A DNA stretch of 64,000 nt from Picrophilus oshimae DSM 9789. GTDB lineage: Archaea > Thermoplasmatota > Thermoplasmata > Thermoplasmatales > Thermoplasmataceae. This document shows, in pieces, positions 1-64,000 of this stretch. Made by a program: the position numbers and the translations under genes. The notes below the pieces were generated by a model. That model was not told where the DNA came from. It ran no database searches and was given only the letters and a program-made list of their open reading frames with translations. The DNA is taken from positions 62,001-126,000 of the forward strand of contig NZ_FWYE01000003.1 in the NCBI RefSeq assembly GCF_900176435.1, read 5' to 3'. Every line of letters starts with the position of its first letter. Position 1 is the stretch's first letter.

Positions 1-1174
1 CAACAAATGCCATTAATGTGAATCCTGCAAGGAAGGGCGCATTTCTTGTTATGCCACCAAGCCTGTATATCATCTCTGTTCCGGTCTTTTTATAAATTAT
101 AAACAACGATGCAAAGGCCATTGTTATTAAAAACGATGCGGCAATGATCTGGTACATGCCACCGGACGCTGCAAGCACACTAACCTTTCCATGTGATATC
201 AGTGAAACGCCAAAGGAAATCAATACAAAGGAAAGATCGGCAGCGCTGAGATATGCCAGCATCATCTTAATGCTTTCCTGGAAAACAGAGGCTGTTGAAA
301 AGTATATTAAACTCAGTATGCCAAGGCCTATTAATATATATGAAACATCATGCGATAATACGTTTATTAAAAGTGGGTACATTATGCCGAATAGACCATA
401 GCCCCCCATCATACCAAGGCCACCTGCAAGCATCACCGTTCCGGAGTATGGCGCTGAATTGTATGAATCTGCAAGCCATCCATGCAATGGAAAGATCGGC
501 AATTTTATTAAAAATACCAGGAGCAGCGAGAATATTATAAAACCGGCGCCAAATACAGGTATTGTTGAAAAGAATGTATAGTTCAGAAGCTGCTGGAATG
601 AAAATGATATTATATGAAAATCTATGTAATAGTAGGTTGCAAGTGCAAAGAATCCAAGCAATAGAAAGAGAGAGCCAACATGCATGTATATAAAGAACTT
701 TATTGAAATTGAGCGCCTCTGTAGCCTGCCGTACCTGTAAATTATAAAGAAAACAGCAAGTATTGCTATCTCCCAGAATATAAAGAAGAAAAGAAAGTCC
801 CTGGAGATAAAAAGACCTATAAGACCAAGGCCTGCGGTTGCTATCAAACCGGTTGATATACTATCCTCCATGTTTGATATTAAAAGCGCAAAGATTGTTA
901 TTATATATGCAACGGCGCTTAGCGAAGCTGTTAAGCCGGTTAAACCTATGCTAAAATCTATGTCTATGTATTTATTAACTGCAAGCGGGAACTGTGATGC
1001 ATCCATTATGCCTGAATGATAGGATGAAAATGTTAAAATAGAATAAACAGCGAAAATCAAGAATAAAATGAAGAATGATATTATTCCAAAAGCCCTGTGA
1101 TATCTTTTAATGAAGTATGTTGCAGCAGTTGCAATTATTGTTAATATGAATATTAAAAAAAGCAATGACATCAT
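1..1174 (-). CDS. nuoM: NADH-quinone oxidoreductase subunit M, C-terminus cut by window edge
   Basis: About 391 residues are visible before the frame runs off the left edge. This is an antiporter-like membrane subunit of complex I, expected to pump protons. I see many hydrophobic segments, the family glutamate in FIFWE near residue 135, and a conserved lysine in IKLPIFPLHGWL, which matches the K-P-P-H-W-L signature of NuoM/MrpD proteins. The start ATG (1174-1172) overlaps the nuoL stop as ATGA, so translation is probably coupled. A second ATG follows directly and could equally be used. The identity follows from these motifs and from its place behind nuoL. Confidence 0.9.
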   Translation of the reverse strand, partial: MMSLLFLIFILTIIATAATYFIKRYHRAFGIISFFILFLIFAVYSILTFSSYHSGIMDASQFPLAVNKYIDIDFSIGLTGLTASLSAVAYIITIFALLISNMEDSISTGLIATAGLGLIGLFISRDFLFFFIFWEIAILAVFFIIYRYGRLQRRSISIKFFIYMHVGSLFLLLGFFALATYYYIDFHIISFSFQQLLNYTFFSTIPVFGAGFIIFSLLLVFLIKLPIFPLHGWLADSYNSAPYSGTVMLAGGLGMMGGYGLFGIMYPLLINVLSHDVSYILIGLGILSLIYFSTASVFQESIKMMLAYLSAADLSFVLISFGVSLISHGKVSVLAASGGMYQIIAASFLITMAFASLFIIYKKTGTEMIYRLGGITRNAPFLAGFTLMAFV

Positions 1175-3036
1175 ATTATTCTCACCACCTCGACTATGAG
1201 AAATACTATGGCTATGCCACCAATCATAAATATCATGTAATAGTTTAAAAGCCCTGCCTGTATTTTTCTAAATGCATTTCCAAGGTTTATGAATTTTGAA
1301 AAGGCTTTATCTGTATCAATTATGAAATATTTGTTTATGTATGAAATTCCATGCGAGAATGAAACAAAGGCATCCTGTGCTATGTAATATGTAAATAACC
1401 TATCAAGATAGAATTTGTTTCTTACAATTCTTGAGAATATATTGCTATCCTGTATTCTTATTCTGCCGATTGATACAAGGTATGCTATAAATATACCTAT
1501 TACCACATATATCAATGGAAGTGCATCTATTAAAATAGGCGGCGTGTAAACGTATGCATTGTTATATATGTAATGATAGAATGGTACCTGGAATATACCA
1601 AGTATTAAGGAAAGAACTGCAAGAACCATTACAGGTATTAAATATACAAGCTTTGGGTCCCTTGCACGCTCTGCAAGCTTTGACCTTGGCCTTCCAAGAA
1701 AGACCTTAAAGTACATTCTAAATATGTAAAGCGCCGTGAATATCTCACCAAGGGATAATAAAAGCCATGGGATTATATCTCCAGATCTTATGTAATATAA
1801 ATATGCAAATGAAACTATTGTATCCTTTGAATAGAAGCCTGCAGTCGGCGGAATGCCTGCAAGCGTTATGGAGCCTATAAGCATTAATATTGCAGTTGCC
1901 GGCATCCTTTTAAACAAACCGCCCATGTATCTTATATCACGGTTCTCAAGGGTCATTATCATTATCGCACCGGCAGCCATGAACAATAATGCCTTGAATA
2001 TACCATGTACAACAAGCTGGAACATTGCAAGCGGCACAGCTGTATATCCAATAAATGTTCCAAGGCCAAGTGCCGCAAGCATGTATGCAAGCTGGCTTAT
2101 TGTTGAATATGCAAGTATTCTTTTTATATCATTCATTGCAGTGCCAAGTATTCCGGCAAATATTGCTGTAAATGAGCCTATTATGGCAACGGCCACCATG
2201 GTTCCGGATGTCACATCAAAGAGCGGGAACAGTCTTGCAACAAGATATATGCCTGCCGCAACCATTGTTGCAGCATGTATCAGCGCAGATACCGTTGTGG
2301 GGCCCTCCATGGAATCAGGAAGCCAGACATGCAATGGAAACTGTGCCGATTTTGCTATTGCACCTGATAATATAAGTGCCGTTGACAGCGTTAAATTAAA
2401 TGAACCGATCCTTGTTAGAATAAAATGTGGATGTGCTATTATAAAAGGTATGCTTAACGGTGATGAAACATAGTTTGCAAGGCCAGAGAATAAGACACCA
2501 ATTCCAACGATGAATAAAACATCGCCAACCCTTGTAACAATAAATGCCTTTTTTGCGGCAGATGCTGCATTTGGCTTAAAATACCAGAATCCTATTAAAA
2601 TATAAGACATAAATCCAACTATTTCCCAGAAGAAGAAGAAAAATGCAAGATTTGATGATACTGTGAGGCCCAGCATTGAGAATATAAATATTCCTATCTC
2701 TGCGAAATACAGGTTCTTTCTTGGATCATCTTTCATATAGTACATTGCATATAAATTTACCATAAGGGCAACAAAAGACACAAAAAGCGACATTATTGCA
2801 GAAAGATGATCTATGTATATACCAAAATTAATATCATAAAACCACTGGTATGATTTGTATATAATGCCAGACGAATTTATCTGCATGTATGCCAGTATTG
2901 ATAATATAAAGGATGCAAGAATTGCAAGGGACATCAAAACGCCTGCAATCCTTTTATAATATTTAGATAGTATGTACTCCAAAGGTGCCGCTATCAATGG
3001 TGATATGAATATAAAAAAGTATGAATCTCCATTCAT
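1171..3036 (-). CDS. nuoL: NADH-quinone oxidoreductase subunit L
   Basis: A 621-residue polytopic membrane protein and a proton-pumping antiporter-like subunit of complex I. Visible signatures are the TM5 glutamate in FFFFFWE (about residue 138), the TM7 lysine in AKSAQFPLHVWLPD (about 229), and SALIHAATMVAAG with the conserved histidine near 254. The length is normal for NuoL, and the C-terminal part has the extended amphipathic and TM region expected. It overlaps nuoM by 4 nt. No nuoJ or nuoK lies upstream. Only a 28-codon ORF precedes it, so nuoL and nuoM seem to form a transcript separate from the rest of nuo, or the cluster is split. Confidence 0.95.
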   Translation of the reverse strand: MNGDSYFFIFISPLIAAPLEYILSKYYKRIAGVLMSLAILASFILSILAYMQINSSGIIYKSYQWFYDINFGIYIDHLSAIMSLFVSFVALMVNLYAMYYMKDDPRKNLYFAEIGIFIFSMLGLTVSSNLAFFFFFWEIVGFMSYILIGFWYFKPNAASAAKKAFIVTRVGDVLFIVGIGVLFSGLANYVSSPLSIPFIIAHPHFILTRIGSFNLTLSTALILSGAIAKSAQFPLHVWLPDSMEGPTTVSALIHAATMVAAGIYLVARLFPLFDVTSGTMVAVAIIGSFTAIFAGILGTAMNDIKRILAYSTISQLAYMLAALGLGTFIGYTAVPLAMFQLVVHGIFKALLFMAAGAIMIMTLENRDIRYMGGLFKRMPATAILMLIGSITLAGIPPTAGFYSKDTIVSFAYLYYIRSGDIIPWLLLSLGEIFTALYIFRMYFKVFLGRPRSKLAERARDPKLVYLIPVMVLAVLSLILGIFQVPFYHYIYNNAYVYTPPILIDALPLIYVVIGIFIAYLVSIGRIRIQDSNIFSRIVRNKFYLDRLFTYYIAQDAFVSFSHGISYINKYFIIDTDKAFSKFINLGNAFRKIQAGLLNYYMIFMIGGIAIVFLIVEVVRII

Positions 3037-3119
3037 TTATCATCACCCTTCTGTGGATTATTCGAAGATAGATGAACGATATCGTCATATGAAATATGCA
3101 TAATTTCACCTTCTGGCAT
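3033..3119 (-). CDS. 28-residue ORF translationally coupled to nuoL
   Basis: The ORF starts with MPEGEIMHIS and ends in KGDDK. Its stop TGA overlaps the nuoL start ATG as ATGA. A TATA-like run (minus strand, about 3140-3155) lies some 25 nt before its ATG, so it would be the first codon of a leaderless transcript. I do not recognise the peptide; it is hydrophilic and acidic. It may be a real small protein, a leader ORF that delivers ribosomes to nuoL, or the relic of a lost nuo gene. The coupling is seen; translation is inferred. Confidence 0.5.
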   Translation of the reverse strand: MPEGEIMHISYDDIVHLSSNNPQKGDDK

Positions 3120-3662
3120 ATAGATATTGATTTTTAAATATTATATTAAAATTTCTATCAGATGATTATTTTATTTTATAATAAAATGATGTACACTGTT
3201 AAAGATTGAAAGAAATATATTTACTTTCTATTAAAATAAATCAAACAAAACTAAAAAATAAAATGTGCATTAATGAACCTTTTTCCATGATATAATTAAT
3301 AATGTGCTATAGAGTATTTCAGTTTTCAAAACATGTTAATTAATTAAATGCATAATCATGATAATATATGTCATGTTAATAGATATTAAATTTAAATTTA
3401 TTTGTATTCATAAAAAACATATAATATATATAATAAGATACAAATATGGTTATTACATGAAAATAATGGTAATATTTATAAATAAGGTCCTATATGTGGT
3501 TTTCATACCTAAGTTAAATTTAAATATTATTTATTTTAATGGCATTTACTTCGTTAATTGCATAAATTGCTGTGATTTAAGAGATAATTTATTAATAAAC
3601 AATCTTTATTGAAATCGTTTATTAACGTAATATATTACCGGCTCTTTTAATTTAACAACAAT
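3120..3662. other. AT-rich intergenic region between divergent nuoL and ABC operons
   Basis: About 540 nt of very AT-rich DNA. It holds the probable TATA element of the nuoL side near 3140-3155. An 84-codon open frame (3358-3612, plus) has a composition dominated by Ile, Tyr, Lys and Asn and looks like chance reading of AT-rich DNA. I see no RNA gene or clear repeat. Confidence 0.5.
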
Positions 3663-3676
3663 ACTTATATATAATC

Positions 3677-3690
3677 TGCCTATACAGGCA
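3677..3690. promoter_or_regulatory. Perfect inverted repeat just downstream of TATA box, possible operator
   Basis: TGCCT-ATAC-AGGCA is a perfect 5-bp-arm inverted repeat. It lies immediately after a TATA-like CTTATATATA (about 3664-3673) and ends about where transcription should begin (roughly 3690-3695). That position fits a repressor operator of the following ABC transporter operon. It could instead be part of the leader fold if transcription starts earlier. Confidence 0.4.
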
Positions 3691-3691
3691 T

Positions 3692-3771
3692 GGTGACAGC
3701 CTCGTGATAGGATAGGCAACTCGGCTGGGTTGTTATTAAAATTTATGATCGGGTGTCACAGGAGGTTAATC
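3692..3771 (+). promoter_or_regulatory. Candidate structured 5' leader (riboswitch-like) of ABC operon
   Basis: This GC-richer stretch stands out against its AT-rich surroundings. GTGACA (3693-3698) can pair with TGTCAC (3754-3759) and close a domain. Inside it GCCT (3699-3702) can pair with AGGC (3714-3717), and CAACTC can pair with GGGTTG (3718-3733) with a GGCT loop. The closing strand abuts the ribosome binding site AGGAGG before the ATPase start at 3772, so folding could control translation. The likely transcription start coincides with the 5' strand of the closing stem. A mini-ORF ATG GTG ACA GCC TCG TGA starts at 3690. I could not match it to the TPP, fluoride, guanidine, Mn or cobalamin riboswitch consensus from memory. 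Confidence 0.45.
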
Positions 3772-4578
3772 ATGACCAGCGAGGATTACCAGATAAATCA
3801 GATAAACGAGCCGAGTTCAAGAGTCCCAGTGCTGCAGGCAATCAATATAAGCTTCTCATACGAAAACGGATATCGTGTCTTCCAGGATGTAAACCTCGAG
3901 GCCGGTGAGGGCAAGTTTGTCGCCATCATTGGCCCATCGGGAATTGGTAAATCAACGTTTTTAAGGATACTTGGTGGTTTTTTAAAGCCTGATTCAGGCT
4001 ATGTAAAATTAATGGGCAAACTCGTTTTAAAGCCAATTCCTGAGATAGCATTAATACACCAGTCAATAGTTACGTTTCCATGGATGACCGCCCTGGAGAA
4101 TGTAATGCTATCCATGAAATCAAAAAGAATCGATCAAAAAACTGCCGAGGAAAAGGCCAGGGAGGCCCTGGCAAGGGTGGGCCTTGAGGGCTTTGAAGAT
4201 CTCTATCCAAAGGAGATGAGCGGTGGTATGCGCCAGCGGGTTGCAATAGCCAGGGCATTTGCCGCCGATCCTTATGTATTTCTTATGGATGAGCCATTTG
4301 CCCATCTTGATGAACTGACGGCCGAGGGATTAAGGCAGGATATCTATAATATACTTTTCAGCGATAACACCTTAAAATCCGTTGTTATGGTATCGCATAA
4401 TCTTACAGAGGTTCTTGAGCTTGCAGATGACATATTCATACTTAATGGTGTGCCGGCATCTGTTGTTGGCATAGTCCATGTCGATATGCCAAGGCCGAGG
4501 AATCCAAAGACCGATGAATTTAATGGTTATCTTGATAAGCTTTACAATTATTTAACCCCGCCAAGGATGAAAAAATGA
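3772..4578 (+). CDS. ABC transporter ATP-binding protein, nitrate/sulfonate/taurine type
   Basis: A 268-residue ATPase. The start is set at ATG 3772 because AGGAGG lies 7 nt upstream; the frame stays open back to 3730. It has Walker A GPSGIGKS (about 54-61), signature MSGGMRQR, Walker B VFLMDEPF, and an H-loop VMVSHN. It belongs to the SsuB/TauB/NrtD-like family and should energise the double permease that follows 15 nt later. No solute-binding protein is encoded nearby, so the substrate cannot be told. Candidates from the family are sulfonates, nitrate-like anions, metals or pyrimidine precursors. Confidence 0.9.
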   Translation: MTSEDYQINQINEPSSRVPVLQAINISFSYENGYRVFQDVNLEAGEGKFVAIIGPSGIGKSTFLRILGGFLKPDSGYVKLMGKLVLKPIPEIALIHQSIVTFPWMTALENVMLSMKSKRIDQKTAEEKAREALARVGLEGFEDLYPKEMSGGMRQRVAIARAFAADPYVFLMDEPFAHLDELTAEGLRQDIYNILFSDNTLKSVVMVSHNLTEVLELADDIFILNGVPASVVGIVHVDMPRPRNPKTDEFNGYLDKLYNYLTPPRMKK

Positions 4579-4593
4579 TGGAGGTGACAGTCC

Positions 4594-6207
4594 ATGAATC
4601 CTTACCTTTTAATATTTCTTGCAACCGGTGCAACAACCATAAGGGTCCTTGGCCTAACGTTATTATCAATAGTTACCGGCTGGTTCCTTGCATACGGTGC
4701 AATAAAAAGCAAATACTTTGAAAATATTTATATCTCGGTTATAGAGGTTTTTGAATCAGTGCCTGTTATATCCTTTTTCCCGATAGTTCTTGTGATATTC
4801 ATAACAAGGATAGGCGGGCCACTTGGTGTTGAACTTGCCGCAGACTTTTTAGTTTTCACCGCGGTTGTCTGGAATATATGGATGGCTGAGTATCAGGCAT
4901 TTAAAACAGTTCCAAGAGAGATGGAAGAGGTTGTTGATAATATCGATCTTGGATTTTTTGGAAAGCTTTCAAAGCTTTACATACCATTTTCAATACCAAG
5001 AATAGCCGCAAACCTGTTTCCAAGCGTTTCAGATGGCTTCTTTTATATAACTGTAAGTGAGGTCATTGAGGTAGGAACACACACATACCAGACATTCGGT
5101 ATAGGAACACTTTTAACAGATTTTTCAAACAATATATTTTTAACAGAAATGTCACTTCTTGTAATGTCCTTCTTTGTTATAGCAACAATAGCAATTTTAA
5201 GGGAATACACAAAGAGGGCTGTTGCAAGGTATACCCTGGATACGGATGCACCAATAATAAGGCGTGGCAGATTAAACACAAGGCAGACATCAAGGATAGC
5301 ATCCGTAATATCAAAGAATCCATTTTCAAGATTGTCTTCATATTATAGATACCAGAATCTCGATATAGAGGAAAAATTTGAAAAACTGGAAAAAAAGAAA
5401 AAGTATTACAGATACGTTTACATTGCCATTGGCCTGTTTATATTGATATTGCTGCTTTATGGCAGTGCATCATTAATAATATCTGTAAAGGCGGATCAGT
5501 GGTTCTACCTGTTTTCAAAAACACCTGAAATTATAATATACCTTGCATATGATTATGCCAGGGTTGCTACAATACTTTTAATATCTCTTGCTATAGCAAT
5601 ATTCCTTGGATACTATCTTGCCGTGAACAAAAGGGCAGAATCCGTCGGCATTCCAATAATACAGACGCTAAGTGCATATCCGGCACCGATTTATTTTCCG
5701 TTTGTTTTTATATTTACATTGCCATTCATATCAAAATTCTTTGGGCCATACACAGATGAATTCTATGTGCTTGCAATAGGCTTTATAAGCACATTCTACT
5801 ATGTGTTTTACTCTTTCTGGATGGGTGTAAAGGCCCTGCCATCAGAATACTGGGAGTTAATGAAGAACATGAACATGGGATATTTCAAAAAAATGAGGTA
5901 TATAATAATACCTGCTGCGTTTCCATATTTGATCAGCGGAATATCATCAACAATAAACAGTGCCTGGGGAGGCTTAATGATAGGCGAGTACTGGCCAAAC
6001 ATTTATGGTGATAAATCACTGTATGTCCATACAGGACTGATGAAGCTCATAGATGTGGCAACGGCAAATGGAAACATAGAGCTTGCAGCATGGGCATCAT
6101 TTATCTTTTCAATAGTTGTTGTTATCTATTCAATATTATTCACCAGGAAGATGATGGACCTTGCAAGGAAAAAGTACGTTGCCGAGGAGGGCATCTACGC
6201 CGCATAA
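4594..6207 (+). CDS. ABC transporter permease, two fused BPD_transp_1 domains
   Basis: A 537-residue membrane protein with two permease halves, about 1-200 and 270-530, joined by a charged linker rich in Glu and Lys. Each half has an EAA-like loop, in the segments beginning PREMEEVVDNIDLG and LPSEYWELMKNMNMG. These dock on the ATPase. One polypeptide thus supplies the whole membrane channel. GGAGGTGAC lies just before the start, and the gene is co-transcribed with the ATPase. Fused permeases of this kind are known alongside ATPases of the nitrate/sulfonate/bicarbonate group that bear an AAA-associated C-terminal domain, which matches the next gene. Confidence 0.88.
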   Translation: MNPYLLIFLATGATTIRVLGLTLLSIVTGWFLAYGAIKSKYFENIYISVIEVFESVPVISFFPIVLVIFITRIGGPLGVELAADFLVFTAVVWNIWMAEYQAFKTVPREMEEVVDNIDLGFFGKLSKLYIPFSIPRIAANLFPSVSDGFFYITVSEVIEVGTHTYQTFGIGTLLTDFSNNIFLTEMSLLVMSFFVIATIAILREYTKRAVARYTLDTDAPIIRRGRLNTRQTSRIASVISKNPFSRLSSYYRYQNLDIEEKFEKLEKKKKYYRYVYIAIGLFILILLLYGSASLIISVKADQWFYLFSKTPEIIIYLAYDYARVATILLISLAIAIFLGYYLAVNKRAESVGIPIIQTLSAYPAPIYFPFVFIFTLPFISKFFGPYTDEFYVLAIGFISTFYYVFYSFWMGVKALPSEYWELMKNMNMGYFKKMRYIIIPAAFPYLISGISSTINSAWGGLMIGEYWPNIYGDKSLYVHTGLMKLIDVATANGNIELAAWASFIFSIVVVIYSILFTRKMMDLARKKYVAEEGIYAA

Positions 6208-6211
6208 TTTT

Positions 6212-6233
6212 TTAAAATACCAAAGTATTTTAA
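6212..6233. promoter_or_regulatory. 9-bp-arm perfect inverted repeat at promoter of the next gene
   Basis: TTAAAATAC-CAAA-GTATTTTAA is a perfect palindrome with a 4-nt spacer. It sits right after the permease stop and overlaps the upstream edge of a TATA-like ATATATATAC, which lies about 22 nt before the start of the 6255 gene. It could be a terminator stem or an operator. Its position at a TATA box favours an operator. Confidence 0.45.
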
Positions 6234-6254
6234 TATATATACATTTATCATAGC

Positions 6255-6725
6255 ATGCCAGATGTAATAGATCCAAATGCCAGAATAGCGGACCTTGTTG
6301 GTATACTATATGTAATGAACAACATTTTTGATGGAAAAACAGATCTTTATCAGCTGGAAAAGGAGATGGAAGTTGATATAGATGACCTGATGCCAATAGT
6401 TTACACTGCATCAAGGCTTGGCCTTATAGATGCAGAGTCAGGTGATATATCAATATCCGAGAAGGGTATAGAATACATAAAATCCGGAATCATTCAAAGG
6501 AAAAAGATTATAAAGGATTCTTTAAAGGATGTTGAGCCATTCAAGACCGCAATATCACTTGGCTCATTTAATCTGGAAGATCTAAATGAGGCCCTTATAA
6601 AAAACGGTGTTCAAACATTTAATAATCCATCTGGAATACATGATCTTGAGATCATACTGATAGAATGGGGTGTTTATTCAGGTATGATAAAAAAGACTGA
6701 TGACGGTTTTGAAATAAATATCTAG
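6255..6725 (+). CDS. Stand-alone AAA-associated C-terminal domain protein (PF09821-like)
   Basis: A 156-residue soluble protein that starts MPDVIDPNARIADLVGIL. It resembles the C-terminal AAA-associated domain that is usually fused to ABC ATPases of the nitrate/sulfonate group: a winged-helix-like first half (about 1-80) and a second helical half. Here it is a separate gene behind an ATPase that lacks the domain, which supports a split of the usual fusion. It may regulate the ATPase or sense the substrate. It probably has its own leaderless promoter (TATA about 22 nt upstream). It converges with the next operon, overlapping 4 nt. Confidence 0.75.
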   Translation: MPDVIDPNARIADLVGILYVMNNIFDGKTDLYQLEKEMEVDIDDLMPIVYTASRLGLIDAESGDISISEKGIEYIKSGIIQRKKIIKDSLKDVEPFKTAISLGSFNLEDLNEALIKNGVQTFNNPSGIHDLEIILIEWGVYSGMIKKTDDGFEINI

Positions 6726-7723
6726 TTTATTGCCTCCTCATTTATTATCTCCTTAAGAACTCCATTATCATAGACGTTAAACCTTTTAAGACCTATTTTT
6801 ATCCTGTCACCAACGTTGTATTTGTTCCTTGATTGAAAAACTATGTTTCTGTCCTTGTATATACAATGTATAAAATAATTTGATTCCTCTATATCTATCA
6901 AAGAGACCTCAACCTCTATGTCATTTGAATCCTCATTTACCCAGGTTGGTCTGAAGCCTATGATTTTTTCATTGTAACCGAGTTCAGAGCCATCAATGAA
7001 GTTCATTGGGAAGTTGCCTATAAAATCCCCAACCCATGTATTGACCGGTCTGTTATATAATTCCTCATAGGTTCCTATCTGCTCTATAATACCGTTGTGC
7101 AGAACGGCCACTCTGTCTGCTATGTTTGATGCCTCGGCCTGGTCATGTGTTACATATATAAATGTGTAATTTAGCTCCTTCTGAAGCCTTTTTAGCTCCT
7201 GCCTTGATGTGTATCTTACCCTGGCATCAATGTTGCTTAAAGGCTCATCCAGCAGGAACAGTTGTGGGTCACGCACAAGTGCCCTGGCTATTGCAACCCG
7301 CTGCTTCTGGCCACCGCTTAATCTTGTGACCCTGTTATTAAGCTCTGCATCTATTTTTAAAAGTCTTGCAACACTCTCAACCTTCTCCCTTATTTTATCC
7401 CTTGGAACGCCGGCCATCTTCAATGGGAATGCAATGTTTTTGAACACGTTCATATTTGGATACAGTGCATAGTTCTGAAAAACCATGGATATGTTCCTCT
7501 TATTCGGTGGTCTTCTTGTTACATCCTCGCCATTCACTATAATCTTCCCGCTATCTATATCCTCTATTCCAACTATGGTTCTTAGCAGCGTTGATTTGCC
7601 AGTACCTGATGGCCCAAGTATAACAAGGAACTCACCGGCCGGAACCTTCAAATTTAGATTATCAAGCACCTTTTTACTGCCATATGATTTACAAACATCA
7701 ACAAGCTCAAGTTTATACTCCAC
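6722..7723 (-). CDS. ABC transporter ATP-binding protein, sugar (MalK/UgpC) type
   Basis: A 333-residue ATPase with Walker A GPSGTGKS, Q-loop MVFQNYALYPNM, signature LSGGQKQR, Walker B LFLLDEPLSNID, and switch HDQAEA. The C-terminal 100 residues fit the regulatory OB-fold region of MalK-like proteins, though shorter than in E. coli. The GTG start overlaps the preceding permease by 11 nt. It energises the two permeases in the same operon and, by position, should serve the solute-binding protein encoded divergently at 9544. Sugar import is the likely role. Confidence 0.9.
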   Translation of the reverse strand: MEYKLELVDVCKSYGSKKVLDNLNLKVPAGEFLVILGPSGTGKSTLLRTIVGIEDIDSGKIIVNGEDVTRRPPNKRNISMVFQNYALYPNMNVFKNIAFPLKMAGVPRDKIREKVESVARLLKIDAELNNRVTRLSGGQKQRVAIARALVRDPQLFLLDEPLSNIDARVRYTSRQELKRLQKELNYTFIYVTHDQAEASNIADRVAVLHNGIIEQIGTYEELYNRPVNTWVGDFIGNFPMNFIDGSELGYNEKIIGFRPTWVNEDSNDIEVEVSLIDIEESNYFIHCIYKDRNIVFQSRNKYNVGDRIKIGLKRFNVYDNGVLKEIINEEAIN

Positions 7724-8528
7724 CTAAACCACCACTTAAATATTCTCCCTTCAGGTATTTCTGAAGCACAACAGTAACAATTATAACAGGTATCGTTACT
7801 ATCAATGCAAAAGAAGATGCAACGAAGGGCTCTCCCCTGCTAACATAGTCGTATAGATCAACCGGAAATGTCGGCCTTACGGGTGATATTATAACCGCAT
7901 ATGTGAATTCATCCCATGATGTCATCCAGGCGATTAAAAATGTAACAAGCGCAGGAACCCTTATTAACGGTAATAAAACTCTTGCAAATGCGCTTTTTAA
8001 TGTCGCACCATCCACAAGGGCCTGGTTTTCAATATCCTGTGGCAGTGATCTGAAGCCACCAAGCATTATAAAAACAGATATTGGTAAAACAACAAGCTCC
8101 TGTGCAAGTGCTATGCCTATTACCGTGTTTTCAAGGCCAAGCCTTATAAAATATACCGATATCGGTATGGCTATAACAAGGGCCGGCATCATGTTTACAA
8201 CGAACATTAATATTATTATCCTGTTTGAAAGCCTTGCTGTAAGCTTTTCCAGGCCGTATCCAGCCGGTATCGATAATAGCAATGCAAGGAATGCAACTAT
8301 AAATGCAACCTCAGTGCTTCTTATTACAGGATAAACAAGGCTTAAATTTCTAAACGAAACCTCCAGATTTGACAGTGTGAAAACTACCGGCAGCTGGTAT
8401 GGATATAACCTATCAAATGTTAAATATGTCGGCTCAAAAGTTATTAATATTAATACATATAATGGATATATAAATATAATCGATAATATTATGGCGATTA
8501 TATAAGATCCAATGTTCTTACTTTTCAT
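7713..8528 (-). CDS. Sugar ABC transporter permease, MalG type
   Basis: A 271-residue protein with about six TM segments and an EAA loop in the segment ALVDGATLKSAFARVLLPLI. The start is set at ATG 8528 because a strong GGAGGTG (8544-8538) lies 9 nt upstream. The frame can be read back to a TTG at 8546, but that codon precedes the ribosome binding site. It overlaps the upstream permease by 11 nt and the ATPase gene by 11 nt, a tightly coupled operon. Confidence 0.9.
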   Translation of the reverse strand: MKSKNIGSYIIAIILSIIFIYPLYVLILITFEPTYLTFDRLYPYQLPVVFTLSNLEVSFRNLSLVYPVIRSTEVAFIVAFLALLLSIPAGYGLEKLTARLSNRIIILMFVVNMMPALVIAIPISVYFIRLGLENTVIGIALAQELVVLPISVFIMLGGFRSLPQDIENQALVDGATLKSAFARVLLPLIRVPALVTFLIAWMTSWDEFTYAVIISPVRPTFPVDLYDYVSRGEPFVASSFALIVTIPVIIVTVVLQKYLKGEYLSGGLGGV

Positions 8529-9351
8529 ATCTGGATGCACCTCCAAGCTTTATTATTATAAATGCAAACACAAGTATAATTATCAATAGTATTGTTGCGG
8601 CTGCGTATGCATACGGCGTCGTTGCAGGGGTTGTAAAGAATTCATAGACCAGTGTGTTCATTAAAGGTGGATAGTAGCCTATTAATACCAGTGGAAGTGC
8701 AAATATATTAAACTCGCTTACACCCCTTATCAAAAGCGCTATTGCTATATAAGGAGCAAGGTTTGGAAGCGTTATATAGATAAATCTCCTGAATGGACCT
8801 GCACCGTCAACGCTTGCAGCCTCGCTTATGGATGGAGGTATTCCGGAAAGACCGCCGTATAATATCAATGCAACAAGCGGTGTGTTTTTCCAGAAATCAG
8901 AAAACATTACAACACCAAGTTCTGAATAGTAATTTGAATACCAGTCCACCGGTTTTAATCCAAGGGAAACAAGAGTTGAATTGGCAAAGCCTCCAAGTGG
9001 ACTCAATATTAAAGAGAACACAAAGGCGGCAACCACAGTGGATATACCATATGGTATTATGAAAATTGTTGAGAATACCTTGTTTCCTTTAAGTGATTTT
9101 ATTAATATATTGGCTATGAGTATTGCAAAAAACAATTGAATGAAAAGTGCACCGATACTTACAATTAAAGTGTCACCTATTGCACCGGCAAGATCGCTTT
9201 TTATTATCCCCTGGTAATTGCTCAATGTGAAGTTACCATGAGATTTAAAGCTTAGATAAACAACTGACGCTGCCGGGAAAAATGAAAAAACAAGAACATA
9301 AACAAGTGCTGGTAGCACAAAGAGCAGGTACTTATACCGTCCAATCCTCAT
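8518..9351 (-). CDS. Sugar ABC transporter permease, MalF/UgpA type
   Basis: A 277-residue inner-membrane permease with six or so TM segments. It has an EAA loop at SEAASVDGAGPFRRFIYITLP and the family start pattern (an early TM then a periplasm-like loop). First gene of the operon: permease, permease, ATPase. It is divergent from the solute-binding protein at 9544, with 192 nt between the two starts, so the two promoters may share regulation. Confidence 0.9.
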   Translation of the reverse strand: MRIGRYKYLLFVLPALVYVLVFSFFPAASVVYLSFKSHGNFTLSNYQGIIKSDLAGAIGDTLIVSIGALFIQLFFAILIANILIKSLKGNKVFSTIFIIPYGISTVVAAFVFSLILSPLGGFANSTLVSLGLKPVDWYSNYYSELGVVMFSDFWKNTPLVALILYGGLSGIPPSISEAASVDGAGPFRRFIYITLPNLAPYIAIALLIRGVSEFNIFALPLVLIGYYPPLMNTLVYEFFTTPATTPYAYAAATILLIIILVFAFIIIKLGGASRYEK

Positions 9352-9543
9352 TTATATTACATAATTTTAAAACATTATAAATAGATTTCCATATTAATGA
9401 AATTTTAATTTATGAATAAATTTTATAGTTAACGAAACATTTATAAAATTATAATTTTACAAAATTTTTTCATTGAATATATATGATACAAATAATAGTA
9501 TATAAAAGAAAATTTTTTATATAATGATTCGATTAAAAATTAT
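9352..9543. promoter_or_regulatory. Divergent promoter region of sugar ABC transporter
   Basis: A very AT-rich spacer. On the plus strand a TATA-like TTTTTATATAATG (about 9513-9525) lies about 24 nt before the ATG at 9544, typical of a leaderless archaeal promoter. On the minus strand a TTTATAATG-like element lies about 30 nt before 9351. I see no convincing operator repeat. Confidence 0.5.
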
Positions 9544-10935
9544 ATGGCAAAAAATAAGATTATAGCAATAGTAGCCATAGTTATAGTAATAATTGTAATT
9601 GGCTCTGTTATCGCATATGAATATCCAAGGATAGCACCAAAGCCTGCACAGAAGTACGAGCTTGCCGTTTATCCGGGGCCGTCAGGTCCTGTTAATGCAG
9701 ATCATATACTTGGAGGCTGCGTTCTGGCAATAGCTGATACTGCACATTTATCATCAGCAAAGATGGCTGCAGAGGAGCAGTTCATGGCATACATGCTTTC
9801 ACCACCGGTTCAGTATGACTGCATGAAGGCAACAGGCTTTATACCAATAAGCAGCTCTGACATTTCAAATTACCATGTGCCTGATATATATTCAAGATCA
9901 AATGCAACAGTAACAATAGATTACTACACAAGCATATCAATAACAGATTACAAGGCCTTTACACAGAAGGCAATAAGCAACTTCGAGGGTCTTTATCCAA
10001 ACATAATTATAAAGCCAACTGACATAGCAGCAACAAGTATAGTTTCCACAGTTGAGGCCGATGTAAAGGCAGCATCAACAACACCGATAGTAATGAGCAT
10101 TGACAATCTCGACGTTGGAATACTTGCATATGGTGGATACCTTGTAAATCTTAAAAATGTTGTAAGTGAGGTAACACCATCGAACGTTATAACATCAATA
10201 GTAAAGCTTACAAACGATGAGGCAAACATATTTGGTGGCAGCGTCCCATTCATAACGCAGATAATAAACACACCACTGGTCTGGATAAACTACAGTGCAT
10301 TAAAGAGCGCAGGAATAACAAGCATGCCGGCAACATACAAGCAGATGCTTCAGGATGCAAAGATACTTTACAAGAAGTACGGCCGTGGCATGGTAAACAT
10401 GCAGGGTCATGGTGGTGCCAGCACCGCAACTGAGCTTTATCAGATACTGGTGCAGTTCGGTGGAAACCCGGTAGTTTTCAACAATACCGGTGATATCCAG
10501 GGTATGTACTGCCTTTACAATCTTAGCAAGTATTTCAGCCCTGAATATAAGACATCATACTGGGCAACATACAAGGGCCTTGCATCAAACAAGTATGCGG
10601 TTATGGATTACCAGTGGCCCGGCTCAGTCAATTTAACAGCACTTGGCATGAAGTACAATGCAACAGGCTCACATTCAATAGTAAACATATCATTACAGGC
10701 ACTTTCAGAGGGTGTCTTCATAAGGGACCCGGTGTCATGGATAAGCGAGTGGCAGGTTATAATGGATTCGGCCTTTGTCAAAATCATAGAGAGCGGTACA
10801 CCGCAGAACTATACAACAATAGCACATGTACTCTCAGACGCAAATGCACAGATGTACAGCTACCTCCAGTCACATTACAATAATACTGTTGCAAAAGAAT
10901 ACGAAAACGGATACTTCAAGCCAATAGTTGTTTAA
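9544..10935 (+). CDS. Extracellular solute-binding protein, family 1, with permuted segment order
   Basis: A 463-residue protein with an N-terminal signal anchor (about 5-25). Residues about 40-115 contain PGPSGPVNADHILGGCVLAI, SPPVQYDCMKATGFIPI and related stretches. In family 1 binding proteins this is the late hinge and C-lobe region. The usual mature N-terminus (TVTIDYYTS followed by FEGLYPNI) only begins near residue 122. The spot near the C-terminus where the relocated piece normally sits is shortened: after LGMKYNATGS it goes quickly to GVFIRDPV. The frame is intact, Thr/Asn/Ser-rich and full of N-glycosylation sequons, as for a secreted archaeal protein. Partner of the divergent permeases. 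It may be a functional rearrangement or a scrambled gene. Confidence 0.85.
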   Translation: MAKNKIIAIVAIVIVIIVIGSVIAYEYPRIAPKPAQKYELAVYPGPSGPVNADHILGGCVLAIADTAHLSSAKMAAEEQFMAYMLSPPVQYDCMKATGFIPISSSDISNYHVPDIYSRSNATVTIDYYTSISITDYKAFTQKAISNFEGLYPNIIIKPTDIAATSIVSTVEADVKAASTTPIVMSIDNLDVGILAYGGYLVNLKNVVSEVTPSNVITSIVKLTNDEANIFGGSVPFITQIINTPLVWINYSALKSAGITSMPATYKQMLQDAKILYKKYGRGMVNMQGHGGASTATELYQILVQFGGNPVVFNNTGDIQGMYCLYNLSKYFSPEYKTSYWATYKGLASNKYAVMDYQWPGSVNLTALGMKYNATGSHSIVNISLQALSEGVFIRDPVSWISEWQVIMDSAFVKIIESGTPQNYTTIAHVLSDANAQMYSYLQSHYNNTVAKEYENGYFKPIVV

Positions 10936-10949
10936 AATTATAATTATTT

Positions 10950-11738
10950 TTATAGTATCCTTTCAGGATGTGAATATATATTCATTCTATTTTTTCTTAC
11001 AAATGATATTAATGTAATGTTAAATGTTTCTGCAACATCTATTGCAAGGGATGATGGTGCAGATACAGAGCTTACTATGGATACACCGAACATCGAGGCT
11101 TTTTGAAGTATCTCAAAGCCAGCCCTGCCGCTTACCTGTAATATTGAATCCTCCATACGATATACATTTTTTAGAATCATCTTTCCTATGGTTTTATCAA
11201 CCGCGTTATGCCTGCCTATGTCCTCGCTTATTGATATCATATTTCCATTGAGATCAAACAGGGCCGCAGCGTGAATGCCCCCGGTGTATGAAAATATTTT
11301 CTGATTTTTCATCATCTTATCCGGAAGACCCAGTATAATGCTGTGATCCGTCCTTGATTGTGATCTAACAATTCCATGGCTCTTTATAAACACGTTTTCT
11401 ATATCTGTTTTTCCACATACACCACAGCTTGAATTTACATAGAAATTCCTGTTTTTTAATAAATCCTCATTAAATGATTCAACTGAAACACAAACATTGT
11501 TTTCTGATCTCTTTGATACCTTAATTATTTTATCAGGTTCGATTATTCCCTCGTTTACAAGGAAGCCTGTGGCAAGGGCCTCATCATCAACAGGTGTTCT
11601 CATGATAATCGATACATTATAAATTCTGTTCTCATTCTCTATTGAGATCTGCAATGGCTCTTCCACCGTAACATTATCTGTGATGAATTTCCTGTCCCTG
11701 CCTATTATAACAGCATTTTTTGATATATATGGCATCAT
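10950..11738 (-). CDS. fdhD: Formate dehydrogenase accessory sulfurtransferase
   Basis: A 262-residue protein. FdhD passes sulfur to the Mo-bis-MGD cofactor of formate dehydrogenase. Visible are the active-site pair SSCGVCG (about 105-111), the YTGGIHAAALFD region, EDIGRHNAVDK, and SGRAGFEILQKA, all typical of FdhD. It is the third gene of fdhA-DUF1641-fdhD; its start overlaps the DUF1641 stop as ATGA. Confidence 0.95.
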   Translation of the reverse strand: MMPYISKNAVIIGRDRKFITDNVTVEEPLQISIENENRIYNVSIIMRTPVDDEALATGFLVNEGIIEPDKIIKVSKRSENNVCVSVESFNEDLLKNRNFYVNSSCGVCGKTDIENVFIKSHGIVRSQSRTDHSIILGLPDKMMKNQKIFSYTGGIHAAALFDLNGNMISISEDIGRHNAVDKTIGKMILKNVYRMEDSILQVSGRAGFEILQKASMFGVSIVSSVSAPSSLAIDVAETFNITLISFVRKNRMNIYSHPERIL

Positions 11739-12136
11739 TTAAAGAACCCTGACAGCATCTTTAATATTATTGCAACGGCCCTCCCGGCATCAGGATCTGT
11801 GTTTATCAAATGTATCAGCTCGGCAATTCCGTACCTTTCGTCATTCATTGAGTTGAATATTTCAGTTATGCTTCTTGCAGCATTGAATAATCTTTCACTG
11901 TCTATGTTTGCAAGCACGTAAATTATATTTGCAATGTTTGCAGCCATGTTCTTCGAGCCCGGTTTATTAAGCTGATCAGATATCACATCAAAAATGTATT
12001 TGTAATTATTTGAAATGCCCTTTATAAGATCAAGTATTCCGGACTCATCAAGAGATCTTATTGTTTCCATAAGATCTTTAATATTATTTATTTCCTCATT
12101 GGTTTTTTCCACATTATAATTTATAGGTTTTGCCAT
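11735..12136 (-). CDS. DUF1641 family protein, formate dehydrogenase associated
   Basis: A 133-residue, mostly helical acidic protein that starts MAKPINYNVEKTNEE. The segment SGILDLIKGI and the C-terminal LINTDPDAGRAVAIILKML fit DUF1641, a small family often found next to formate dehydrogenase alpha subunits. Its biochemical role is unknown. It begins directly after the fdhA stop (TAAATG) and overlaps fdhD, so the three are one translation-coupled operon. Confidence 0.8.
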   Translation of the reverse strand: MAKPINYNVEKTNEEINNIKDLMETIRSLDESGILDLIKGISNNYKYIFDVISDQLNKPGSKNMAANIANIIYVLANIDSERLFNAARSITEIFNSMNDERYGIAELIHLINTDPDAGRAVAIILKMLSGFFK

Positions 12137-15067
12137 TTAATCACCCGTTATCTTCTTATAATCAGCACGCTTCCATTTCATCTCAATATTAATACCAATC
12201 TGTGGAACCGGAGTCCCAAATCTGGGATTTGTTTTTGGCAGCGGAGACCCACCATTATCCTTTAATTTTTTAATCCTTACAGGCAGTTCCTTGTAGGCAG
12301 GCGTGTCTGAATCAGGATCTCTGTTATAAGATGTTAAAAGGTTTATTCCGTTATCGCTTGATGCAGCGTTCATTGGCATGTAAAGCTCCTTACCCTTAAC
12401 ACGATCCGTTACAAGGGCCCTGACCTTTATGCTGCCATATCTGGATGTTACCCTAACAAAATCCCCTGTTTTTATATTATATTCGTCTGCAAGCTCAGGC
12501 GATATTTCAAGGAATGTATCCGGGGCCTTGTCCCTTATTCCAGGCGTCTTAAAGGTTTCATTGCCCTCATGGAAGTGCTCAAGCATCCTTCCGTTGTTTA
12601 GATGCAGTGGATAATCATCATCCTCCATTATTGGCGGTCTGTACTTTAAGATATACAATCTTGCCCTTCCATCAGGGAAATTAAATCCATCCTTATAAAG
12701 ATATTTTGATGAGTCTCCATTCTCATATGTCGGCCACTGCATGCTGTTAAAACCCTCAAGTCTTGAATATGAAACGCCGCTGAATATTGGGCATAGTGAT
12801 GCAGCCTCGTCCATAATGTCTGATGGGCTTTTATAATTCCAGTTATATCCAAGCCTTCTTGCAATATCCTGTATTATCTCCCAGTCAGGTCTTGTTTCAG
12901 CGTATGGTTCCATAACTTTGTATATTCTCTGTATTCTCCTTTCTGTATTTACATATGTGCCCTCTTTTTCAAGGCTCACGCATGATGGCAGAACGACATT
13001 GGCATACCTTGCGGTTTCAGAGAAGAATACATCCTGCACTATCAAAAATTCCAGCTTTTCAAGTGATTTGTTTATCATGTTTGTATCAGGACCTGTTTCG
13101 GCAAGCTCCTGTCCAATGATATACATGGCCTTTATTTTATCGTTGTCTATGTTTTCTATGCACGAAACGTTGTCTATTCCAGGATTCATTGGTAACTTTG
13201 TGTTCCATGCCTTTTCAAATTTCTTTATTGCATTCTTATCATTTATTGGCTGGTATCCTGGAAGGTATGTCGGCATGGCACCAAAGTCGCTGGCACCCTG
13301 AACATTGTTGTGCCCCCTTAGTGGATATGCACCGGTACCTGGCCTGCCATAATTTCCAGTTATTAAAAGAAGATTTGATATCGCTGTTGATACATCTGAA
13401 CCTGCAGAGTGCTGTGTTACTCCCATGGCCCATAGTATGCACATGCTTTTTACACTGTGTATCATACTTGCAACCTTTATTATCTCATTTTTGTCTATTC
13501 CGGTTATTTTCTCGGCATTTTCAAGTGTAAAATTATCAAGGCTTTTATAATATTCGTCAAAGTTGTTTACCCTTTCCTCTATAAATTTTTTGTCATGCCA
13601 GTTGTTATCTATTATATATTTTGTAATTGCAGACAGTAAAAATAGATCAGTGCCCGGCCTTGGGTGCAAAAATAGATCAGCCCTCTGTGCCATCTCATTC
13701 CTTCTCAGGTCTATAACTATCAGCCTTTGATTGTTTAATTTATGTGCCCTTTTTATTCTTGTTGCTATTACAGGATGTGATTCGGCTGTGTTTGCACCAA
13801 CTATCATTACAAGCTCAGAGTTATATATGTCATCTATTGATCCGGCATCACCGCCATAGCCAACTGTTCTCCAGAGACCCGTCGTTGCCGGTGCCTGGCA
13901 GAATCTTGATGAGTTATCTACATTGTTTGTTTTGAATATCTGCCTTGCCATCTTTTGAATTAAGTAGGCCTCCTCGTTTGTGCCCTTTGAGGATGCTATG
14001 AACATTATACTGTCACCGCCGTATTTATCTGAAATTCTTTTTAAACCTGCTGCAGCAAAATCAAGCGCCTCATCCCAGGACACCTCGACAAATTTATTGT
14101 TCTTCCTGATCAATGGTCTTTTTAATCTATCATCGGAATTTACAAAACCCCAGCCGAATTTTCCCTTTATGCATGTGGATATACCATTTGCAGGGGACTC
14201 TATTTCAGGCTGAACCTTTAATATCTTTCTGCCCTTGGTCCACATTGTAAATGAGCAGCCGACACCGCAGTATGTGCACACTGTCTTTGTCTTTTTTATC
14301 TGTTCGTTTCTCATCCTTGCCTCTATATTACTTATCTCCATGATTGGTCTTATTGTTAATTGATCTTCAAGATTCTTTCCAAAGTCTATCAATGATTCCT
14401 TGGCCTTTCTTGTAAGTGATGTAAAATATCCAGCCTCCTCAAGCATGGATTTTTCCATCAATGCATTTACCGGACAGACAGTTACACAGTGACCACATGA
14501 TACACAGGATGATTCGTTTATCATTTTGCCATCATCCCAGACAACCCTGGGTCTTTCAAGTGTCCAGTCTATGTGAATTGTCTCATTTACCTCAACGTCC
14601 TGGCATGCCTCAACACATCTGCCGCATAGGATGCATTCATTTGGATCGTACCTGTAAAATGGATTTGAATCATCAATTTCATATGGCTTCTTTTCATACT
14701 TATATTTCTGTCTCTCAAGACCGGATGAATCCACGGCGTTATGAAGTGCGCAGTCGCCGTTGTTATTTTCGCAAACTGTGCAATGCAGGTTATGCTCTCT
14801 TAAAAGCCTGTTTATTGCCTCGATCTGGGCATTTTTTACATCGTTGTTTTTATATTCTATATTCATATTATCTTCTGCAATTGTTGAACATGACCTTACA
14901 AGCCTTCCATTAACGCTTACAATGCATGTATCGCATGATTGCAATGGACCAAGTGCAGGATTATAACATACATGAGGTATATCTATGCCAGCCTTAATGA
15001 AAACATTTAACAATGTATCGCCTTCCAAAAAATTATACCTGTTTTTTTCTATCGTTAAGGTGCCCAT
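12137..15067 (-). CDS. fdhA: Formate dehydrogenase alpha subunit, molybdopterin and multi Fe-S
   Basis: A 976-residue enzyme that oxidises formate to CO2. Order of domains: N-terminal [2Fe-2S] ferredoxin domain (CYNPALGPLQSCDTC), His-Cys [4Fe-4S] segment (HCTVCENNNGDC), two ferredoxin clusters (CILCGRCVEAC and CVSCGHCVTVCP), then the catalytic [4Fe-4S] (CTYCGVGC) and Mo-bis-MGD domains. The catalytic ligand appears to be cysteine in SSRFCQAP, not selenocysteine. No separate NADH-binding subunit is nearby, so the electron acceptor is unknown. There is no twin-arginine signal, so it acts in the cytoplasm. A TATA element about 25 nt upstream suggests a leaderless mRNA. Confidence 0.93.
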   Translation of the reverse strand: MGTLTIEKNRYNFLEGDTLLNVFIKAGIDIPHVCYNPALGPLQSCDTCIVSVNGRLVRSCSTIAEDNMNIEYKNNDVKNAQIEAINRLLREHNLHCTVCENNNGDCALHNAVDSSGLERQKYKYEKKPYEIDDSNPFYRYDPNECILCGRCVEACQDVEVNETIHIDWTLERPRVVWDDGKMINESSCVSCGHCVTVCPVNALMEKSMLEEAGYFTSLTRKAKESLIDFGKNLEDQLTIRPIMEISNIEARMRNEQIKKTKTVCTYCGVGCSFTMWTKGRKILKVQPEIESPANGISTCIKGKFGWGFVNSDDRLKRPLIRKNNKFVEVSWDEALDFAAAGLKRISDKYGGDSIMFIASSKGTNEEAYLIQKMARQIFKTNNVDNSSRFCQAPATTGLWRTVGYGGDAGSIDDIYNSELVMIVGANTAESHPVIATRIKRAHKLNNQRLIVIDLRRNEMAQRADLFLHPRPGTDLFLLSAITKYIIDNNWHDKKFIEERVNNFDEYYKSLDNFTLENAEKITGIDKNEIIKVASMIHSVKSMCILWAMGVTQHSAGSDVSTAISNLLLITGNYGRPGTGAYPLRGHNNVQGASDFGAMPTYLPGYQPINDKNAIKKFEKAWNTKLPMNPGIDNVSCIENIDNDKIKAMYIIGQELAETGPDTNMINKSLEKLEFLIVQDVFFSETARYANVVLPSCVSLEKEGTYVNTERRIQRIYKVMEPYAETRPDWEIIQDIARRLGYNWNYKSPSDIMDEAASLCPIFSGVSYSRLEGFNSMQWPTYENGDSSKYLYKDGFNFPDGRARLYILKYRPPIMEDDDYPLHLNNGRMLEHFHEGNETFKTPGIRDKAPDTFLEISPELADEYNIKTGDFVRVTSRYGSIKVRALVTDRVKGKELYMPMNAASSDNGINLLTSYNRDPDSDTPAYKELPVRIKKLKDNGGSPLPKTNPRFGTPVPQIGINIEMKWKRADYKKITGD

Positions 15068-15178
15068 ACATTTAAAAATTTTTAATTATATATCATGTTT
15101 TCCATTGTTATATAATTTTTTAATACCATTGCTTAAATAAAAAACAAGATTTATATTGTTTCTATTATTACCGTGTTA

Positions 15179-16327
15179 ATGAGTGTCTTAAAATGCCCGG
15201 TATGCGGGAACGAATATGATATAAACAGAAGCAATTATCTCTGCGATAAATGCGGAAACATACTTGAGGTAATTCATGAAAATGATTTTGTAAAAGAAAA
15301 TTTTAAGGGTGTCTGGAGGTACAAAAGCATTATACATCCGGGCATAGATAAAAGGCTAATTGTTACAAGGGGTGAGGGCAATACCTTTGTGTACGGTCAT
15401 GAAAATATATCATCATATTCAGGAATAAAAAATATAAAACTGAAGCATGAGGGTGAAAATCCAACAGGTTCATTTAAGGATCGTGGCATGACAGTTGCAG
15501 TATCCGAGGCCATGAGGCTCGGATATAAAAAGACCCTATGCGCATCAACCGGAAATACATCCGCATCTGCTGCAAGCTATTCTGCAATGGCAGGCATTGA
15601 AAACTTCGTCCTGATACCAGATGGTAAAATAGCGGTAAACAAGCTTGCCCAGGCCTACGTTTATGGTTCAAAAATAATAAAGGTTCCTGGCAATTTCGAC
15701 GATGCAATGGGGAAGCTAATGAACATAATATCTAAAAATAATAATTTTTATGTTTTAAATTCAATAAATCCCTGGCGTGTTGAGGGTCAAAAAACCATTG
15801 CCTTTGAGATACTTGAGGAAAATGAACCGGACTTTATAGCACTACCTGCAGGAAACCTTGGAAACACAACGGCAATAGGCAAGGCAATAAAGGAATTTCA
15901 CGATCTTGGTTTAATAAAAAAGATACCAAGAATCGTTTCAGTTCAGGCCGAGGGTGCAAGCCCATTCTATAATCTTGTGAATAACCATGAGGATAGTCTT
16001 AATCCGGTAAATCCTGAAACAATTGCATCGGCAATAAGAATAGGAAACCCTGTCAACTGGAAAAAGGCATTAAAATACATAAAATTCACAAACGGTATAG
16101 TCGAGAAGGTTACAGATGACGAGATACTAAATGCAAAAAGAATTATAGACAGATCAGGAATAGGTTGTGAAACGGCCTCTGCCGCATCACTTGCAGGTGT
16201 AAAAAAGCTCTCAGATGCAGGTATAATAGACAGAAACGATGAGGTTTTTTGTATATTAACCGGAAACGTTTTAAAGGATATACATATAGAAAATATAAAT
16301 TTCATGGATATTAATATTTTATCTTAA
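15179..16327 (+). CDS. thrC: Threonine synthase
   Basis: A 382-residue PLP enzyme converting O-phosphohomoserine to threonine. An N-terminal zinc-ribbon-like motif (CPVCG, CDKCG) is followed by the PLP lysine in NPTGSFKDRGM, the phosphate loop region PAGNLGNTTAIGKA, and STGNTSASAASYSA. The start is placed at ATG 15179, about 26 nt after a TATATT box; a GTG two codons earlier is possible. Its 3' end overlaps the convergent MarR gene by 9 nt. Confidence 0.93.
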   Translation: MSVLKCPVCGNEYDINRSNYLCDKCGNILEVIHENDFVKENFKGVWRYKSIIHPGIDKRLIVTRGEGNTFVYGHENISSYSGIKNIKLKHEGENPTGSFKDRGMTVAVSEAMRLGYKKTLCASTGNTSASAASYSAMAGIENFVLIPDGKIAVNKLAQAYVYGSKIIKVPGNFDDAMGKLMNIISKNNNFYVLNSINPWRVEGQKTIAFEILEENEPDFIALPAGNLGNTTAIGKAIKEFHDLGLIKKIPRIVSVQAEGASPFYNLVNNHEDSLNPVNPETIASAIRIGNPVNWKKALKYIKFTNGIVEKVTDDEILNAKRIIDRSGIGCETASAASLAGVKKLSDAGIIDRNDEVFCILTGNVLKDIHIENINFMDINILS

Positions 16328-16726
16328 CTTTATCTTATTAAGCATTTCATAGAATTCAACAAGCTCCTCATTGCTCATATCTGAAAACGTGTAATCCAAA
16401 AGATATTTTAAATCCTTTCTTATTTTATGCACTGCCATCCTTCCATTTTCAGTTAATTCAATGTTTATAATTCTTCTGTCATGCTCGTATCTCTTTCTTT
16501 CTATGTATCCTGCCTTTTCAAGCCTGTCTGCTATATCCGTGACCCAGCCAGGTGCAAGGTTTAGCCTTTCAGCGATCTTTGACATTGAATCATTACCGGA
16601 TTTTATTGCTATTAAAACCTTATAATCGGTTAAATTTATATTATATCGTAATAAAATATTATTTAATGAATTCTTAATATTATTTATTATTTCCTCAAGC
16701 CTCTGCCAGATAGTGTCCGTGTCCAT
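16319..16726 (-). CDS. MarR family transcription regulator
   Basis: A 135-residue winged-helix protein. The helix-turn-helix region MSKIAERLNLAPGWVTDIADRLEKAGYIERKR and the wing DRRIINIELTENG are typical of MarR. It begins 2 nt after the end of the exporter gene at 16729 in the same direction, so it probably controls that exporter and itself. Confidence 0.88.
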   Translation of the reverse strand: MDTDTIWQRLEEIINNIKNSLNNILLRYNINLTDYKVLIAIKSGNDSMSKIAERLNLAPGWVTDIADRLEKAGYIERKRYEHDRRIINIELTENGRMAVHKIRKDLKYLLDYTFSDMSNEELVEFYEMLNKIKLR

Positions 16727-16728
16727 GG

Positions 16729-18435
16729 TTACTTCTTTAGTTTATCATACTTTATTAAGTTTACATTCTTTGACTTGCTGCCTGTTCTGAGATTCAAAGG
16801 CGATCTAAACAGTGATAATAGAACTGCTATTATGGTTATTATAAATGCTATTATGAAGACATCGTGCAGTGACCTCATGAATGCCGGCGCAAAGATACCA
16901 GGGAACCATGATCTTGCCGTTATTGTTGCTATTGCGCTTGATGGCACAGATGAAACAATGGATGTTGGCAGCACTGACAATATAACCTTAACAGGATTTA
17001 TACCAAGAAAGGCGCCGAAGATTGCATCAGTCGGTGGCAGTGATGCCATGTACGGCGCAAGCTTTGATGCACCTGCGGAGTTAAGTGCTGTTGTTATTGT
17101 GTGGGGTAATATTGATGTTAAGCCAAGTATTAATATCGTGAAGAATATGCCCATGCTTGCGGTGTTACCAACATTTCTCATTGTGTTAAGCATACCTGAT
17201 GCAGAACCCCTTGTCTCTGCCGGTACTGATGACATGACCGCGGACGTGTTTGGTGCCGTGAACATTCCCATGCCAGAGCCAAACATGAATAGTAAAAGTG
17301 CCATGTATATGTAATTGAAATCATATGGTAATAGCACCATTAGTATTAGTGCCATTGCTGAAACAGTTAATCCAAGCGTTGCTATCCCCCTTGGGCCATA
17401 TCTGTCAGATAATCTGCCGCTTATCGGTCCAAAGATTCCCATGGCAAGCGTCATTGGCAGCATGAATATACCTGCCCAGAAAGGAGCGCTTGCATATGAG
17501 TATCCATGTATCGGTAACCATATTGCCTGGAATAATAATATTATCATGAACATTAAACCCATCATGCCCATACCGGATATCATTCCGGAGAGGCTGCCTG
17601 CAGTGAATGCCCTTATCTTAAACAGTTCAAGTCTGAACATTGGGTTCTCCATTCTTCTCTCAACGAATGGGAACGCTATTAAAAGCGCTGCACCTACTGT
17701 CAATGCGGCTATTACATATGGATCAGACCAGCCACTTGAGTATGATTTGTATGGAACTATTCCATATGTTATGCCTATTAAAAGTATGATAAGCCCTGCA
17801 GCAAACAGTATGTTTCCTGGAATGTCTATCTTCTGCTTTATCCTTGGCGATGTTTCCTTTAATTTTAGGAATGACCAGACAGTTCCAAGTATTCCGACAG
17901 GCACACTGACAAGGAAGACATATCTCCAGTTTATTGCTGAAAGAACGCCGCCGATTAATATACCAAGGCTCATGCCTGCAGTGCCTGCTATTGCATTTAT
18001 GCCGAGTGCAAAGCCCCTCTCCTTTGCCGGGAAGTTATCCGTTATAATTGCATAGCTGTTTGCCATTAGAAATGAGCCGCCAACGGCCTGAACAACCCTG
18101 AATAATATTAATTCAAGTGCGCCGGTATCGCCCTTCCCTGGAGTTAAATAAAGCAGTATTGATCCTAATGTAAATATTGCAAAACCAAAGTTAAAGAATC
18201 TGACACGGCCAAGCATATCACTTAACCTTCCAATTGTAACAAGTATAACAGATGTCACAATCATATAGCCCATGAGTATCCATAGTAGATATGCAAAGGC
18301 GCCGTGCTGGAAAGGATTTAAATCTATGCCCCTGAATATTGGTGGAAGTGAAATTATCAATATGCTTGCATTGATCGTGGCCATCAATACGCCTATTGTA
18401 GTATTTGATAGGGCCACCCACTTTTCCTGAACCAT
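16729..18435 (-). CDS. MFS drug exporter, DHA2 (EmrB/QacA) type, 14 TM
   Basis: A 568-residue membrane protein with about 14 hydrophobic segments. The MFS loop 2-3 motif appears as GRLSDMLGRVR and the antiporter TM5 motif as GTAGMSLGILIGGVL. Likely a proton-driven exporter of toxic organic compounds. It is followed by a MarR regulator, an arrangement common for exporters. It has a clear paralogue at 54535 (both start with a KWVALSNTTIG segment). Confidence 0.88.
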   Translation of the reverse strand: MVQEKWVALSNTTIGVLMATINASILIISLPPIFRGIDLNPFQHGAFAYLLWILMGYMIVTSVILVTIGRLSDMLGRVRFFNFGFAIFTLGSILLYLTPGKGDTGALELILFRVVQAVGGSFLMANSYAIITDNFPAKERGFALGINAIAGTAGMSLGILIGGVLSAINWRYVFLVSVPVGILGTVWSFLKLKETSPRIKQKIDIPGNILFAAGLIILLIGITYGIVPYKSYSSGWSDPYVIAALTVGAALLIAFPFVERRMENPMFRLELFKIRAFTAGSLSGMISGMGMMGLMFMIILLFQAIWLPIHGYSYASAPFWAGIFMLPMTLAMGIFGPISGRLSDRYGPRGIATLGLTVSAMALILMVLLPYDFNYIYMALLLFMFGSGMGMFTAPNTSAVMSSVPAETRGSASGMLNTMRNVGNTASMGIFFTILILGLTSILPHTITTALNSAGASKLAPYMASLPPTDAIFGAFLGINPVKVILSVLPTSIVSSVPSSAIATITARSWFPGIFAPAFMRSLHDVFIIAFIITIIAVLLSLFRSPLNLRTGSKSKNVNLIKYDKLKK

Positions 18436-18524
18436 GGTTTTGTAATATATTTAATCAATATAAAGGTTTTGTAACTCAAACATTTATAGCTAAAGTAATA
18501 TTGGAGATTATATAAAAATAATTT

Positions 18525-18812
18525 TTAAATCATTTGGTTAAATAAAAATCTCAAATCGTTCCTTTTTACCATCTTTGGTGAAAGACTTAGAAGCCTCTGC
18601 TGTGCCAATGTTCCATCAATAAGCATTTCGACATCATCTTTATTAAAATCAAGGTCTCTTAATGTCGTTGGTATATTTAATTCCCCAAGAATATTTATGT
18701 AATATTCAAAGATGGCCTCTGACAATTCCTTTACATCCCGGGCATTGATGCCTGCAACCTCAAGAAATCTGCCATATCCCATTATTGGCATTAGATCTGA
18801 GAGATCGTATGG
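18525..18812 (-). pseudogene. C-terminal remnant of iron-containing alcohol dehydrogenase
   Basis: Only about 95 codons are left, open up to a TGA at 18815-18813. The segment LGELNIPTTLRDLDFNKDD and the end QRLLSLSPKMVKRNDLRFL match the C-terminus of group III (Fe-ADH) dehydrogenases. The NAD and metal domains are absent. Immediately upstream in another frame lies the front half of a lactonase, so a deletion probably joined two unrelated genes. A short product of 88 residues from ATG 18791 is possible but unlikely to be active. Confidence 0.65.
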
Positions 18813-19230
18813 TCACCTTTTCCCTGCCATAGCATGGAAAGAGCTTATTCCAGCTCCTTTTTTGAACAATCACAGGTATCTTCTCTTCCATGAAAGGTTT
18901 TACCTGGCCTGCATGATCAAGATGCAGATGCGAAATGACCATTATATATCCTGGTTTCATACCAATGTTCCCCAGCTGCCTCTCTATTCCATTATCCTCG
19001 GAGATTCTTGTTATTGGAAAAGCCTCAATTAGATCCCTTGCATGGGTTTCCATTGCATCAAGGGCTATGTCCGTATCTAAGAGAATTTTTCCATCCTTAT
19101 GTTCAACCACAGCGGCAGTTACAGGTATTTCCATCCAGCCCCTCTCGGGATTTCTATTTGTGTATGCCATGACACCACCAGCAGTCACCTCCAAGTAAGC
19201 ATCAAGCAAATGTATTTTATGAGTTTTCAT
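18760..19230 (-). pseudogene. Truncated metallo-beta-lactamase fold lactonase (AHL lactonase type)
   Basis: The first 124 or so residues look like an N-acyl-homoserine-lactonase-type metallo-hydrolase: VTAAVVEHKDGKILLDTD, then the zinc motif SHLHLDHAG (His 101 to His 106). After KIPVIVQK (about 18858) the family resemblance stops. The last 30 residues are read from the out-of-frame alcohol dehydrogenase remnant. The second half with the remaining metal ligands is lost. Probably inactive. Confidence 0.7.
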
Positions 19231-19357
19231 AATTTATCAAATATTAAAAATATATTACTATTTTTAATATTAAATAAGTATATTTTTCGTAATAATAAAT
19301 ACAAAATAATTTGATTACAGATAAAAAATTTTATATTAAGAATAGTCCTGTTAATTT

Positions 19358-20752
19358 ATGGATATTTACAATGATCTTTCAAGAATAATAGATCCAAGAA
19401 TAATATTAAACAAAACTGAAGAAAAAATTCCGTTTAAAAACGATGCATCCTATATATCAGGAAGCGAGCCATATCTAATAGTCATGCCTGAAAATGTCAA
19501 TGATGTATCAAAGGTTTTAAAATATTGCAATGATAATAATATAAATGTTGTGCCAAGATCCGGTGGTACATCTCTAACAGGTTCAAGTGTGGTTTACCAT
19601 GACGGAATAGTTATTGATATGTTAAAAATGAACAAAATAAAAAATCTAAGCCTTGAGGATAGATACGTCGTTGCCGAGCCAGGTGTAAGGCTCGACGATC
19701 TTAATATTTATCTATCAAAATACAATTTTTTTTATCCGCCAGACCCTGCAAGCTCACTGGCAGCAACTGTTGGTGGTACATTATCAACAAATGCAGGCGG
19801 CCTCAGGGCCGTACGCTATGGAACAACAAAGGAATGGGTTCTCGGACTTGAAATAGTATTACCGGATGGTAGCATAATAAGAACTGGGGAGTACACATTA
19901 AAGAGGAGTGCAGGTTATGATCTGACAGCATTATTCCTTGGCTCTGAGGGCACTCTTGGGATAATAACCTCCGCTGTATTAAAAATAGCTCCTCTCCCGG
20001 AGAAGGTCTCAAGGATAATGGCCTTTTTTAAAACCATAGACGATGTCGGCATTGCAGTATCAAGAATAAAGAAAAGCGGCATAACACCGTTGATCTCTGA
20101 ATTCCTGGACAGGACAAGCATGGAGGCCGTTAAAAATTCGGTCAATTTAAATATACCTGAAAACATGAATTACATGCTTATTCTAGATATAGATTCTGAT
20201 CTTGAATCCATTGACAGGAAATCAGGCGATGCAATAAAAATAATAAAAGAAATAACAGATAAAATAGAGGTTACAACAGATAAAAAGAGAATGGATGAAA
20301 TATACAGGGCAAGAAAGGGTTTATACTCATCACTGCTGCTTAACAGGGAAAACGACAGGCAGATCGTTGTAATCGGGGATGTTGTATTCCCTGCTTCAGA
20401 GCTTCCAGGGGCGCTTCACGAGGCAGAGAACCTGATTAAAAAATATAATTTGAAAGTGCCATTATTCGGGCATATCGGTGATGGAAACCTGCATGCAAAT
20501 ATTATAACAGATGCCGACGAAAAATCTCTTGAAAAAGTGCATAGATTCCAGATTGAGCTTGCGGATATAGCAATAAAACACAACGGTTCAGTTTCTGCAG
20601 AGCACGGCATCGGCCTTGAAAAGAACGATCTTTTATATAAAGAATACAGGGATAGAAATAATTTAAAAGCCCTAGAACTCATGCGTGAGATTAAAAATAC
20701 AATTGATAAAAATAATATAATGAACAGGGGTAAGATATTCTATGAAACCTGA
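19358..20752 (+). CDS. FAD-linked oxidase, glycolate oxidase/D-lactate dehydrogenase subunit (GlcD-like)
   Basis: A 464-residue protein with the PCMH/VAO FAD domain (VVPRSGGTSLTGSS, PDPASSLAATVGGTLSTNAGG, GSEGTLGIIT) and the FAD-oxidase C-terminal domain with the metal-site motif FGHIGDGNLHANI and SAEHGIGLEK. It oxidises a 2-hydroxyacid such as D-lactate, glycolate or 2-hydroxyglutarate. Its end overlaps the Fe-S gene at 20742 by 11 nt; the pair should work as a complex that feeds electrons to quinone. Leaderless promoter likely. Confidence 0.9.
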   Translation: MDIYNDLSRIIDPRIILNKTEEKIPFKNDASYISGSEPYLIVMPENVNDVSKVLKYCNDNNINVVPRSGGTSLTGSSVVYHDGIVIDMLKMNKIKNLSLEDRYVVAEPGVRLDDLNIYLSKYNFFYPPDPASSLAATVGGTLSTNAGGLRAVRYGTTKEWVLGLEIVLPDGSIIRTGEYTLKRSAGYDLTALFLGSEGTLGIITSAVLKIAPLPEKVSRIMAFFKTIDDVGIAVSRIKKSGITPLISEFLDRTSMEAVKNSVNLNIPENMNYMLILDIDSDLESIDRKSGDAIKIIKEITDKIEVTTDKKRMDEIYRARKGLYSSLLLNRENDRQIVVIGDVVFPASELPGALHEAENLIKKYNLKVPLFGHIGDGNLHANIITDADEKSLEKVHRFQIELADIAIKHNGSVSAEHGIGLEKNDLLYKEYRDRNNLKALELMREIKNTIDKNNIMNRGKIFYET

Positions 20753-21905
20753 GGATATTGTAAGCAAATGCATAAAATGCGGCTTCTGTGAGTCTGTGTG
20801 CCCAACACTGCCGGCATCTGGTTTTAATCCAATCTTTGGGGCCAGGGGCAGGGTTATCCTTGCAAATAATATACTTTCAGGTGAGGATATAAATGGTCTT
20901 GACTCATTCTACTCATGCCTGGAATGCAATGCCTGTATAAACGTATGCCCTGCTGGAATAAATGCCGGCGAGGTAAGCCATCTGATGAGGTATAATCTTC
21001 TAAAGAATGGTTTTAAAAACGATGTTGCCGAGCTTATAAAAAATGCCATTTTGGAATTTAAGAATCCACTTGGCCTTAACAGGGAATGTGCCTCATGGTC
21101 TGATGGTATTCTATTTGATGATTCAGACACGGTTCTAATAACAGGTGATATGTACCAGTTAATGCCATACCTAAAAAAGATCAATTTTTTAAGGGAATAC
21201 ATAGAAAAAAGATACGAATCAAAATTTTCAGAAATAATAGCGAGGAATCTTAAACTTATAAAATACTCTTACATGTTCTGTGATAAAAATGATAAAAAAA
21301 GGTATGAAAAAATACTGAAAAACATTGTAAACCTTTTAAAAAGATCCGGATACAGATTTTCATACCTTCGTGATGAGGAGCCTTATCCTGGAACATTCCT
21401 TTACGACCTTGGCTATATTGATGAATTTATAGATTACGCAAGGCATGTTTACTCATATTTAAGGGAAAGGGGCTTTAAAAAGATAATAACCATAGATCCA
21501 CACACATATGATATCTTTAATAAATACAGGAAATACATGGATTTTGACATGGAAGTATATTATTATACAGAGCTTATTGAAGTAAATAATAAAAATAAAA
21601 ATGAAACGGTCACAGCGCATGAACCATGCCACATGGTTTTATACAATTATGATTTCACAGGTGTTGAAAAACTATCAAGAATTGCACATGTTAAAATGCC
21701 TGAAAGGTCAGGGAAAAAATTAATGTGCTGTGGTGGACCTGATGAGCTTTTATTCCCTGAAATTTCAAGAAATGTGTCAAGGATAAGGTTCAATGAGCTA
21801 AACGATGTATCAAATAAAATTATAACATTCTGTCCAATATGTCTTGCAAATCTATCAAAAAATGAAAACGTCCTTGATTTTTCAGAGTTTATTTATGGTA
21901 ATTAA
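20742..21905 (+). CDS. Fe-S oxidoreductase subunit (GlcF/HdrD-like)
   Basis: A 387-residue partner of the FAD oxidase. Two [4Fe-4S] ferredoxin motifs are visible, CIKCGFCESVCP (about 10-21) and CLECNACINVCP (about 65-76), followed by a cysteine-rich C-terminal domain with HEPCH, MCCGGPDE and FCPICL. The first of the two usual CCG repeats seems degenerate (EPYPGTFLYDLGY has no cysteine), so only one CCG site is intact. Likely the electron relay from FAD to a membrane acceptor. Confidence 0.88.
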   Translation: MKPEDIVSKCIKCGFCESVCPTLPASGFNPIFGARGRVILANNILSGEDINGLDSFYSCLECNACINVCPAGINAGEVSHLMRYNLLKNGFKNDVAELIKNAILEFKNPLGLNRECASWSDGILFDDSDTVLITGDMYQLMPYLKKINFLREYIEKRYESKFSEIIARNLKLIKYSYMFCDKNDKKRYEKILKNIVNLLKRSGYRFSYLRDEEPYPGTFLYDLGYIDEFIDYARHVYSYLRERGFKKIITIDPHTYDIFNKYRKYMDFDMEVYYYTELIEVNNKNKNETVTAHEPCHMVLYNYDFTGVEKLSRIAHVKMPERSGKKLMCCGGPDELLFPEISRNVSRIRFNELNDVSNKIITFCPICLANLSKNENVLDFSEFIYGN

Positions 21906-21966
21906 AATAATTAAATATTTTAAAAGAATTTAAAAGCCTTTAATATCTTATTGTAATAATACTATA

Positions 21967-22674
21967 ATGATAGAGGAAGCCGTTTATAATGCACTTAAAG
22001 AGGAAATAGAAAAGGTTAGATCAAAGAAATGTGCCATATCATATTCCGGTGGCCTTGACAGCACGCTTCTTCTTTACATATCAAACTTTTCATTTAATCC
22101 TTATACAACGGGATATTCAAACTCAAGGGACATAAAAAATGCAGAGGAAACATCAAGGATTCTAAATTTTAATGTGAATAAAATCATACTTGACAATGTA
22201 AACATAAACAGCTACCTGAATGATTTAATTAAGATCGATAAAAACATAAAGAAATCTGAGATTGGCTATGAACTCGTTCTTTTTATAACCCTAGATTATA
22301 TATCCGAAAAATACGTTGTAACCGGTCAGGGGGCTGATGAGATTTTCTTTGGATACAGGCGCTTTATAGACGATGATAACCTTGGAAACGAGCATTATAT
22401 AAAAAAATTAATCGAGGTAACTCTTCCAAGGGAAAGAAAGATTGCCGATTATTATAATAAAGAACTGATAACACCATATTTATCAGATGGCATCATGGAT
22501 CTTAGAAACGATATTACCAAGGATAAAAATATAATAAACGGTGTAAATAAAATGATCCTAAGGAACATAGCAAAGAACATCGGCCTGCCTGAAGAGGTAT
22601 ACCTTAAAAACAAAAAGGCAGCGCAGTACGGGTCAGGCATAAGCAATGCATTAAAAAAGGTTATGAACAAATAA
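21967..22674 (+). CDS. Asparagine synthase-like ATP pyrophosphatase without glutaminase domain
   Basis: A 235-residue protein. The PP-loop SYSGGLDSTLLL (about 24-35) and VTGQGADEIFFGYRRF match the synthetase domain of asparagine synthase B. The N-terminal glutamine amidotransferase domain is absent, so it would need free ammonia or another nitrogen source, or it acts on a different acid. It could be an amide- or thio-forming enzyme of the same fold. A TATA-like element upstream suggests a separate leaderless transcript. Confidence 0.75.
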   Translation: MIEEAVYNALKEEIEKVRSKKCAISYSGGLDSTLLLYISNFSFNPYTTGYSNSRDIKNAEETSRILNFNVNKIILDNVNINSYLNDLIKIDKNIKKSEIGYELVLFITLDYISEKYVVTGQGADEIFFGYRRFIDDDNLGNEHYIKKLIEVTLPRERKIADYYNKELITPYLSDGIMDLRNDITKDKNIINGVNKMILRNIAKNIGLPEEVYLKNKKAAQYGSGISNALKKVMNK

Positions 22675-22714
22675 TTTTGATTACAATATAAATATTCTTT
22701 TGTTATAATGATTC

Positions 22715-23674
22715 ATGGAGAAGATTTTCATTCTTGGTGCAGGAATTTCAGGTATTTATTCAAAATTAACGAACAGAAAAGCATTTTTAATGGATAAATA
22801 TGAAAAAATAATAATAAATTCAAGATTAATAAATATAATATCTGGAAATGATTCAAATGCAATAATGGAAAGAAAGCTTGATATAAAAGATAAAATCATT
22901 AATATTGATTTTGCAAACAGGTTAATAGAAACCGTAAATAATAAATATAATTACGATAAGATCATAATTGCACTTGGCTCATCACAGAATGTTCTTCCTG
23001 GAACAGTTGGATTAAACTCAATTGATGATGCATACAGCATAAAAAATTTATCAGAAAATGCGAAAAAAATATGTATAATAGGTGGTGGCTATCTTGGTGT
23101 TGAACTTGCAGGCATTTTCAGGGAGAGATCAATAATTGTATCACCGTTTATAATGGAAAAAAATAAAGCTGCAGGTACCTATCTTGAAAGGCTGTTAATA
23201 AAAATGGGCGTTTCAATTATAAAGGACAGGGCGCTTGAATACAAAAATAAAAAGTTAATTCTAAAAAACAGTGAGGTTGAATGCGACCTCGCCATTTACG
23301 CCGGTGGAACAACAGGAAACCATTTAATATCAAATCTTGATATAAAAAGTAATAGATCATCAATAATTGTTGATAAATATCTTAGATCGGTGGAATACGA
23401 TGATGTTTATGCCTGTGGCGCATCTGCATATTTTAATGAACCAATGACCGTTTACAATGCCATGAAATCAGGAATAATTGCGATGAAGAATATTATGGGG
23501 CATAAAATAGAATACAAACCGGATAATAGGAATATAGTAAATATAAACAACAATTTTTATCTTATAAATAGTAAAGGCATCTCAAAAAATTATGAATCGA
23601 CATTCATAAAAATTATAAAAAATGCAAGATCAAGGTCTACAGATCATGCAATAGGGAAAATAAATTCATTATAA
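22715..23674 (+). CDS. FAD-dependent pyridine nucleotide-disulfide oxidoreductase family protein
   Basis: A 319-residue flavoprotein with a Rossmann motif GAGISG at residues 8-13 and a second one, IIGGGYLGVELAG, for NAD(P)H near 122-134, with VYACGASAYF as the C-terminal FAD motif. No CxxxxC redox pair is visible, so it resembles type II NADH dehydrogenases or ferredoxin reductases more than disulfide reductases. It is shorter than NDH-2 enzymes (usually about 400 residues). The electron acceptor is unknown. Confidence 0.75.
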   Translation: MEKIFILGAGISGIYSKLTNRKAFLMDKYEKIIINSRLINIISGNDSNAIMERKLDIKDKIINIDFANRLIETVNNKYNYDKIIIALGSSQNVLPGTVGLNSIDDAYSIKNLSENAKKICIIGGGYLGVELAGIFRERSIIVSPFIMEKNKAAGTYLERLLIKMGVSIIKDRALEYKNKKLILKNSEVECDLAIYAGGTTGNHLISNLDIKSNRSSIIVDKYLRSVEYDDVYACGASAYFNEPMTVYNAMKSGIIAMKNIMGHKIEYKPDNRNIVNINNNFYLINSKGISKNYESTFIKIIKNARSRSTDHAIGKINSL

Positions 23675-23863
23675 AATTAAAATACAATAATTTTTTATTA
23701 TAAATATTAATATTTATAAAAATGAACGATCAAATTTTAAAATTATATTTTATAAGTACAAATATTAAATATTTCTCATAATTATTAATTTTATTTATTT
23801 AATATATCACATATATTATTAAGGTTTGCCAATTGTTTTAAATGGCATTTATGGTGATTTTAC

Positions 23864-24266
23864 ATGGATAAAAAATTATTAATTAATAAGGATGAAATAG
23901 AGTATTACCTAAAAAAATAAGCACAGCTCAAAACTAATGAAAAAGCTTAAGTTTTTATCGCTTATAAACTGCGGTTACAGCGTATCAAAGTCATCAGAGA
24001 TGATAGGCATAACGAGATCCACAGGCTACTCATGGCTCAGATCGCTTGAATCCCACGGCATCGATGAATTCTTAAATCCAAAGAGGCGTGGAAGACCGCC
24101 AAAGGCATTTATAGACCTAAGTGATATTGACGTATCAAAATATACATTATCAGAGCTCTCAAATGAGATAAAGAAAAGATATAACATTGTTTATTCAAAA
24201 AGGCATCTTATAAGGCTAAAAAAGATTCTTTTAAAGGATAAAAAGAATGGTGACAAAAATTATTAA
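23864..24266 (+). pseudogene. IS630-like transposase N-terminal remnant with frameshift
   Basis: The 109-residue frame from 23937 carries a helix-turn-helix (GYSVSKSSEMIGITRSTGYSWLRSLESHG) followed by KRRGRPP, the front part of IS630-family transposases. A short frame from ATG 23864 (MDKKLLINKDEIEYYLKK, then TAA) lies one reading frame off; adding one A to the A7 run at 23911-23917 would join both into one continuous protein. The catalytic DDE half is missing. No terminal inverted repeats were recognised. It is a dead or partial element in an AT-rich spacer. Confidence 0.65.
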
Positions 24267-24527
24267 TAAGTTTTTTTTAAGTGTAATTAATAAAAACAGT
24301 ATTCTCATATATTTCAAAAAAAGAATAAAATGATAATATTATAAAAATTGATGTAAAGCCTTAATTTTACTAATTTATTTTAATGTACATATATTATGTC
24401 ACAATCATTTCCAGAATTCCTTATTAATTTTAAAAAAATAATTATTATGAATGCCTAAATTTAATCATTGTCGTAGCAAAATATGGAACAGCATATTATT
24501 ATAAAATAAAATATTATAATCATTAAA
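24267..24527. other. AT-rich intergenic region with promoter of sedolisin gene
   Basis: About 260 nt of AT-rich sequence with no gene seen. A TATA-like run ATTATTATAAAATAAAATATT (about 24495-24514) at its end probably drives the protease gene; the expected transcript start lies close to the hairpin at 24528. Confidence 0.45.
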
Positions 24528-24570
24528 CCGGGACCGCCCCTACCAAGAGAGATCCCGGCACCCTAGAGGT
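24528..24570 (+). promoter_or_regulatory. GC-rich leader hairpin and ribosome binding site of sedolisin gene
   Basis: CCGGGA (24528-24533) and TCCCGG (24553-24558) form a perfect 6-bp stem around a 19-nt loop in DNA that is otherwise AT-rich. The ribosome binding site AGAGGT follows at 24565-24570, 9 nt before the ATG. The stem should lie at the very 5' end of the mRNA, so it may stabilise the transcript or control translation. The loop contains TACC, able to pair weakly with GGTA of the ribosome binding site. Confidence 0.45.
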
Positions 24571-24579
24571 AAAAATACA

Positions 24580-27500
24580 ATGAAAAATTCGTATAAAAAG
24601 ATTGCGGCATACTCGATGGTGGCAATCTTTATAGCATCGCTATTTTTTGTTGGGGCCAGCATCGGGCATGTCCAGAGTGCACCTGGCAGGGATAATGCCA
24701 TGGTGACAGTGCAGAAACCAGTGATAACCGGAAACACAAAGACATTTGGTAACTTTGAGCTGATAAACGAAGAGTCAAAGATGAATTTAAATGCAACTGT
24801 TACAGTTACATTGAGCTTTAAAAACTCATTAAGCAGCTATATAAATGAGATATCAAACCCATCATCACCGCTGTACAGAAACTATCTGAATATAGACGAA
24901 ATAGGCAGCGAATTCGGTTTATCGCAGTCAACATACAACATGATAGCATCGTACTTTTCAAATTATAATATAAAGGTCTATAAAAGCCCTGCAAGATTAA
25001 CAATGAGTCTATCAGGCACGGTTTCACAGTTCGATAAGGCCTTTAACACAAAAATAGGCGCATTTGCAATAGAATACAAAAGCAAGGGCATGTGGATCCC
25101 GTTATTCGGCAACAACAGCGGTTTAAATGGCAATGTATCAGTATCTCCATTGATATATGTTAACACCGGTGATTTAAGCCTGCCTGAATACATATCACAG
25201 TATATAGGCGGAATATCCGGTCTGGATGGTGCAATGGCAGCACCGGCCCTTGTTATGCCTTTCAACATGACACCTAGGTCAGGCGTTCAGCCATCAATTA
25301 CCGGCAATGGATCATACAATAATCCATACACGTTATCACAGATACAGAATATAACCTATGCAAATTACACATGGGCATTAAACAGTGAAACACCAACAAA
25401 TGCGGCATTTGAGAACCCATCAGGCGGGTACCAGTTTCTGTTCCCAAGTACAATGCACGTTTTAACAGGCGCATCAAATCTGTGGTCAGGCAAAACAACA
25501 ATTGACAGCGAACCAGATCTCGGTCAGGGAATAACAGTTGCAGTTATCGAGGTCGGTGATCTTCCATTATCATGGCTCCAGGAATTTGCAAAGCAGGTCT
25601 GGAACAATTCAAACCAGGTAACATCAAGGTTAAGCGTTATAAACCTTCTTGGTGCAAACCTCTTCGATGGTTATATATATGGCTGGACGCTTGAAACGGC
25701 CCTTGATATAGAGTACATAGCCGCAATGGCACCCGATGCACACATAGATCTTGTTGCCGTGCCGAATCCTGATTTTTCGTCCTTTGATTATGCATACCAG
25801 TACATAGCAGATCATTTAACATCTGGAAACAATGCAACGGACTCTGTTACAATAACCAGCAACTCATACGGTGCTGATGAAATAACAACAGCGCTTGAGG
25901 GTGCGCCAATGTACATAACAGTTGAGGATACATTATTATCAGAATTAAATGCAGTCGGCGTTACAAACTTCTTTGCCTCCGGAGATTACGGCTCATATGC
26001 ATCATTATGCGAGTACGGTGCAACAAGCGCAGGAATACCGGCAATAGCAACAGGATCAACAAGTGTTGGTGGAGGCCAGCTAACAGCGGAGAGCAATGGT
26101 GTTGAATTTCCTGATACCGGTGTTTACGCATTAAGCACGTTGTATAACATAGAAATGCAGGTTGCGCCTGCAACAGGCGTTGCAAGCTTTACATACTGGT
26201 CATATGGTTTCGGTTTTAGTGGAACATTTAAAGGATACGTTGGCGGTGGCTTTGGCCAGTCGGCAATGCTATCACAGCCCTGGTGGCAGAATGCCCTTGA
26301 TACGTACAGTTCAGGTGCAAGAATGGATCCTGTTATATCCGGTACTGCAGCATTTAACATGTCCGTTTACACAGGCATATGGAATATCTTCTATGGTGGC
26401 ACATCATTTGCAACACCAATAAGCGCAGGTGAGTGGGCATTAATAGAGGAGCAGGCAAAGATGGCTTATGGCACTGCCGCAATGGGAGATATAAACCCAT
26501 TACTGTATGGTGCCCATAATGCATACGAGGCCCATGTAACTGCATTCTATAACAATCCATTCATAGATATGGAAAACATAGGCAAGGGCTTTAACTACGG
26601 CCCGGTTAACAGCTTTGACTGGTATTACTTCAATCTATCAATAAACGAGCCCTCGGATCCGGTGGTTCCATGGTGGACATTCACAATAAATGGCCCTGAG
26701 GGCAATGGCTGGAGCTATCTCCAGGGTCTTGGGATGATAAAGGTCAATACAATGGATCTTGAACTAATAGGCCAGCTGCCAACCATTGATCATTCACTAT
26801 TAAATGAGCCATTTAAGGTTTTAATGGTTACACCATCAGGTTTGGAGCCATTCATATATCTCCAGGGAGGGAAAACATACACATTCAAGATATTATTATC
26901 AGATGGCCAGCCCGGAAGCTATTACACTGTTGAGGCATACTCAGGCGGTGCCGGTAATGGTGTGTACGGTGGAGGAAATATAACCATGATAACAACAAAT
27001 TCAAATGGAATGTTCAATTACACACCTGTTTACAATTATAGTTCTCCATCAATGTCCGCCTCCGAGTACGGATACTTCTATGTGACAACCCCGGCAAGCT
27101 CATACTGGAGCTTCTCGCAGTTCGCGGTAAAAGCCAAAAATGAAACTGGCAATTTAACCCTTGGTGTTACAAATGCACTTGGCGATCTATCATACAATAT
27201 TGCTGAGGTGCCAATGTTCACAGATACAATGACAGGCTATTACAATTACTTTGGTGCCACAGGAATCGTTGAATTGAATGGCATGCCTGTAAGCGGTGCC
27301 GTGGTCCATGAGGTATCATTGAACAACAGTGAGTTCTCAGCAGAGGACTCGGGATTACCGGTATCATCATATGCACCTGGTGTTCAGATAGGCACATTTT
27401 TAAGTGATGGCCGTGGAATGTTTAACTACTGGACAGATTCATCGCTTGCCGAATTCAATGGGCCAGTATACACGCAGGTTGAGGAGCTTTATGCAACCTA

Positions 27501-28740
27501 CGGCAACCTAACAAGCAATAAGGTCATAGTATACATAGAGCCACAGGCAGGTAATTTCTATCCTGATCTGCACATCGTCTCTGGAAAATATCTTGTTGGA
27601 AACGTTGAATTCAGCGACATGAAGTACGTGAACTTCGTTAACATATCGATAGGCAGTGCCCCGGGAGAATACAAAAATGTTACATTTGCACCTGAATTCT
27701 ATGATTACGTTCCGGAGTTATACTTTGTAAATGGATACTATATAACGGTATATAAAAAGGTACCTGTAAGCGGAGTATTCAATGGAATAATACCTGTTAA
27801 TTTAACAATACCGTCTGGAAACGTTGATCTCAGGATGGTTGCATCCGGGTACAATGATCTATCATTTGAATTTTCATTCTTTGGCTTTGTATTCTTAATC
27901 CAGGATATACAGAGCCCGATAGTCTGGTCAGATCCGTATATAATATTCAATGCTGGAACACTACCGCATCTAGATATATCCGGTCCATCAGGCATGGTTT
28001 CAGGCAATATAACATTAAACTATAATGCATCATCGAATGAGAATATATCATCATCTGTAATAGAAATAGCATACGCTGGCGGTTACAGGATACTAAGAAG
28101 CGATGCAGGGCTTTCAGGATCAATAAACATAAACACACTAAATCTGCCGGATGGTTACTATATGATTAACTACATTGTAACAACGAACACAGGTTTAACA
28201 TCAAAGGCCTCGGATTTAATATACATAGATAATACAGCTGAAAAGCTCCAGGCAGAGCTTAACAATATAATGGCAGAGTATAACAGCACGGTCTCTGAGC
28301 TAAAGCAGCTCCAGTCAAGATTAACCAGCGAGAAAAATCTTAACAGCAATTTAACATTAAAAATATCGGAATTAAATAATAATCTGTCGTTAATGAAGCT
28401 TGACCTTGTATCAATGGAATCAAGGTACAATGCAACATACAATGAACTTGAATCTGCACAGGCAAATCTTACAAAGTATATAGAATTAAATGCAAGCAAT
28501 ACAGTGACAATAAACAATCTTGAAAATGAAATCTCGGATTACAAGGCTAACATAACAATGGAAAAGAATACAATATCATCACTTGAATCAAAGATATCAT
28601 CAATGCAGGCCGAGATCTACAAAATGAGGCACCCAACAGTAACATCGATAATAAACGATATCGGCGGATACACAACCTTAATAATAATAGGTTTGATGGC
28701 CGTGGTTATAGGTTTAATAATAGCATACAGAAAGAAATAA
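24580..28740 (+). CDS. Sedolisin (S53) protease with coiled-coil stalk and C-terminal membrane anchor
   Basis: A 1386-residue cell-surface protease. Signal peptide about 1-34. Pro-kumamolisin domain about 60-200. Catalytic domain about 310-690 with Glu372 and Asp376 (TLETALDIE), the oxyanion aspartate in SGDYG (Asp469) and nucleophile Ser609 in GGTSFATP. A long beta-rich region rich in Asn/Thr/Ser glycosylation sequons follows, then a heptad-like coiled coil (about 1235-1355) and a final TM segment ending YRKK. S53 enzymes act in acid, fitting an acidophile. The coiled coil would hold the enzyme away from the membrane. It has an unusual structured leader and a clear ribosome binding site. Confidence 0.93.
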   Translation: MKNSYKKIAAYSMVAIFIASLFFVGASIGHVQSAPGRDNAMVTVQKPVITGNTKTFGNFELINEESKMNLNATVTVTLSFKNSLSSYINEISNPSSPLYRNYLNIDEIGSEFGLSQSTYNMIASYFSNYNIKVYKSPARLTMSLSGTVSQFDKAFNTKIGAFAIEYKSKGMWIPLFGNNSGLNGNVSVSPLIYVNTGDLSLPEYISQYIGGISGLDGAMAAPALVMPFNMTPRSGVQPSITGNGSYNNPYTLSQIQNITYANYTWALNSETPTNAAFENPSGGYQFLFPSTMHVLTGASNLWSGKTTIDSEPDLGQGITVAVIEVGDLPLSWLQEFAKQVWNNSNQVTSRLSVINLLGANLFDGYIYGWTLETALDIEYIAAMAPDAHIDLVAVPNPDFSSFDYAYQYIADHLTSGNNATDSVTITSNSYGADEITTALEGAPMYITVEDTLLSELNAVGVTNFFASGDYGSYASLCEYGATSAGIPAIATGSTSVGGGQLTAESNGVEFPDTGVYALSTLYNIEMQVAPATGVASFTYWSYGFGFSGTFKGYVGGGFGQSAMLSQPWWQNALDTYSSGARMDPVISGTAAFNMSVYTGIWNIFYGGTSFATPISAGEWALIEEQAKMAYGTAAMGDINPLLYGAHNAYEAHVTAFYNNPFIDMENIGKGFNYGPVNSFDWYYFNLSINEPSDPVVPWWTFTINGPEGNGWSYLQGLGMIKVNTMDLELIGQLPTIDHSLLNEPFKVLMVTPSGLEPFIYLQGGKTYTFKILLSDGQPGSYYTVEAYSGGAGNGVYGGGNITMITTNSNGMFNYTPVYNYSSPSMSASEYGYFYVTTPASSYWSFSQFAVKAKNETGNLTLGVTNALGDLSYNIAEVPMFTDTMTGYYNYFGATGIVELNGMPVSGAVVHEVSLNNSEFSAEDSGLPVSSYAPGVQIGTFLSDGRGMFNYWTDSSLAEFNGPVYTQVEELYATYGNLTSNKVIVYIEPQAGNFYPDLHIVSGKYLVGNVEFSDMKYVNFVNISIGSAPGEYKNVTFAPEFYDYVPELYFVNGYYITVYKKVPVSGVFNGIIPVNLTIPSGNVDLRMVASGYNDLSFEFSFFGFVFLIQDIQSPIVWSDPYIIFNAGTLPHLDISGPSGMVSGNITLNYNASSNENISSSVIEIAYAGGYRILRSDAGLSGSININTLNLPDGYYMINYIVTTNTGLTSKASDLIYIDNTAEKLQAELNNIMAEYNSTVSELKQLQSRLTSEKNLNSNLTLKISELNNNLSLMKLDLVSMESRYNATYNELESAQANLTKYIELNASNTVTINNLENEISDYKANITMEKNTISSLESKISSMQAEIYKMRHPTVTSIINDIGGYTTLIIIGLMAVVIGLIIAYRKK

Positions 28741-28742
28741 AC

Positions 28743-29588
28743 TTAATTTTTATATTTTATAAATCTATTTTTTAAAGAGCCCAGTTTTTCTATTTTTACC
28801 TCTATTGTTTCATTGTTTTTTATCCAGTTCTTTTCATTAGTGCCAAGGATAACCCCTTCCGGTGTTCCTGTCGATATTACATCGCCAGGCATTAATGTAA
28901 GGTATTTTGATATATAGCCTATAAGATATTTTATATCAAAGATCATATTCCTTGTATTTGAATGCTGAACTGTATCGCCATTGCGCAGCGTTCTTATATC
29001 AAGGTTCATTGGGTCATTTACCTCATCCTTTGTTACTATGAACGGGCCATTCGGATAAAAACCATCAGGAATTTTTCCAAGAAGCCACTGGCTTGTCCTG
29101 TACTGGAGATCCCTGGCAGATACATCATTTGCAATGTAATAGCCAAAGACGTAATCCATGGCATCGTTTTCATCCACGTTCCTTGCCTTTTTACCTATGA
29201 CTATGCCAAGCTCACCCTCATAGTCGATGCTATCAGAGAAATCAATTATTATATCATTTAAATGCCCGGTCAGTGTATTATTAAACTTGCTGAAAAGTAC
29301 CGGGCTTTCAGGTATCCCTGATCCGGTCTCAAGTGCATGCTCTTTATAATTTTTGCCCACGCATATGATCTTTTCAGGATTGCTGATGGCCGGGCCATAT
29401 TTATCGATCCCAGTTTTAATGCATGTATTATAATGGTTCTTTAAATACTCTAAAGCATCATTGTTTTTTATCAAATCTGTTGTATTATTAATATTAAATT
29501 CATTTAAAAGATCCGGACATGAGTATATATCATGATTATAGATGATTACACCAATCTTATTATTTATATATCCATTTCCTATCCTCAT
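28743..29588 (-). CDS. Fumarylacetoacetate hydrolase family protein
   Basis: A 281-residue FAH-fold enzyme. The metal-site and core motifs are visible: KIICVGKNYKEHALETG, DYEGELGIVIGKKARNV, NDVSARDLQYR, GDVISTGTPEGV. Family members cleave or decarboxylate 2-keto acids (acylpyruvases, 2-keto-3-deoxy acid enzymes). Its start overlaps the HxlR gene stop by 4 nt, so the regulator and the enzyme are in one operon. The true substrate is not evident. Confidence 0.88.
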   Translation of the reverse strand: MRIGNGYINNKIGVIIYNHDIYSCPDLLNEFNINNTTDLIKNNDALEYLKNHYNTCIKTGIDKYGPAISNPEKIICVGKNYKEHALETGSGIPESPVLFSKFNNTLTGHLNDIIIDFSDSIDYEGELGIVIGKKARNVDENDAMDYVFGYYIANDVSARDLQYRTSQWLLGKIPDGFYPNGPFIVTKDEVNDPMNLDIRTLRNGDTVQHSNTRNMIFDIKYLIGYISKYLTLMPGDVISTGTPEGVILGTNEKNWIKNNETIEVKIEKLGSLKNRFIKYKN

Positions 29589-29929
29589 TGATCATCCTCC
29601 ATCAGATCAAATAGACCATATATTAATTCTAGAAGCTTTTTGCCCTTTTCTGTTAATCTGTATTTAACATGCACAGGTCTCGATGGTATTATTACCCTTT
29701 CAATGATGTTATAATTCTCAAGACTGGATAAATACTCTGAAAGCGTTGTCTGGTTTATTTTTAACAGTTTTTTAATCTCATTGAATGATCTTCCATCGCC
29801 AATGTTCATGATTATTAAAGGCGTCCAGCGCCTCATTATTTTATTGTAAATCCTAAATGTGTTTTCATCAATTTTTTTATTCTCTATTAATACCTGGTAG
29901 TTCAATTTAAACTCACCTGCTCTATTCAT
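29585..29929 (-). CDS. HxlR-type winged-helix transcription regulator
   Basis: A 114-residue regulator. RWTPLIIMNIGDGRSFNEIKKLLKINQTTLSEYLSSLENYNIIER matches the HxlR helix-turn-helix (shown in part), with VKYRLTEKGKKL as the wing. No HxlR-type cysteine is present in the N-terminal region. It is first in the operon ahead of the FAH enzyme, and a TTTAAATA box about 22 nt upstream suggests a leaderless start. Likely controls its own operon. Confidence 0.85.
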   Translation of the reverse strand: MNRAGEFKLNYQVLIENKKIDENTFRIYNKIMRRWTPLIIMNIGDGRSFNEIKKLLKINQTTLSEYLSSLENYNIIERVIIPSRPVHVKYRLTEKGKKLLELIYGLFDLMEDDQ

Positions 29930-30312
29930 AGCACTTTCTGGTATTTAAACATGTTTTCAATTAATAGATCATCGAATGGTTAAATATATCACAAAAATAA
30001 AAGCATGGAAAGATTTAATGAATATATAATATAAAGCCCGTTTTTTGCATCGCAACAGGTTTTTATATTAAAAATGATATGGCAGCCAGGCATAATTCAA
30101 GGCAGGTTAAGGTTCAACAATGATGAATGGCCATTTATATATTATAATATTTCAATAATATGCACAGAACATTAAAACAATTTTTAATTCATATAATTTA
30201 ATATAAATCGAGATTCATTTGCAATGGCATTGATAAAAAGCATGATTTTATTTCATGAAAAAAAGTAATTTGTGTAAATATTTTGGTAAAAACCTTAAAA
30301 ATCGATTAATTA
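29930..30312. other. Intergenic region, no clear gene
   Basis: It holds the promoter of the HxlR gene at its left end. A 33-codon frame at 30074-30175 (plus) starting MIWQPGIIQGRL is possible but has no proper promoter spacing or ribosome binding site. An ATGATGA (30118-30124) resembles a C box, but no matching D box was found. Otherwise AT-rich. Confidence 0.4.
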
Positions 30313-31389
30313 TTATAAATATATTAATGGTATCTCCATCTCCTCAGGAAGCAAGCTGCTGTGTGCCCCAAGCATCCTGTACTCCCTTTCATTCAGTGAG
30401 TAATGATATATATTATTCGATGTTGCAGCCGTTATTATCTCAGGCAGGTTTATCCTGTTATTTATCCTGCCAAGCATGTTTTTATAATTCTCTGATCTTT
30501 TAAATATTAGCATTTCATGGTAGTTATCATTTATGTAACTGGAAACATCGTTGTAAAAGAAAAGAACACGTGCATCACCAAATGGCGGGAGTAATAACAT
30601 ATCAGATAATGATTTATCCTCATTTAGGTTTATAATATCCGAGACCTCTATATGTCCATGATCTGCAGTGATCAAAAACGTGTAGTCTGTGTATTTCTCC
30701 GATATTCTCTTTATCATTGATAATATGTACCTTGCAGATTCTATTGTATAATCATCATATGGCCCAAGCTTATGCGCAACAAGGTCCACGTAAGGCGCAT
30801 AAAAGCTTATAAAATCGTGCCCGGATTTTAATTCCCTTTCAAGAAGACGCAGGCCGTGATAGAATGTATTGTATGACTGGCTTTGTACATTTCCATATAT
30901 AAGATTTGAATATGAACTGTGATTTATATTTGATGGTATTATATTCACAACGTCAGTGCCATTGTTGATTAATCTCTCCATTGCAGATTCAAAATTGAAT
31001 ATCTTTTTTATGGGAATGGCCTTTTCCATGGAATCCCTTATGTATGCAGATGATGAAGTGTATCCCAGTGTGTTTATTATGCTGCCAAGTTCTTTTATAT
31101 AAACCTGGTATCCTATTATACCGTGCTCCCCAGGATACATATTTAAAAATATTGATGCAAGGACATTGGCAGTTGTTGATGGAAATACCGTGTTTATTTT
31201 CATGGATTCCATTTTAATGCCAGTTCTCTCGTATATGTTCCAGCCAAGCCCATCGAGCAGTATAAAACAGACACGTTTTTTCAATTTTAAATCCATGGTT
31301 TTTGATGAGACCTTTATGCCAAAATGTGAAAAGATTGAGCTTGAAAGCTCCATTATTGAATTCTCGTAGATATCATAATTTATATCCAT
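30313..31389 (-). CDS. Alkaline phosphatase superfamily phosphodiesterase/nucleotide pyrophosphatase
   Basis: A 358-residue soluble enzyme with the type I phosphodiesterase metal sites: LLDGLGWN (metal Asp), FPSTTANV with the threonine nucleophile, FYAPYVDLVAHKLGP, and TADHGHIEV. It hydrolyses phosphodiester or pyrophosphate bonds, for example of nucleotides or lipid intermediates. No signal peptide is visible. It stands alone and is divergent from the M13 peptidase. Confidence 0.85.
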   Translation of the reverse strand: MDINYDIYENSIMELSSSIFSHFGIKVSSKTMDLKLKKRVCFILLDGLGWNIYERTGIKMESMKINTVFPSTTANVLASIFLNMYPGEHGIIGYQVYIKELGSIINTLGYTSSSAYIRDSMEKAIPIKKIFNFESAMERLINNGTDVVNIIPSNINHSSYSNLIYGNVQSQSYNTFYHGLRLLERELKSGHDFISFYAPYVDLVAHKLGPYDDYTIESARYILSMIKRISEKYTDYTFLITADHGHIEVSDIINLNEDKSLSDMLLLPPFGDARVLFFYNDVSSYINDNYHEMLIFKRSENYKNMLGRINNRINLPEIITAATSNNIYHYSLNEREYRMLGAHSSLLPEEMEIPLIYL

Positions 31390-31462
31390 AATCCGGTAAT
31401 CTATATTACATTATATAATTTTGCTGGCAAAATAATATATATAAAAAAATACATAATGTTGC

Positions 31463-33367
31463 ATGGATAAAGAAAACATTGGTTTTTCTCTGGAATATAT
31501 GAACCGCAACATAAATCCTGATGAGAATTTTTATGAATACGCCTGCGGAAAATGGCTTGAAAGGACTGTTATACCGGCGCACAGGTCAAGGTATAATACG
31601 TTCATGATGCTCTATGAACGAAACATGGAGATACTAAAAGACATATGTGAAAGGTCATCAAGAAATCCAAAAAACAGCGTGGAAAGAATTGTTGGCGATT
31701 TCTATGCATCTGCAATGGATATCGATTTAATAGAGAAAAACGGCTCAAGGCCATTAAAAAAGGTTTTTGAGATCATTGATAACATCTCTTTCGATAAACT
31801 GCCCGAGGATCTTGCCAAGCTTACAATGTCTGGAATACCAATTTTCTTTGACATTGGCTCTGAGGGTGATTTAAAAAACAGCGATGTGTATGCCCTTTAC
31901 ATATCCCAGGGCGGCCTATCACTTCCTGACCGTGATTATTATATAAATGATATGTTTTCAGGCGTTATATCAAAATTCAATGATCACGTAAAGAACATGA
32001 TGGACATTCTTGGATATTCAATAGATTACAAGAATTTAATAAACATTGAAAAGAGCCTTGCAGAACATAGCAAATCAAGGGAGGATCTCAGAGATCTGGA
32101 AAAACTGTATAATAAGATGAGTATAAATGATCTTGATGAAAGGTATAATAATCTCGGAATATCAAGGTATTTAAATAGTCTTGGTGTCAATGCCGATTAT
32201 GCCATAGTTACAACACCGGATTATCTATCATTTTTAAATGATTTTATAAAAGGTGTTGATATAAATGATATAAAAGAATACTTTAAATGGCACGCAATTA
32301 ACGCATATGCACCATACCTTTCCAATGACTTTGTAATGGAGAACTTTAACTTCTTTGGCAAAATATTAACAGGCAAGGAAAAAATAGAGGAACGCTGGGA
32401 AAGGGCCATAAGGGTTATCGATTCATCCATAGGCGAGGCCCTTGGTGAGCTATACGTGAATGAGAGGTTTGGTCCCGAGGCAAGGCAAAAGGCCGAAACA
32501 CTGGTTAATGATGTGCTATCGGCCTTTAAATCAAGGCTTGAAAACATAGAATGGATGAGCAATGAAACAAAGAAAAAGGCCCTGGAAAAATTATCCATGT
32601 TTAAAACAAAGATAGGCTATCCAGATCATTTCAGGGATTACTCATCAATTGAGATAAGAAGGGATGATTACCCAGGAAACGTGCTAAGATCCATGGTCTT
32701 TGAATTAAAGAGGCAGTTAAACAGGATAGGCAGGCCGGTTGACAAGGGTGAATGGGAGATGACGCCTCCAACAGTCAACGCATATTACAATCCTGTTAAC
32801 AATGAAATAGTGTTCCCGGCAGGAATACTGCAGCCTCCGTTTTTTGATCCCGGGGCATATGATGCGGTTAACTATGGTGCAATAGGCACTGTAATAGCCC
32901 ATGAGATAACCCATGGCTACGATGATCAGGGAAGCAATTTCGATGGCCACGGGAACATGGTCCAGTGGTGGAATGATAACGACAGGCAAAAATTTAGGGA
33001 ATTATCTGAAAAAATAAAGAAACTTTACAACGGTCTTGAGATAATACCTGGCGTAAAACTAAACGGCGGCCTAACCCTTGGGGAGAACATAGCCGATATT
33101 GGCGGTGTTCTAATAGCATATGATGCATTAAAGATGAGGGTAAATCTAAACGAAAAGTTAAACGGATTAACAAATGAGCAGATCTTCTTTATATCATACG
33201 CACAGATATGGAGGGAAAAGGTAAGGGATGATGAGGTAAAAAGACTTGCAACGATAGATCCGCATTCACCAGGAAAGTTCCGTGGTCAGATACCGGTTTA
33301 TAACCATCCAGCATTTGAAAGGGCATTTAATTCAAAGAGGAAACGTGATAAGATAATAATATGGTAA
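31463..33367 (+). CDS. M13 (neprilysin-type) zinc metallopeptidase
   Basis: A 634-residue peptidase. Zinc motif HEITH in VIAHEITHGYDDQG (about residue 478), third ligand region GENIADIGG, and the substrate-binding NAYYNP. The C-terminal region ends IIIW where mammalian homologues end in CxxW. No signal peptide or TM anchor is seen, so it acts inside the cell, probably on oligopeptides. M13 enzymes are uncommon in archaea but known from Thermoplasmatales. A TATA-like element precedes the start. Confidence 0.93.
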   Translation: MDKENIGFSLEYMNRNINPDENFYEYACGKWLERTVIPAHRSRYNTFMMLYERNMEILKDICERSSRNPKNSVERIVGDFYASAMDIDLIEKNGSRPLKKVFEIIDNISFDKLPEDLAKLTMSGIPIFFDIGSEGDLKNSDVYALYISQGGLSLPDRDYYINDMFSGVISKFNDHVKNMMDILGYSIDYKNLINIEKSLAEHSKSREDLRDLEKLYNKMSINDLDERYNNLGISRYLNSLGVNADYAIVTTPDYLSFLNDFIKGVDINDIKEYFKWHAINAYAPYLSNDFVMENFNFFGKILTGKEKIEERWERAIRVIDSSIGEALGELYVNERFGPEARQKAETLVNDVLSAFKSRLENIEWMSNETKKKALEKLSMFKTKIGYPDHFRDYSSIEIRRDDYPGNVLRSMVFELKRQLNRIGRPVDKGEWEMTPPTVNAYYNPVNNEIVFPAGILQPPFFDPGAYDAVNYGAIGTVIAHEITHGYDDQGSNFDGHGNMVQWWNDNDRQKFRELSEKIKKLYNGLEIIPGVKLNGGLTLGENIADIGGVLIAYDALKMRVNLNEKLNGLTNEQIFFISYAQIWREKVRDDEVKRLATIDPHSPGKFRGQIPVYNHPAFERAFNSKRKRDKIIIW

Positions 33368-33475
33368 TAATTTTTTTATATAATCAACGCAGAAAATTGT
33401 ATTGACCATGCCGATAATTTGTGGATAAATAGCAATTTGAATATGATTTTATATAATTAATAATACCATGATAAA

Positions 33476-34243
33476 TCATGAGTAAAATGAGTAATTATAA
33501 ACGACCATAACATTCACATTTGGATCAACAGATCTGCATTTATCTATGATGGCCTTTGCATTCAAAAGATTTTCAGATAGCAGAACTGCAAGCCCGTAGT
33601 TTTGATCCTCAACGTTTATTATTGATATATCATTTATAATATTTTTTAACTCATTGAACCTTGATGAGAATATTGCAAAGATTGAGATATCCGTCATTGA
33701 TAGATCTATTATTGGTATTACGTTTATTAAATGTTTTTTCATTAAATAGTCTATTCGCCTGTTAACGAACTTATAGCTAAGGTTAAGATCATTTGCTATA
33801 TCTGATGCAGGCTTCCTTGGATCCTTTTTTAATTCATCTATTATTAACCTGTCGTTAGGTGTTATGTTTATATTATCATTAATTCTTGGTATGTATTCCA
33901 TTGTTAAATTACCAAGCTTATTTTTTATATCTTTTATTCTGTCTATTATCTCATCGTATGTTCCGTAAATACCATAAATACTTATCTCCTCAAGACATGA
34001 TATCTCGGCAAAGATATTTTTTAAATCGTACCTGCTTTTAACCGCAACGAAGGCCTTGCTAAGATTTTGCAGTGACGGATCAATGTGCAGCACAAATTTT
34101 TTTATTATACCAGATGAAACCATCTTATCGAATCTGTATTTTAAAACCTGCGGCGATATCTTTAATTCATTTGATATTGCCCTCTGTGAGGAACGACCGT
34201 CCTTTAAATAATAGTAAATTATCCTCTTGTCTATTTCATCCAT
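33476..34243 (-). CDS. Lrp/AsnC-like regulator with two helix-turn-helix domains
   Basis: A 255-residue protein. The first HTH (about 4-45: DEIDKRIIYYYLKDGRSS, then AISNELKISPQVLKYRFDKM) and the second (about 130-175: NDRLIIDELKKDPRKPASD, then IANDLNLSYKFVNRRIDYL) each precede a variable ligand-type region. It is third in line after moaA and moaD, with 29 nt between, so it may be co-transcribed with Mo cofactor genes. The effector is unknown. Confidence 0.8.
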   Translation of the reverse strand: MDEIDKRIIYYYLKDGRSSQRAISNELKISPQVLKYRFDKMVSSGIIKKFVLHIDPSLQNLSKAFVAVKSRYDLKNIFAEISCLEEISIYGIYGTYDEIIDRIKDIKNKLGNLTMEYIPRINDNINITPNDRLIIDELKKDPRKPASDIANDLNLSYKFVNRRIDYLMKKHLINVIPIIDLSMTDISIFAIFSSRFNELKNIINDISIINVEDQNYGLAVLLSENLLNAKAIIDKCRSVDPNVNVMVVYNYSFYS

Positions 34244-34272
34244 GGAAAGAAAATCATAATTCGTTAAAAAAC

Positions 34273-34500
34273 TTATCCACCGCTGACAGGCGGGAAGACT
34301 GCTATTTCATCACCATCTTTTATAATGCAATCGTCAACGTATCTTTTGTTAACTGCAAAGAGCAGATCCATGCTTTTTAAATCATTATGTCTTTCATATA
34401 TAATTTTTTTCAATTCTGTCAGGCTTCCTTTGTAATCAATGTATTCATTATCTGTGCCTGATCTATCCCTGGCGGCTGCAAAATATATGATTCTTATCAT
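34273..34500 (-). CDS. moaD: Molybdopterin synthase small subunit / MoaD ubiquitin-like
   Basis: A 75-residue beta-grasp protein ending in PPVSGG, the Gly-Gly tail that is adenylated and thiocarboxylated. It supplies sulfur for molybdopterin. Three nt after moaA in the same direction. Works with MoaE (36840). Confidence 0.92.
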   Translation of the reverse strand: MIRIIYFAAARDRSGTDNEYIDYKGSLTELKKIIYERHNDLKSMDLLFAVNKRYVDDCIIKDGDEIAVFPPVSGG

Positions 34501-34503
34501 TGA

Positions 34504-35469
34504 TTACCTCCAGTACGGTATCCTGTTCTTAACTGCCTTGATATATAAATCTCTTAGATAATCATCGTCAAAGCTCTTTATGTCGAAATAGTCATTATCT
34601 CTAAGCAGGCAGGTTTTGAATTTACCGTCCGCCGTTACCCTTAACCTGGTACAGTGCATGCAGAAATCACTGTTGTGCATTGGCATGACAACCTCAACCC
34701 TGACAATGCCGTCCTTCCAAGGTATTGAATAAACAGGCCTGTTATGTAATGTATTTTTTTTGTATTCTATGGATTTTTTCATTAAATCATCATTTATGTT
34801 TCTTAAATCGACATGGTATTTAATATATTCATAGGAGTTTTCCATATTCCTTGGTGCCTCGTACTCTATCAATTGAAGCACGGCATCGTTTTCAAGGCAG
34901 AAGTCCATCATATCATTGATCTTATCGTCATTTATGCCCTTTAAAACAACGAAGTTTACCTTTACAGGCTCAAGACCTGCAAGGTGCGCGGATTTAATTC
35001 CATCTATGACATCTGGCCTAAAATTCCTTGTATTTCCTGTTATTTTAAGGTAATCATTATCGTTTAATGCATGCATTGATATATTAATTCTTTTAAGGCC
35101 CGCATCCTTTAATTCGTATGCAAGCTTATGGAGCATAACACCATTTGTGGTCATTGAAATATCATCAACATGCCTCTTTATTCTTTTTATTATATCTATT
35201 ATATCGTGCCTTAAAAGTGGCTCACCACCTGTTATCTTTATTCTGGAAACACCGAATGATGCCGCAACTCTGACGACCCTTTCTATCTCATCCGGTGTCA
35301 TATAGCTTAAATTCCTGTCAGTGCCCTCCATGTGGCAGAACATGCAGTTGTAATTGCATATTGCATTTACCTGAAGTCTTAAACTGTTAACAGGTCTTTT
35401 AAAGTTATCGTATATATATGAAACATGATCCATCATATATTTATATATGTTAAAATCACTATAAATCAT
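34504..35469 (-). CDS. moaA: GTP 3',8-cyclase (MoaA), radical SAM
   Basis: A 321-residue radical-SAM enzyme that starts Mo cofactor synthesis from GTP. N-terminal cluster motif CNYNCMFCH, GGEPLLR, and the C-terminal second cluster CMHC followed by TCLLRD. The C-terminal end lacks the usual GG tail and ends IPYWR. First gene of moaA-moaD-(lrp-like). Its product passes to MoaC, encoded at 37755. Confidence 0.94.
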   Translation of the reverse strand: MIYSDFNIYKYMMDHVSYIYDNFKRPVNSLRLQVNAICNYNCMFCHMEGTDRNLSYMTPDEIERVVRVAASFGVSRIKITGGEPLLRHDIIDIIKRIKRHVDDISMTTNGVMLHKLAYELKDAGLKRINISMHALNDNDYLKITGNTRNFRPDVIDGIKSAHLAGLEPVKVNFVVLKGINDDKINDMMDFCLENDAVLQLIEYEAPRNMENSYEYIKYHVDLRNINDDLMKKSIEYKKNTLHNRPVYSIPWKDGIVRVEVVMPMHNSDFCMHCTRLRVTADGKFKTCLLRDNDYFDIKSFDDDYLRDLYIKAVKNRIPYWR

Positions 35470-35535
35470 TTGTTATTTTAAAAACTAAAAAATTTATATC
35501 GTTCTAATATTAATGTTTATTATCACGGTGATTCA

Positions 35536-36879
35536 ATGATTAACAATGATTTTGAAAAGATTAATAGATTCATTTTAAGCAACGATAACAGGTATGGCAT
35601 TTTTATTATAATAATAGTTTCAGCAAGCATATTTCTTGATGTCTGGGATCTAACATCACTGTCATTTGTTTTAACATTCTTTAAATCATACTTTTCATCA
35701 GCCAGTGGATTTTTAATAGGTATTTCAGTGGCATCGGCAAATATTGGTGCCATAGCCGGTTCATTTTTAAGTCCATACATGACGGAATCCCTTGGCAGAA
35801 GGAGGATGCTTTTAATAAACATGGTAATTTTTATCATATCGGCCATTGTAATATCAATTTCAAATAATATAATATATGTTATAATATTTAGAATAATAAT
35901 GGGATTTAGCATAGGCAATGATGTTGTTACAGGCTTTACATATATATACGAATACACAAGTGAAAAACAGAGATCATCATTGTATCCACTTTGGGCCTAT
36001 GCGTTTTCAGGTGTTGCACTCCTGGCGATTTTAACAGTTTACATACTTTATTATATCCTGCCGCATTATTATCTATGGAGATCAGTTTTCATCATTGCAG
36101 CACTATTTGCACTTGTGATCCTTACCTTGAGATATAAATTGCTCGAGACGCCATTATGGTTATACAAACATGGCAGGAACGATCAGCTTGAGTATGTGCT
36201 AGAGAACGTTTATAAAAAGCATATTGAAATAAAATCAAGATTTTATTACAAACCAAATTTTTATGATATGATAAGGATGTTCAAAAACAATGAATATCTT
36301 ATGCTTTTTACACTATCATTGAATGGCATAGTTGGATTCATTGGCTGGGGATTTTCATTCTATGTTACCTATATGCTCTTTGAGCTGCATGTTTACTCAT
36401 TTGAATCAATACTTGCCATTGATGCGTTAATATACGGCTTTGGCCTCCTGGGTGCAATTTTATCAAGATTCTTATTTAAAATGTATGGATCTTACAGGCT
36501 TTCAGTAACATCATCATTTATCGCGGCATTTTGCATAATGCTTTTGCTTCTGGCATTCTTCGGATATATTAATTTAATTGCCGTGATACCATTAACAATA
36601 TTGATAATATTCTTTAATTATCTTGGTCCAATGGCATACAATGCGGTACTTAACAATAACATAGATCCAATGTACAGGAGCCAGGCAAACGGCTGGAATT
36701 ACATGTTTAACAAGATTGTCGAGGCAATAAGCGGCCTGTCAGCCGGAATAATAATAATTGAAATCGGTGATGTATATAATACATTAATGCTGTTTATAAT
36801 AATAATGATTTTTTCTGTAATGGCATTAATATCAGGCCGTTATTTAAAATCTGATTTCCAGAGTTCAGAATCATTATAA
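35536..36879 (+). CDS. MFS transporter, metabolite:H+ symporter type
   Basis: A 447-residue carrier with 12 predicted TM segments. MFS signature ESLGRRRMLL after TM2 and RIIMGFSIGNDVVTGFTYIYEY after TM4 fit the sugar/metabolite porter family. It sits within the Mo cofactor genes but in the opposite direction. Its end overlaps moaE by 40 nt in a convergent arrangement. Substrate unknown; molybdate is not expected for this family. Confidence 0.82.
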   Translation: MINNDFEKINRFILSNDNRYGIFIIIIVSASIFLDVWDLTSLSFVLTFFKSYFSSASGFLIGISVASANIGAIAGSFLSPYMTESLGRRRMLLINMVIFIISAIVISISNNIIYVIIFRIIMGFSIGNDVVTGFTYIYEYTSEKQRSSLYPLWAYAFSGVALLAILTVYILYYILPHYYLWRSVFIIAALFALVILTLRYKLLETPLWLYKHGRNDQLEYVLENVYKKHIEIKSRFYYKPNFYDMIRMFKNNEYLMLFTLSLNGIVGFIGWGFSFYVTYMLFELHVYSFESILAIDALIYGFGLLGAILSRFLFKMYGSYRLSVTSSFIAAFCIMLLLLAFFGYINLIAVIPLTILIIFFNYLGPMAYNAVLNNNIDPMYRSQANGWNYMFNKIVEAISGLSAGIIIIEIGDVYNTLMLFIIIMIFSVMALISGRYLKSDFQSSESL

Positions 36880-37253
36880 ATCTCCTTTTTCCATATGGGT
36901 GGCTCCGTTTTTATTCTGTCTATTATAAACCTGCATGCGTCGAATGCATCATTTCTATGTGGTGCAGAAACGGCTATGTATATTGATTCATCACCAACAG
37001 GTATTATTCCAAGTCTCTGGGATACAGACGCATCTATTATATTATACCTGGATTTTGCATCATCGATTATACCTCTTATTATTGATTCCGCCATATCTAT
37101 ATATGCCTCATAGTAAAGGGCCCTGATATTGTCAGAGGTTTCATCAAACGATCTTACAGTTCCAGAGAACGTTACAATCGCACCTGCCATACCGGATCTT
37201 AAAGAATCTATTATTTTATCTTTATTTATTTTATCATTTGTAAACTCAATCAT
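36840..37253 (-). CDS. moaE: Molybdopterin synthase catalytic subunit
   Basis: A 137-residue protein. GAIVTFSGTVRSFDE and YYEAYIDMAES, then APHRNDAFDACRFIIDRIKTEPPIWKKE match MoaE, including the C-terminal lysine needed for catalysis. With MoaD it turns cPMP into molybdopterin. Last in moaC-moaB-moaE. Confidence 0.93.
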   Translation of the reverse strand: MIEFTNDKINKDKIIDSLRSGMAGAIVTFSGTVRSFDETSDNIRALYYEAYIDMAESIIRGIIDDAKSRYNIIDASVSQRLGIIPVGDESIYIAVSAPHRNDAFDACRFIIDRIKTEPPIWKKEIYNDSELWKSDFK

Positions 37254-37281
37254 GAATGAAGATGTATTTTTAATTAAAATA

Positions 37282-37758
37282 TTATTCCTTATTTATTTCA
37301 TAGTATAGATGATCTATAATATTTTTTATGATTTCATATGCCAGCGGCTGTGCATTTTCTGATCCAGGCAATGTGAATATTATCCTTTTCCTGTATATAA
37401 ATAACGATGCATCAGATATATAAGGAAATATTCCACCGGATTTTATCCTGAAGAGCTCACCAAAGCCCTTTACTTCCCTGTCAGCTATTTTTCTTATTGA
37501 TGCCGATGTTATGTCCCTACGGCTTACACCGGTACCGCCAATGAATATAAAAACATCATGATCATTTATGTTTTTAAAGAGCAGTGAGAGTATCTCTATC
37601 TCATCATCATGAACTATACCATAATCAACACTTTTATAATCATTTAAAAGCATGTCCATCATGCTTTTTCCAGATCTGTCATTTTCCATGGTTCTTGTGC
37701 TTGATACCGTTGCCACCATGAATTTAAGATTATAGTGTTTCTCGCCATGGTGGTTCAT
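37282..37758 (-). CDS. moaB: Molybdopterin adenylyltransferase family protein (MoaB/MogA)
   Basis: A 158-residue protein of the MoCF-binding fold. FIGGTGVSRRDIT is the MPT-binding GGTG loop. It adenylates molybdopterin before metal insertion. The start overlaps moaC stop by 4 nt. The order moaC-moaB-moaE forms one operon. Confidence 0.92.
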   Translation of the reverse strand: MNHHGEKHYNLKFMVATVSSTRTMENDRSGKSMMDMLLNDYKSVDYGIVHDDEIEILSLLFKNINDHDVFIFIGGTGVSRRDITSASIRKIADREVKGFGELFRIKSGGIFPYISDASLFIYRKRIIFTLPGSENAQPLAYEIIKNIIDHLYYEINKE

Positions 37759-38180
37759 GACTTCACCTTGTATAGAACTTTTACATCGCTTATTAATGTC
37801 TCAGGGTACTGGCCGTTATCATCCTTTTCCATGTACTTCACCATGTCCCATATTGTTAATAATGACACCATTACACCATGTATTGCCTCCATCTCAACGC
37901 CGGTTCTGTATATTGCCTTTACAGTGCAGATTGATTCTATGCAATCATTTAAAACCTTAAAATCAAAGTCTATTGAGCTCAGCGGTACATTATGACAGTA
38001 TGGAACCACGCCAGCAGTATTCTTAACGGCCATGGTACCGGCTATCCTTGCAGTCTCTATTACATCTCCCTTTTTAACGTTATTTTCTATTATGGCGTTT
38101 AATGTTTCGCTTTTTAATCTTATCCTACCTGATGCGGAGGCCTCCCTTTTTATTATCTCCTTTGATGATATATCTATCAT
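37755..38180 (-). CDS. moaC: Cyclic pyranopterin monophosphate synthase
   Basis: A 141-residue protein. MVDIS-like start (MIDISSKEI), KNTAGVVPYCHNVPLSSID and GVEMEAIHGV are MoaC hallmarks. It finishes cPMP synthesis with MoaA. First gene of its operon, divergent from the photolyase remnant. All main Mo cofactor steps up to adenylated MPT are in this window except MoeA and MobA. Confidence 0.94.
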   Translation of the reverse strand: MIDISSKEIIKREASASGRIRLKSETLNAIIENNVKKGDVIETARIAGTMAVKNTAGVVPYCHNVPLSSIDFDFKVLNDCIESICTVKAIYRTGVEMEAIHGVMVSLLTIWDMVKYMEKDDNGQYPETLISDVKVLYKVKS

Positions 38181-38262
38181 GATATGTCATTATTTTATTT
38201 GATTTATTGTTTATCAAACTTTTTATAACAAAGTTTAATCTATGAAATAAAATTAAATAAAA

Positions 38263-39546
38263 ATGAATCTATTTATATTTTGCCGGGATCTAAGGCTTTA
38301 CGATAATACCGCGCTTTTAAAATCACTTAACAATGAAACGGCAACGATATTTATAATGGATCCAGCGCAGGTAAAAAATAATGAATACAGGAGTGAAAAG
38401 GCCCTGAATTTTATGATATCAAGCCTTTATGATCTTATGACCGATATAGAAGGAAATCATGGGAAACTGGCATATTCCATGGTGATCCAGTAGATGTTCT
38501 AAAAAGGCTTGTTAATATGGAAAACATTAATGAGATCTATATAAACAGGGATTACACACCATTCTCAATCAAAAGGGATAAAAGAATTTTCAATAAAAAA
38601 TAATATAAAATTCAATGCCATTGACGATTATTTTTTATCTGACCCGGAGCTAAGGACCGGATCAGGATCTTTTTTTAAGAATTTCACAGCATTTTATAAT
38701 AGGGCCATGGAAATAAATGTAAAAAAACCTGTTTATGAAATAAAAAAATCAAACTTAATCTCTATTGATGATGACATGGAACTAAAATATAATAATTATG
38801 GCAGGAAAACCGCAATTGAAAAAATGCATAATTTTATAAAAAAGGATTACTCATTAAGGGATTTTCCGGAATTGAACATGGCATCATTTCTATCGGCAGA
38901 CATAAAATTTGGCACTATATCAATAAGGGAGGCATATCATTATATTAAAGATCCAGAATTCAGGCGTCAGCTGTACTGGCGTGATTTCTATCTTTACATA
39001 GCATACCATTTTCCATACGTTTTTGGCTCAAACTTCAACAGGAAATACAATATAAAATGGGAGAACAACGAAAAATACATAGATGCCTGGAAAAATGGCC
39101 TTACAGGATATCCGATAGTTGATGCGGCCATGAGATCACTTAATGAAACAGGGTATATAAACAACAGGTTAAGAATGATAGTCTCGTCCTTTCTTGTAAA
39201 GGATTTGCATGTGGACTGGCGTATTGGTGAAAAATACTTTGCACAGAAATTAATTGATTACGATCCAGCATCGAACAATGGTAACTGGCAATGGGTAGCA
39301 TCAACCGGTGTCGACTCCAGGGGAATGTACAGGATAATAAATCCATGGATTCAGCAAAAAAAATTCGATCCTGAATGCAAATTTATAAAAAGATACGTTA
39401 ATGAGCTGTCGGATCTTGAACCTGAAATAATACATAATTTATATAAAATTCGATTAAACAATTATCCTGCACCACTGGTTGATCATAAAACTGCGGTTAT
39501 GGAATTCAGGAAGCTTATAAATCAAACGCCAACGTATTTATCATAG
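38263..39546 (+). pseudogene. phr: Deoxyribodipyrimidine photolyase gene with two compensating frameshifts
   Basis: The front (38263-38493, MNLFIFCRDLRLYDNTALLK) and the long back part (from before 38707 to 39546) are in the same phase, but the middle piece (about 38476-38580), encoding HGDPVDVLKRLVN and INRDYTPFS, is readable only in another phase. One base seems missing near 38475 and the phase is restored near 38575-38583. The back part keeps the FAD-binding region, YPIVDAAMRSLNETGYINNR and SNNGNWQW. As it stands, the reading frame stops after 76 codons. It may be a decayed gene, a sequencing error pair, or a recoded gene. Confidence 0.8.
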
Positions 39547-40271
39547 ATAAAGATCTGAAGCCTTGGTGAGTAGTTTACTCCAAATTCCTTGCACATCTCT
39601 ATGACCTCGACACTATTTTTTACCAGCTCATCCCTGGAAAAGGCTGCTGGCATAAAATACACGCTATCCCTTTTTATACCGTATTCATCCATTATTTCAA
39701 TGGCCTCCATGGCATCGTTCCTGTTGGATATAACGAATTTCCACCATGTATTTTTTAATAATAAAAATTTTCTTATAATATTACTGTTTATCCTTTTGGA
39801 TCTCTTCATCCCGGAACCGGATAATTTTAATGATATGTTATATGATATTGAATCGTCTTCAATCGGTTCCATTGTACCGTTTGTCTCTATTTCATAGATA
39901 TAAGGCTTTAAATTTTTGCTGTTAACAGCATCAATTATCTTTAAAATGTTTGATCTATTTATCAACGGCTCACCACCTGTAAAAACGATGTTATAAGATC
40001 CGGATGATAATCTTGATATATAATCAACGATATCGTTAATATCTATTTCAAAGCCATTTGAAAGCCACTGGGCCATCGTGTCACAGACCCAGCCAGCATT
40101 GACAGATTTTAAATTATTTATATATTCCTGGTCATAATTTCCAGGTTTTAATGGTTTTTCAAGCCCGCAAAAAAGGTTGCATTCAGGAAATCTTATAAAA
40201 AAGGCAGGCTTTCCGGCATAGCGCCCCTCACCCTGTATGCTGTAAAACAGGTCAACCAGCCTTATGCCCAT
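39522..40271 (-). CDS. queE: 7-carboxy-7-deazaguanine synthase, radical SAM
   Basis: A 249-residue enzyme of the archaeosine/queuosine pathway that forms the deazaguanine core. Motif YSIQGEGRYAG near the N-terminus and FTGGEPL are typical. The cluster cysteines are spaced C-x3-C-x27-C (CNLFC, then WVCDT), with an unusually long insert. The start is set at ATG 40271, preceded by a GGGAGGGG-like site; an ATG 33 nt upstream is possible. It overlaps queD by 10 nt, one operon. Confidence 0.85.
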   Translation of the reverse strand: MGIRLVDLFYSIQGEGRYAGKPAFFIRFPECNLFCGLEKPLKPGNYDQEYINNLKSVNAGWVCDTMAQWLSNGFEIDINDIVDYISRLSSGSYNIVFTGGEPLINRSNILKIIDAVNSKNLKPYIYEIETNGTMEPIEDDSISYNISLKLSGSGMKRSKRINSNIIRKFLLLKNTWWKFVISNRNDAMEAIEIMDEYGIKRDSVYFMPAAFSRDELVKNSVEVIEMCKEFGVNYSPRLQIFIYDKYVGV

Positions 40272-40711
40272 GCGCCCTGCCCCTCCCCCTCGAAAACACC
40301 GCATTCTATCTTATATTCGCTGAAATAACGGTTCAGCTCAGATTTTATGTATATTGCAAGATTCTCGGAAGAGACTACCGGCACCGGTATCCTGCACACC
40401 TGGTCTGCACTGACCGTTATATTATTATAATGAATCTTTCCATTATCCTCAATGGCATCCTCTGGAACCATAAAATGATGATCCATCCTCTCTATTATTG
40501 CCTTTGCGGCCCTTTTAATATCGCCATAATCTATTTCGTAGCCCCTGGTTTTCAATGAATTGTTCTCATCAAAATATAGCCTTATGTTTAAAATGTAATC
40601 GTGACCATGGAGCCTTCCGCATTTTGGATGCCCCGGTATTATATGTGCCGCTGACCAGTGAAGGCCCCTTGTTTTACCATCTATCTCAAGCCACATAGAA
40701 TCTTTATTCAA
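40262..40711 (-). CDS. queD: 6-carboxytetrahydropterin synthase / QueD
   Basis: A 149-residue T-fold enzyme. GLHWSAAHIIPGHPKCGRLHGHDY carries zinc histidines and the catalytic cysteine; MDHHFMVPED follows. It supplies the substrate of QueE in 7-deazaguanine synthesis for archaeosine in tRNA. It follows the tRNA-Thr gene on the same strand and starts the queD-queE pair. Confidence 0.92.
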   Translation of the reverse strand: MNKDSMWLEIDGKTRGLHWSAAHIIPGHPKCGRLHGHDYILNIRLYFDENNSLKTRGYEIDYGDIKRAAKAIIERMDHHFMVPEDAIEDNGKIHYNNITVSADQVCRIPVPVVSSENLAIYIKSELNRYFSEYKIECGVFEGEGQGAWA

Positions 40712-40744
40712 TAATAAGAATTAAAGTTATAGGTTTTCAATAAA

Positions 40745-40816
40745 GCCACTGGAGGGTTTCGATCCCCCGACCTGCTGATTACGAATCAGCTGCTCTGCCT
40801 GCTGAGCTACAGTGGC
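40745..40816 (-). tRNA. tRNA-Thr, anticodon CGT
   Basis: A 72-nt cloverleaf on the minus strand. Acceptor stem GCCACTG/CAGTGGC is perfect, D stem GCTC/GAGC, anticodon stem GCTGA/TCAGC with loop TTCGTAA (anticodon CGT at 40783-40781), variable loop of 5, and T arm GGGGG/CCCTC with loop ATCGAAA (an A instead of T at position 54). No intron and no encoded CCA. Its first 10 nt overlap the end of the upstream DUF1015 gene. Confidence 0.95.
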
Positions 40817-41916
40817 TTTAAATGTATAACAATACCTGATGGAATCTTAGGATAAAAATATGTTGATTTCTGTGGCAGCATCCTTTTTTCCATTGATATC
40901 TTTATAAAATCCTCGCGCTTCCATTCAGGTACTATTATTGCAAAATCATATTTTTTTGAATCAACGTTTGATATTGCCTGTGAAACATCATAGGCGTAGC
41001 CAACGTTCCTTAACATATCATTATAATCCATTTCGAGGCATTTTTTTATAATTATATCGTTTGTGAATTCAACAGGTATCATGTCTTTTGTATTAATTGA
41101 ATACAGTGAACCATTGTAAAGGTATGACCTTCCATTTTCAATGGTCTTTGATGGTTCAAGATTCATGCATCCTGAAAGACTCTCAATGGTTGCATTGCTC
41201 TTTATAAGCCTGTGAACACCACCTATCATCAGACCATCGTCATATATTGATGTTATATATGCAAGGGTATTTAACCAGAATTCATCATGGGTTTTATCAT
41301 AGAGGTTCCTTGCTGCCTGAAGCCTGTGATGCCCATCCGCCACAACACAGCCTGCATTCTCCAGTGATTTTTTTATTTTATCTATCTTTTCTTCATCCTC
41401 GAGGAAGTATACAATATTTGTTACGCCGCTTGGTTCCTCAAAGCGGTAAACCTCGTTTAGTTTAACAACCTCCCTTTTTATCATCCTGTAAAAGCCACCA
41501 TCGTTGACAACCAAAAATATTGGTTCAAGATTTGCATTTAGTGATTCCATCACGGACATCCTTTCGTCAACGTATTCCTTAAATGTCATTTCATGCGGTG
41601 TTATATCCATAATGTTTGCAAGCGATATTATTCCGTATCTTTGAAACCTCTCTTTATTATGTGTAAAGATCTGCTTTATAATTATTATTATATCTTTATC
41701 GTATCTTTTTATTACATTTTCACTGAGCCAGTTTTTCAGTATTTTATATGATCCGCTTGTGCCTGTAACCATATCAGGAACCGTTAGATTTATTATATTG
41801 TACGGGTTCTGCCTGAGCTCATACTCCTGTGTCCAGTTTAGTGTATCAAATGGCGGCGACACGACCCTTGAAATGTCAACATTAAATATGTATGGTTTAA
41901 AGCTTTCAATCCTCAA
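40807..41916 (-). CDS. DUF1015 family protein, SerK-like
   Basis: A 369-residue soluble protein. VVSPPFDTLN, YNIINLTVPD and ADGHHRLQAA are DUF1015 hallmarks; one family member, SerK of Thermococcus, is an ADP-dependent serine kinase. The start is set at TTG 41916 (overlapping the nfo stop by 11 nt), because homologues begin with a RIESFKP-like segment. The frame is open further up, inside nfo. The stop TAG is made by positions 8-10 of tRNA-Thr, an odd overlap. Confidence 0.8.
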   Translation of the reverse strand: MRIESFKPYIFNVDISRVVSPPFDTLNWTQEYELRQNPYNIINLTVPDMVTGTSGSYKILKNWLSENVIKRYDKDIIIIIKQIFTHNKERFQRYGIISLANIMDITPHEMTFKEYVDERMSVMESLNANLEPIFLVVNDGGFYRMIKREVVKLNEVYRFEEPSGVTNIVYFLEDEEKIDKIKKSLENAGCVVADGHHRLQAARNLYDKTHDEFWLNTLAYITSIYDDGLMIGGVHRLIKSNATIESLSGCMNLEPSKTIENGRSYLYNGSLYSINTKDMIPVEFTNDIIIKKCLEMDYNDMLRNVGYAYDVSQAISNVDSKKYDFAIIVPEWKREDFIKISMEKRMLPQKSTYFYPKIPSGIVIHLKPL

Positions 41917-42727
41917 TATTATCACCAAGCAAAAAATTAAGGTTTTTTTCATGGCTTCTCTCAATATCAGGAGATTCCATGATAAAAGTTGAATCCTTAA
42001 AATTTCGATCATAAAATATCGATTTCAGGCAGCTTCCAATCCTTCCTGAGCCCGGATTTTCATGCAGATCCTTTCTGCTTGCGAATTCCGTTTTTGAATC
42101 GTTTAGATGTATTACATTAATCCGGCTTAATTCCAGTTTTTTCCCCATGTAGTAAATAAAATCATCGTATTTGCATAGATCATAGCCGTATGAATATGCA
42201 TGGCAGGTATCAAGGCACAGACCGAAATGTTTTTTGTCAAGGGGATCAATGATATCGGACATTTCATTAATATCTGATGGAAAGGTATTTCCCCTGCCGG
42301 ACGAATTTTCTATTAATATCTTTGTACTTCCGGTTTCCATTGATTGAAAGGCATCTATCGCCATTTTAATGCCCTTTTTCCTGTCAGGATTTGATCCCGG
42401 ATGAACAACAAGATAATCTATGCCGAGATCATTGCATATCTTAATTTCATTATTAAGATCATTTATCGATTTTTTTCTTATCTCATTTTCAGAGGCAAGG
42501 TTTATTAGATATATTGCATGGGCAACGGTACCTTCTATGTTAAATTTCCTTACGTTGTTCCTGAAATTTGCTATTTCATCATATTTATATTCCTTTTCCT
42601 GCCATGATCTGGATTTTACAAAGATCTGAAACGCATTAAAATTCATTGAATGCGCTATTTCCGGTACATTTTCTATACCATTTCCTATTGAAATGTGTGC
42701 ACCAAGTTTATAGTTTAAAATCCTCAT
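41906..42727 (-). CDS. nfo: Endonuclease IV
   Basis: A 273-residue AP endonuclease (TIM barrel, three zinc ions) for base excision repair. Visible: the metal-site segments HPGSNPDRKKG, ENSSGRGNTFPSD, LDTCHAYSYGYD, and HLNDSKTEFASRKDLHENPG. It overlaps the TrmB-like gene upstream by 20 nt and the DUF1015 gene downstream, so the four genes including the tRNA may be co-transcribed. Confidence 0.94.
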   Translation of the reverse strand: MRILNYKLGAHISIGNGIENVPEIAHSMNFNAFQIFVKSRSWQEKEYKYDEIANFRNNVRKFNIEGTVAHAIYLINLASENEIRKKSINDLNNEIKICNDLGIDYLVVHPGSNPDRKKGIKMAIDAFQSMETGSTKILIENSSGRGNTFPSDINEMSDIIDPLDKKHFGLCLDTCHAYSYGYDLCKYDDFIYYMGKKLELSRINVIHLNDSKTEFASRKDLHENPGSGRIGSCLKSIFYDRNFKDSTFIMESPDIERSHEKNLNFLLGDNIED

Positions 42728-43424
42728 TGTTTATCATCATGTTTATAAACTGGTAAACGTGAAGGGCCAGCGCCGGGTTGTCAGTATAACCACAGGCGTC
42801 CAGATCAGGTCCAGAGAGAAGTGCCCTGGTTCCATCACTTGCTATATCTGTTGCAATTAAACCCTCCTTTCTGTGAACCTCTGTGTTTGGCGGTACCCTC
42901 TTATTTGGTGGTGTTACAAATATTATGTGCACACCCCTTTTTATTGCATTTTCTATGTTCTTTTTAAGCTCTGTTCTTATATCCCTTATTCTTGGTGTTG
43001 ATATGTATATTTCCTTATCAGATAGATCTATCATCTCTGCTATCTTTGCCATGACCTTGCTTCTTCCATATATTGTATATATAAGCTGTGGTTCACCCTT
43101 TGATGGTAAAAGATCCTGCAGCTCCTTTAATTCATCAAAAAGTTTGTTTATATTATCTATATATTCATTTTTTATTTTGTTCATGTCTTCAGGCTTGTAC
43201 ATCCTTGGCCTGCCGTCAGTTTCCTTTGCGAAGCCCCTTTTAACAAGTGATTCCATGATTTTGTATGCCGAGGTTCTTGGTATTCCCGCGGTATCTGCTA
43301 TTGTATCTGCATTGGCAACACCATGGTAAACAAGTGCGGCAAATGCCTGTGCCTCATATGTTGAAAGTCCTAATATCTTAATCATCTCGGCAGTTTTAGA
43401 TATTAGTGATGTATTAGCTTCCAT
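42708..43424 (-). CDS. TrmB-like winged-helix transcription regulator
   Basis: A 238-residue protein. N-terminal TrmB HTH (LGLSTYEAQAFAALVYHG, then IPRTSAYKIMESLVKRGFA) and a C-terminal effector-type domain with YGRSKVMAKIAEMIDLSDKEIYIS. TrmB proteins respond to sugars or other metabolites. Overlaps nfo by 20 nt. It could have targets elsewhere, such as the sugar transporters. Confidence 0.85.
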   Translation of the reverse strand: MEANTSLISKTAEMIKILGLSTYEAQAFAALVYHGVANADTIADTAGIPRTSAYKIMESLVKRGFAKETDGRPRMYKPEDMNKIKNEYIDNINKLFDELKELQDLLPSKGEPQLIYTIYGRSKVMAKIAEMIDLSDKEIYISTPRIRDIRTELKKNIENAIKRGVHIIFVTPPNKRVPPNTEVHRKEGLIATDIASDGTRALLSGPDLDACGYTDNPALALHVYQFINMMINNEDFKL

Positions 43425-43578
43425 AACTACTAATAATCTAATTATTTAAAAACTTTTTCTTTATTTTAAATCAATGAAATCATGAATAATAAATTAATAA
43501 ATAAAGTAATATATTAATAACTCATTAATTTTAAACAAAAATAATATATGAAATTTATAATAGTTTAAAAATAAAATG

Positions 43579-44712
43579 TTAATTGCTAAAGTTTATTTTT
43601 TCCGCACCTATTAAAAAATCATCTGATTTAAATATATAAATATCTCTGGAACCATTTAGCTCCATTTCGATGTAATTCTTTTTTTTATAGTAATCATCAA
43701 CGTTAAATCTGAAAAATATCCTCTTTGCATCATTTTCTTTTAACTTTTTTACAAGATCATTTTCATGGGCTGAAAATAGATATCTATAAATTTCCCCTGG
43801 AAAATCATTATAAAGATTGTATGAGGTTAATATATACCTCCTTTGATCATGATTTAACAATCCAAGGTCATAATGTGATATCTCATTTAAAAGTCTTGCG
43901 TATATTATTGATATATCAGGTAGATATATGTATTTTTTAACATCGGTCTTTTCAAATTTATAATCACCGGGCTCACCCCTTATTATTAAATTCCTGGGAA
44001 GCATGACCGCAGAGCTAGCCGATAATGAAAGATCCATCGAATAAACGGTAAGCCTGTTTAACTTCCCATTTATTGATATATATTCCTTTTCGCCAGGTAT
44101 AATTATATTATCCCATGACATCTGCGGCGGCAGATCGAATGCATATTTATTTTTATATTTTGATATAATCTTTAATGGATTTGGTATCAGCTCATTTACC
44201 GTTCTTTCCATTGAGGATCCCGGCCTTAACGGATCTGAAAATATTATGCCGTCAAACTCTTTCAAAAAATTGTTTGCGTCGCCATTTATAAATTCAGCCT
44301 TTGATTTATATGGTATTTTATTCAACTCAGACATTAAATATCTGTTTTCATCAATCTCTATTCCTGTAACATGCGAGTTCATGGAAAAAAAGATGTCCTG
44401 CATACCGGCACCGGATCCAAGATCCAGTATATCATTGTTTTTTAACCTTTTAGAGCGGTAAATTCCAGGAATTTCAGGTGTTGAATAGCTTGCCGCATAC
44501 TCATCAAAAAACAGCTCGTTATATTTTGAGAATTTACCTGAAACCTTTATTCTTGATTTTGCTATTTCATAAATGTATTTATCATATTCATTTCTTATTA
44601 TCTTATTTTTAGCATAACCAGATCTTATAAGGTTAATAAAATGCTCTGACCTTAAATTGACCCTGTATCTGAAATCATCATCAAGGCAGAGCCTTAAAAA
44701 ATCAACCATCAT
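43579..44712 (-). CDS. Class I SAM-dependent methyltransferase with THUMP-like C-terminal region
   Basis: A 377-residue protein. SAM motif I DILDLGSGAGMQ (near residue 100), motif II-like GIEIDENRY, motif IV-like FSDPLRPG. The middle and C-terminal half resembles the THUMP-like domain proteins related to RNA methyltransferases; the target is not known. Its start overlaps the CMD gene at 44709 by 4 nt, so both are in one operon. Confidence 0.7.
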   Translation of the reverse strand: MMVDFLRLCLDDDFRYRVNLRSEHFINLIRSGYAKNKIIRNEYDKYIYEIAKSRIKVSGKFSKYNELFFDEYAASYSTPEIPGIYRSKRLKNNDILDLGSGAGMQDIFFSMNSHVTGIEIDENRYLMSELNKIPYKSKAEFINGDANNFLKEFDGIIFSDPLRPGSSMERTVNELIPNPLKIISKYKNKYAFDLPPQMSWDNIIIPGEKEYISINGKLNRLTVYSMDLSLSASSAVMLPRNLIIRGEPGDYKFEKTDVKKYIYLPDISIIYARLLNEISHYDLGLLNHDQRRYILTSYNLYNDFPGEIYRYLFSAHENDLVKKLKENDAKRIFFRFNVDDYYKKKNYIEMELNGSRDIYIFKSDDFLIGAEKINFSN

Positions 44713-45044
44713 TTTCCTAACTGTTCAAGTGTATCAAGAACTCTATTTATCTCCATCATTGCAGGACTTCCAAACATTAAAACCGCTATGTATGCAGCCT
44801 CCATGATCTCATCCTTTGTGGCACCTGCCTTTAGTGCGTTATTAACATGATATGAAACACACCAGTCGCATTTTGCCGCTATCGATAATGATATTGCAAT
44901 TAGGTTCTTTGTTTTTGCATCAAGTGACCCTGGGGACATTACATAGGACATAAATCCTATAAATGATGATTGAACCTTTGAATCGTCAGAGCCAATGGCG
45001 TTCATAACCCTTGTTACCTCTTCAAGCTTCTTCTTTGCGTCCAT
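44709..45044 (-). CDS. Carboxymuconolactone decarboxylase/AhpD family protein
   Basis: A 111-residue helical protein. The redox motif KCDWCVSYHVNNALKAG has CxxC and a distal histidine like AhpD. It may act in peroxide defence or as a disulfide carrier. The start is set at ATG 45044 because a TTATATAAAAAT box lies about 25 nt upstream; an in-frame earlier ATG at 45089 would fall before that box. Confidence 0.8.
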   Translation of the reverse strand: MDAKKKLEEVTRVMNAIGSDDSKVQSSFIGFMSYVMSPGSLDAKTKNLIAISLSIAAKCDWCVSYHVNNALKAGATKDEIMEAAYIAVLMFGSPAMMEINRVLDTLEQLGK

Positions 45045-45135
45045 GTTGAATAATTGATTATTTTTATATAACAATTTTGAAACGTGCAATTATTCTTATT
45101 ATTAATCTTTTTATAACGCTTATAATTATCATGCC

Positions 45136-46215
45136 ATGGTAAGGGCTATAATAACAAATGCACCTAATGGTGGAGTTAAAATAGAAAATGTAAACATCAC
45201 TGAACCTGAGCATTATGAGGTAAAATTAAGGCCAGTTTACACAGGTCTTTGCGGTACTGACCGTGGCGAGGTCCTTGGCAATTTATCTTTTGCCTATAAT
45301 GAGCCTGGATACAATTATCTGGTCCTTGGCCATGAGGCAATATGCCAGGTAATAGAAGCATCTGAAAATCCATACAAGATAAAACCCGGTGACTATGTGG
45401 TTCCGGTTGTAAGAAGACCAGGCAAATGTGTTAACTGCAGGATAGGCCGTGAGGATGACTGCTCAGACGGTGATAAACATGAGGCTGGCATAACAGGCCT
45501 TCATGGCTTTATGCGTGATTACTTCTATGATGAGGCAAAGAACCTTGTTAAAATAAATGATAAGAACATGGTAAAGGTCGCTGTTTTAACAGAGCCAACG
45601 AAGAGCGTTATGAAGGCCTTTGAGGTCTTTGATACAGTTTCAAAGAGGAGCATATTCCAGGGAGATGACTCAACAAATCTGACAAAGAACTGTTTAATAA
45701 TAGGTACAGGCAGTGAGGCCTTTCTCTATGCCTTTATGGCAAGGGAGTACCGTTTCAACGTTTTTATGACCAACAGGCATCCAGTAGGTGAGGAGAAATT
45801 ATCCATAATATCAAGAATAAATGCTGATTTTTATGATTACACCAGGGAGGATCCATTAAAGGGCATAGACCTTTTAATAGATACAAGCGGCGACCCTGGA
45901 ACAATATTTAGATTTGTAAGGAAGATGAATTACAACGGTGTTGTAATACTCTTTGGAACAAATGGAAGGGCACCTGCGACGTCAATAGATGGTGAGGATA
46001 TCGATTATATAATTGAGAGAAATATAAGCCTTGTTGGCTCAGTGGACGGAGCAAAAAGGCATTACCTCAGGGCAGTTGAATACCTTGAAAAATGGAACTA
46101 CTCAGAAGGATCTGTGATAAACCGTTTGATAACAGGTGTCTTTGAACCTGAGGATGTATCAATATTTACAAAGAAACCCGAGAACGAGATAAAAAGTGTT
46201 ATCAAGTGGTCATAA
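45136..46215 (+). CDS. gdh: Glucose (galactose) 1-dehydrogenase, medium-chain, zinc
   Basis: A 359-residue alcohol-dehydrogenase-fold enzyme that oxidises glucose to gluconolactone with NAD(P), the first step of the nonphosphorylated Entner-Doudoroff pathway. Catalytic zinc site GLCGTDRGE (Cys about 39) and GHEA (His about 66); structural zinc cysteines in [12 protein letters not shown]. The Rossmann loop is IIGTGSEAF. It closely fits glucose dehydrogenases described from Thermoplasma and Picrophilus. folD follows with a TAATG overlap. Leaderless promoter (TATAATT) just ahead. Confidence 0.92.
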
Positions 46216-47045
46216 TGATTATAGACGGTGTTAAAATATCCGAGACAAAGATGGAAAGGCTTAAAAATGAGATAGAAAAAATAAAAAATACCGGAATAAA
46301 TCCAAAAATGAAGATTATTTTAATAGGAAACGACTATGGAAGCATTGTTTATTCAAAAGCCAAGATGAGGCGTGGCTCAAAACTTGGAATAGATGTTGAT
46401 TTAGATAGATACGATTCAATATCCCGGGAAGATCTTATTAAGCTTTTAAAAAGATACTCTAAAAGCGATGATATCCATGGAATAATGATAGAAACACCAG
46501 TACCTGGCATAAATTACTATGATGTTGTAAATGAAATACCATTCTACAAGGACGTTGATGGCATGACGTCTTATAACCTTGGAAACCTTTACCTAAAAAA
46601 TGAGTTCATTGCGCCTGCAACAGCCAGGGCTGTTGTTGACATTCTTGATTATATAAATATAAAATCCGGTAATGTTGCAATAATAAACAGATCTCCTGTT
46701 GTTGGCAGGCCCTTATCAATGATGCTGTTGAACAGGGACTTCACGGTTACAGTATGCCATAGCAAGACAGTGAATATAAAAGAGATAACAAGGTCATCAG
46801 ATATCGTTGTTGTTGCCGTTGGAAAACCAAACTTCCTTGATAGATCCTATGTGTCAGATAAAAATATAATTATAGATGTTGGCATAAACTATCTCAATGG
46901 AAAGACATGCGGTGATGCAGATTATGAAAATATAAAGGATTATGTTAATGCAATAACGCCGGTGCCTGGTGGCGTCGGGCCGGTTACGGCAACAGACATC
47001 TTTGAAAACTTTATTAACGGCCTAAAATACCAGATAAAGGGTTAA
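46215..47045 (+). CDS. folD: Methylenetetrahydrofolate dehydrogenase/cyclohydrolase
   Basis: A 276-residue bifunctional C1 enzyme. The catalytic lysine is in [22 protein letters not shown] (canonical QLPLP) and [28 protein letters not shown] and [11 protein letters not shown] are FolD hallmarks. The start is ATG 46215, overlapping the glucose dehydrogenase stop (TAATG), so translation is coupled. It may feed formyl or methylene units and perhaps produce NADPH. Confidence 0.93.
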
Positions 47046-47082
47046 AACAAAAACAATAATTTATATTATTTATTATATATAC

Positions 47083-47412
47083 ATGTCGCCATCAGATCAT
47101 CTTGCAAACAAAAGAACCTTTTTATCATGGGTAAGAACTGGAATAGCATTAATGGGCTTTGGTTTTGTCATAGCAAAATTCGAGATCTTTATACATATAT
47201 TAATAAAGAGCAGCATATCAAAATCAAGCATAATCCCCGGGGAGATAATGATTGTAATTGGAATAATAACAATAATTTACGGCCTTTATGAATATTTGCA
47301 GAATGAAAAGGATCTCAATGAAAACAATTACAATTCGAGAAATCTCGAATCCATTGTCTTTTCATTTGCAATAATAGCAATGGCAATCGTGCTATTACTA
47401 TTAATAATTTAA
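47083..47412 (+). CDS. DUF202 family small membrane protein
   Basis: A 109-residue protein with three TM segments. [22 protein letters not shown] is the signature of DUF202 (YidH-type) proteins, whose function is not known. A TATATATAC box about 22 nt before the start indicates its own leaderless promoter. It faces the ilv operon. Confidence 0.8.
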
Positions 47413-47435
47413 ATTTATTTAGAAATGATTTAAAT

Positions 47436-48437
47436 TTATTTGGGTCTGCCCCTTAATACTATCTCCCTGAGCTGTTTTCCGACCTGTTCCTCAAGCGAAT
47501 TGTCTATATTAAGCATCATTGATTCAAGGTTCTTTGAGCCCTCGCCGTATTCCTCGATCCATTCCTCCGCGAATTTACCGCTCACTATGTATTCAGCCCT
47601 TTCCCTCATTCTTTTTCTTACATCATCGTTTATTATGTATTTTCCAGTTGTTAAGCCTCCGTACTTTGCCGTGTCAGATACCGCACGGAGCATTCCAGAG
47701 ATTCCCTTTTCAAAGACCTGGTCAACGATGAGCTTCATCTCATTTATGGCCTCAAAATAGGCCATTTCTGGTTTGTATCCCATCTCAACCATGATATTGA
47801 ATGTTGACCTCAAAAGCTCGGTAATGCCACCGACCAGGTCAAGCTGCTCACCTATAAGATCTGTTTCAGTCTCCTCTTTAAAAGTTGTCTCTATTGCACC
47901 AGCCCTTAATGCACCAAGGGAATATGCTATTGAAAGTGCCTTTTCTTTTGATCTCCCGGAAACATCATTTGCCACTGCTATTAGAACAGGAACGCCTCCT
48001 CCCCTTTCATAGAACTCCCTTACACTTGGTCCGGGTGCCTTTGGTGCGACCATGTAAACATCATGATTCTTTGGATTTATCAATCCGTAATGCACATTAA
48101 ATCCGTGGGCAAAGACGATGTCGGCATCATCCTTAATATCGTTCATTATATTTTTATAAAGCTCCCTCTGCGCCATGTCCGGTACAAGAAAGATAACAGC
48201 ATCGGCATCCCTCACGGCATCCCTGCTTTTAAGCGGTTTAAAGCCATCAGCAACGGCCTTTTCCCATGATTTACCCTGCCTTTCAAGTCCGACTGTTACA
48301 TTTAATCCTGAATCACGCATGTTAAGCGCCCATGCACGTCCCTGGCTTCCGTAGCCAAGCACTGCTATCTTTTTATTCCTCATTAGATTCTCCTTTAAAT
48401 CATTCTCAGTGTAAACCTTCTCCAAGAACCTCACCAC
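47436..48437 (-). CDS. ilvC: Ketol-acid reductoisomerase
   Basis: A 333-residue enzyme of valine/isoleucine synthesis. Rossmann motif LGYGSQGRAWALN, then VAPKAPGPSVREFYERGGG, and the C-terminal knotted domain with EEQTETDLIGEQ-type residues (here KEETETDLIGEQ). The start is uncertain: GTG codons at 48437 and 48434 or a TTG at 48425 all lie within the end of ilvN. Last in ilvB-ilvN-ilvC. Confidence 0.94.
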   Translation of the reverse strand: MVRFLEKVYTENDLKENLMRNKKIAVLGYGSQGRAWALNMRDSGLNVTVGLERQGKSWEKAVADGFKPLKSRDAVRDADAVIFLVPDMAQRELYKNIMNDIKDDADIVFAHGFNVHYGLINPKNHDVYMVAPKAPGPSVREFYERGGGVPVLIAVANDVSGRSKEKALSIAYSLGALRAGAIETTFKEETETDLIGEQLDLVGGITELLRSTFNIMVEMGYKPEMAYFEAINEMKLIVDQVFEKGISGMLRAVSDTAKYGGLTTGKYIINDDVRKRMRERAEYIVSGKFAEEWIEEYGEGSKNLESMMLNIDNSLEEQVGKQLREIVLRGRPK

Positions 48438-48684
48438 CTGAATATGTTAAAAGGATGTTGTCATCGCTATCCAGTATGCTAACACGCTCAACATCTACCA
48501 TCTTGCTTAGATTGTATATCGAATATGCAAGATTATCAGAATTATCCGATGAAACCGTCATCTCTATGATGCAGTTCTCACCAGATCTTCTGTAGCAGAG
48601 CCTGTCAAGATCAATCCAGAGCCGCCTGAAGTTTGCGGCCGTCCTCTCTATTATACCAGGATCACGGTAGCTTGCTATCACCAT
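48406..48684 (-). CDS. ilvN: Acetolactate synthase small regulatory subunit, ACT domain
   Basis: A 92-residue protein made of little more than an ACT domain: MVIASYRDPGIIERTAANFRR. The start is set at ATG 48684, which gives the normal ACT beginning; an upstream ATG 48705 adds seven residues. It overlaps ilvB by 23 nt. It should bind valine or another effector and regulate IlvB. It is shorter than bacterial IlvH (about 160). Confidence 0.82.
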   Translation of the reverse strand: MVIASYRDPGIIERTAANFRRLWIDLDRLCYRRSGENCIIEMTVSSDNSDNLAYSIYNLSKMVDVERVSILDSDDNILLTYSGGEVLGEGLH

Positions 48685-50383
48685 TATTCTTTTTTCTTGG
48701 ATCACTTACTATCATCTCCCTTAATTTACCGCCAGGCGGTAGCGTCGGAAGCGCCAGCTCCTCTTTATCGACAGGAACCCTTATAACAGCAGGCACATCC
48801 TCCTTTATTGCAGTTTTTATGGCATTTTTTATATCATCATAATTTTCAACATCAAAGCCAAGGGCACCAAAGGCCTCAGCGTATTTAACAAGATCCGGAG
48901 AATTTCCATAGTCAACACCAACTATACGTTTATTCTGGAACATGTCCTGAACCTGTCTCACAAGCCCAAGGGTTCTGTTATCATTTACTATTGCTATAAC
49001 AGGTATATTATAATCAACGGCAACTGCAAGATTATTTCCTGTCATCAAAAAAGAGCCGTCTCCATCAAAATCGACAACTATTTTGTCAGGCCTGCCAACC
49101 TTGGCACCTATGGCTGCAGGCAATCCAAAGCCCATGGTTCCCATGCCGGTTGATGAAAAGAATGACCTTGGCTCAAGATTTTCCCAGAAGACCTCTGCCC
49201 ACATCTGGTGCTGGCCAACACCTGTTGTCATTATTGCATCCCTTGGAAGCGATTCCCTTATTGTTTTTAATATCTTAAACGGTTTTAATTTTCTATCCTC
49301 TATATAATAGAATTTTTCATAGTAATCTTTAAGCTCTTTTACCCTTTTTGTCCATTCGTTTTTATGTTTTAATGCGTGCTCAGGTATATTTTTTATCATC
49401 TCTTTTAATATCAGCTTTGAATCGCCCTGTATGCCTATATCTGGTTTTATACCCTTCATGAAGTCCCCGGGGTCTATATTTATTTCTATGAACTTTTTAC
49501 CGGTCTCTGCCATCTCATTATACGATGTGAACGTTCTATCACTGAGCCTTGCCCCGACAACAAGCATGACATCGCTCTCAAGGGCAGCCATGCTCGCTTC
49601 AGCCTTTCCGTAATAACCCATTGCACCCAAATAAAGCGGATAATCGGCAGGCATTGATGATTTACCTGGAAGCGTTGATACAACAGGCATTCCAAGCATT
49701 TTTGATAATTTTATCACCTCATCGGTGGCACCTGACCATGCCACGCCGGTACCAACAAGCATTATGGGTCTTTCAGCATTTAAAAGAAGGGATAATGCCT
49801 TTGATATCCTGTCCCTGTCAACTATTGTCCTGAAGGGTTTATAATTCAATTTCCTGTTTAATGATTTTAAATCATCTATTTTTGTGTTCTGTAAATCCCT
49901 TGGTATGTCAACGACCACGGGGCCGGGCCTGCCGGTGGAGGCTATGTAAAATGCCTTTTCTATCCAGAACGGTATCTCATCAACAGATCTTAGCTGCACG
50001 GTGTATTTTGTTACAGGAAACATTATTCCCGGTGTGTCGGATTCCTGGAATGACATCTTTCCTATTGATGAACTGTTAACCTGGCCTGTTATTGCAACAA
50101 CCGGCGATGAATCCTGGTATGCTGTTATTAGTCCTGTAACAAGGTTTGTTACGCCAGGACCGGATGTTGCAGTGCAAACACCAGGAAATCCAGTGGCCCT
50201 TGCATATGCATCGGCAGCATGGGCGGCGGCCTGCTCATGCCGCATCAGTATGTGCCTTAACTGCCCGCTCTCAACGTCCTCCAAAAAAGCATCGTACACA
50301 GGCATGTTGTATAATCCAGGTATGCCAAATATAGCCTTAACACCCTGCTTCTTAAGCGATTCAACTATCAAACGTGATCCCAT
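48662..50383 (-). CDS. ilvB: Acetolactate synthase large subunit
   Basis: A 573-residue ThDP enzyme. Catalytic glutamate in RHEQAAAHAADAYARATG, and the ThDP motif FDGDGSFLMTGNNLAVA. It makes acetolactate for branched-chain amino acids. The start is set at ATG 50383, which follows a GGGGTGGTC ribosome binding site by 9 nt; GTG codons at 50395 and 50386 lie within or next to that site. The mRNA has an apparent leader of about 54 nt, rare here. Confidence 0.94.
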   Translation of the reverse strand: MGSRLIVESLKKQGVKAIFGIPGLYNMPVYDAFLEDVESGQLRHILMRHEQAAAHAADAYARATGFPGVCTATSGPGVTNLVTGLITAYQDSSPVVAITGQVNSSSIGKMSFQESDTPGIMFPVTKYTVQLRSVDEIPFWIEKAFYIASTGRPGPVVVDIPRDLQNTKIDDLKSLNRKLNYKPFRTIVDRDRISKALSLLLNAERPIMLVGTGVAWSGATDEVIKLSKMLGMPVVSTLPGKSSMPADYPLYLGAMGYYGKAEASMAALESDVMLVVGARLSDRTFTSYNEMAETGKKFIEINIDPGDFMKGIKPDIGIQGDSKLILKEMIKNIPEHALKHKNEWTKRVKELKDYYEKFYYIEDRKLKPFKILKTIRESLPRDAIMTTGVGQHQMWAEVFWENLEPRSFFSSTGMGTMGFGLPAAIGAKVGRPDKIVVDFDGDGSFLMTGNNLAVAVDYNIPVIAIVNDNRTLGLVRQVQDMFQNKRIVGVDYGNSPDLVKYAEAFGALGFDVENYDDIKNAIKTAIKEDVPAVIRVPVDKEELALPTLPPGGKLREMIVSDPRKKNNGDSKLP

Positions 50384-50468
50384 CACAGGGACCACCCCTT
50401 AAAAAAGCCGTAGATGTTAGATTAACCTTTTCGCCATGGAGTGATATTGTTAAGCAATATTTAAAATT
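50384..50468 (-). promoter_or_regulatory. ilvB promoter and leader with six-codon mini-ORF
   Basis: A TTTAAATATT box (minus strand, about 50466-50457) lies about 24 nt before ATG 50437. That ATG opens the mini-ORF Met-Ala-Lys-Arg-Leu-Ile-stop (50437-50417). The transcript would start at or near this ATG, giving a leader of about 54 nt before ilvB. The leader ends with a ribosome binding site. A Leu-Ile peptide ahead of a branched-chain operon recalls attenuation, but this is only inference from six codons. Confidence 0.35.
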
Positions 50469-50550
50469 ATTCATTTTATATTTTAAGTTAAAAACAAAAT
50501 TTTAAGGTCTTTTTAAATTATAATAAAATGTTTAATATTACAAATATTAA

Positions 50551-51285
50551 TCATCTCACGTTTGTATAAAAATAGTAATATCTGTATGAATTACCAGTGC
50601 TTATATACTTTCTTATAAAGGCCGGATTGCCGAATATATTAATAATCCCATCATCCATTATAAAATTCATGAGGTATTTGCCCTGCATTTTTGATATTAA
50701 ACTATTTAACGTTTTGTATGAATCTATATCAAAATCATACCATCTTTTACCATTGTATGGTGGATCTATGTAAAAAAATGTGTTTTTACCATCATATTTT
50801 TTTATTAAATACTTATAATCAAGGTTTTCAATAATCCATGATGATATATTAATTCTCAAATTTTCCATGTTGTTTATTATCCTTGAAACAAGGTTAAATT
50901 TTGATTTATCATGTTTTATGTAGGTATTTCCCTGGCCGCCAAATGTTGTGTTTAATAAATAAAATGTTTTAAATGCCCTCTCCACATCATTTTTACCCAT
51001 GGAATCTATATTATATTTATAATAATCAAAAACCTCCCTGTTCTTTAATGTTTTAATCATTTTATAAAGGTCATTGTATTTGTATTTTAATGTTTTAAAG
51101 AGATTTACAAGATCCATGTTTATATCATTGTATATCTTTTCACCTGCATCGAGGTTTAGCAGAACTATACCTGAACCACCGAATACATCAACCAATCTTG
51201 AGCATGATGACCTGTTAAAAACGTCTTTTATGTCATTTAAGAGAGAGCCCTTTGATCCTGGATATTTTATTAATATATTCATCAA
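50551..51285 (-). CDS. DNA adenine methyltransferase, Dam/D12 class, orphan
   Basis: A 244-residue enzyme. Motif I KYPGSKG and DVFGGSG, motif IV DPPYNG (about residue 175) mark the D12 N6-adenine methyltransferase class. No restriction endonuclease or specificity gene is next to it, so it is an orphan that could act in host marking, repair or regulation, or be a remnant of a restriction-modification system. It is very AT-rich with a plain neighbourhood. Confidence 0.85.
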   Translation of the reverse strand: MMNILIKYPGSKGSLLNDIKDVFNRSSCSRLVDVFGGSGIVLLNLDAGEKIYNDINMDLVNLFKTLKYKYNDLYKMIKTLKNREVFDYYKYNIDSMGKNDVERAFKTFYLLNTTFGGQGNTYIKHDKSKFNLVSRIINNMENLRINISSWIIENLDYKYLIKKYDGKNTFFYIDPPYNGKRWYDFDIDSYKTLNSLISKMQGKYLMNFIMDDGIINIFGNPAFIRKYISTGNSYRYYYFYTNVR

Positions 51286-51353
51286 ACATGAATATCATTT
51301 AAAAATAAATCTTCTTTCAAAAGATTTATCTATTTTTTACATTATTATTAATT

Positions 51354-51914
51354 ATGGAGAAGATACTAATATTAACAGGTGATGCCGGAGAATCCCTTGA
51401 GGTGATGTATCCATATCAAAGATTAAAGGAGGAGGGCTATGAGGTTCACATAGCCGCACCGGAAAAGAAAAAGATACAGCTTGTTGTTCATGACTTTGAG
51501 GACGGATTCGATACCTACACGGAAAAGCCAGGATATAAAATAGATGTCGATCTTGCTTTTAGGGATGTAAGACCTGAGGAGTATATTGCTCTTGTTATAC
51601 CTGGTGGCAGGGCCCCGGAATATATAAGAAACGATCCTGATTTTAAGAGGATTGTAAAATACTTCTTTGAGAAGAACGAACCTGTTGCTGAGCTATGCCA
51701 TGCTCCGCTTGGGCTTGCGGCTGCAGGCGTTTTAAATGGCAGAAAAACGGCAGCCTATCCTGCACTTGCGCCTGATGTAACAATCGCCGGTGGTGAGTTC
51801 GTGGATGGCGCGGCTGTTATAGATGGAAATATTGTGTCTGCAAGGGCCTGGCCGGATCATCCGGAATGGATGCGTGCATTTATAAAAATGTTAAGGGAGA
51901 AAAACAAATCATAA
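51354..51914 (+). CDS. DJ-1/PfpI family protein
   Basis: A 186-residue protein of the PfpI group. The nucleophile elbow AELCHAPLGLAAAGVL contains the catalytic cysteine; PGGRAPEYIRNDP and the acidic residue near the start (GDAGESLEVMYP) are typical. Family members act as chaperone, glyoxalase/deglycase or peptidase, which cannot be told here. Leaderless start. Confidence 0.9.
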   Translation: MEKILILTGDAGESLEVMYPYQRLKEEGYEVHIAAPEKKKIQLVVHDFEDGFDTYTEKPGYKIDVDLAFRDVRPEEYIALVIPGGRAPEYIRNDPDFKRIVKYFFEKNEPVAELCHAPLGLAAAGVLNGRKTAAYPALAPDVTIAGGEFVDGAAVIDGNIVSARAWPDHPEWMRAFIKMLREKNKS

Positions 51915-51943
51915 ATTTTTTATTATAATATCGATAAAGGTCT

Positions 51944-53098
51944 ATGAATGTTTTAATTCTTGGCATTGATGGTTATATAGGCTTCCCACTTGCCCTAAGG
52001 TTTTTATCAATGGGATATAATGTTTACGGTGCAGATAACTTTTATACAAGGAGGCGTGTAAAGGCTGTCGGTTCTGATACAGCGATACCAATAAATACAA
52101 TGGACATTAGATTAAAAAAGATAAGGGAAAAAACTGGGAAAAGCATTACATTTTTTAAGGGCAACGTTTCAAATCCACAGTTCATGTATGATATTATAAA
52201 AAAATCATCCCCGGATGTCATAGTGCATCTGGCGGAGCAGAGATCCGCGCCATATTCAATGATTGGTTTAAGGCAGGCAATAGAAACCCTTGATAATAAT
52301 ATAAACAGCACAATGAATTTAATCTATGCTGTAAAGGATATAAAAAGGGATGCTCATATAATAAAGCTTGGCACCATGGGTGAGTACGGAACACCAAATA
52401 TAGACATACCTGAAGGCTTTTTTAATATAGAGTACCATGGAAGAAGAGATTATCTGCCATTTCCAAGATCCGGGCAGTCATGGTATCACCTGAGCAAGGT
52501 GCATGATACAAATAATCTTATGCTTGCAACAAAAATATGGGGTTTAACAGTTACAGATGTAATGCAGGGCGTTGTTTATGGAACAAGGACAGAGGAATTG
52601 AACGAATATAAAATGACAACAAGGTTTGACATAGATGAAACTTATGGTACAGTATTAAACAGGTTCGCCTCACAGGCCGTTCTTGGAATGCCTTTAACGG
52701 TATACGGCGCCGGCAATCAAAAACGTGGGTTTTTAAGCCTTGAGGATAGCATAACATGCCTTTCACTGATAGCAGAGCATCCTGAACCTGAAAATTACAA
52801 TGTAATAAACCAGTTTGATGAGTATTATTCATTGAATTATCTTGCAGAAAAGGTCAAGGAAAAATATGAGGAGATTTATAATAAAGATGTTGAAATATCA
52901 CACATCGATGATCCAAGAATAGAGCTGGATGATCATTACTACAATCCTGAGCACAAAAAATTGTATGAACTTGGATTTAAAAGCAGGGTAAAACTTGATG
53001 ATGAGATATATAATATTATGAATGATTTGAATGAAAACAGGCTTAGATTATTAAGGCTTAAAGATTCCATCATGCCGAGGACATTCTGGAAGTCATGA
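51944..53098 (+). CDS. UDP-sulfoquinovose synthase (SQD1/Agl3-like)
   Basis: A 384-residue short-chain dehydrogenase/epimerase. NAD motif GIDGYIGFPLA, catalytic YHLSK, and the SQD1 signature regions HLAEQRSAPYSMI and LGTMGEYGTPNIDIPEG (T and the substrate-binding segment). The enzyme makes UDP-sulfoquinovose from UDP-glucose and sulfite; in Sulfolobus Agl3 feeds S-layer N-glycans with this sugar. The convergent uridylyltransferase-like gene (overlap 29 nt) could supply UDP-glucose. Confidence 0.9.
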   Translation: MNVLILGIDGYIGFPLALRFLSMGYNVYGADNFYTRRRVKAVGSDTAIPINTMDIRLKKIREKTGKSITFFKGNVSNPQFMYDIIKKSSPDVIVHLAEQRSAPYSMIGLRQAIETLDNNINSTMNLIYAVKDIKRDAHIIKLGTMGEYGTPNIDIPEGFFNIEYHGRRDYLPFPRSGQSWYHLSKVHDTNNLMLATKIWGLTVTDVMQGVVYGTRTEELNEYKMTTRFDIDETYGTVLNRFASQAVLGMPLTVYGAGNQKRGFLSLEDSITCLSLIAEHPEPENYNVINQFDEYYSLNYLAEKVKEKYEEIYNKDVEISHIDDPRIELDDHYYNPEHKKLYELGFKSRVKLDDEIYNIMNDLNENRLRLLRLKDSIMPRTFWKS

Positions 53099-53801
53099 TA
53101 TTTTTATATGTTCTTTCCAGGATCCTGTAATATGATTCCGATGTACCAACACTGATCCAGTCATTTCTTTTTATTTTAATATATCTTGTTTCAATGCCTG
53201 TTTTTATTGTTTTATCTATTGCGGAAGTTACATTGCTATCCTCAATAAACTCAAAGATTTTAGAATTTAGTATATAAAACGCGGTCATTGCATTTCTTCC
53301 AATATAATTTTTCGGTTTTTCAATACATGTTATAACATTATTATTTTTTATTACTGCTATTCCATAATTCTCTGGATTTTTTACAGGCATCAATGCAAGC
53401 ACCTGGCACCTGCAATCTAAATGCATTTTAACTGCGCCGGCCAGCAGCTGATCTTTTATTATTAGACCATCACCGGCGTTTAGTATAAAAAATCCCTTTA
53501 AATATGGTTCTGCAAGTCTTACCGCGTTTCCGTATCCAAGCGGTTTTTCCTGGTATATAATCTCTGTTTTATAATCCAGGGATCTTACATAATCTGCAGT
53601 GTATGAATCATTTTTATTAAGAACAAGATAAAATTTTTTTACCCTGGCATTGAGATCCAGGCTGTGCATTATCTCATCTATTATTGGTCTTAGAACGACA
53701 TCATTATCTCTGAATGAATAAACAGGCAGCATCTCCTTTCTCATATTTCTTGGTAGCTTTGCCCTTGTTCCAAGACCTGCTGCTGTTATTAGTGCGTCCA
53801 T
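53070..53801 (-). CDS. Sugar nucleotidyltransferase (UTP-glucose-1-phosphate uridylyltransferase-like)
   Basis: A 243-residue Rossmann-like transferase. AAGLGTRAKLPRNMRKEMLPV is the nucleotide-binding loop with the conserved lysine, and NAGDGLI binds metal. Length and motifs fit GalU/GlmU-like uridylyl or thymidylyl transferases. It likely supplies UDP-glucose or a related sugar for the sulfoquinovose or other glycan paths. The two genes are convergent, so co-expression is not certain. Confidence 0.82.
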   Translation of the reverse strand: MDALITAAGLGTRAKLPRNMRKEMLPVYSFRDNDVVLRPIIDEIMHSLDLNARVKKFYLVLNKNDSYTADYVRSLDYKTEIIYQEKPLGYGNAVRLAEPYLKGFFILNAGDGLIIKDQLLAGAVKMHLDCRCQVLALMPVKNPENYGIAVIKNNNVITCIEKPKNYIGRNAMTAFYILNSKIFEFIEDSNVTSAIDKTIKTGIETRYIKIKRNDWISVGTSESYYRILERTYKNIMTSRMSSA

Positions 53802-53877
53802 GAGCTGTTATTAAATTGATATATTAATTTATTATTAAATACAAAATTGGTTATATATACGCTTTGAATACATATCT

Positions 53878-54477
53878 GTGTCATTAATAATTGATTTTCT
53901 TAAGGTGTTCATGCCGCTGCTCGTTGTTATTGATCCGTTTGGCAGCCTGGCAATCTTCGTATCAATGACGGCAAGTTATAATAAGGATACAAAATTATCA
54001 ATTTCAAGGGATGCTGTACTCTATGGTGGAATGATATTAATCATTTTTGCAGCCCTAGGGGAGATAATAATACAATTTTTTGGCATATCAATAGAGGCGC
54101 TTGAAATTGCCGGTGGTATAATATTACTATTAATGGGTATAGAGATGGTGCGTGAGGGTGCAAAGCCAGAATCAAGCTCTGGCAGCAAGAACCTTGGCAT
54201 AGTGCCATTTGCAACACCACTTCTCGCAGGCCCTGGTGCAATATCCCTTGTTATAATATTAATGAAGGGCTCATTAACAACAAAGATATTTACAATAGTC
54301 TCAATTTTAATAGTTCTGGCCCTGGTCTACATATTTTTCATATTTTCATCAAAAATACTCGAGATCCTTGGAGAGAAGATAATGACGGCAATAACAAGGA
54401 TATTCGGTCTTTTACTTGCAGGCTTTGCAATACAGTACTTCCTTGACGCCCTAATATCGCTTGGCCTCATAAAATAA
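53878..54477 (+). CDS. MarC family integral membrane protein
   Basis: A 199-residue protein with six TM segments. IDPFGSLAIFVSMT and VPFATPLLAGPGAIS match the MarC (YchE/YhgN) family. Its function is not proven; the old link to antibiotic resistance in E. coli was withdrawn. The start here is reading GTG; a TATATATACG box lies about 22 nt upstream. Confidence 0.85.
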   Translation: MSLIIDFLKVFMPLLVVIDPFGSLAIFVSMTASYNKDTKLSISRDAVLYGGMILIIFAALGEIIIQFFGISIEALEIAGGIILLLMGIEMVREGAKPESSSGSKNLGIVPFATPLLAGPGAISLVIILMKGSLTTKIFTIVSILIVLALVYIFFIFSSKILEILGEKIMTAITRIFGLLLAGFAIQYFLDALISLGLIK

Positions 54478-54534
54478 TTTAGTAATAAATATTTTTTTTC
54501 TATACATTTATATACTATATGAAAATACACAACC

Positions 54535-56223
54535 ATGGAGCAGAAGTGGGTGGCGCTTTCGAACACAACGATAGGCCAGCTCATGGCAACAATAAACACA
54601 AGTATAATTGTTGTTGCCCTGCCACCTATATTCCGTGGGATACATTTAAATCCACTGGCCCATGGAACCTTTCCATACCTTTTATGGTCAATTATAAGTT
54701 ACATGATAGTTATATCCGTGCTTCTTTTAACAATAGGACGATTAAGTGACATGTACGGCCGCGTCCGGCTTTTTAACCTTGGCTTTCTTATATTTACCAT
54801 TGGTTCAATACTGTTATATGTACTCCCAGGAACCGGCACAACAGCGGCCCTCGAGCTAATAATCTTCAGGATGTTTCAGGCCGTTGGCGGCTCATTTCTG
54901 ATGGCAAACAGCTTTGCAATTATAACTGATAACTTTCCGGATGATGAAAGGGCATTTGCATTATCAATAAACAGTGTTGCATCAATCATTGGCGTGAGCG
55001 TCGGCGTTGTTGCTGGAGGCATATTATCAATAATATACTGGCGTGACGTCTTTCTAATAAGCGTGCCCGTCGGAATCTTTGGAACTGTATGGTCATTCCT
55101 AAAATTAAAGGAAACATCGCCAAGGGTAAGGCATAGAATAGATCTGCCAGGGAATATAACGTTTGCCGCAGGCATCGTTTTAATTCTCCTGGGCATTACA
55201 TACGGTATAGTTCCATACAATGCATTTCCAATGGGCTGGGAGGATCCATATGTTGTAATTTCAGTATTTTTGGGCCTTGCACTTTTAATACTTTTTATAT
55301 ACGTAGAAAAGCATGTTGACAATCCAATGTTCAGATTGGACTTCTTTAAAAACACTGGCTTTAGCATAGGAAACTTCACAGGTTTTGTATCAGCCATGGG
55401 CATGATGGGCCTAATGTATATGTTAACAATACTATTCCAGGGTGTCTGGCTTCCAATACATGGTTATCCTTATTATATAACACCATTCTGGGCAGGCGTT
55501 TACATACTTCCAATGACAATTGCTATGGGGATCTTTGGAATAATTGGTGGAAGAATTGCGAACAGGAATAACATAAGACTTTTAACGTCCCTTGGCCTTT
55601 TTATATCATCATTTTCATTTATACTTATAGCCTTTCTACCGTACGATTTTTCATATCCGGAGCTGGCATTCTACCTTGTAATATTCGGCATAGGCTACGG
55701 TCTTTTCAACGCACCAAACATCTCTGCAGTGATGTCATCTGTTCCAGGGGATTCCAGGGGCTCGGCATCAGGGATGCTTAACACCATGAGGAATCTTGGA
55801 TACACTGCAAGCATGGGTTTGTTCTTTTCAATTTTAATATACGGTTTATCATTATATCTCCCGGGAAGCATAAAAACACATTTAAACTCAATAGGTGCAT
55901 CCTCATTATCATTGTATATATCAAAGATGCCCGCGACCGAGGCTCTTTTTAGTGCCTTCCTTGGTATAAATCCTGTGCCGTCGATACTTAGCACGGTAAA
56001 TAAGTCTGTGCTGTCAAAAATAGAAAAATCAACGATATTATATATATCAGGTAACACATGGTATCCGCATGTTCTTGCACCTGCCTTCGGATCATCATTT
56101 TCAATGGTCTTTTACATAGCATTTGCAATAACCCTGATAAGCGGAATAATCTCGATATTTAGAGAGCCACTGAATTATAAAATAAAAAATTCATTAAGAT
56201 CCAAGGAATATGTAAAGAAATAG
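54535..56223 (+). CDS. MFS drug exporter, DHA2 type, 14 TM (paralogue of 16729)
   Basis: A 562-residue exporter. The start MEQKWVALSNTTIGQLMATI and the loop GRLSDMYGRVR resemble the protein at 16729 through the whole length, so they arose by duplication. No MarR gene accompanies this copy, which may be regulated differently. TATATA lies about 25 nt before the start. Its 3' end overlaps the convergent membrane-protein gene by 30 nt. Confidence 0.88.
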   Translation: MEQKWVALSNTTIGQLMATINTSIIVVALPPIFRGIHLNPLAHGTFPYLLWSIISYMIVISVLLLTIGRLSDMYGRVRLFNLGFLIFTIGSILLYVLPGTGTTAALELIIFRMFQAVGGSFLMANSFAIITDNFPDDERAFALSINSVASIIGVSVGVVAGGILSIIYWRDVFLISVPVGIFGTVWSFLKLKETSPRVRHRIDLPGNITFAAGIVLILLGITYGIVPYNAFPMGWEDPYVVISVFLGLALLILFIYVEKHVDNPMFRLDFFKNTGFSIGNFTGFVSAMGMMGLMYMLTILFQGVWLPIHGYPYYITPFWAGVYILPMTIAMGIFGIIGGRIANRNNIRLLTSLGLFISSFSFILIAFLPYDFSYPELAFYLVIFGIGYGLFNAPNISAVMSSVPGDSRGSASGMLNTMRNLGYTASMGLFFSILIYGLSLYLPGSIKTHLNSIGASSLSLYISKMPATEALFSAFLGINPVPSILSTVNKSVLSKIEKSTILYISGNTWYPHVLAPAFGSSFSMVFYIAFAITLISGIISIFREPLNYKIKNSLRSKEYVKK

Positions 56224-56673
56224 GCACCATAGCAGACCATAGAATATATGCATTGAATAGTAAAAATCTGTTGATATTAAATCATAATTTTCATAAACGT
56301 ATAGATGCAGCATGAATATATTCACCGGAAGGCTGAAGAGCAATAATATCAAAAAACCTGCCAGAATTCCTATTAATATACTCTGACGGTAGTTTTTCGG
56401 CCTCAATTTTATATAATATGATATCAGGGCTGCAAAAAAACCTACTATTGAACCGACAAGGAAGTGCATTAAAAGACCTGTGATCTCGCCATCCAATGAG
56501 CCCAAATGAAATAATCTTTCACCTATGGCCGTAAACTGGTATCCCAAGGCCTTTTTATCAAAAAGATCAAAGATGTAAAACATTATGGCTTCGAATATCG
56601 CCGATGTGAATCCTGCAGGTATTCCCTTTATGGAATAAATTTTTACGTTTTCCGTAATTTTGTATACACACAT
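56194..56673 (-). CDS. Membrane protein of unknown function, 4 TM
   Basis: A 159-residue protein with about four TM segments (IPAGFTSAIFEAIMFYIF, LLMHFLVGSIVGFFAALISY, IGILAGFLILLLFSL, MHIFYGLLWCLFLYIFLG). I do not recognise the family. The start is placed at ATG 56673, with a TTTAAAAAG box about 25 nt ahead; the frame is open up to ATG 56730, only 6 nt from the divergent aminotransferase start, which would leave no room for promoters. Confidence 0.6.
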   Translation of the reverse strand: MCVYKITENVKIYSIKGIPAGFTSAIFEAIMFYIFDLFDKKALGYQFTAIGERLFHLGSLDGEITGLLMHFLVGSIVGFFAALISYYIKLRPKNYRQSILIGILAGFLILLLFSLPVNIFMLHLYVYENYDLISTDFYYSMHIFYGLLWCLFLYIFLGS

Positions 56674-56736
56674 TTTATTTAAATGCTTTTTAAATTTAAT
56701 GCATAAAATTATATTATAATTATACATCATTTTTAC

Positions 56737-57660
56737 ATGAGATTTGACATAGGAGACTGGTTATCATCGCATCACGCTTTTTATAATCTAAGTAATAGCG
56801 GCATGTATGGTGTTGTTGATCTAAAGAAATATTTTAAGAACTATGATGCGGTTCAGGAATCGGCCTTTATAAATGATATAGCCGCCCTTCACGGAATAGA
56901 TGAAAAGCGCATTGTTGTAACACATGGCGCCACGGAGGCACTGTCACTGGTACTATTTCATCTAAGGCATCTAAAATCGTTTAATGTTAGATTACCGGAA
57001 TATGAGCCGATCTATAAGGTTCCGTTAATGCTTGGATATGATCATGGCGATGCATTAAATCTATACAGCATGCTTAACAACCCAACAGGATCGATGCCAG
57101 AGATAAAAAACAGGAACAATATAATAGATGAAACATTTCTTGAGTTTGATAGAGAGCTATCATTCTCAATGAAATATGATGGTTATATAATAAATACCTT
57201 CACAAAGGTCTTTGGCGGGGATGACCTTAGACTAGGATACATAATATGTCCTGATAAGGAGAATGCGAATCAGATAAATGGCTATAAAGGTCTATTAACA
57301 GAGCCCGTTTCAAATATTAACACATCGATAGGCCATTATATATTAAAGGACCATGATTCAATAGTTGATTATGTAAGGGGCATTGTCGAGGAAAACAACA
57401 AAATTTTATTTAAAAACATGGGCCACCTTAAATTTTACAATGATATAAAACCATTAAGATCGCCTGTTGCATTTATAGATTATTCATACTATTTAAACGA
57501 TGATTCGATGGATTTTTCAGAAAGACTTTACAGGGCTGGTTTTACACTTGTACCTGCTGATTTCTTCGGCCTGAAGGGAACATACCTTAGATTATGCATG
57601 ACAAGACCAAACTTTCAGGAAAGTTTTTCCAAATTCATGGAGTTTTTGGAAAAAAATTAA
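56737..57660 (+). CDS. PLP-dependent aminotransferase (class I/II, HisC-like)
   Basis: A 307-residue enzyme, shorter than usual (about 350-400). GATEALSL, the LNNPTGS segment and the PLP lysine in TFTKVFGGDDLRLGY match class I/II, nearest histidinol-phosphate or threonine-phosphate types. The C-terminal arginine lies in LRLCMTRP. The amino acid involved is not evident. There is no his cluster nearby. Confidence 0.85.
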   Translation: MRFDIGDWLSSHHAFYNLSNSGMYGVVDLKKYFKNYDAVQESAFINDIAALHGIDEKRIVVTHGATEALSLVLFHLRHLKSFNVRLPEYEPIYKVPLMLGYDHGDALNLYSMLNNPTGSMPEIKNRNNIIDETFLEFDRELSFSMKYDGYIINTFTKVFGGDDLRLGYIICPDKENANQINGYKGLLTEPVSNINTSIGHYILKDHDSIVDYVRGIVEENNKILFKNMGHLKFYNDIKPLRSPVAFIDYSYYLNDDSMDFSERLYRAGFTLVPADFFGLKGTYLRLCMTRPNFQESFSKFMEFLEKN

Positions 57661-57662
57661 AT

Positions 57663-58964
57663 TCATAATTTCGGATTTTTATTTGTATACATCTCAACAT
57701 TTTGTTCAAGGCTTTTTCTGTTTGTCTCTGGAGCCATGAATATTGCTATAATAAGTCCAATAAATGATGCAACTGCAAAAACCAGAAGCGAGTGAAATAC
57801 CGGGTAAAATGGAAAGATTACTATTCCAAGTATTGCGCCGGCCCTTGATGCGGCAGTTGCTATACCCTGAACCGTTGATCTTACATCTGTTGCAAAAAGC
57901 TCTGTTGGATAGAATAATGTAACGGCGCCAACCCACTGCTCGAAGAGCACGAACAGAAAGTAAAATGGAACAGAGGCTATTCCTGATATCTTTATTATGC
58001 TGCCAAGGGATAATAAAAGTGTCATGACAAAGAAACCAAATATTGTTAAGAATCTTCTGCCTATTTTATCGGCAACGGGTAATGCTATAACATAGCCCAG
58101 CATTCCGCCTATTGATATAATCATTGATATCTCGGCTATCGACCTGAAATTATCCCTGAAACCAAGCTCGCTGAATATTAATGGATAATAGAAGCCAAGG
58201 CCATATGCGGCAACATCAAATATGAACCAGGCGGCAACAACGAATATTAATGTGAAATAGAAACCATGGACCCTTTTTACCGTTTTACTGCTTTTTTCCA
58301 CATCCGAAACGCCAGATATATCTTTTAATACTGATTCAGCATCCCCTATCTTCCCCTTTGAGGCGAGCCATCTTGGGCTTTCCGGAACCTTTAATCTAAG
58401 CAATATCAATGGCAGTGCTATTATACCTCCTATTATAAATGTGTACCTCCAGAAGTCTGTAAAAATAACAAAGATATAGTTCATAACAGCAGATATGAAT
58501 GCACCAAGCCAGTACATGCCAACCATGCCCAGTAAAAGCCTGCCCCTTGAATTCTTTGGTGAAAACTCGGACATCATTGTTGAACTTATTGGGTAATCAC
58601 CGCCTATGCCAAAGCCCATTAAAAGCCTTGATATAAACAGCTCATAGAAGTTTCCTGAAAGGCCTGCTGTTATTGCAAAGACCACAAAGAATAACAGATC
58701 AAGGCCAAAGATCCTCTTCCTGCCTATCATGTCGCTGAGCCTTCCAAGAACGGGTGCCCCAATGAGCATACCTATAAATGATGATGTATCAACGTATATC
58801 TTCTCATAGAATCCAAGGTGCAGCTGTGAAGGTATTACAAGCATGGCCATGGTTATTATCGACAGATCATAGCCATCGAGAAAAAGGCCCAGTGATGATA
58901 GATAAAACATTCTTCGCTGAACCTTCCCAAATCTTCCATTATCCAGGGATTTAAACTCATACAT
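57663..58964 (-). CDS. MFS metabolite:H+ symporter
   Basis: A 433-residue carrier of 12 TM. GRLSDMIGRKRIFG after TM2, RLLMGFGIGGDYPISSTMMSE after TM4, and PESPRWLASKGK match the sugar/aromatic acid:H+ symporter group. The start is set at ATG 58964; the frame is open to ATG 58979. A 7-bp inverted repeat (58985-59004) stands before it, close to the expected transcription start. The substrate is unknown. Confidence 0.85.
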   Translation of the reverse strand: MYEFKSLDNGRFGKVQRRMFYLSSLGLFLDGYDLSIITMAMLVIPSQLHLGFYEKIYVDTSSFIGMLIGAPVLGRLSDMIGRKRIFGLDLLFFVVFAITAGLSGNFYELFISRLLMGFGIGGDYPISSTMMSEFSPKNSRGRLLLGMVGMYWLGAFISAVMNYIFVIFTDFWRYTFIIGGIIALPLILLRLKVPESPRWLASKGKIGDAESVLKDISGVSDVEKSSKTVKRVHGFYFTLIFVVAAWFIFDVAAYGLGFYYPLIFSELGFRDNFRSIAEISMIISIGGMLGYVIALPVADKIGRRFLTIFGFFVMTLLLSLGSIIKISGIASVPFYFLFVLFEQWVGAVTLFYPTELFATDVRSTVQGIATAASRAGAILGIVIFPFYPVFHSLLVFAVASFIGLIIAIFMAPETNRKSLEQNVEMYTNKNPKL

Positions 58965-58984
58965 AATAAACACCGGCATGAATG

Positions 58985-59004
58985 GAAACCCGTATGGGGG
59001 TTTC
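58985..59004. promoter_or_regulatory. Inverted repeat at promoter of MFS symporter gene
   Basis: GAAACCC-GTATGG-GGGTTTC is a perfect 7-bp-arm repeat. A TTATATAAATT box (minus strand, about 59033-59022) lies about 25 nt before it, so the repeat should overlap the transcript start. It may be an operator or the first hairpin of a short leader. Confidence 0.45.
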
Positions 59005-59064
59005 AGCTATAAAAATCATTACCAATTTATATAACTGTAATTTTTCAAATTATAAAAAGGTTTT

Positions 59065-60786
59065 TTAAATCTTTAAACTAACAGGTTTTTTAATAATTTT
59101 CCTGGTTTTTACCTCAACAATGCCTGATGATGTTATCCTGTAATACGGTAAATTAATTGAATTTAGAAAAAGCATTGAATAAACAGGGTCATCAAATTTA
59201 TATCCGGAACCCCTCATCGTGCTGCGGAATTCCTCCGTGATGTTTCTTACATCATCACTGTGCTTATCTGACATTATGCCAAGTATTTTGAGCTCAATTC
59301 TGATATTTTTATTGCCATTGAATACAATGCCGCCATTTTTAATTACCTCTTTTAATGCCTTTTTCATTAAATCATGTGATGACCCAATAACAATGTAAGA
59401 TCCCTCTATATTATATGAGCTTGCAAGGGCATCAAAGTGGCCCATGCCATGGATATTTGAAGATACAATTCTTTTAAGATCCTTGGTTATTAAATGTATC
59501 TCCATTGAATCCTCCATTTTATATTTGTTTAAATCCATGATAACCTGATTTCTCATAAAAAGCGTTTCATCACTACCGTTGAAATTTATCTTATTAATAT
59601 CAATATTCCTGTTTTTATATAGCATGCCATAGCCCTTCCAGTCAGGCGGATCAAGTTTTACCTCTTTATCAATGATCTTACCATCAAGCATTAAAAATAC
59701 AGGTTCTGGATTGTAAAGATCCCTTATAAAATTCATGTCCGCCAGCCTTCCCGGGGCTATGCCGCCATAAATGCCATCGATATTGTAATAAACCGCAGGA
59801 TTTAGGGATGCCATGGAATAGGCATCAAATGGATTTAGACCTGCCGATATCGCAATCTTTATTAAATCGTCCATACCCATGTAGTCATTATAATACGGGC
59901 TGCCGTCATTTGTAAGCATGAGCCTGTTCAATGGAAGTTTCTCATCAATGATGTATTTTAATTCATCCTTTAGATCCTTTCTTATAGAAGAATATCTTAA
60001 AAAGACATGGTATCCAAGTGATAGCCTTGTTTTAACATCCTCGCCGGTAATGGCCTCATGATCAGAGGTTATCCCCGCAGCGGCCATTCTGTTTAAAGTG
60101 TTTTTTGATGCACCTGGATTATGTGTTTCAATTCTTTTGCCAAGAAACTGTGAATTATAGATATTTTTTAACATGTTTTTTTCCATGTTTATTATATAAG
60201 GCCATCCTGTTATTTCACCGGCCTGTAAAACATAATCATCATTTAACAATTCTTTTATTTTAATATAACTGAATTTTTCCATGTCTATCATTGATTGTGA
60301 GTCGAGCCTCACAGACCAGAAATTCTTTACAGGCAGTCTTCCCATAAATCGCATAAATCTTTTTATGTTTTTTAAGCCCATTTTTATGTACATCGGCAGG
60401 TCATCGCTGATCACCATTGATGTGCCGTGCCTGATCATAATCTCATTAAATGTAACTGGATTGTATATTTGAAATGGATGTGCATGCCCCTCTATATATC
60501 CAGGTGCAATTAAAAAATCATTTTTTATTATCCTTGTATCATTATTTTTTAAAGGCATCTCATCTCCTATATATGCTATTCTTCCTGACGCTATTGCTAT
60601 ATTTCCACTGGATATTCTTTTAGTGTAAATATCAATGTAACTTGCATCCTCTATTATTAAATCTGCGGGCTCATCAAATTTAGAAACCTTTATTATTTTA
60701 TAAATGTCCTTTAATGAGGGTTTTCTTGAGGCAATTATCATAAAAATGTTATAATCATTTGATATTTTTATATTTTTTAAAAGCAT
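59065..60786 (-). CDS. Adenine deaminase-like amidohydrolase (YerA type)
   Basis: A 573-residue amidohydrolase of COG1001. The metal motif reads PGYIEGHAHPFQIYNP in place of the PGFIDAHVHIESS of true adenine deaminases, as in Bacillus YerA. Later HNPGA, TSDHEAI and LTNDGSPYYND carry the other expected ligands. It may deaminate another substrate. The start ATG overlaps the M20 peptidase stop (TAATG), so the two are coupled. Confidence 0.8.
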   Translation of the reverse strand: MLLKNIKISNDYNIFMIIASRKPSLKDIYKIIKVSKFDEPADLIIEDASYIDIYTKRISSGNIAIASGRIAYIGDEMPLKNNDTRIIKNDFLIAPGYIEGHAHPFQIYNPVTFNEIMIRHGTSMVISDDLPMYIKMGLKNIKRFMRFMGRLPVKNFWSVRLDSQSMIDMEKFSYIKIKELLNDDYVLQAGEITGWPYIINMEKNMLKNIYNSQFLGKRIETHNPGASKNTLNRMAAAGITSDHEAITGEDVKTRLSLGYHVFLRYSSIRKDLKDELKYIIDEKLPLNRLMLTNDGSPYYNDYMGMDDLIKIAISAGLNPFDAYSMASLNPAVYYNIDGIYGGIAPGRLADMNFIRDLYNPEPVFLMLDGKIIDKEVKLDPPDWKGYGMLYKNRNIDINKINFNGSDETLFMRNQVIMDLNKYKMEDSMEIHLITKDLKRIVSSNIHGMGHFDALASSYNIEGSYIVIGSSHDLMKKALKEVIKNGGIVFNGNKNIRIELKILGIMSDKHSDDVRNITEEFRSTMRGSGYKFDDPVYSMLFLNSINLPYYRITSSGIVEVKTRKIIKKPVSLKI

Positions 60787-62102
60787 TAATGATAATACAT
60801 TTTTATGAACTCATACGTATGCTTTATTGCAAGGAAAAAATTATCGATATCTATGCTCTCGTTTGGTGCATGTGCCCTTGAATGCTCATCACCGACGCCT
60901 ATGGCACTAACAGCGTCTTTTATTTTTAAATATCTTGTGAAAAGACCCATGGGCTGTGTTCCCGGACTGTTTATTATTATAACAGGCCTGATTTTATAAA
61001 CGGTTTCAGCTGATTCTATCATGGCCCTTGATAAATCACCATCCGGTGATGTTCTAACAGGATACTCGGCACCAAGCATTTTTACAGTTCCCTTGAAATG
61101 GACACTATCAAGCTTGTATAATATGTTCCTGTATATACTATTTGGATCCTGATCTGGGACAAGCCCCATATCAATCTTGGCCACGGCCCTTTTTGGTATT
61201 ATTGTTTTTGAGCCTTTACTGGAATAACCGGAGGAAAAACCATCAATATTGAACGTTGGCTCTGTGAAAAGCGACATTGCATACTCATAGCTGCCCTCCT
61301 TTTTTAAATTATCCACACCAAGGCTCCTCTTTATATTTTCCATATCAACAGGGTACTCCTTTATAATATTGATCTCATCCTCTGTTAAATTTCTTATATC
61401 CTTGTAAAAGCCAGGTATTGTTATGTCAGTGCCATCAGATAATGCTGATATTGCCTTTATAATCTCCATTGCCGGATTCTCAACAACAGGTGCCATTGAT
61501 GAATGCACATCACTTGAACCTATCTCATAGGATAATTCTATATAAAGAAGGCCTTTAACACCAAGGGATATAACCGGTCTAGAACCCATCAGTGTGCCAC
61601 CTTCCATTATTAAAGAATCGCCATTTATAATATTCTTGTTGCTTTTTATAAAATTCTCAAGGTTTGGGCTTCCTATCTCCTCCTCACCCTCGTATAGAAA
61701 TGTTGTACTTACCGGTATTTTATCCTTTAATGCCTGGTATATGCCAATAAGTCTTGCTATAAGCGTTCCCTTGTTATCAGAGACGTCCCTGGCATAAAGT
61801 CTTTTGCCAATCATCATTGGATTAAATGGGTCCGTTTTCCACTCATCTAGAGGATCAGCAGGCTGCACATCATAATGATTGTAAATAATTATCCTGCGTG
61901 ATCTGCTGTCTATTCTGCCAATTACGACAGGATTTCCAGTACTCCTTCTTATTTCAGAATTTATTCCAAGGTCATTTAAAAGATCCTTTAAATAGGATGC
62001 CGTCTCATTTATACAAGAATTGCCTGCCGAAACAGATTCAAGTCTTAAAAACTCATTAAGTATGCCCAGTGATCTATCCCTTAAATCATTTGAAATTTCC
62101 AT
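60786..62102 (-). CDS. M20 family peptidase/deacylase
   Basis: A 438-residue zinc hydrolase. Metal motifs YNHYDVQPAD, RDVSDNKG, YEGEEEIGSPN and the C-terminal GDEHSRAHAPNESI (last ligand) fit the M20A group (dipeptidase, carboxypeptidase, succinyl-diaminopimelate desuccinylase-like). In this heterotroph it probably trims peptides or removes acyl groups. First gene of an operon with the YerA-like amidohydrolase. Confidence 0.9.
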   Translation of the reverse strand: MEISNDLRDRSLGILNEFLRLESVSAGNSCINETASYLKDLLNDLGINSEIRRSTGNPVVIGRIDSRSRRIIIYNHYDVQPADPLDEWKTDPFNPMMIGKRLYARDVSDNKGTLIARLIGIYQALKDKIPVSTTFLYEGEEEIGSPNLENFIKSNKNIINGDSLIMEGGTLMGSRPVISLGVKGLLYIELSYEIGSSDVHSSMAPVVENPAMEIIKAISALSDGTDITIPGFYKDIRNLTEDEINIIKEYPVDMENIKRSLGVDNLKKEGSYEYAMSLFTEPTFNIDGFSSGYSSKGSKTIIPKRAVAKIDMGLVPDQDPNSIYRNILYKLDSVHFKGTVKMLGAEYPVRTSPDGDLSRAMIESAETVYKIRPVIIINSPGTQPMGLFTRYLKIKDAVSAIGVGDEHSRAHAPNESIDIDNFFLAIKHTYEFIKMYYH

Positions 62103-62288
62103 GTATTTATAATATTATTGCATTAAAGACCTTTTCTATGCTATGATTTTACTCAAAATACAAATTGTTATTATTAATTCAAAATTAAATATTTTCTATT
62201 ATATTTTAAAAATATGGTTCAAAGAATATTTATTTTTTCACAAAATAGTTAAAAAGCGTTTAAATATAATAAATAATTTATCTTTTCA

Positions 62289-62651
62289 ATGAAATACGAA
62301 TCAAAGGATAATTTTGACTCCGTTATTAAAAAGATGCACGAATCAGTAACAAGGCACGGCATGAGGATTATATCAATAATAAATGTAAGGGAAAATCTTG
62401 AAAGATTTGGTTATAATATAATGAATAACATGATATTTGAACTTTCGAGACCGGATCTTGTTTATTCATTAATAAATACTGACCCAGATATGACAATAAT
62501 ACTCCCTGTAAGAATATGCGTTTATGAGTTGCAGCATGCTGTTTACATAATAACACAGGATGTTAAGGAAACACTCGAAAATACAGGCTTAATAAAAATT
62601 GGTGATGAAATAGATAAAATAATTAACGAAATAGCAATGGATTCTATTTAA
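62289..62651 (+). CDS. DUF302 family protein
   Basis: A 120-residue soluble protein. MKYESKDNFDSVIKKMHESVTRHG and LPVRICVYELQHAVYIIT match the DUF302 fold, whose function is unsettled. It stands alone with a likely leaderless promoter. Confidence 0.75.
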   Translation: MKYESKDNFDSVIKKMHESVTRHGMRIISIINVRENLERFGYNIMNNMIFELSRPDLVYSLINTDPDMTIILPVRICVYELQHAVYIITQDVKETLENTGLIKIGDEIDKIINEIAMDSI

Positions 62652-62741
62652 AATTAATTATAGTTTTCAAATAAAGTATTTTTTTTGGAAATTAATTACA
62701 TAAAATGAAAATATTTTATATGGTTATATATTATATTTAAT

Positions 62742-64000
62742 ATGAAGGCACCAGAGTAATATAAAGGTAAACAACGAAAGCCATGGGTAATTCCAGTGGT
62801 TATCGTTGTTGTTATAATCGTCATAGTTCTCGGTGTTTACTTTGGTTTAGTCTATCATCCGCCTAAAAAGGTGAAGACAATATACTTTTATACATGGTGG
62901 GCAACGGATGGCAAGGTGGCTCTTGATAAGGAATACGCAGCATTTGAAACCTCGCACCCAGGATATGTTGTTAAAAGCGAGTTGAAACCTGGCGCTGCCG
63001 GTACCGAGGCAATTTATGCAATTCTCGCTGATATAAAGGCAGGGCATCCTCCTGATTTATTCCAGTCCCTGTTTGGTCCGCAGGTTCTTAGCTATATAGA
63101 GGATGCACCAAACGGTGCAAAGGACTTTGTAAACATGACGCCGATAGCAAAAAGCACTGGATTATATTCAAACGCTGTTACACAGGTTTTAATGGCCGGT
63201 ACATTTAATGGCACAATGTTTTCATTGCCTGTGGACGTTCACAGATGCAATGAGCTTTACTTTAATCCACAGGTATTAATAAAGTATAATCTGCCATTTC
63301 CGGATAATTTATCTGAATTAATATCAGACAGCAGGGCACTTGAAAGCCATGGCATATATGCATGGGCCGTTCCAGGCGATGACGGTGGCTATGATCAAAC
63401 AGTTCTCTGGGGAAACATATTTCTATCCGTAAGCCAGAACACAACAATGTACGATGAATTAAATTACGGAACATTGAATCTGAGCAATCCAAAGGTTTTA
63501 AATGTATTAAATGAAACGAATGAAATATTCCAGGAATTTGTTAGTGATGGATATCCTGGGGAGAGCTCACAGACATGGACGCAGGCAGTTCCAAAGATTA
63601 TCTCTGGAAAGGTCGGCTTTGAGGCTGTTATAAATTCGTACTGCAACTATGCATACGATTTTGATAACACAACAACATATCCAAATGCGGCACCTTACAA
63701 TAATACATCGTACATAATGAGCCATGACATAAAATTAATGTCAATGCCATTCCCTGGAACATCGAGGTATTATATAATACTGGACGATTCAATAGTTGTG
63801 CCAGCAGGACCAACACAGAACGAGGGATTAACATTCGCAGAATACTTTTCATCATACTCCGGACAGCTGGTTTTCACAAAATGGAAGGCAGTTACATTCT
63901 ATAAAAACATAACAAATGATTATTACAACACACCAGGCCAGTGGTACAACTATGAATCATTATTAAACCACTCAAGCAATGCGCATAGCTTCCTGTACCA
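62742..64000 (+). CDS. Extracellular solute-binding protein, family 1, nonsense codon near start, C-terminus cut
   Basis: At least 410 codons are visible before the right edge. The frame from ATG 62742 (24 nt after a TATATATTAT box) reads MKAPE, then TAA at 62757-62759, then continues YKGKQRKPWVIPVVIVVVIIVIVLGVYF, a perfect signal anchor, and on into a sugar-binding protein (IYFYTWWATDGK, ADIKAGHPPDLFQSLFG, VDVHRCNELYFNPQVL). No ATG lies between. A GTG at 62796 would give a start inside the signal without its positive residues. One change (CAA to TAA) explains it. It may be a recent nonsense mutation, a sequencing error or a reinitiated gene. Segment order is normal, unlike the paralogue at 9544. 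Confidence 0.8.

Follow-up and report, generated by a model that had tools for sequence, protein, structure and literature searches.

What order do the segments of the binding protein at 9544-10935 stand in, and can a protein built in that order still serve an importer? The window is a stretch of 64,000 nt of Picrophilus oshimae DSM 9789 (NZ_FWYE01000003.1, 62,001-126,000, forward strand), and all coordinates are positions in it. The open reading frame 9544-10935 (+) was uninterrupted and gave a product of 463 aa, so the frame is intact, as a sequence-only reading of this DNA had said. The product matched SBP_bac_1 with 42.3 bits (cut-off 26) and SBP_bac_8 with 35.3 bits (cut-off 27), which places it in family 1 (cluster D). 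A type I (cluster B) fold was not indicated, the matches being to family 1 Pfam models and type II PDB chains. The product is a type II (family 1) solute-binding protein, anchored in the membrane and belonging to an ABC importer. By sequence and role it belongs to a known family, and it departs from the canonical order of that family. The features are collected in Table 1.

Table 1. Features of the binding-protein gene and its importer genes, with window positions; lobe names are predicted from the UgpB domain map.
Feature	Position	Strand	Basis
ABC ATPase, UgpC/MalK-like	6722..7723	-	ABC_tran; best NCBIfam model UgpC, below cut-off
ABC permease B	7713..8546	-	BPD_transp_1; closest NCBIfam model GlcU, below cut-off
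ABC permease A	8518..9351	-	BPD_transp_1; closest NCBIfam model GlcT, below cut-off; adjoins both kinds of binding protein
N-terminal transmembrane anchor, residues ~5-26	9556..9621	+	sequence; model helix 3-30; same kind of anchor in canonical relatives
Segment B, first part: putative hinge-2 strand, residues 38-56, YELAVYPGPSGPVNADHIL	9655..9711	+	aligns with canonical STLGVYPGPAGPVNANHVL; model strand 39-43
Segment B, second part: putative domain I part 2, residues 57-121, GGCVLAI...SPPVQ...TGFIPI, plus new junction to segment A	9712..9906	+	SBP_bac_8 profile 202-263; B-only profile on PDB chains; pLDDT
Segment A, putative domain I part 1, residues 122-241; opens with TVTIDYYTS, where mature chains usually begin	9907..10266	+	SBP_bac_1 from profile position 3; A-only profile
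Putative hinge 1, residues ~242-245, NTPL: predicted to be the only crossing of the backbone left between whole lobes	10267..10278	+	aligned with UgpB STPV region
Segment A, putative domain II part 1, residues 246-376	10279..10671	+	segment boundaries; colinear with canonical relatives
Segment C, putative domain II part 2, residues 377-463	10672..10932	+	directly abuts A where canonical relatives have B; contains invariant R394

Segment order in the 463-aa protein

Comparison with relatives divided the chain into segments A (residues 122-376), B (38-121), and C (377-463). Canonical relatives were arranged as anchor-A-B-C, whereas the P. oshimae protein was arranged as anchor-B-A-C. In the Pfam search, residues 132-346 aligned with positions 3-199 of 307 of the SBP_bac_1 profile, and residues 33-104 gave the best SBP_bac_8 stretch, at positions 202-263 of 279. 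A late part of the profile stood ahead of an early part, so the segment disorder was visible from Pfam alone. The two other family 1 binding proteins of the same genome were canonical and aligned with SBP_bac_1 from end to end (positions 2-303 and 8-306), while the 9544-10935 product stopped at position 199; the oddity is therefore specific to this gene.

The remaining comparisons gave the same order. In BLAST against canonical relatives, the query residues came as ~117-376, then ~21-117, and then ~345-463. A profile of B alone matched PDB chains at positions ~274-375 of 406-453 (best E 2.7e-7, UgpB 9LFF), and it matched canonical members of its own family in their C-terminal third with E down to 4e-15. 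The A-only profile matched the N-terminal regions of 3zkk, 9xf5, 2z8d, and 1eu8 (best 1.9e-6), and the C-only profile matched no solved relative. Profile-profile alignment of the permuted with the canonical family aligned A and C and left a gap of ~75 columns at B. The spacing from YQWP to GVF.R was 31 residues, against about 105 in the canonical protein L033, in keeping with the earlier claim that the expected C-terminal site is shortened. The B motif YPGPSGPVNADHILGG of the P. oshimae protein corresponded to YPGPAGPVNANHVLGG in L033. Pfam, BLAST, profile-profile, and single-segment comparisons thus agree on a permuted order: by these alignments, ~75-85 residues are shifted from near the end of the protein to its beginning, and they precede TVTIDYYTS at residue 122 as the sequence-only reading had described. 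That reading had staked its claim on the C-terminus lacking an intact copy. No second copy of B and no intermediate order B-A-B-C was detected with segment HMMs over all fetched ORFs or with the B profile over 117 genomes, and the B profile was homologous to the late region of solved binding proteins.

The same reading had offered two descriptions, circular-permutation-like and segment-swapped. Circular permutation was rejected because rotation of A-B-C yields B-C-A or C-A-B, and in the observed B-A-C order C is still last. The cyclic rotation of circularly permuted binding proteins (TpMglB-2, cluster Bc) was not found, nor was the canonical I-II-I-II order of family 1 with its three hinge crossings. 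The description as segment-swapped fits B-A-C against canonical A-B-C. On the aligned segments, the reordering is a non-cyclic segment transposition, by which the domain order I-II-I-II becomes I-I-II-II.

Distribution of the permuted order and its importer genes

A search of 117 genomes of the order with the B profile detected the permuted gene in 30 genomes from 12 genera of one family, and canonical order at 16 loci. The permuted count is a lower bound (at least 30 genomes), and about 35 related loci were canonical when the neighbouring order was included. The suggestion that related species might share the permuted order was thus borne out. In the neighbouring order, 15 of the 106 genomes held relatives; 13 had all three segments, all canonical, and two were partial matches. 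No permuted form was found outside the family among 390 phylum-wide genomes and the 106 genomes of the neighbouring order, and no homologues were found on plasmids. Some genomes (G049, G079) carried both kinds together. A further canonical subfamily of the binding protein, distantly related and accompanied by permeases and an ATPase of its own, was present in several of the same genera (L047-L052, L074). In G096 (C8:85810-87215), a 50%-complete assembly, the permuted gene was split over three frames by sequencing error or as a broken gene.

Trees of A alone and of A, B, and C realigned split 26 full-length permuted proteins from 25 canonical ones with 100% support. Trees of the two permeases and the ATPase recovered the same permuted clade, again with 100% support, and placed it among canonical clusters. 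Solved members of the family carry the canonical order, so the permuted order is derived, and the trees point to a single origin in this sample. Canonical relatives were ~30-44% identical over A. Compared with the congener G095, B had a dN/dS of 0.032, and the part of A that was compared had one of 0.084; by these ratios, B is under strong purifying selection in its new position.

The gene stands beside two permeases and an ATPase, as is expected of a family 1 binding protein. In P. oshimae it is divergent from the PermA, PermB, and ATPase genes of a CUT1-like importer. Canonical genes mostly came first in a co-directional SBP-PermA-PermB-ATPase cluster. Within the permuted clade, the binding-protein gene was divergent upstream in genera g1, g2, and g5, and lay behind the ATPase on either strand in g4, g9, and g16-g19. 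The observation that the gene sits opposite its permeases is therefore correct for this gene and for the nearest genera, though it does not extend to all of the permuted clade. Permease and ATPase genes adjoined permuted and canonical genes alike at the loci where wider flanks were read, the exceptions being contigs that ended early. The usual cluster position was perhaps lost in the same rearrangement that moved the segment.

NCBIfam gave no model for the binding protein, and the models of the partners all stayed under their curated cut-offs. As these sub-threshold matches were nearest to GlcT/GlcU and UgpC, the ligand is probably a sugar or a sugar-like compound. The neighbouring genes established no link to the Picrophilus torridus secretome proteins PTO0181 or PTO1178 (PMC8345856).

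Two further genes of the window were noted. The gene at 4594-6207 (+) encodes an ABC permease of 537 aa that may be a natural fusion of two NtrB/SaoP-like permease domains, judging by its length and its two hydrophobic halves; its ATPase gene (3730-4578) stands before it and a small ORF (6255-6725) after it. At 12137-15067 (-) lies the gene of a 976-aa formate dehydrogenase alpha subunit with a NuoG/HoxU-like N-terminal iron-sulfur extension, with an FdhD gene near it (10950-11738).

Lobe map, predicted fold and rival explanations

The lobes were assigned with UgpB of Phaeobacter (9LFF), in which domain I comprises residues 23-142 and 303-373, domain II comprises 147-283 and 388-433, the hinges lie at 143-146, 284-302, and 374-387, and the ligand contacts include Ser143, Gly303, and Arg393 (PMC12718374). 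The HMMER alignment to 9LFF set G58 of the P. oshimae protein on chain position 323 and residue 241 on position 162. A numbering offset of 20 would convert these to Gly303 and to residue 142 at the border of hinge 1. Since this offset fits both the ligand contacts and the domain borders of UgpB, B corresponds to hinge 2 plus part 2 of domain I, the N-lobe; the assignment of residues 38-56 to the hinge-2 strand follows the same map and the same inferred offset. The earlier reading had taken residues about 40-115 for a late hinge and C-lobe. The hinge was recognized correctly, and the lobe, by the 9LFF map, is the N-lobe.

The elements of the P. oshimae protein were ordered as hinge 2, domain I(2), domain I(1), hinge 1, domain II(1), and domain II(2). 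Each lobe would then be contiguous in the sequence, and hinge 1 alone of the three crossings would link complete lobes. N242 and P244 of hinge 1 were invariant in the 26 permuted proteins. The GG motif of B and R394 of C were invariant in permuted proteins, and the equivalent positions were invariant in canonical ones; R394 is the likely equivalent of the ligand-contacting Arg393 of UgpB. At residue 59 (GGC, 9718-9720), the GG motif was followed by C in most permuted proteins, including that of P. oshimae, and by D in canonical relatives and in permuted L010-L013.

The AlphaFold model, built with 26 sequences, had a mean pLDDT of 79 and a pTM of 0.77. Within B, pLDDT was 92-96 at residues 61-90 and 84-86 at residues 91-110; the confidence dropped to ~50-60 around residues 335-370. 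Foldseek returned ABC solute-binding proteins, mostly sugar-binding, at a TM-score of at most 0.56 and an rmsd of 4-18 A by order-dependent matching. Such a low TM-score is what partial order-dependent matching would give, or an uncertain arrangement of the lobes. Because of the low confidence at ~335-370 and the mediocre Foldseek matches, the inter-lobe geometry is only a prediction. A canonical relative was modelled at pLDDT 60, too poor for comparison, and was left out.

Taken together, the gene very probably encodes a functional binding protein of CUT1 type, whose transposed segments would come together again in the usual Venus-flytrap fold. B would have moved, in an ancestor of a single archaeal clade, from its site between A and C to one directly behind the membrane anchor. 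In the folded protein it would still lie where it normally does, against part 1 of domain I of the same chain, and the two-lobed fold with its binding cleft would be restored. The lobes would be contiguous, with domain I at ~57-241 and domain II at ~246-463, and hinge 1 would be the one main crossing. Hinge strand 2 would carry the chain in from the membrane anchor, and the link between lobes that hinge 3 provides would be lost. Ligand binding and closure may be expected to resemble those of a Venus flytrap, with the solute passed to the adjacent permeases. The B-A-C order probably arose when an in-frame tandem duplication produced A-B-A-B-C and the first A and second B were then lost, the simplest route and one that would leave a usable B at every step. 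We also think it likely, with less assurance than for the working protein, that a type II binding protein has here been un-interleaved in nature by a conserved, non-cyclic permutation, giving contiguous lobes, one main covalent crossing instead of three, and a tether that enters at the hinge.

B may instead have come from another binding-protein gene, with the native B lost afterwards. Its last part (residues ~91-108, TGFIPI) was only 12-17% identical to canonical relatives, and its end, ATGFIPIS, is closer to generic family 1 proteins such as UgpB (TGYVPIT) than to LSWVAIN of its own canonical relatives. We regard this origin as unlikely, as the first part of B (YPGPSGPVN.DH..GG) shared 52-53% identity with canonical proteins of its own family, the B profile matched no other binding protein in the 117 genomes at E<=0.01, and the two other family 1 proteins of the same genome were unlike B. 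It is quite improbable that B completes the fold of a neighbouring molecule, the protein acting as an oligomer in a domain-swapped dimer or chain. An isolated permuted lobe of ribose-binding protein does dimerise via segment swapping (PMC9815098), and the new linker of ~15-20 residues between B and A would accord with a swap, but the single-chain model folds B with high confidence. Solute-binding proteins, moreover, normally act as monomers.

Decay of the gene, or a changed role, for example as a sensor or structural surface protein that no longer serves the importer, would agree with its absence from the usual place ahead of the permeases and its divergent or convergent position in many genomes. 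It is nevertheless very improbable in view of a dN/dS of 0.03-0.08, the invariance of GG and R394, and transporter genes that remain adjacent and share the same phylogeny. An artefact of assembly, frameshift, or annotation was also weighed, and the split copy in G096 is the point in its favour. The 26 full-length genes, however, had uninterrupted frames in separate assemblies, including the single-contig G048 and G069, with flanking genes in place; misassembly is ruled out by these independent assemblies, and the artefact as a whole has a negligible probability.

Comparison with known binding proteins

In two-lobed binding proteins, hinge motion is attributed to the interleaving of the lobes and to the several hinge crossings between them. 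Duplication and segment swapping have long been proposed as the origin of these features, and the proposal has been examined mostly on engineered halves to date (PMC9815098). The permuted clade, one of acid-loving archaea, would have undone the interleaving under strong selection, and its canonical relatives, at up to 44% identity, are built-in controls. The clade thus offers a natural experiment on the folding, hinge motion, and evolution of two-lobed binding proteins, in which one can ask whether the number of hinge crossings affects closure, affinity, and stability, and whether the contiguous lobes can be expressed alone. Contiguous lobes may also aid biosensor design.

Well-supported non-cyclic permutations among close homologues are rarely reported. 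A 2007 study described them as little noticed and offered one possible natural example (PMC2096629). In the open-access literature we found the circularly permuted type I TpMglB-2 and engineered permuted lobes of a ribose-binding protein (PMC9815098), but no type II binding protein with a natural permutation of non-cyclic kind; an earlier description elsewhere is possible. If the proposed arrangement is true, no such topology would have been seen before in the binding-protein superfamily, and the protein would be the living equivalent of the artificially permuted single lobes with which the evolution of these proteins has been studied.

The canonical cluster D (type II) proteins of Thermoplasmata (L033-L052, L070-L074) share the family, anchor, transporter partners, and GG and R positions with the P. 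oshimae protein. They differ in their A-B-C order and in that the gene usually heads an SBP-PermA-PermB-ATPase cluster. UgpB of Phaeobacter, the best match of the B-only profile, has the same domain elements and hinge segments, but these are interleaved as I-II-I-II with three hinges (PMC12718374).

The closest precedent is TpMglB-2 (Tp0684) of Treponema pallidum, of 'type Ic / cluster Bc', which is likewise a natural segment reordering in a membrane-tethered ABC binding protein (PMC4990184). It keeps ligand binding and ligand-induced closure, so these two properties can survive reordering in a tethered binding protein. TpMglB-2 has a type I fold and is a true circular permutation, in which N-terminal strands moved to the C-terminus and a fourth lobe crossing was needed (PMC4990184), whereas the P. 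oshimae protein is type II, non-cyclic, and predicted to have fewer crossings. The domain dislocation model for the passage from type I to type II binding proteins (Fukami-Kobayashi 1999, as cited in PMC9815098) also sees an exchange of segments between lobes as an evolutionary step. In that citing account, the dislocation is ancient and inferred from folds; the change in P. oshimae would be younger, is traceable in sequence, and would un-interleave the lobes.
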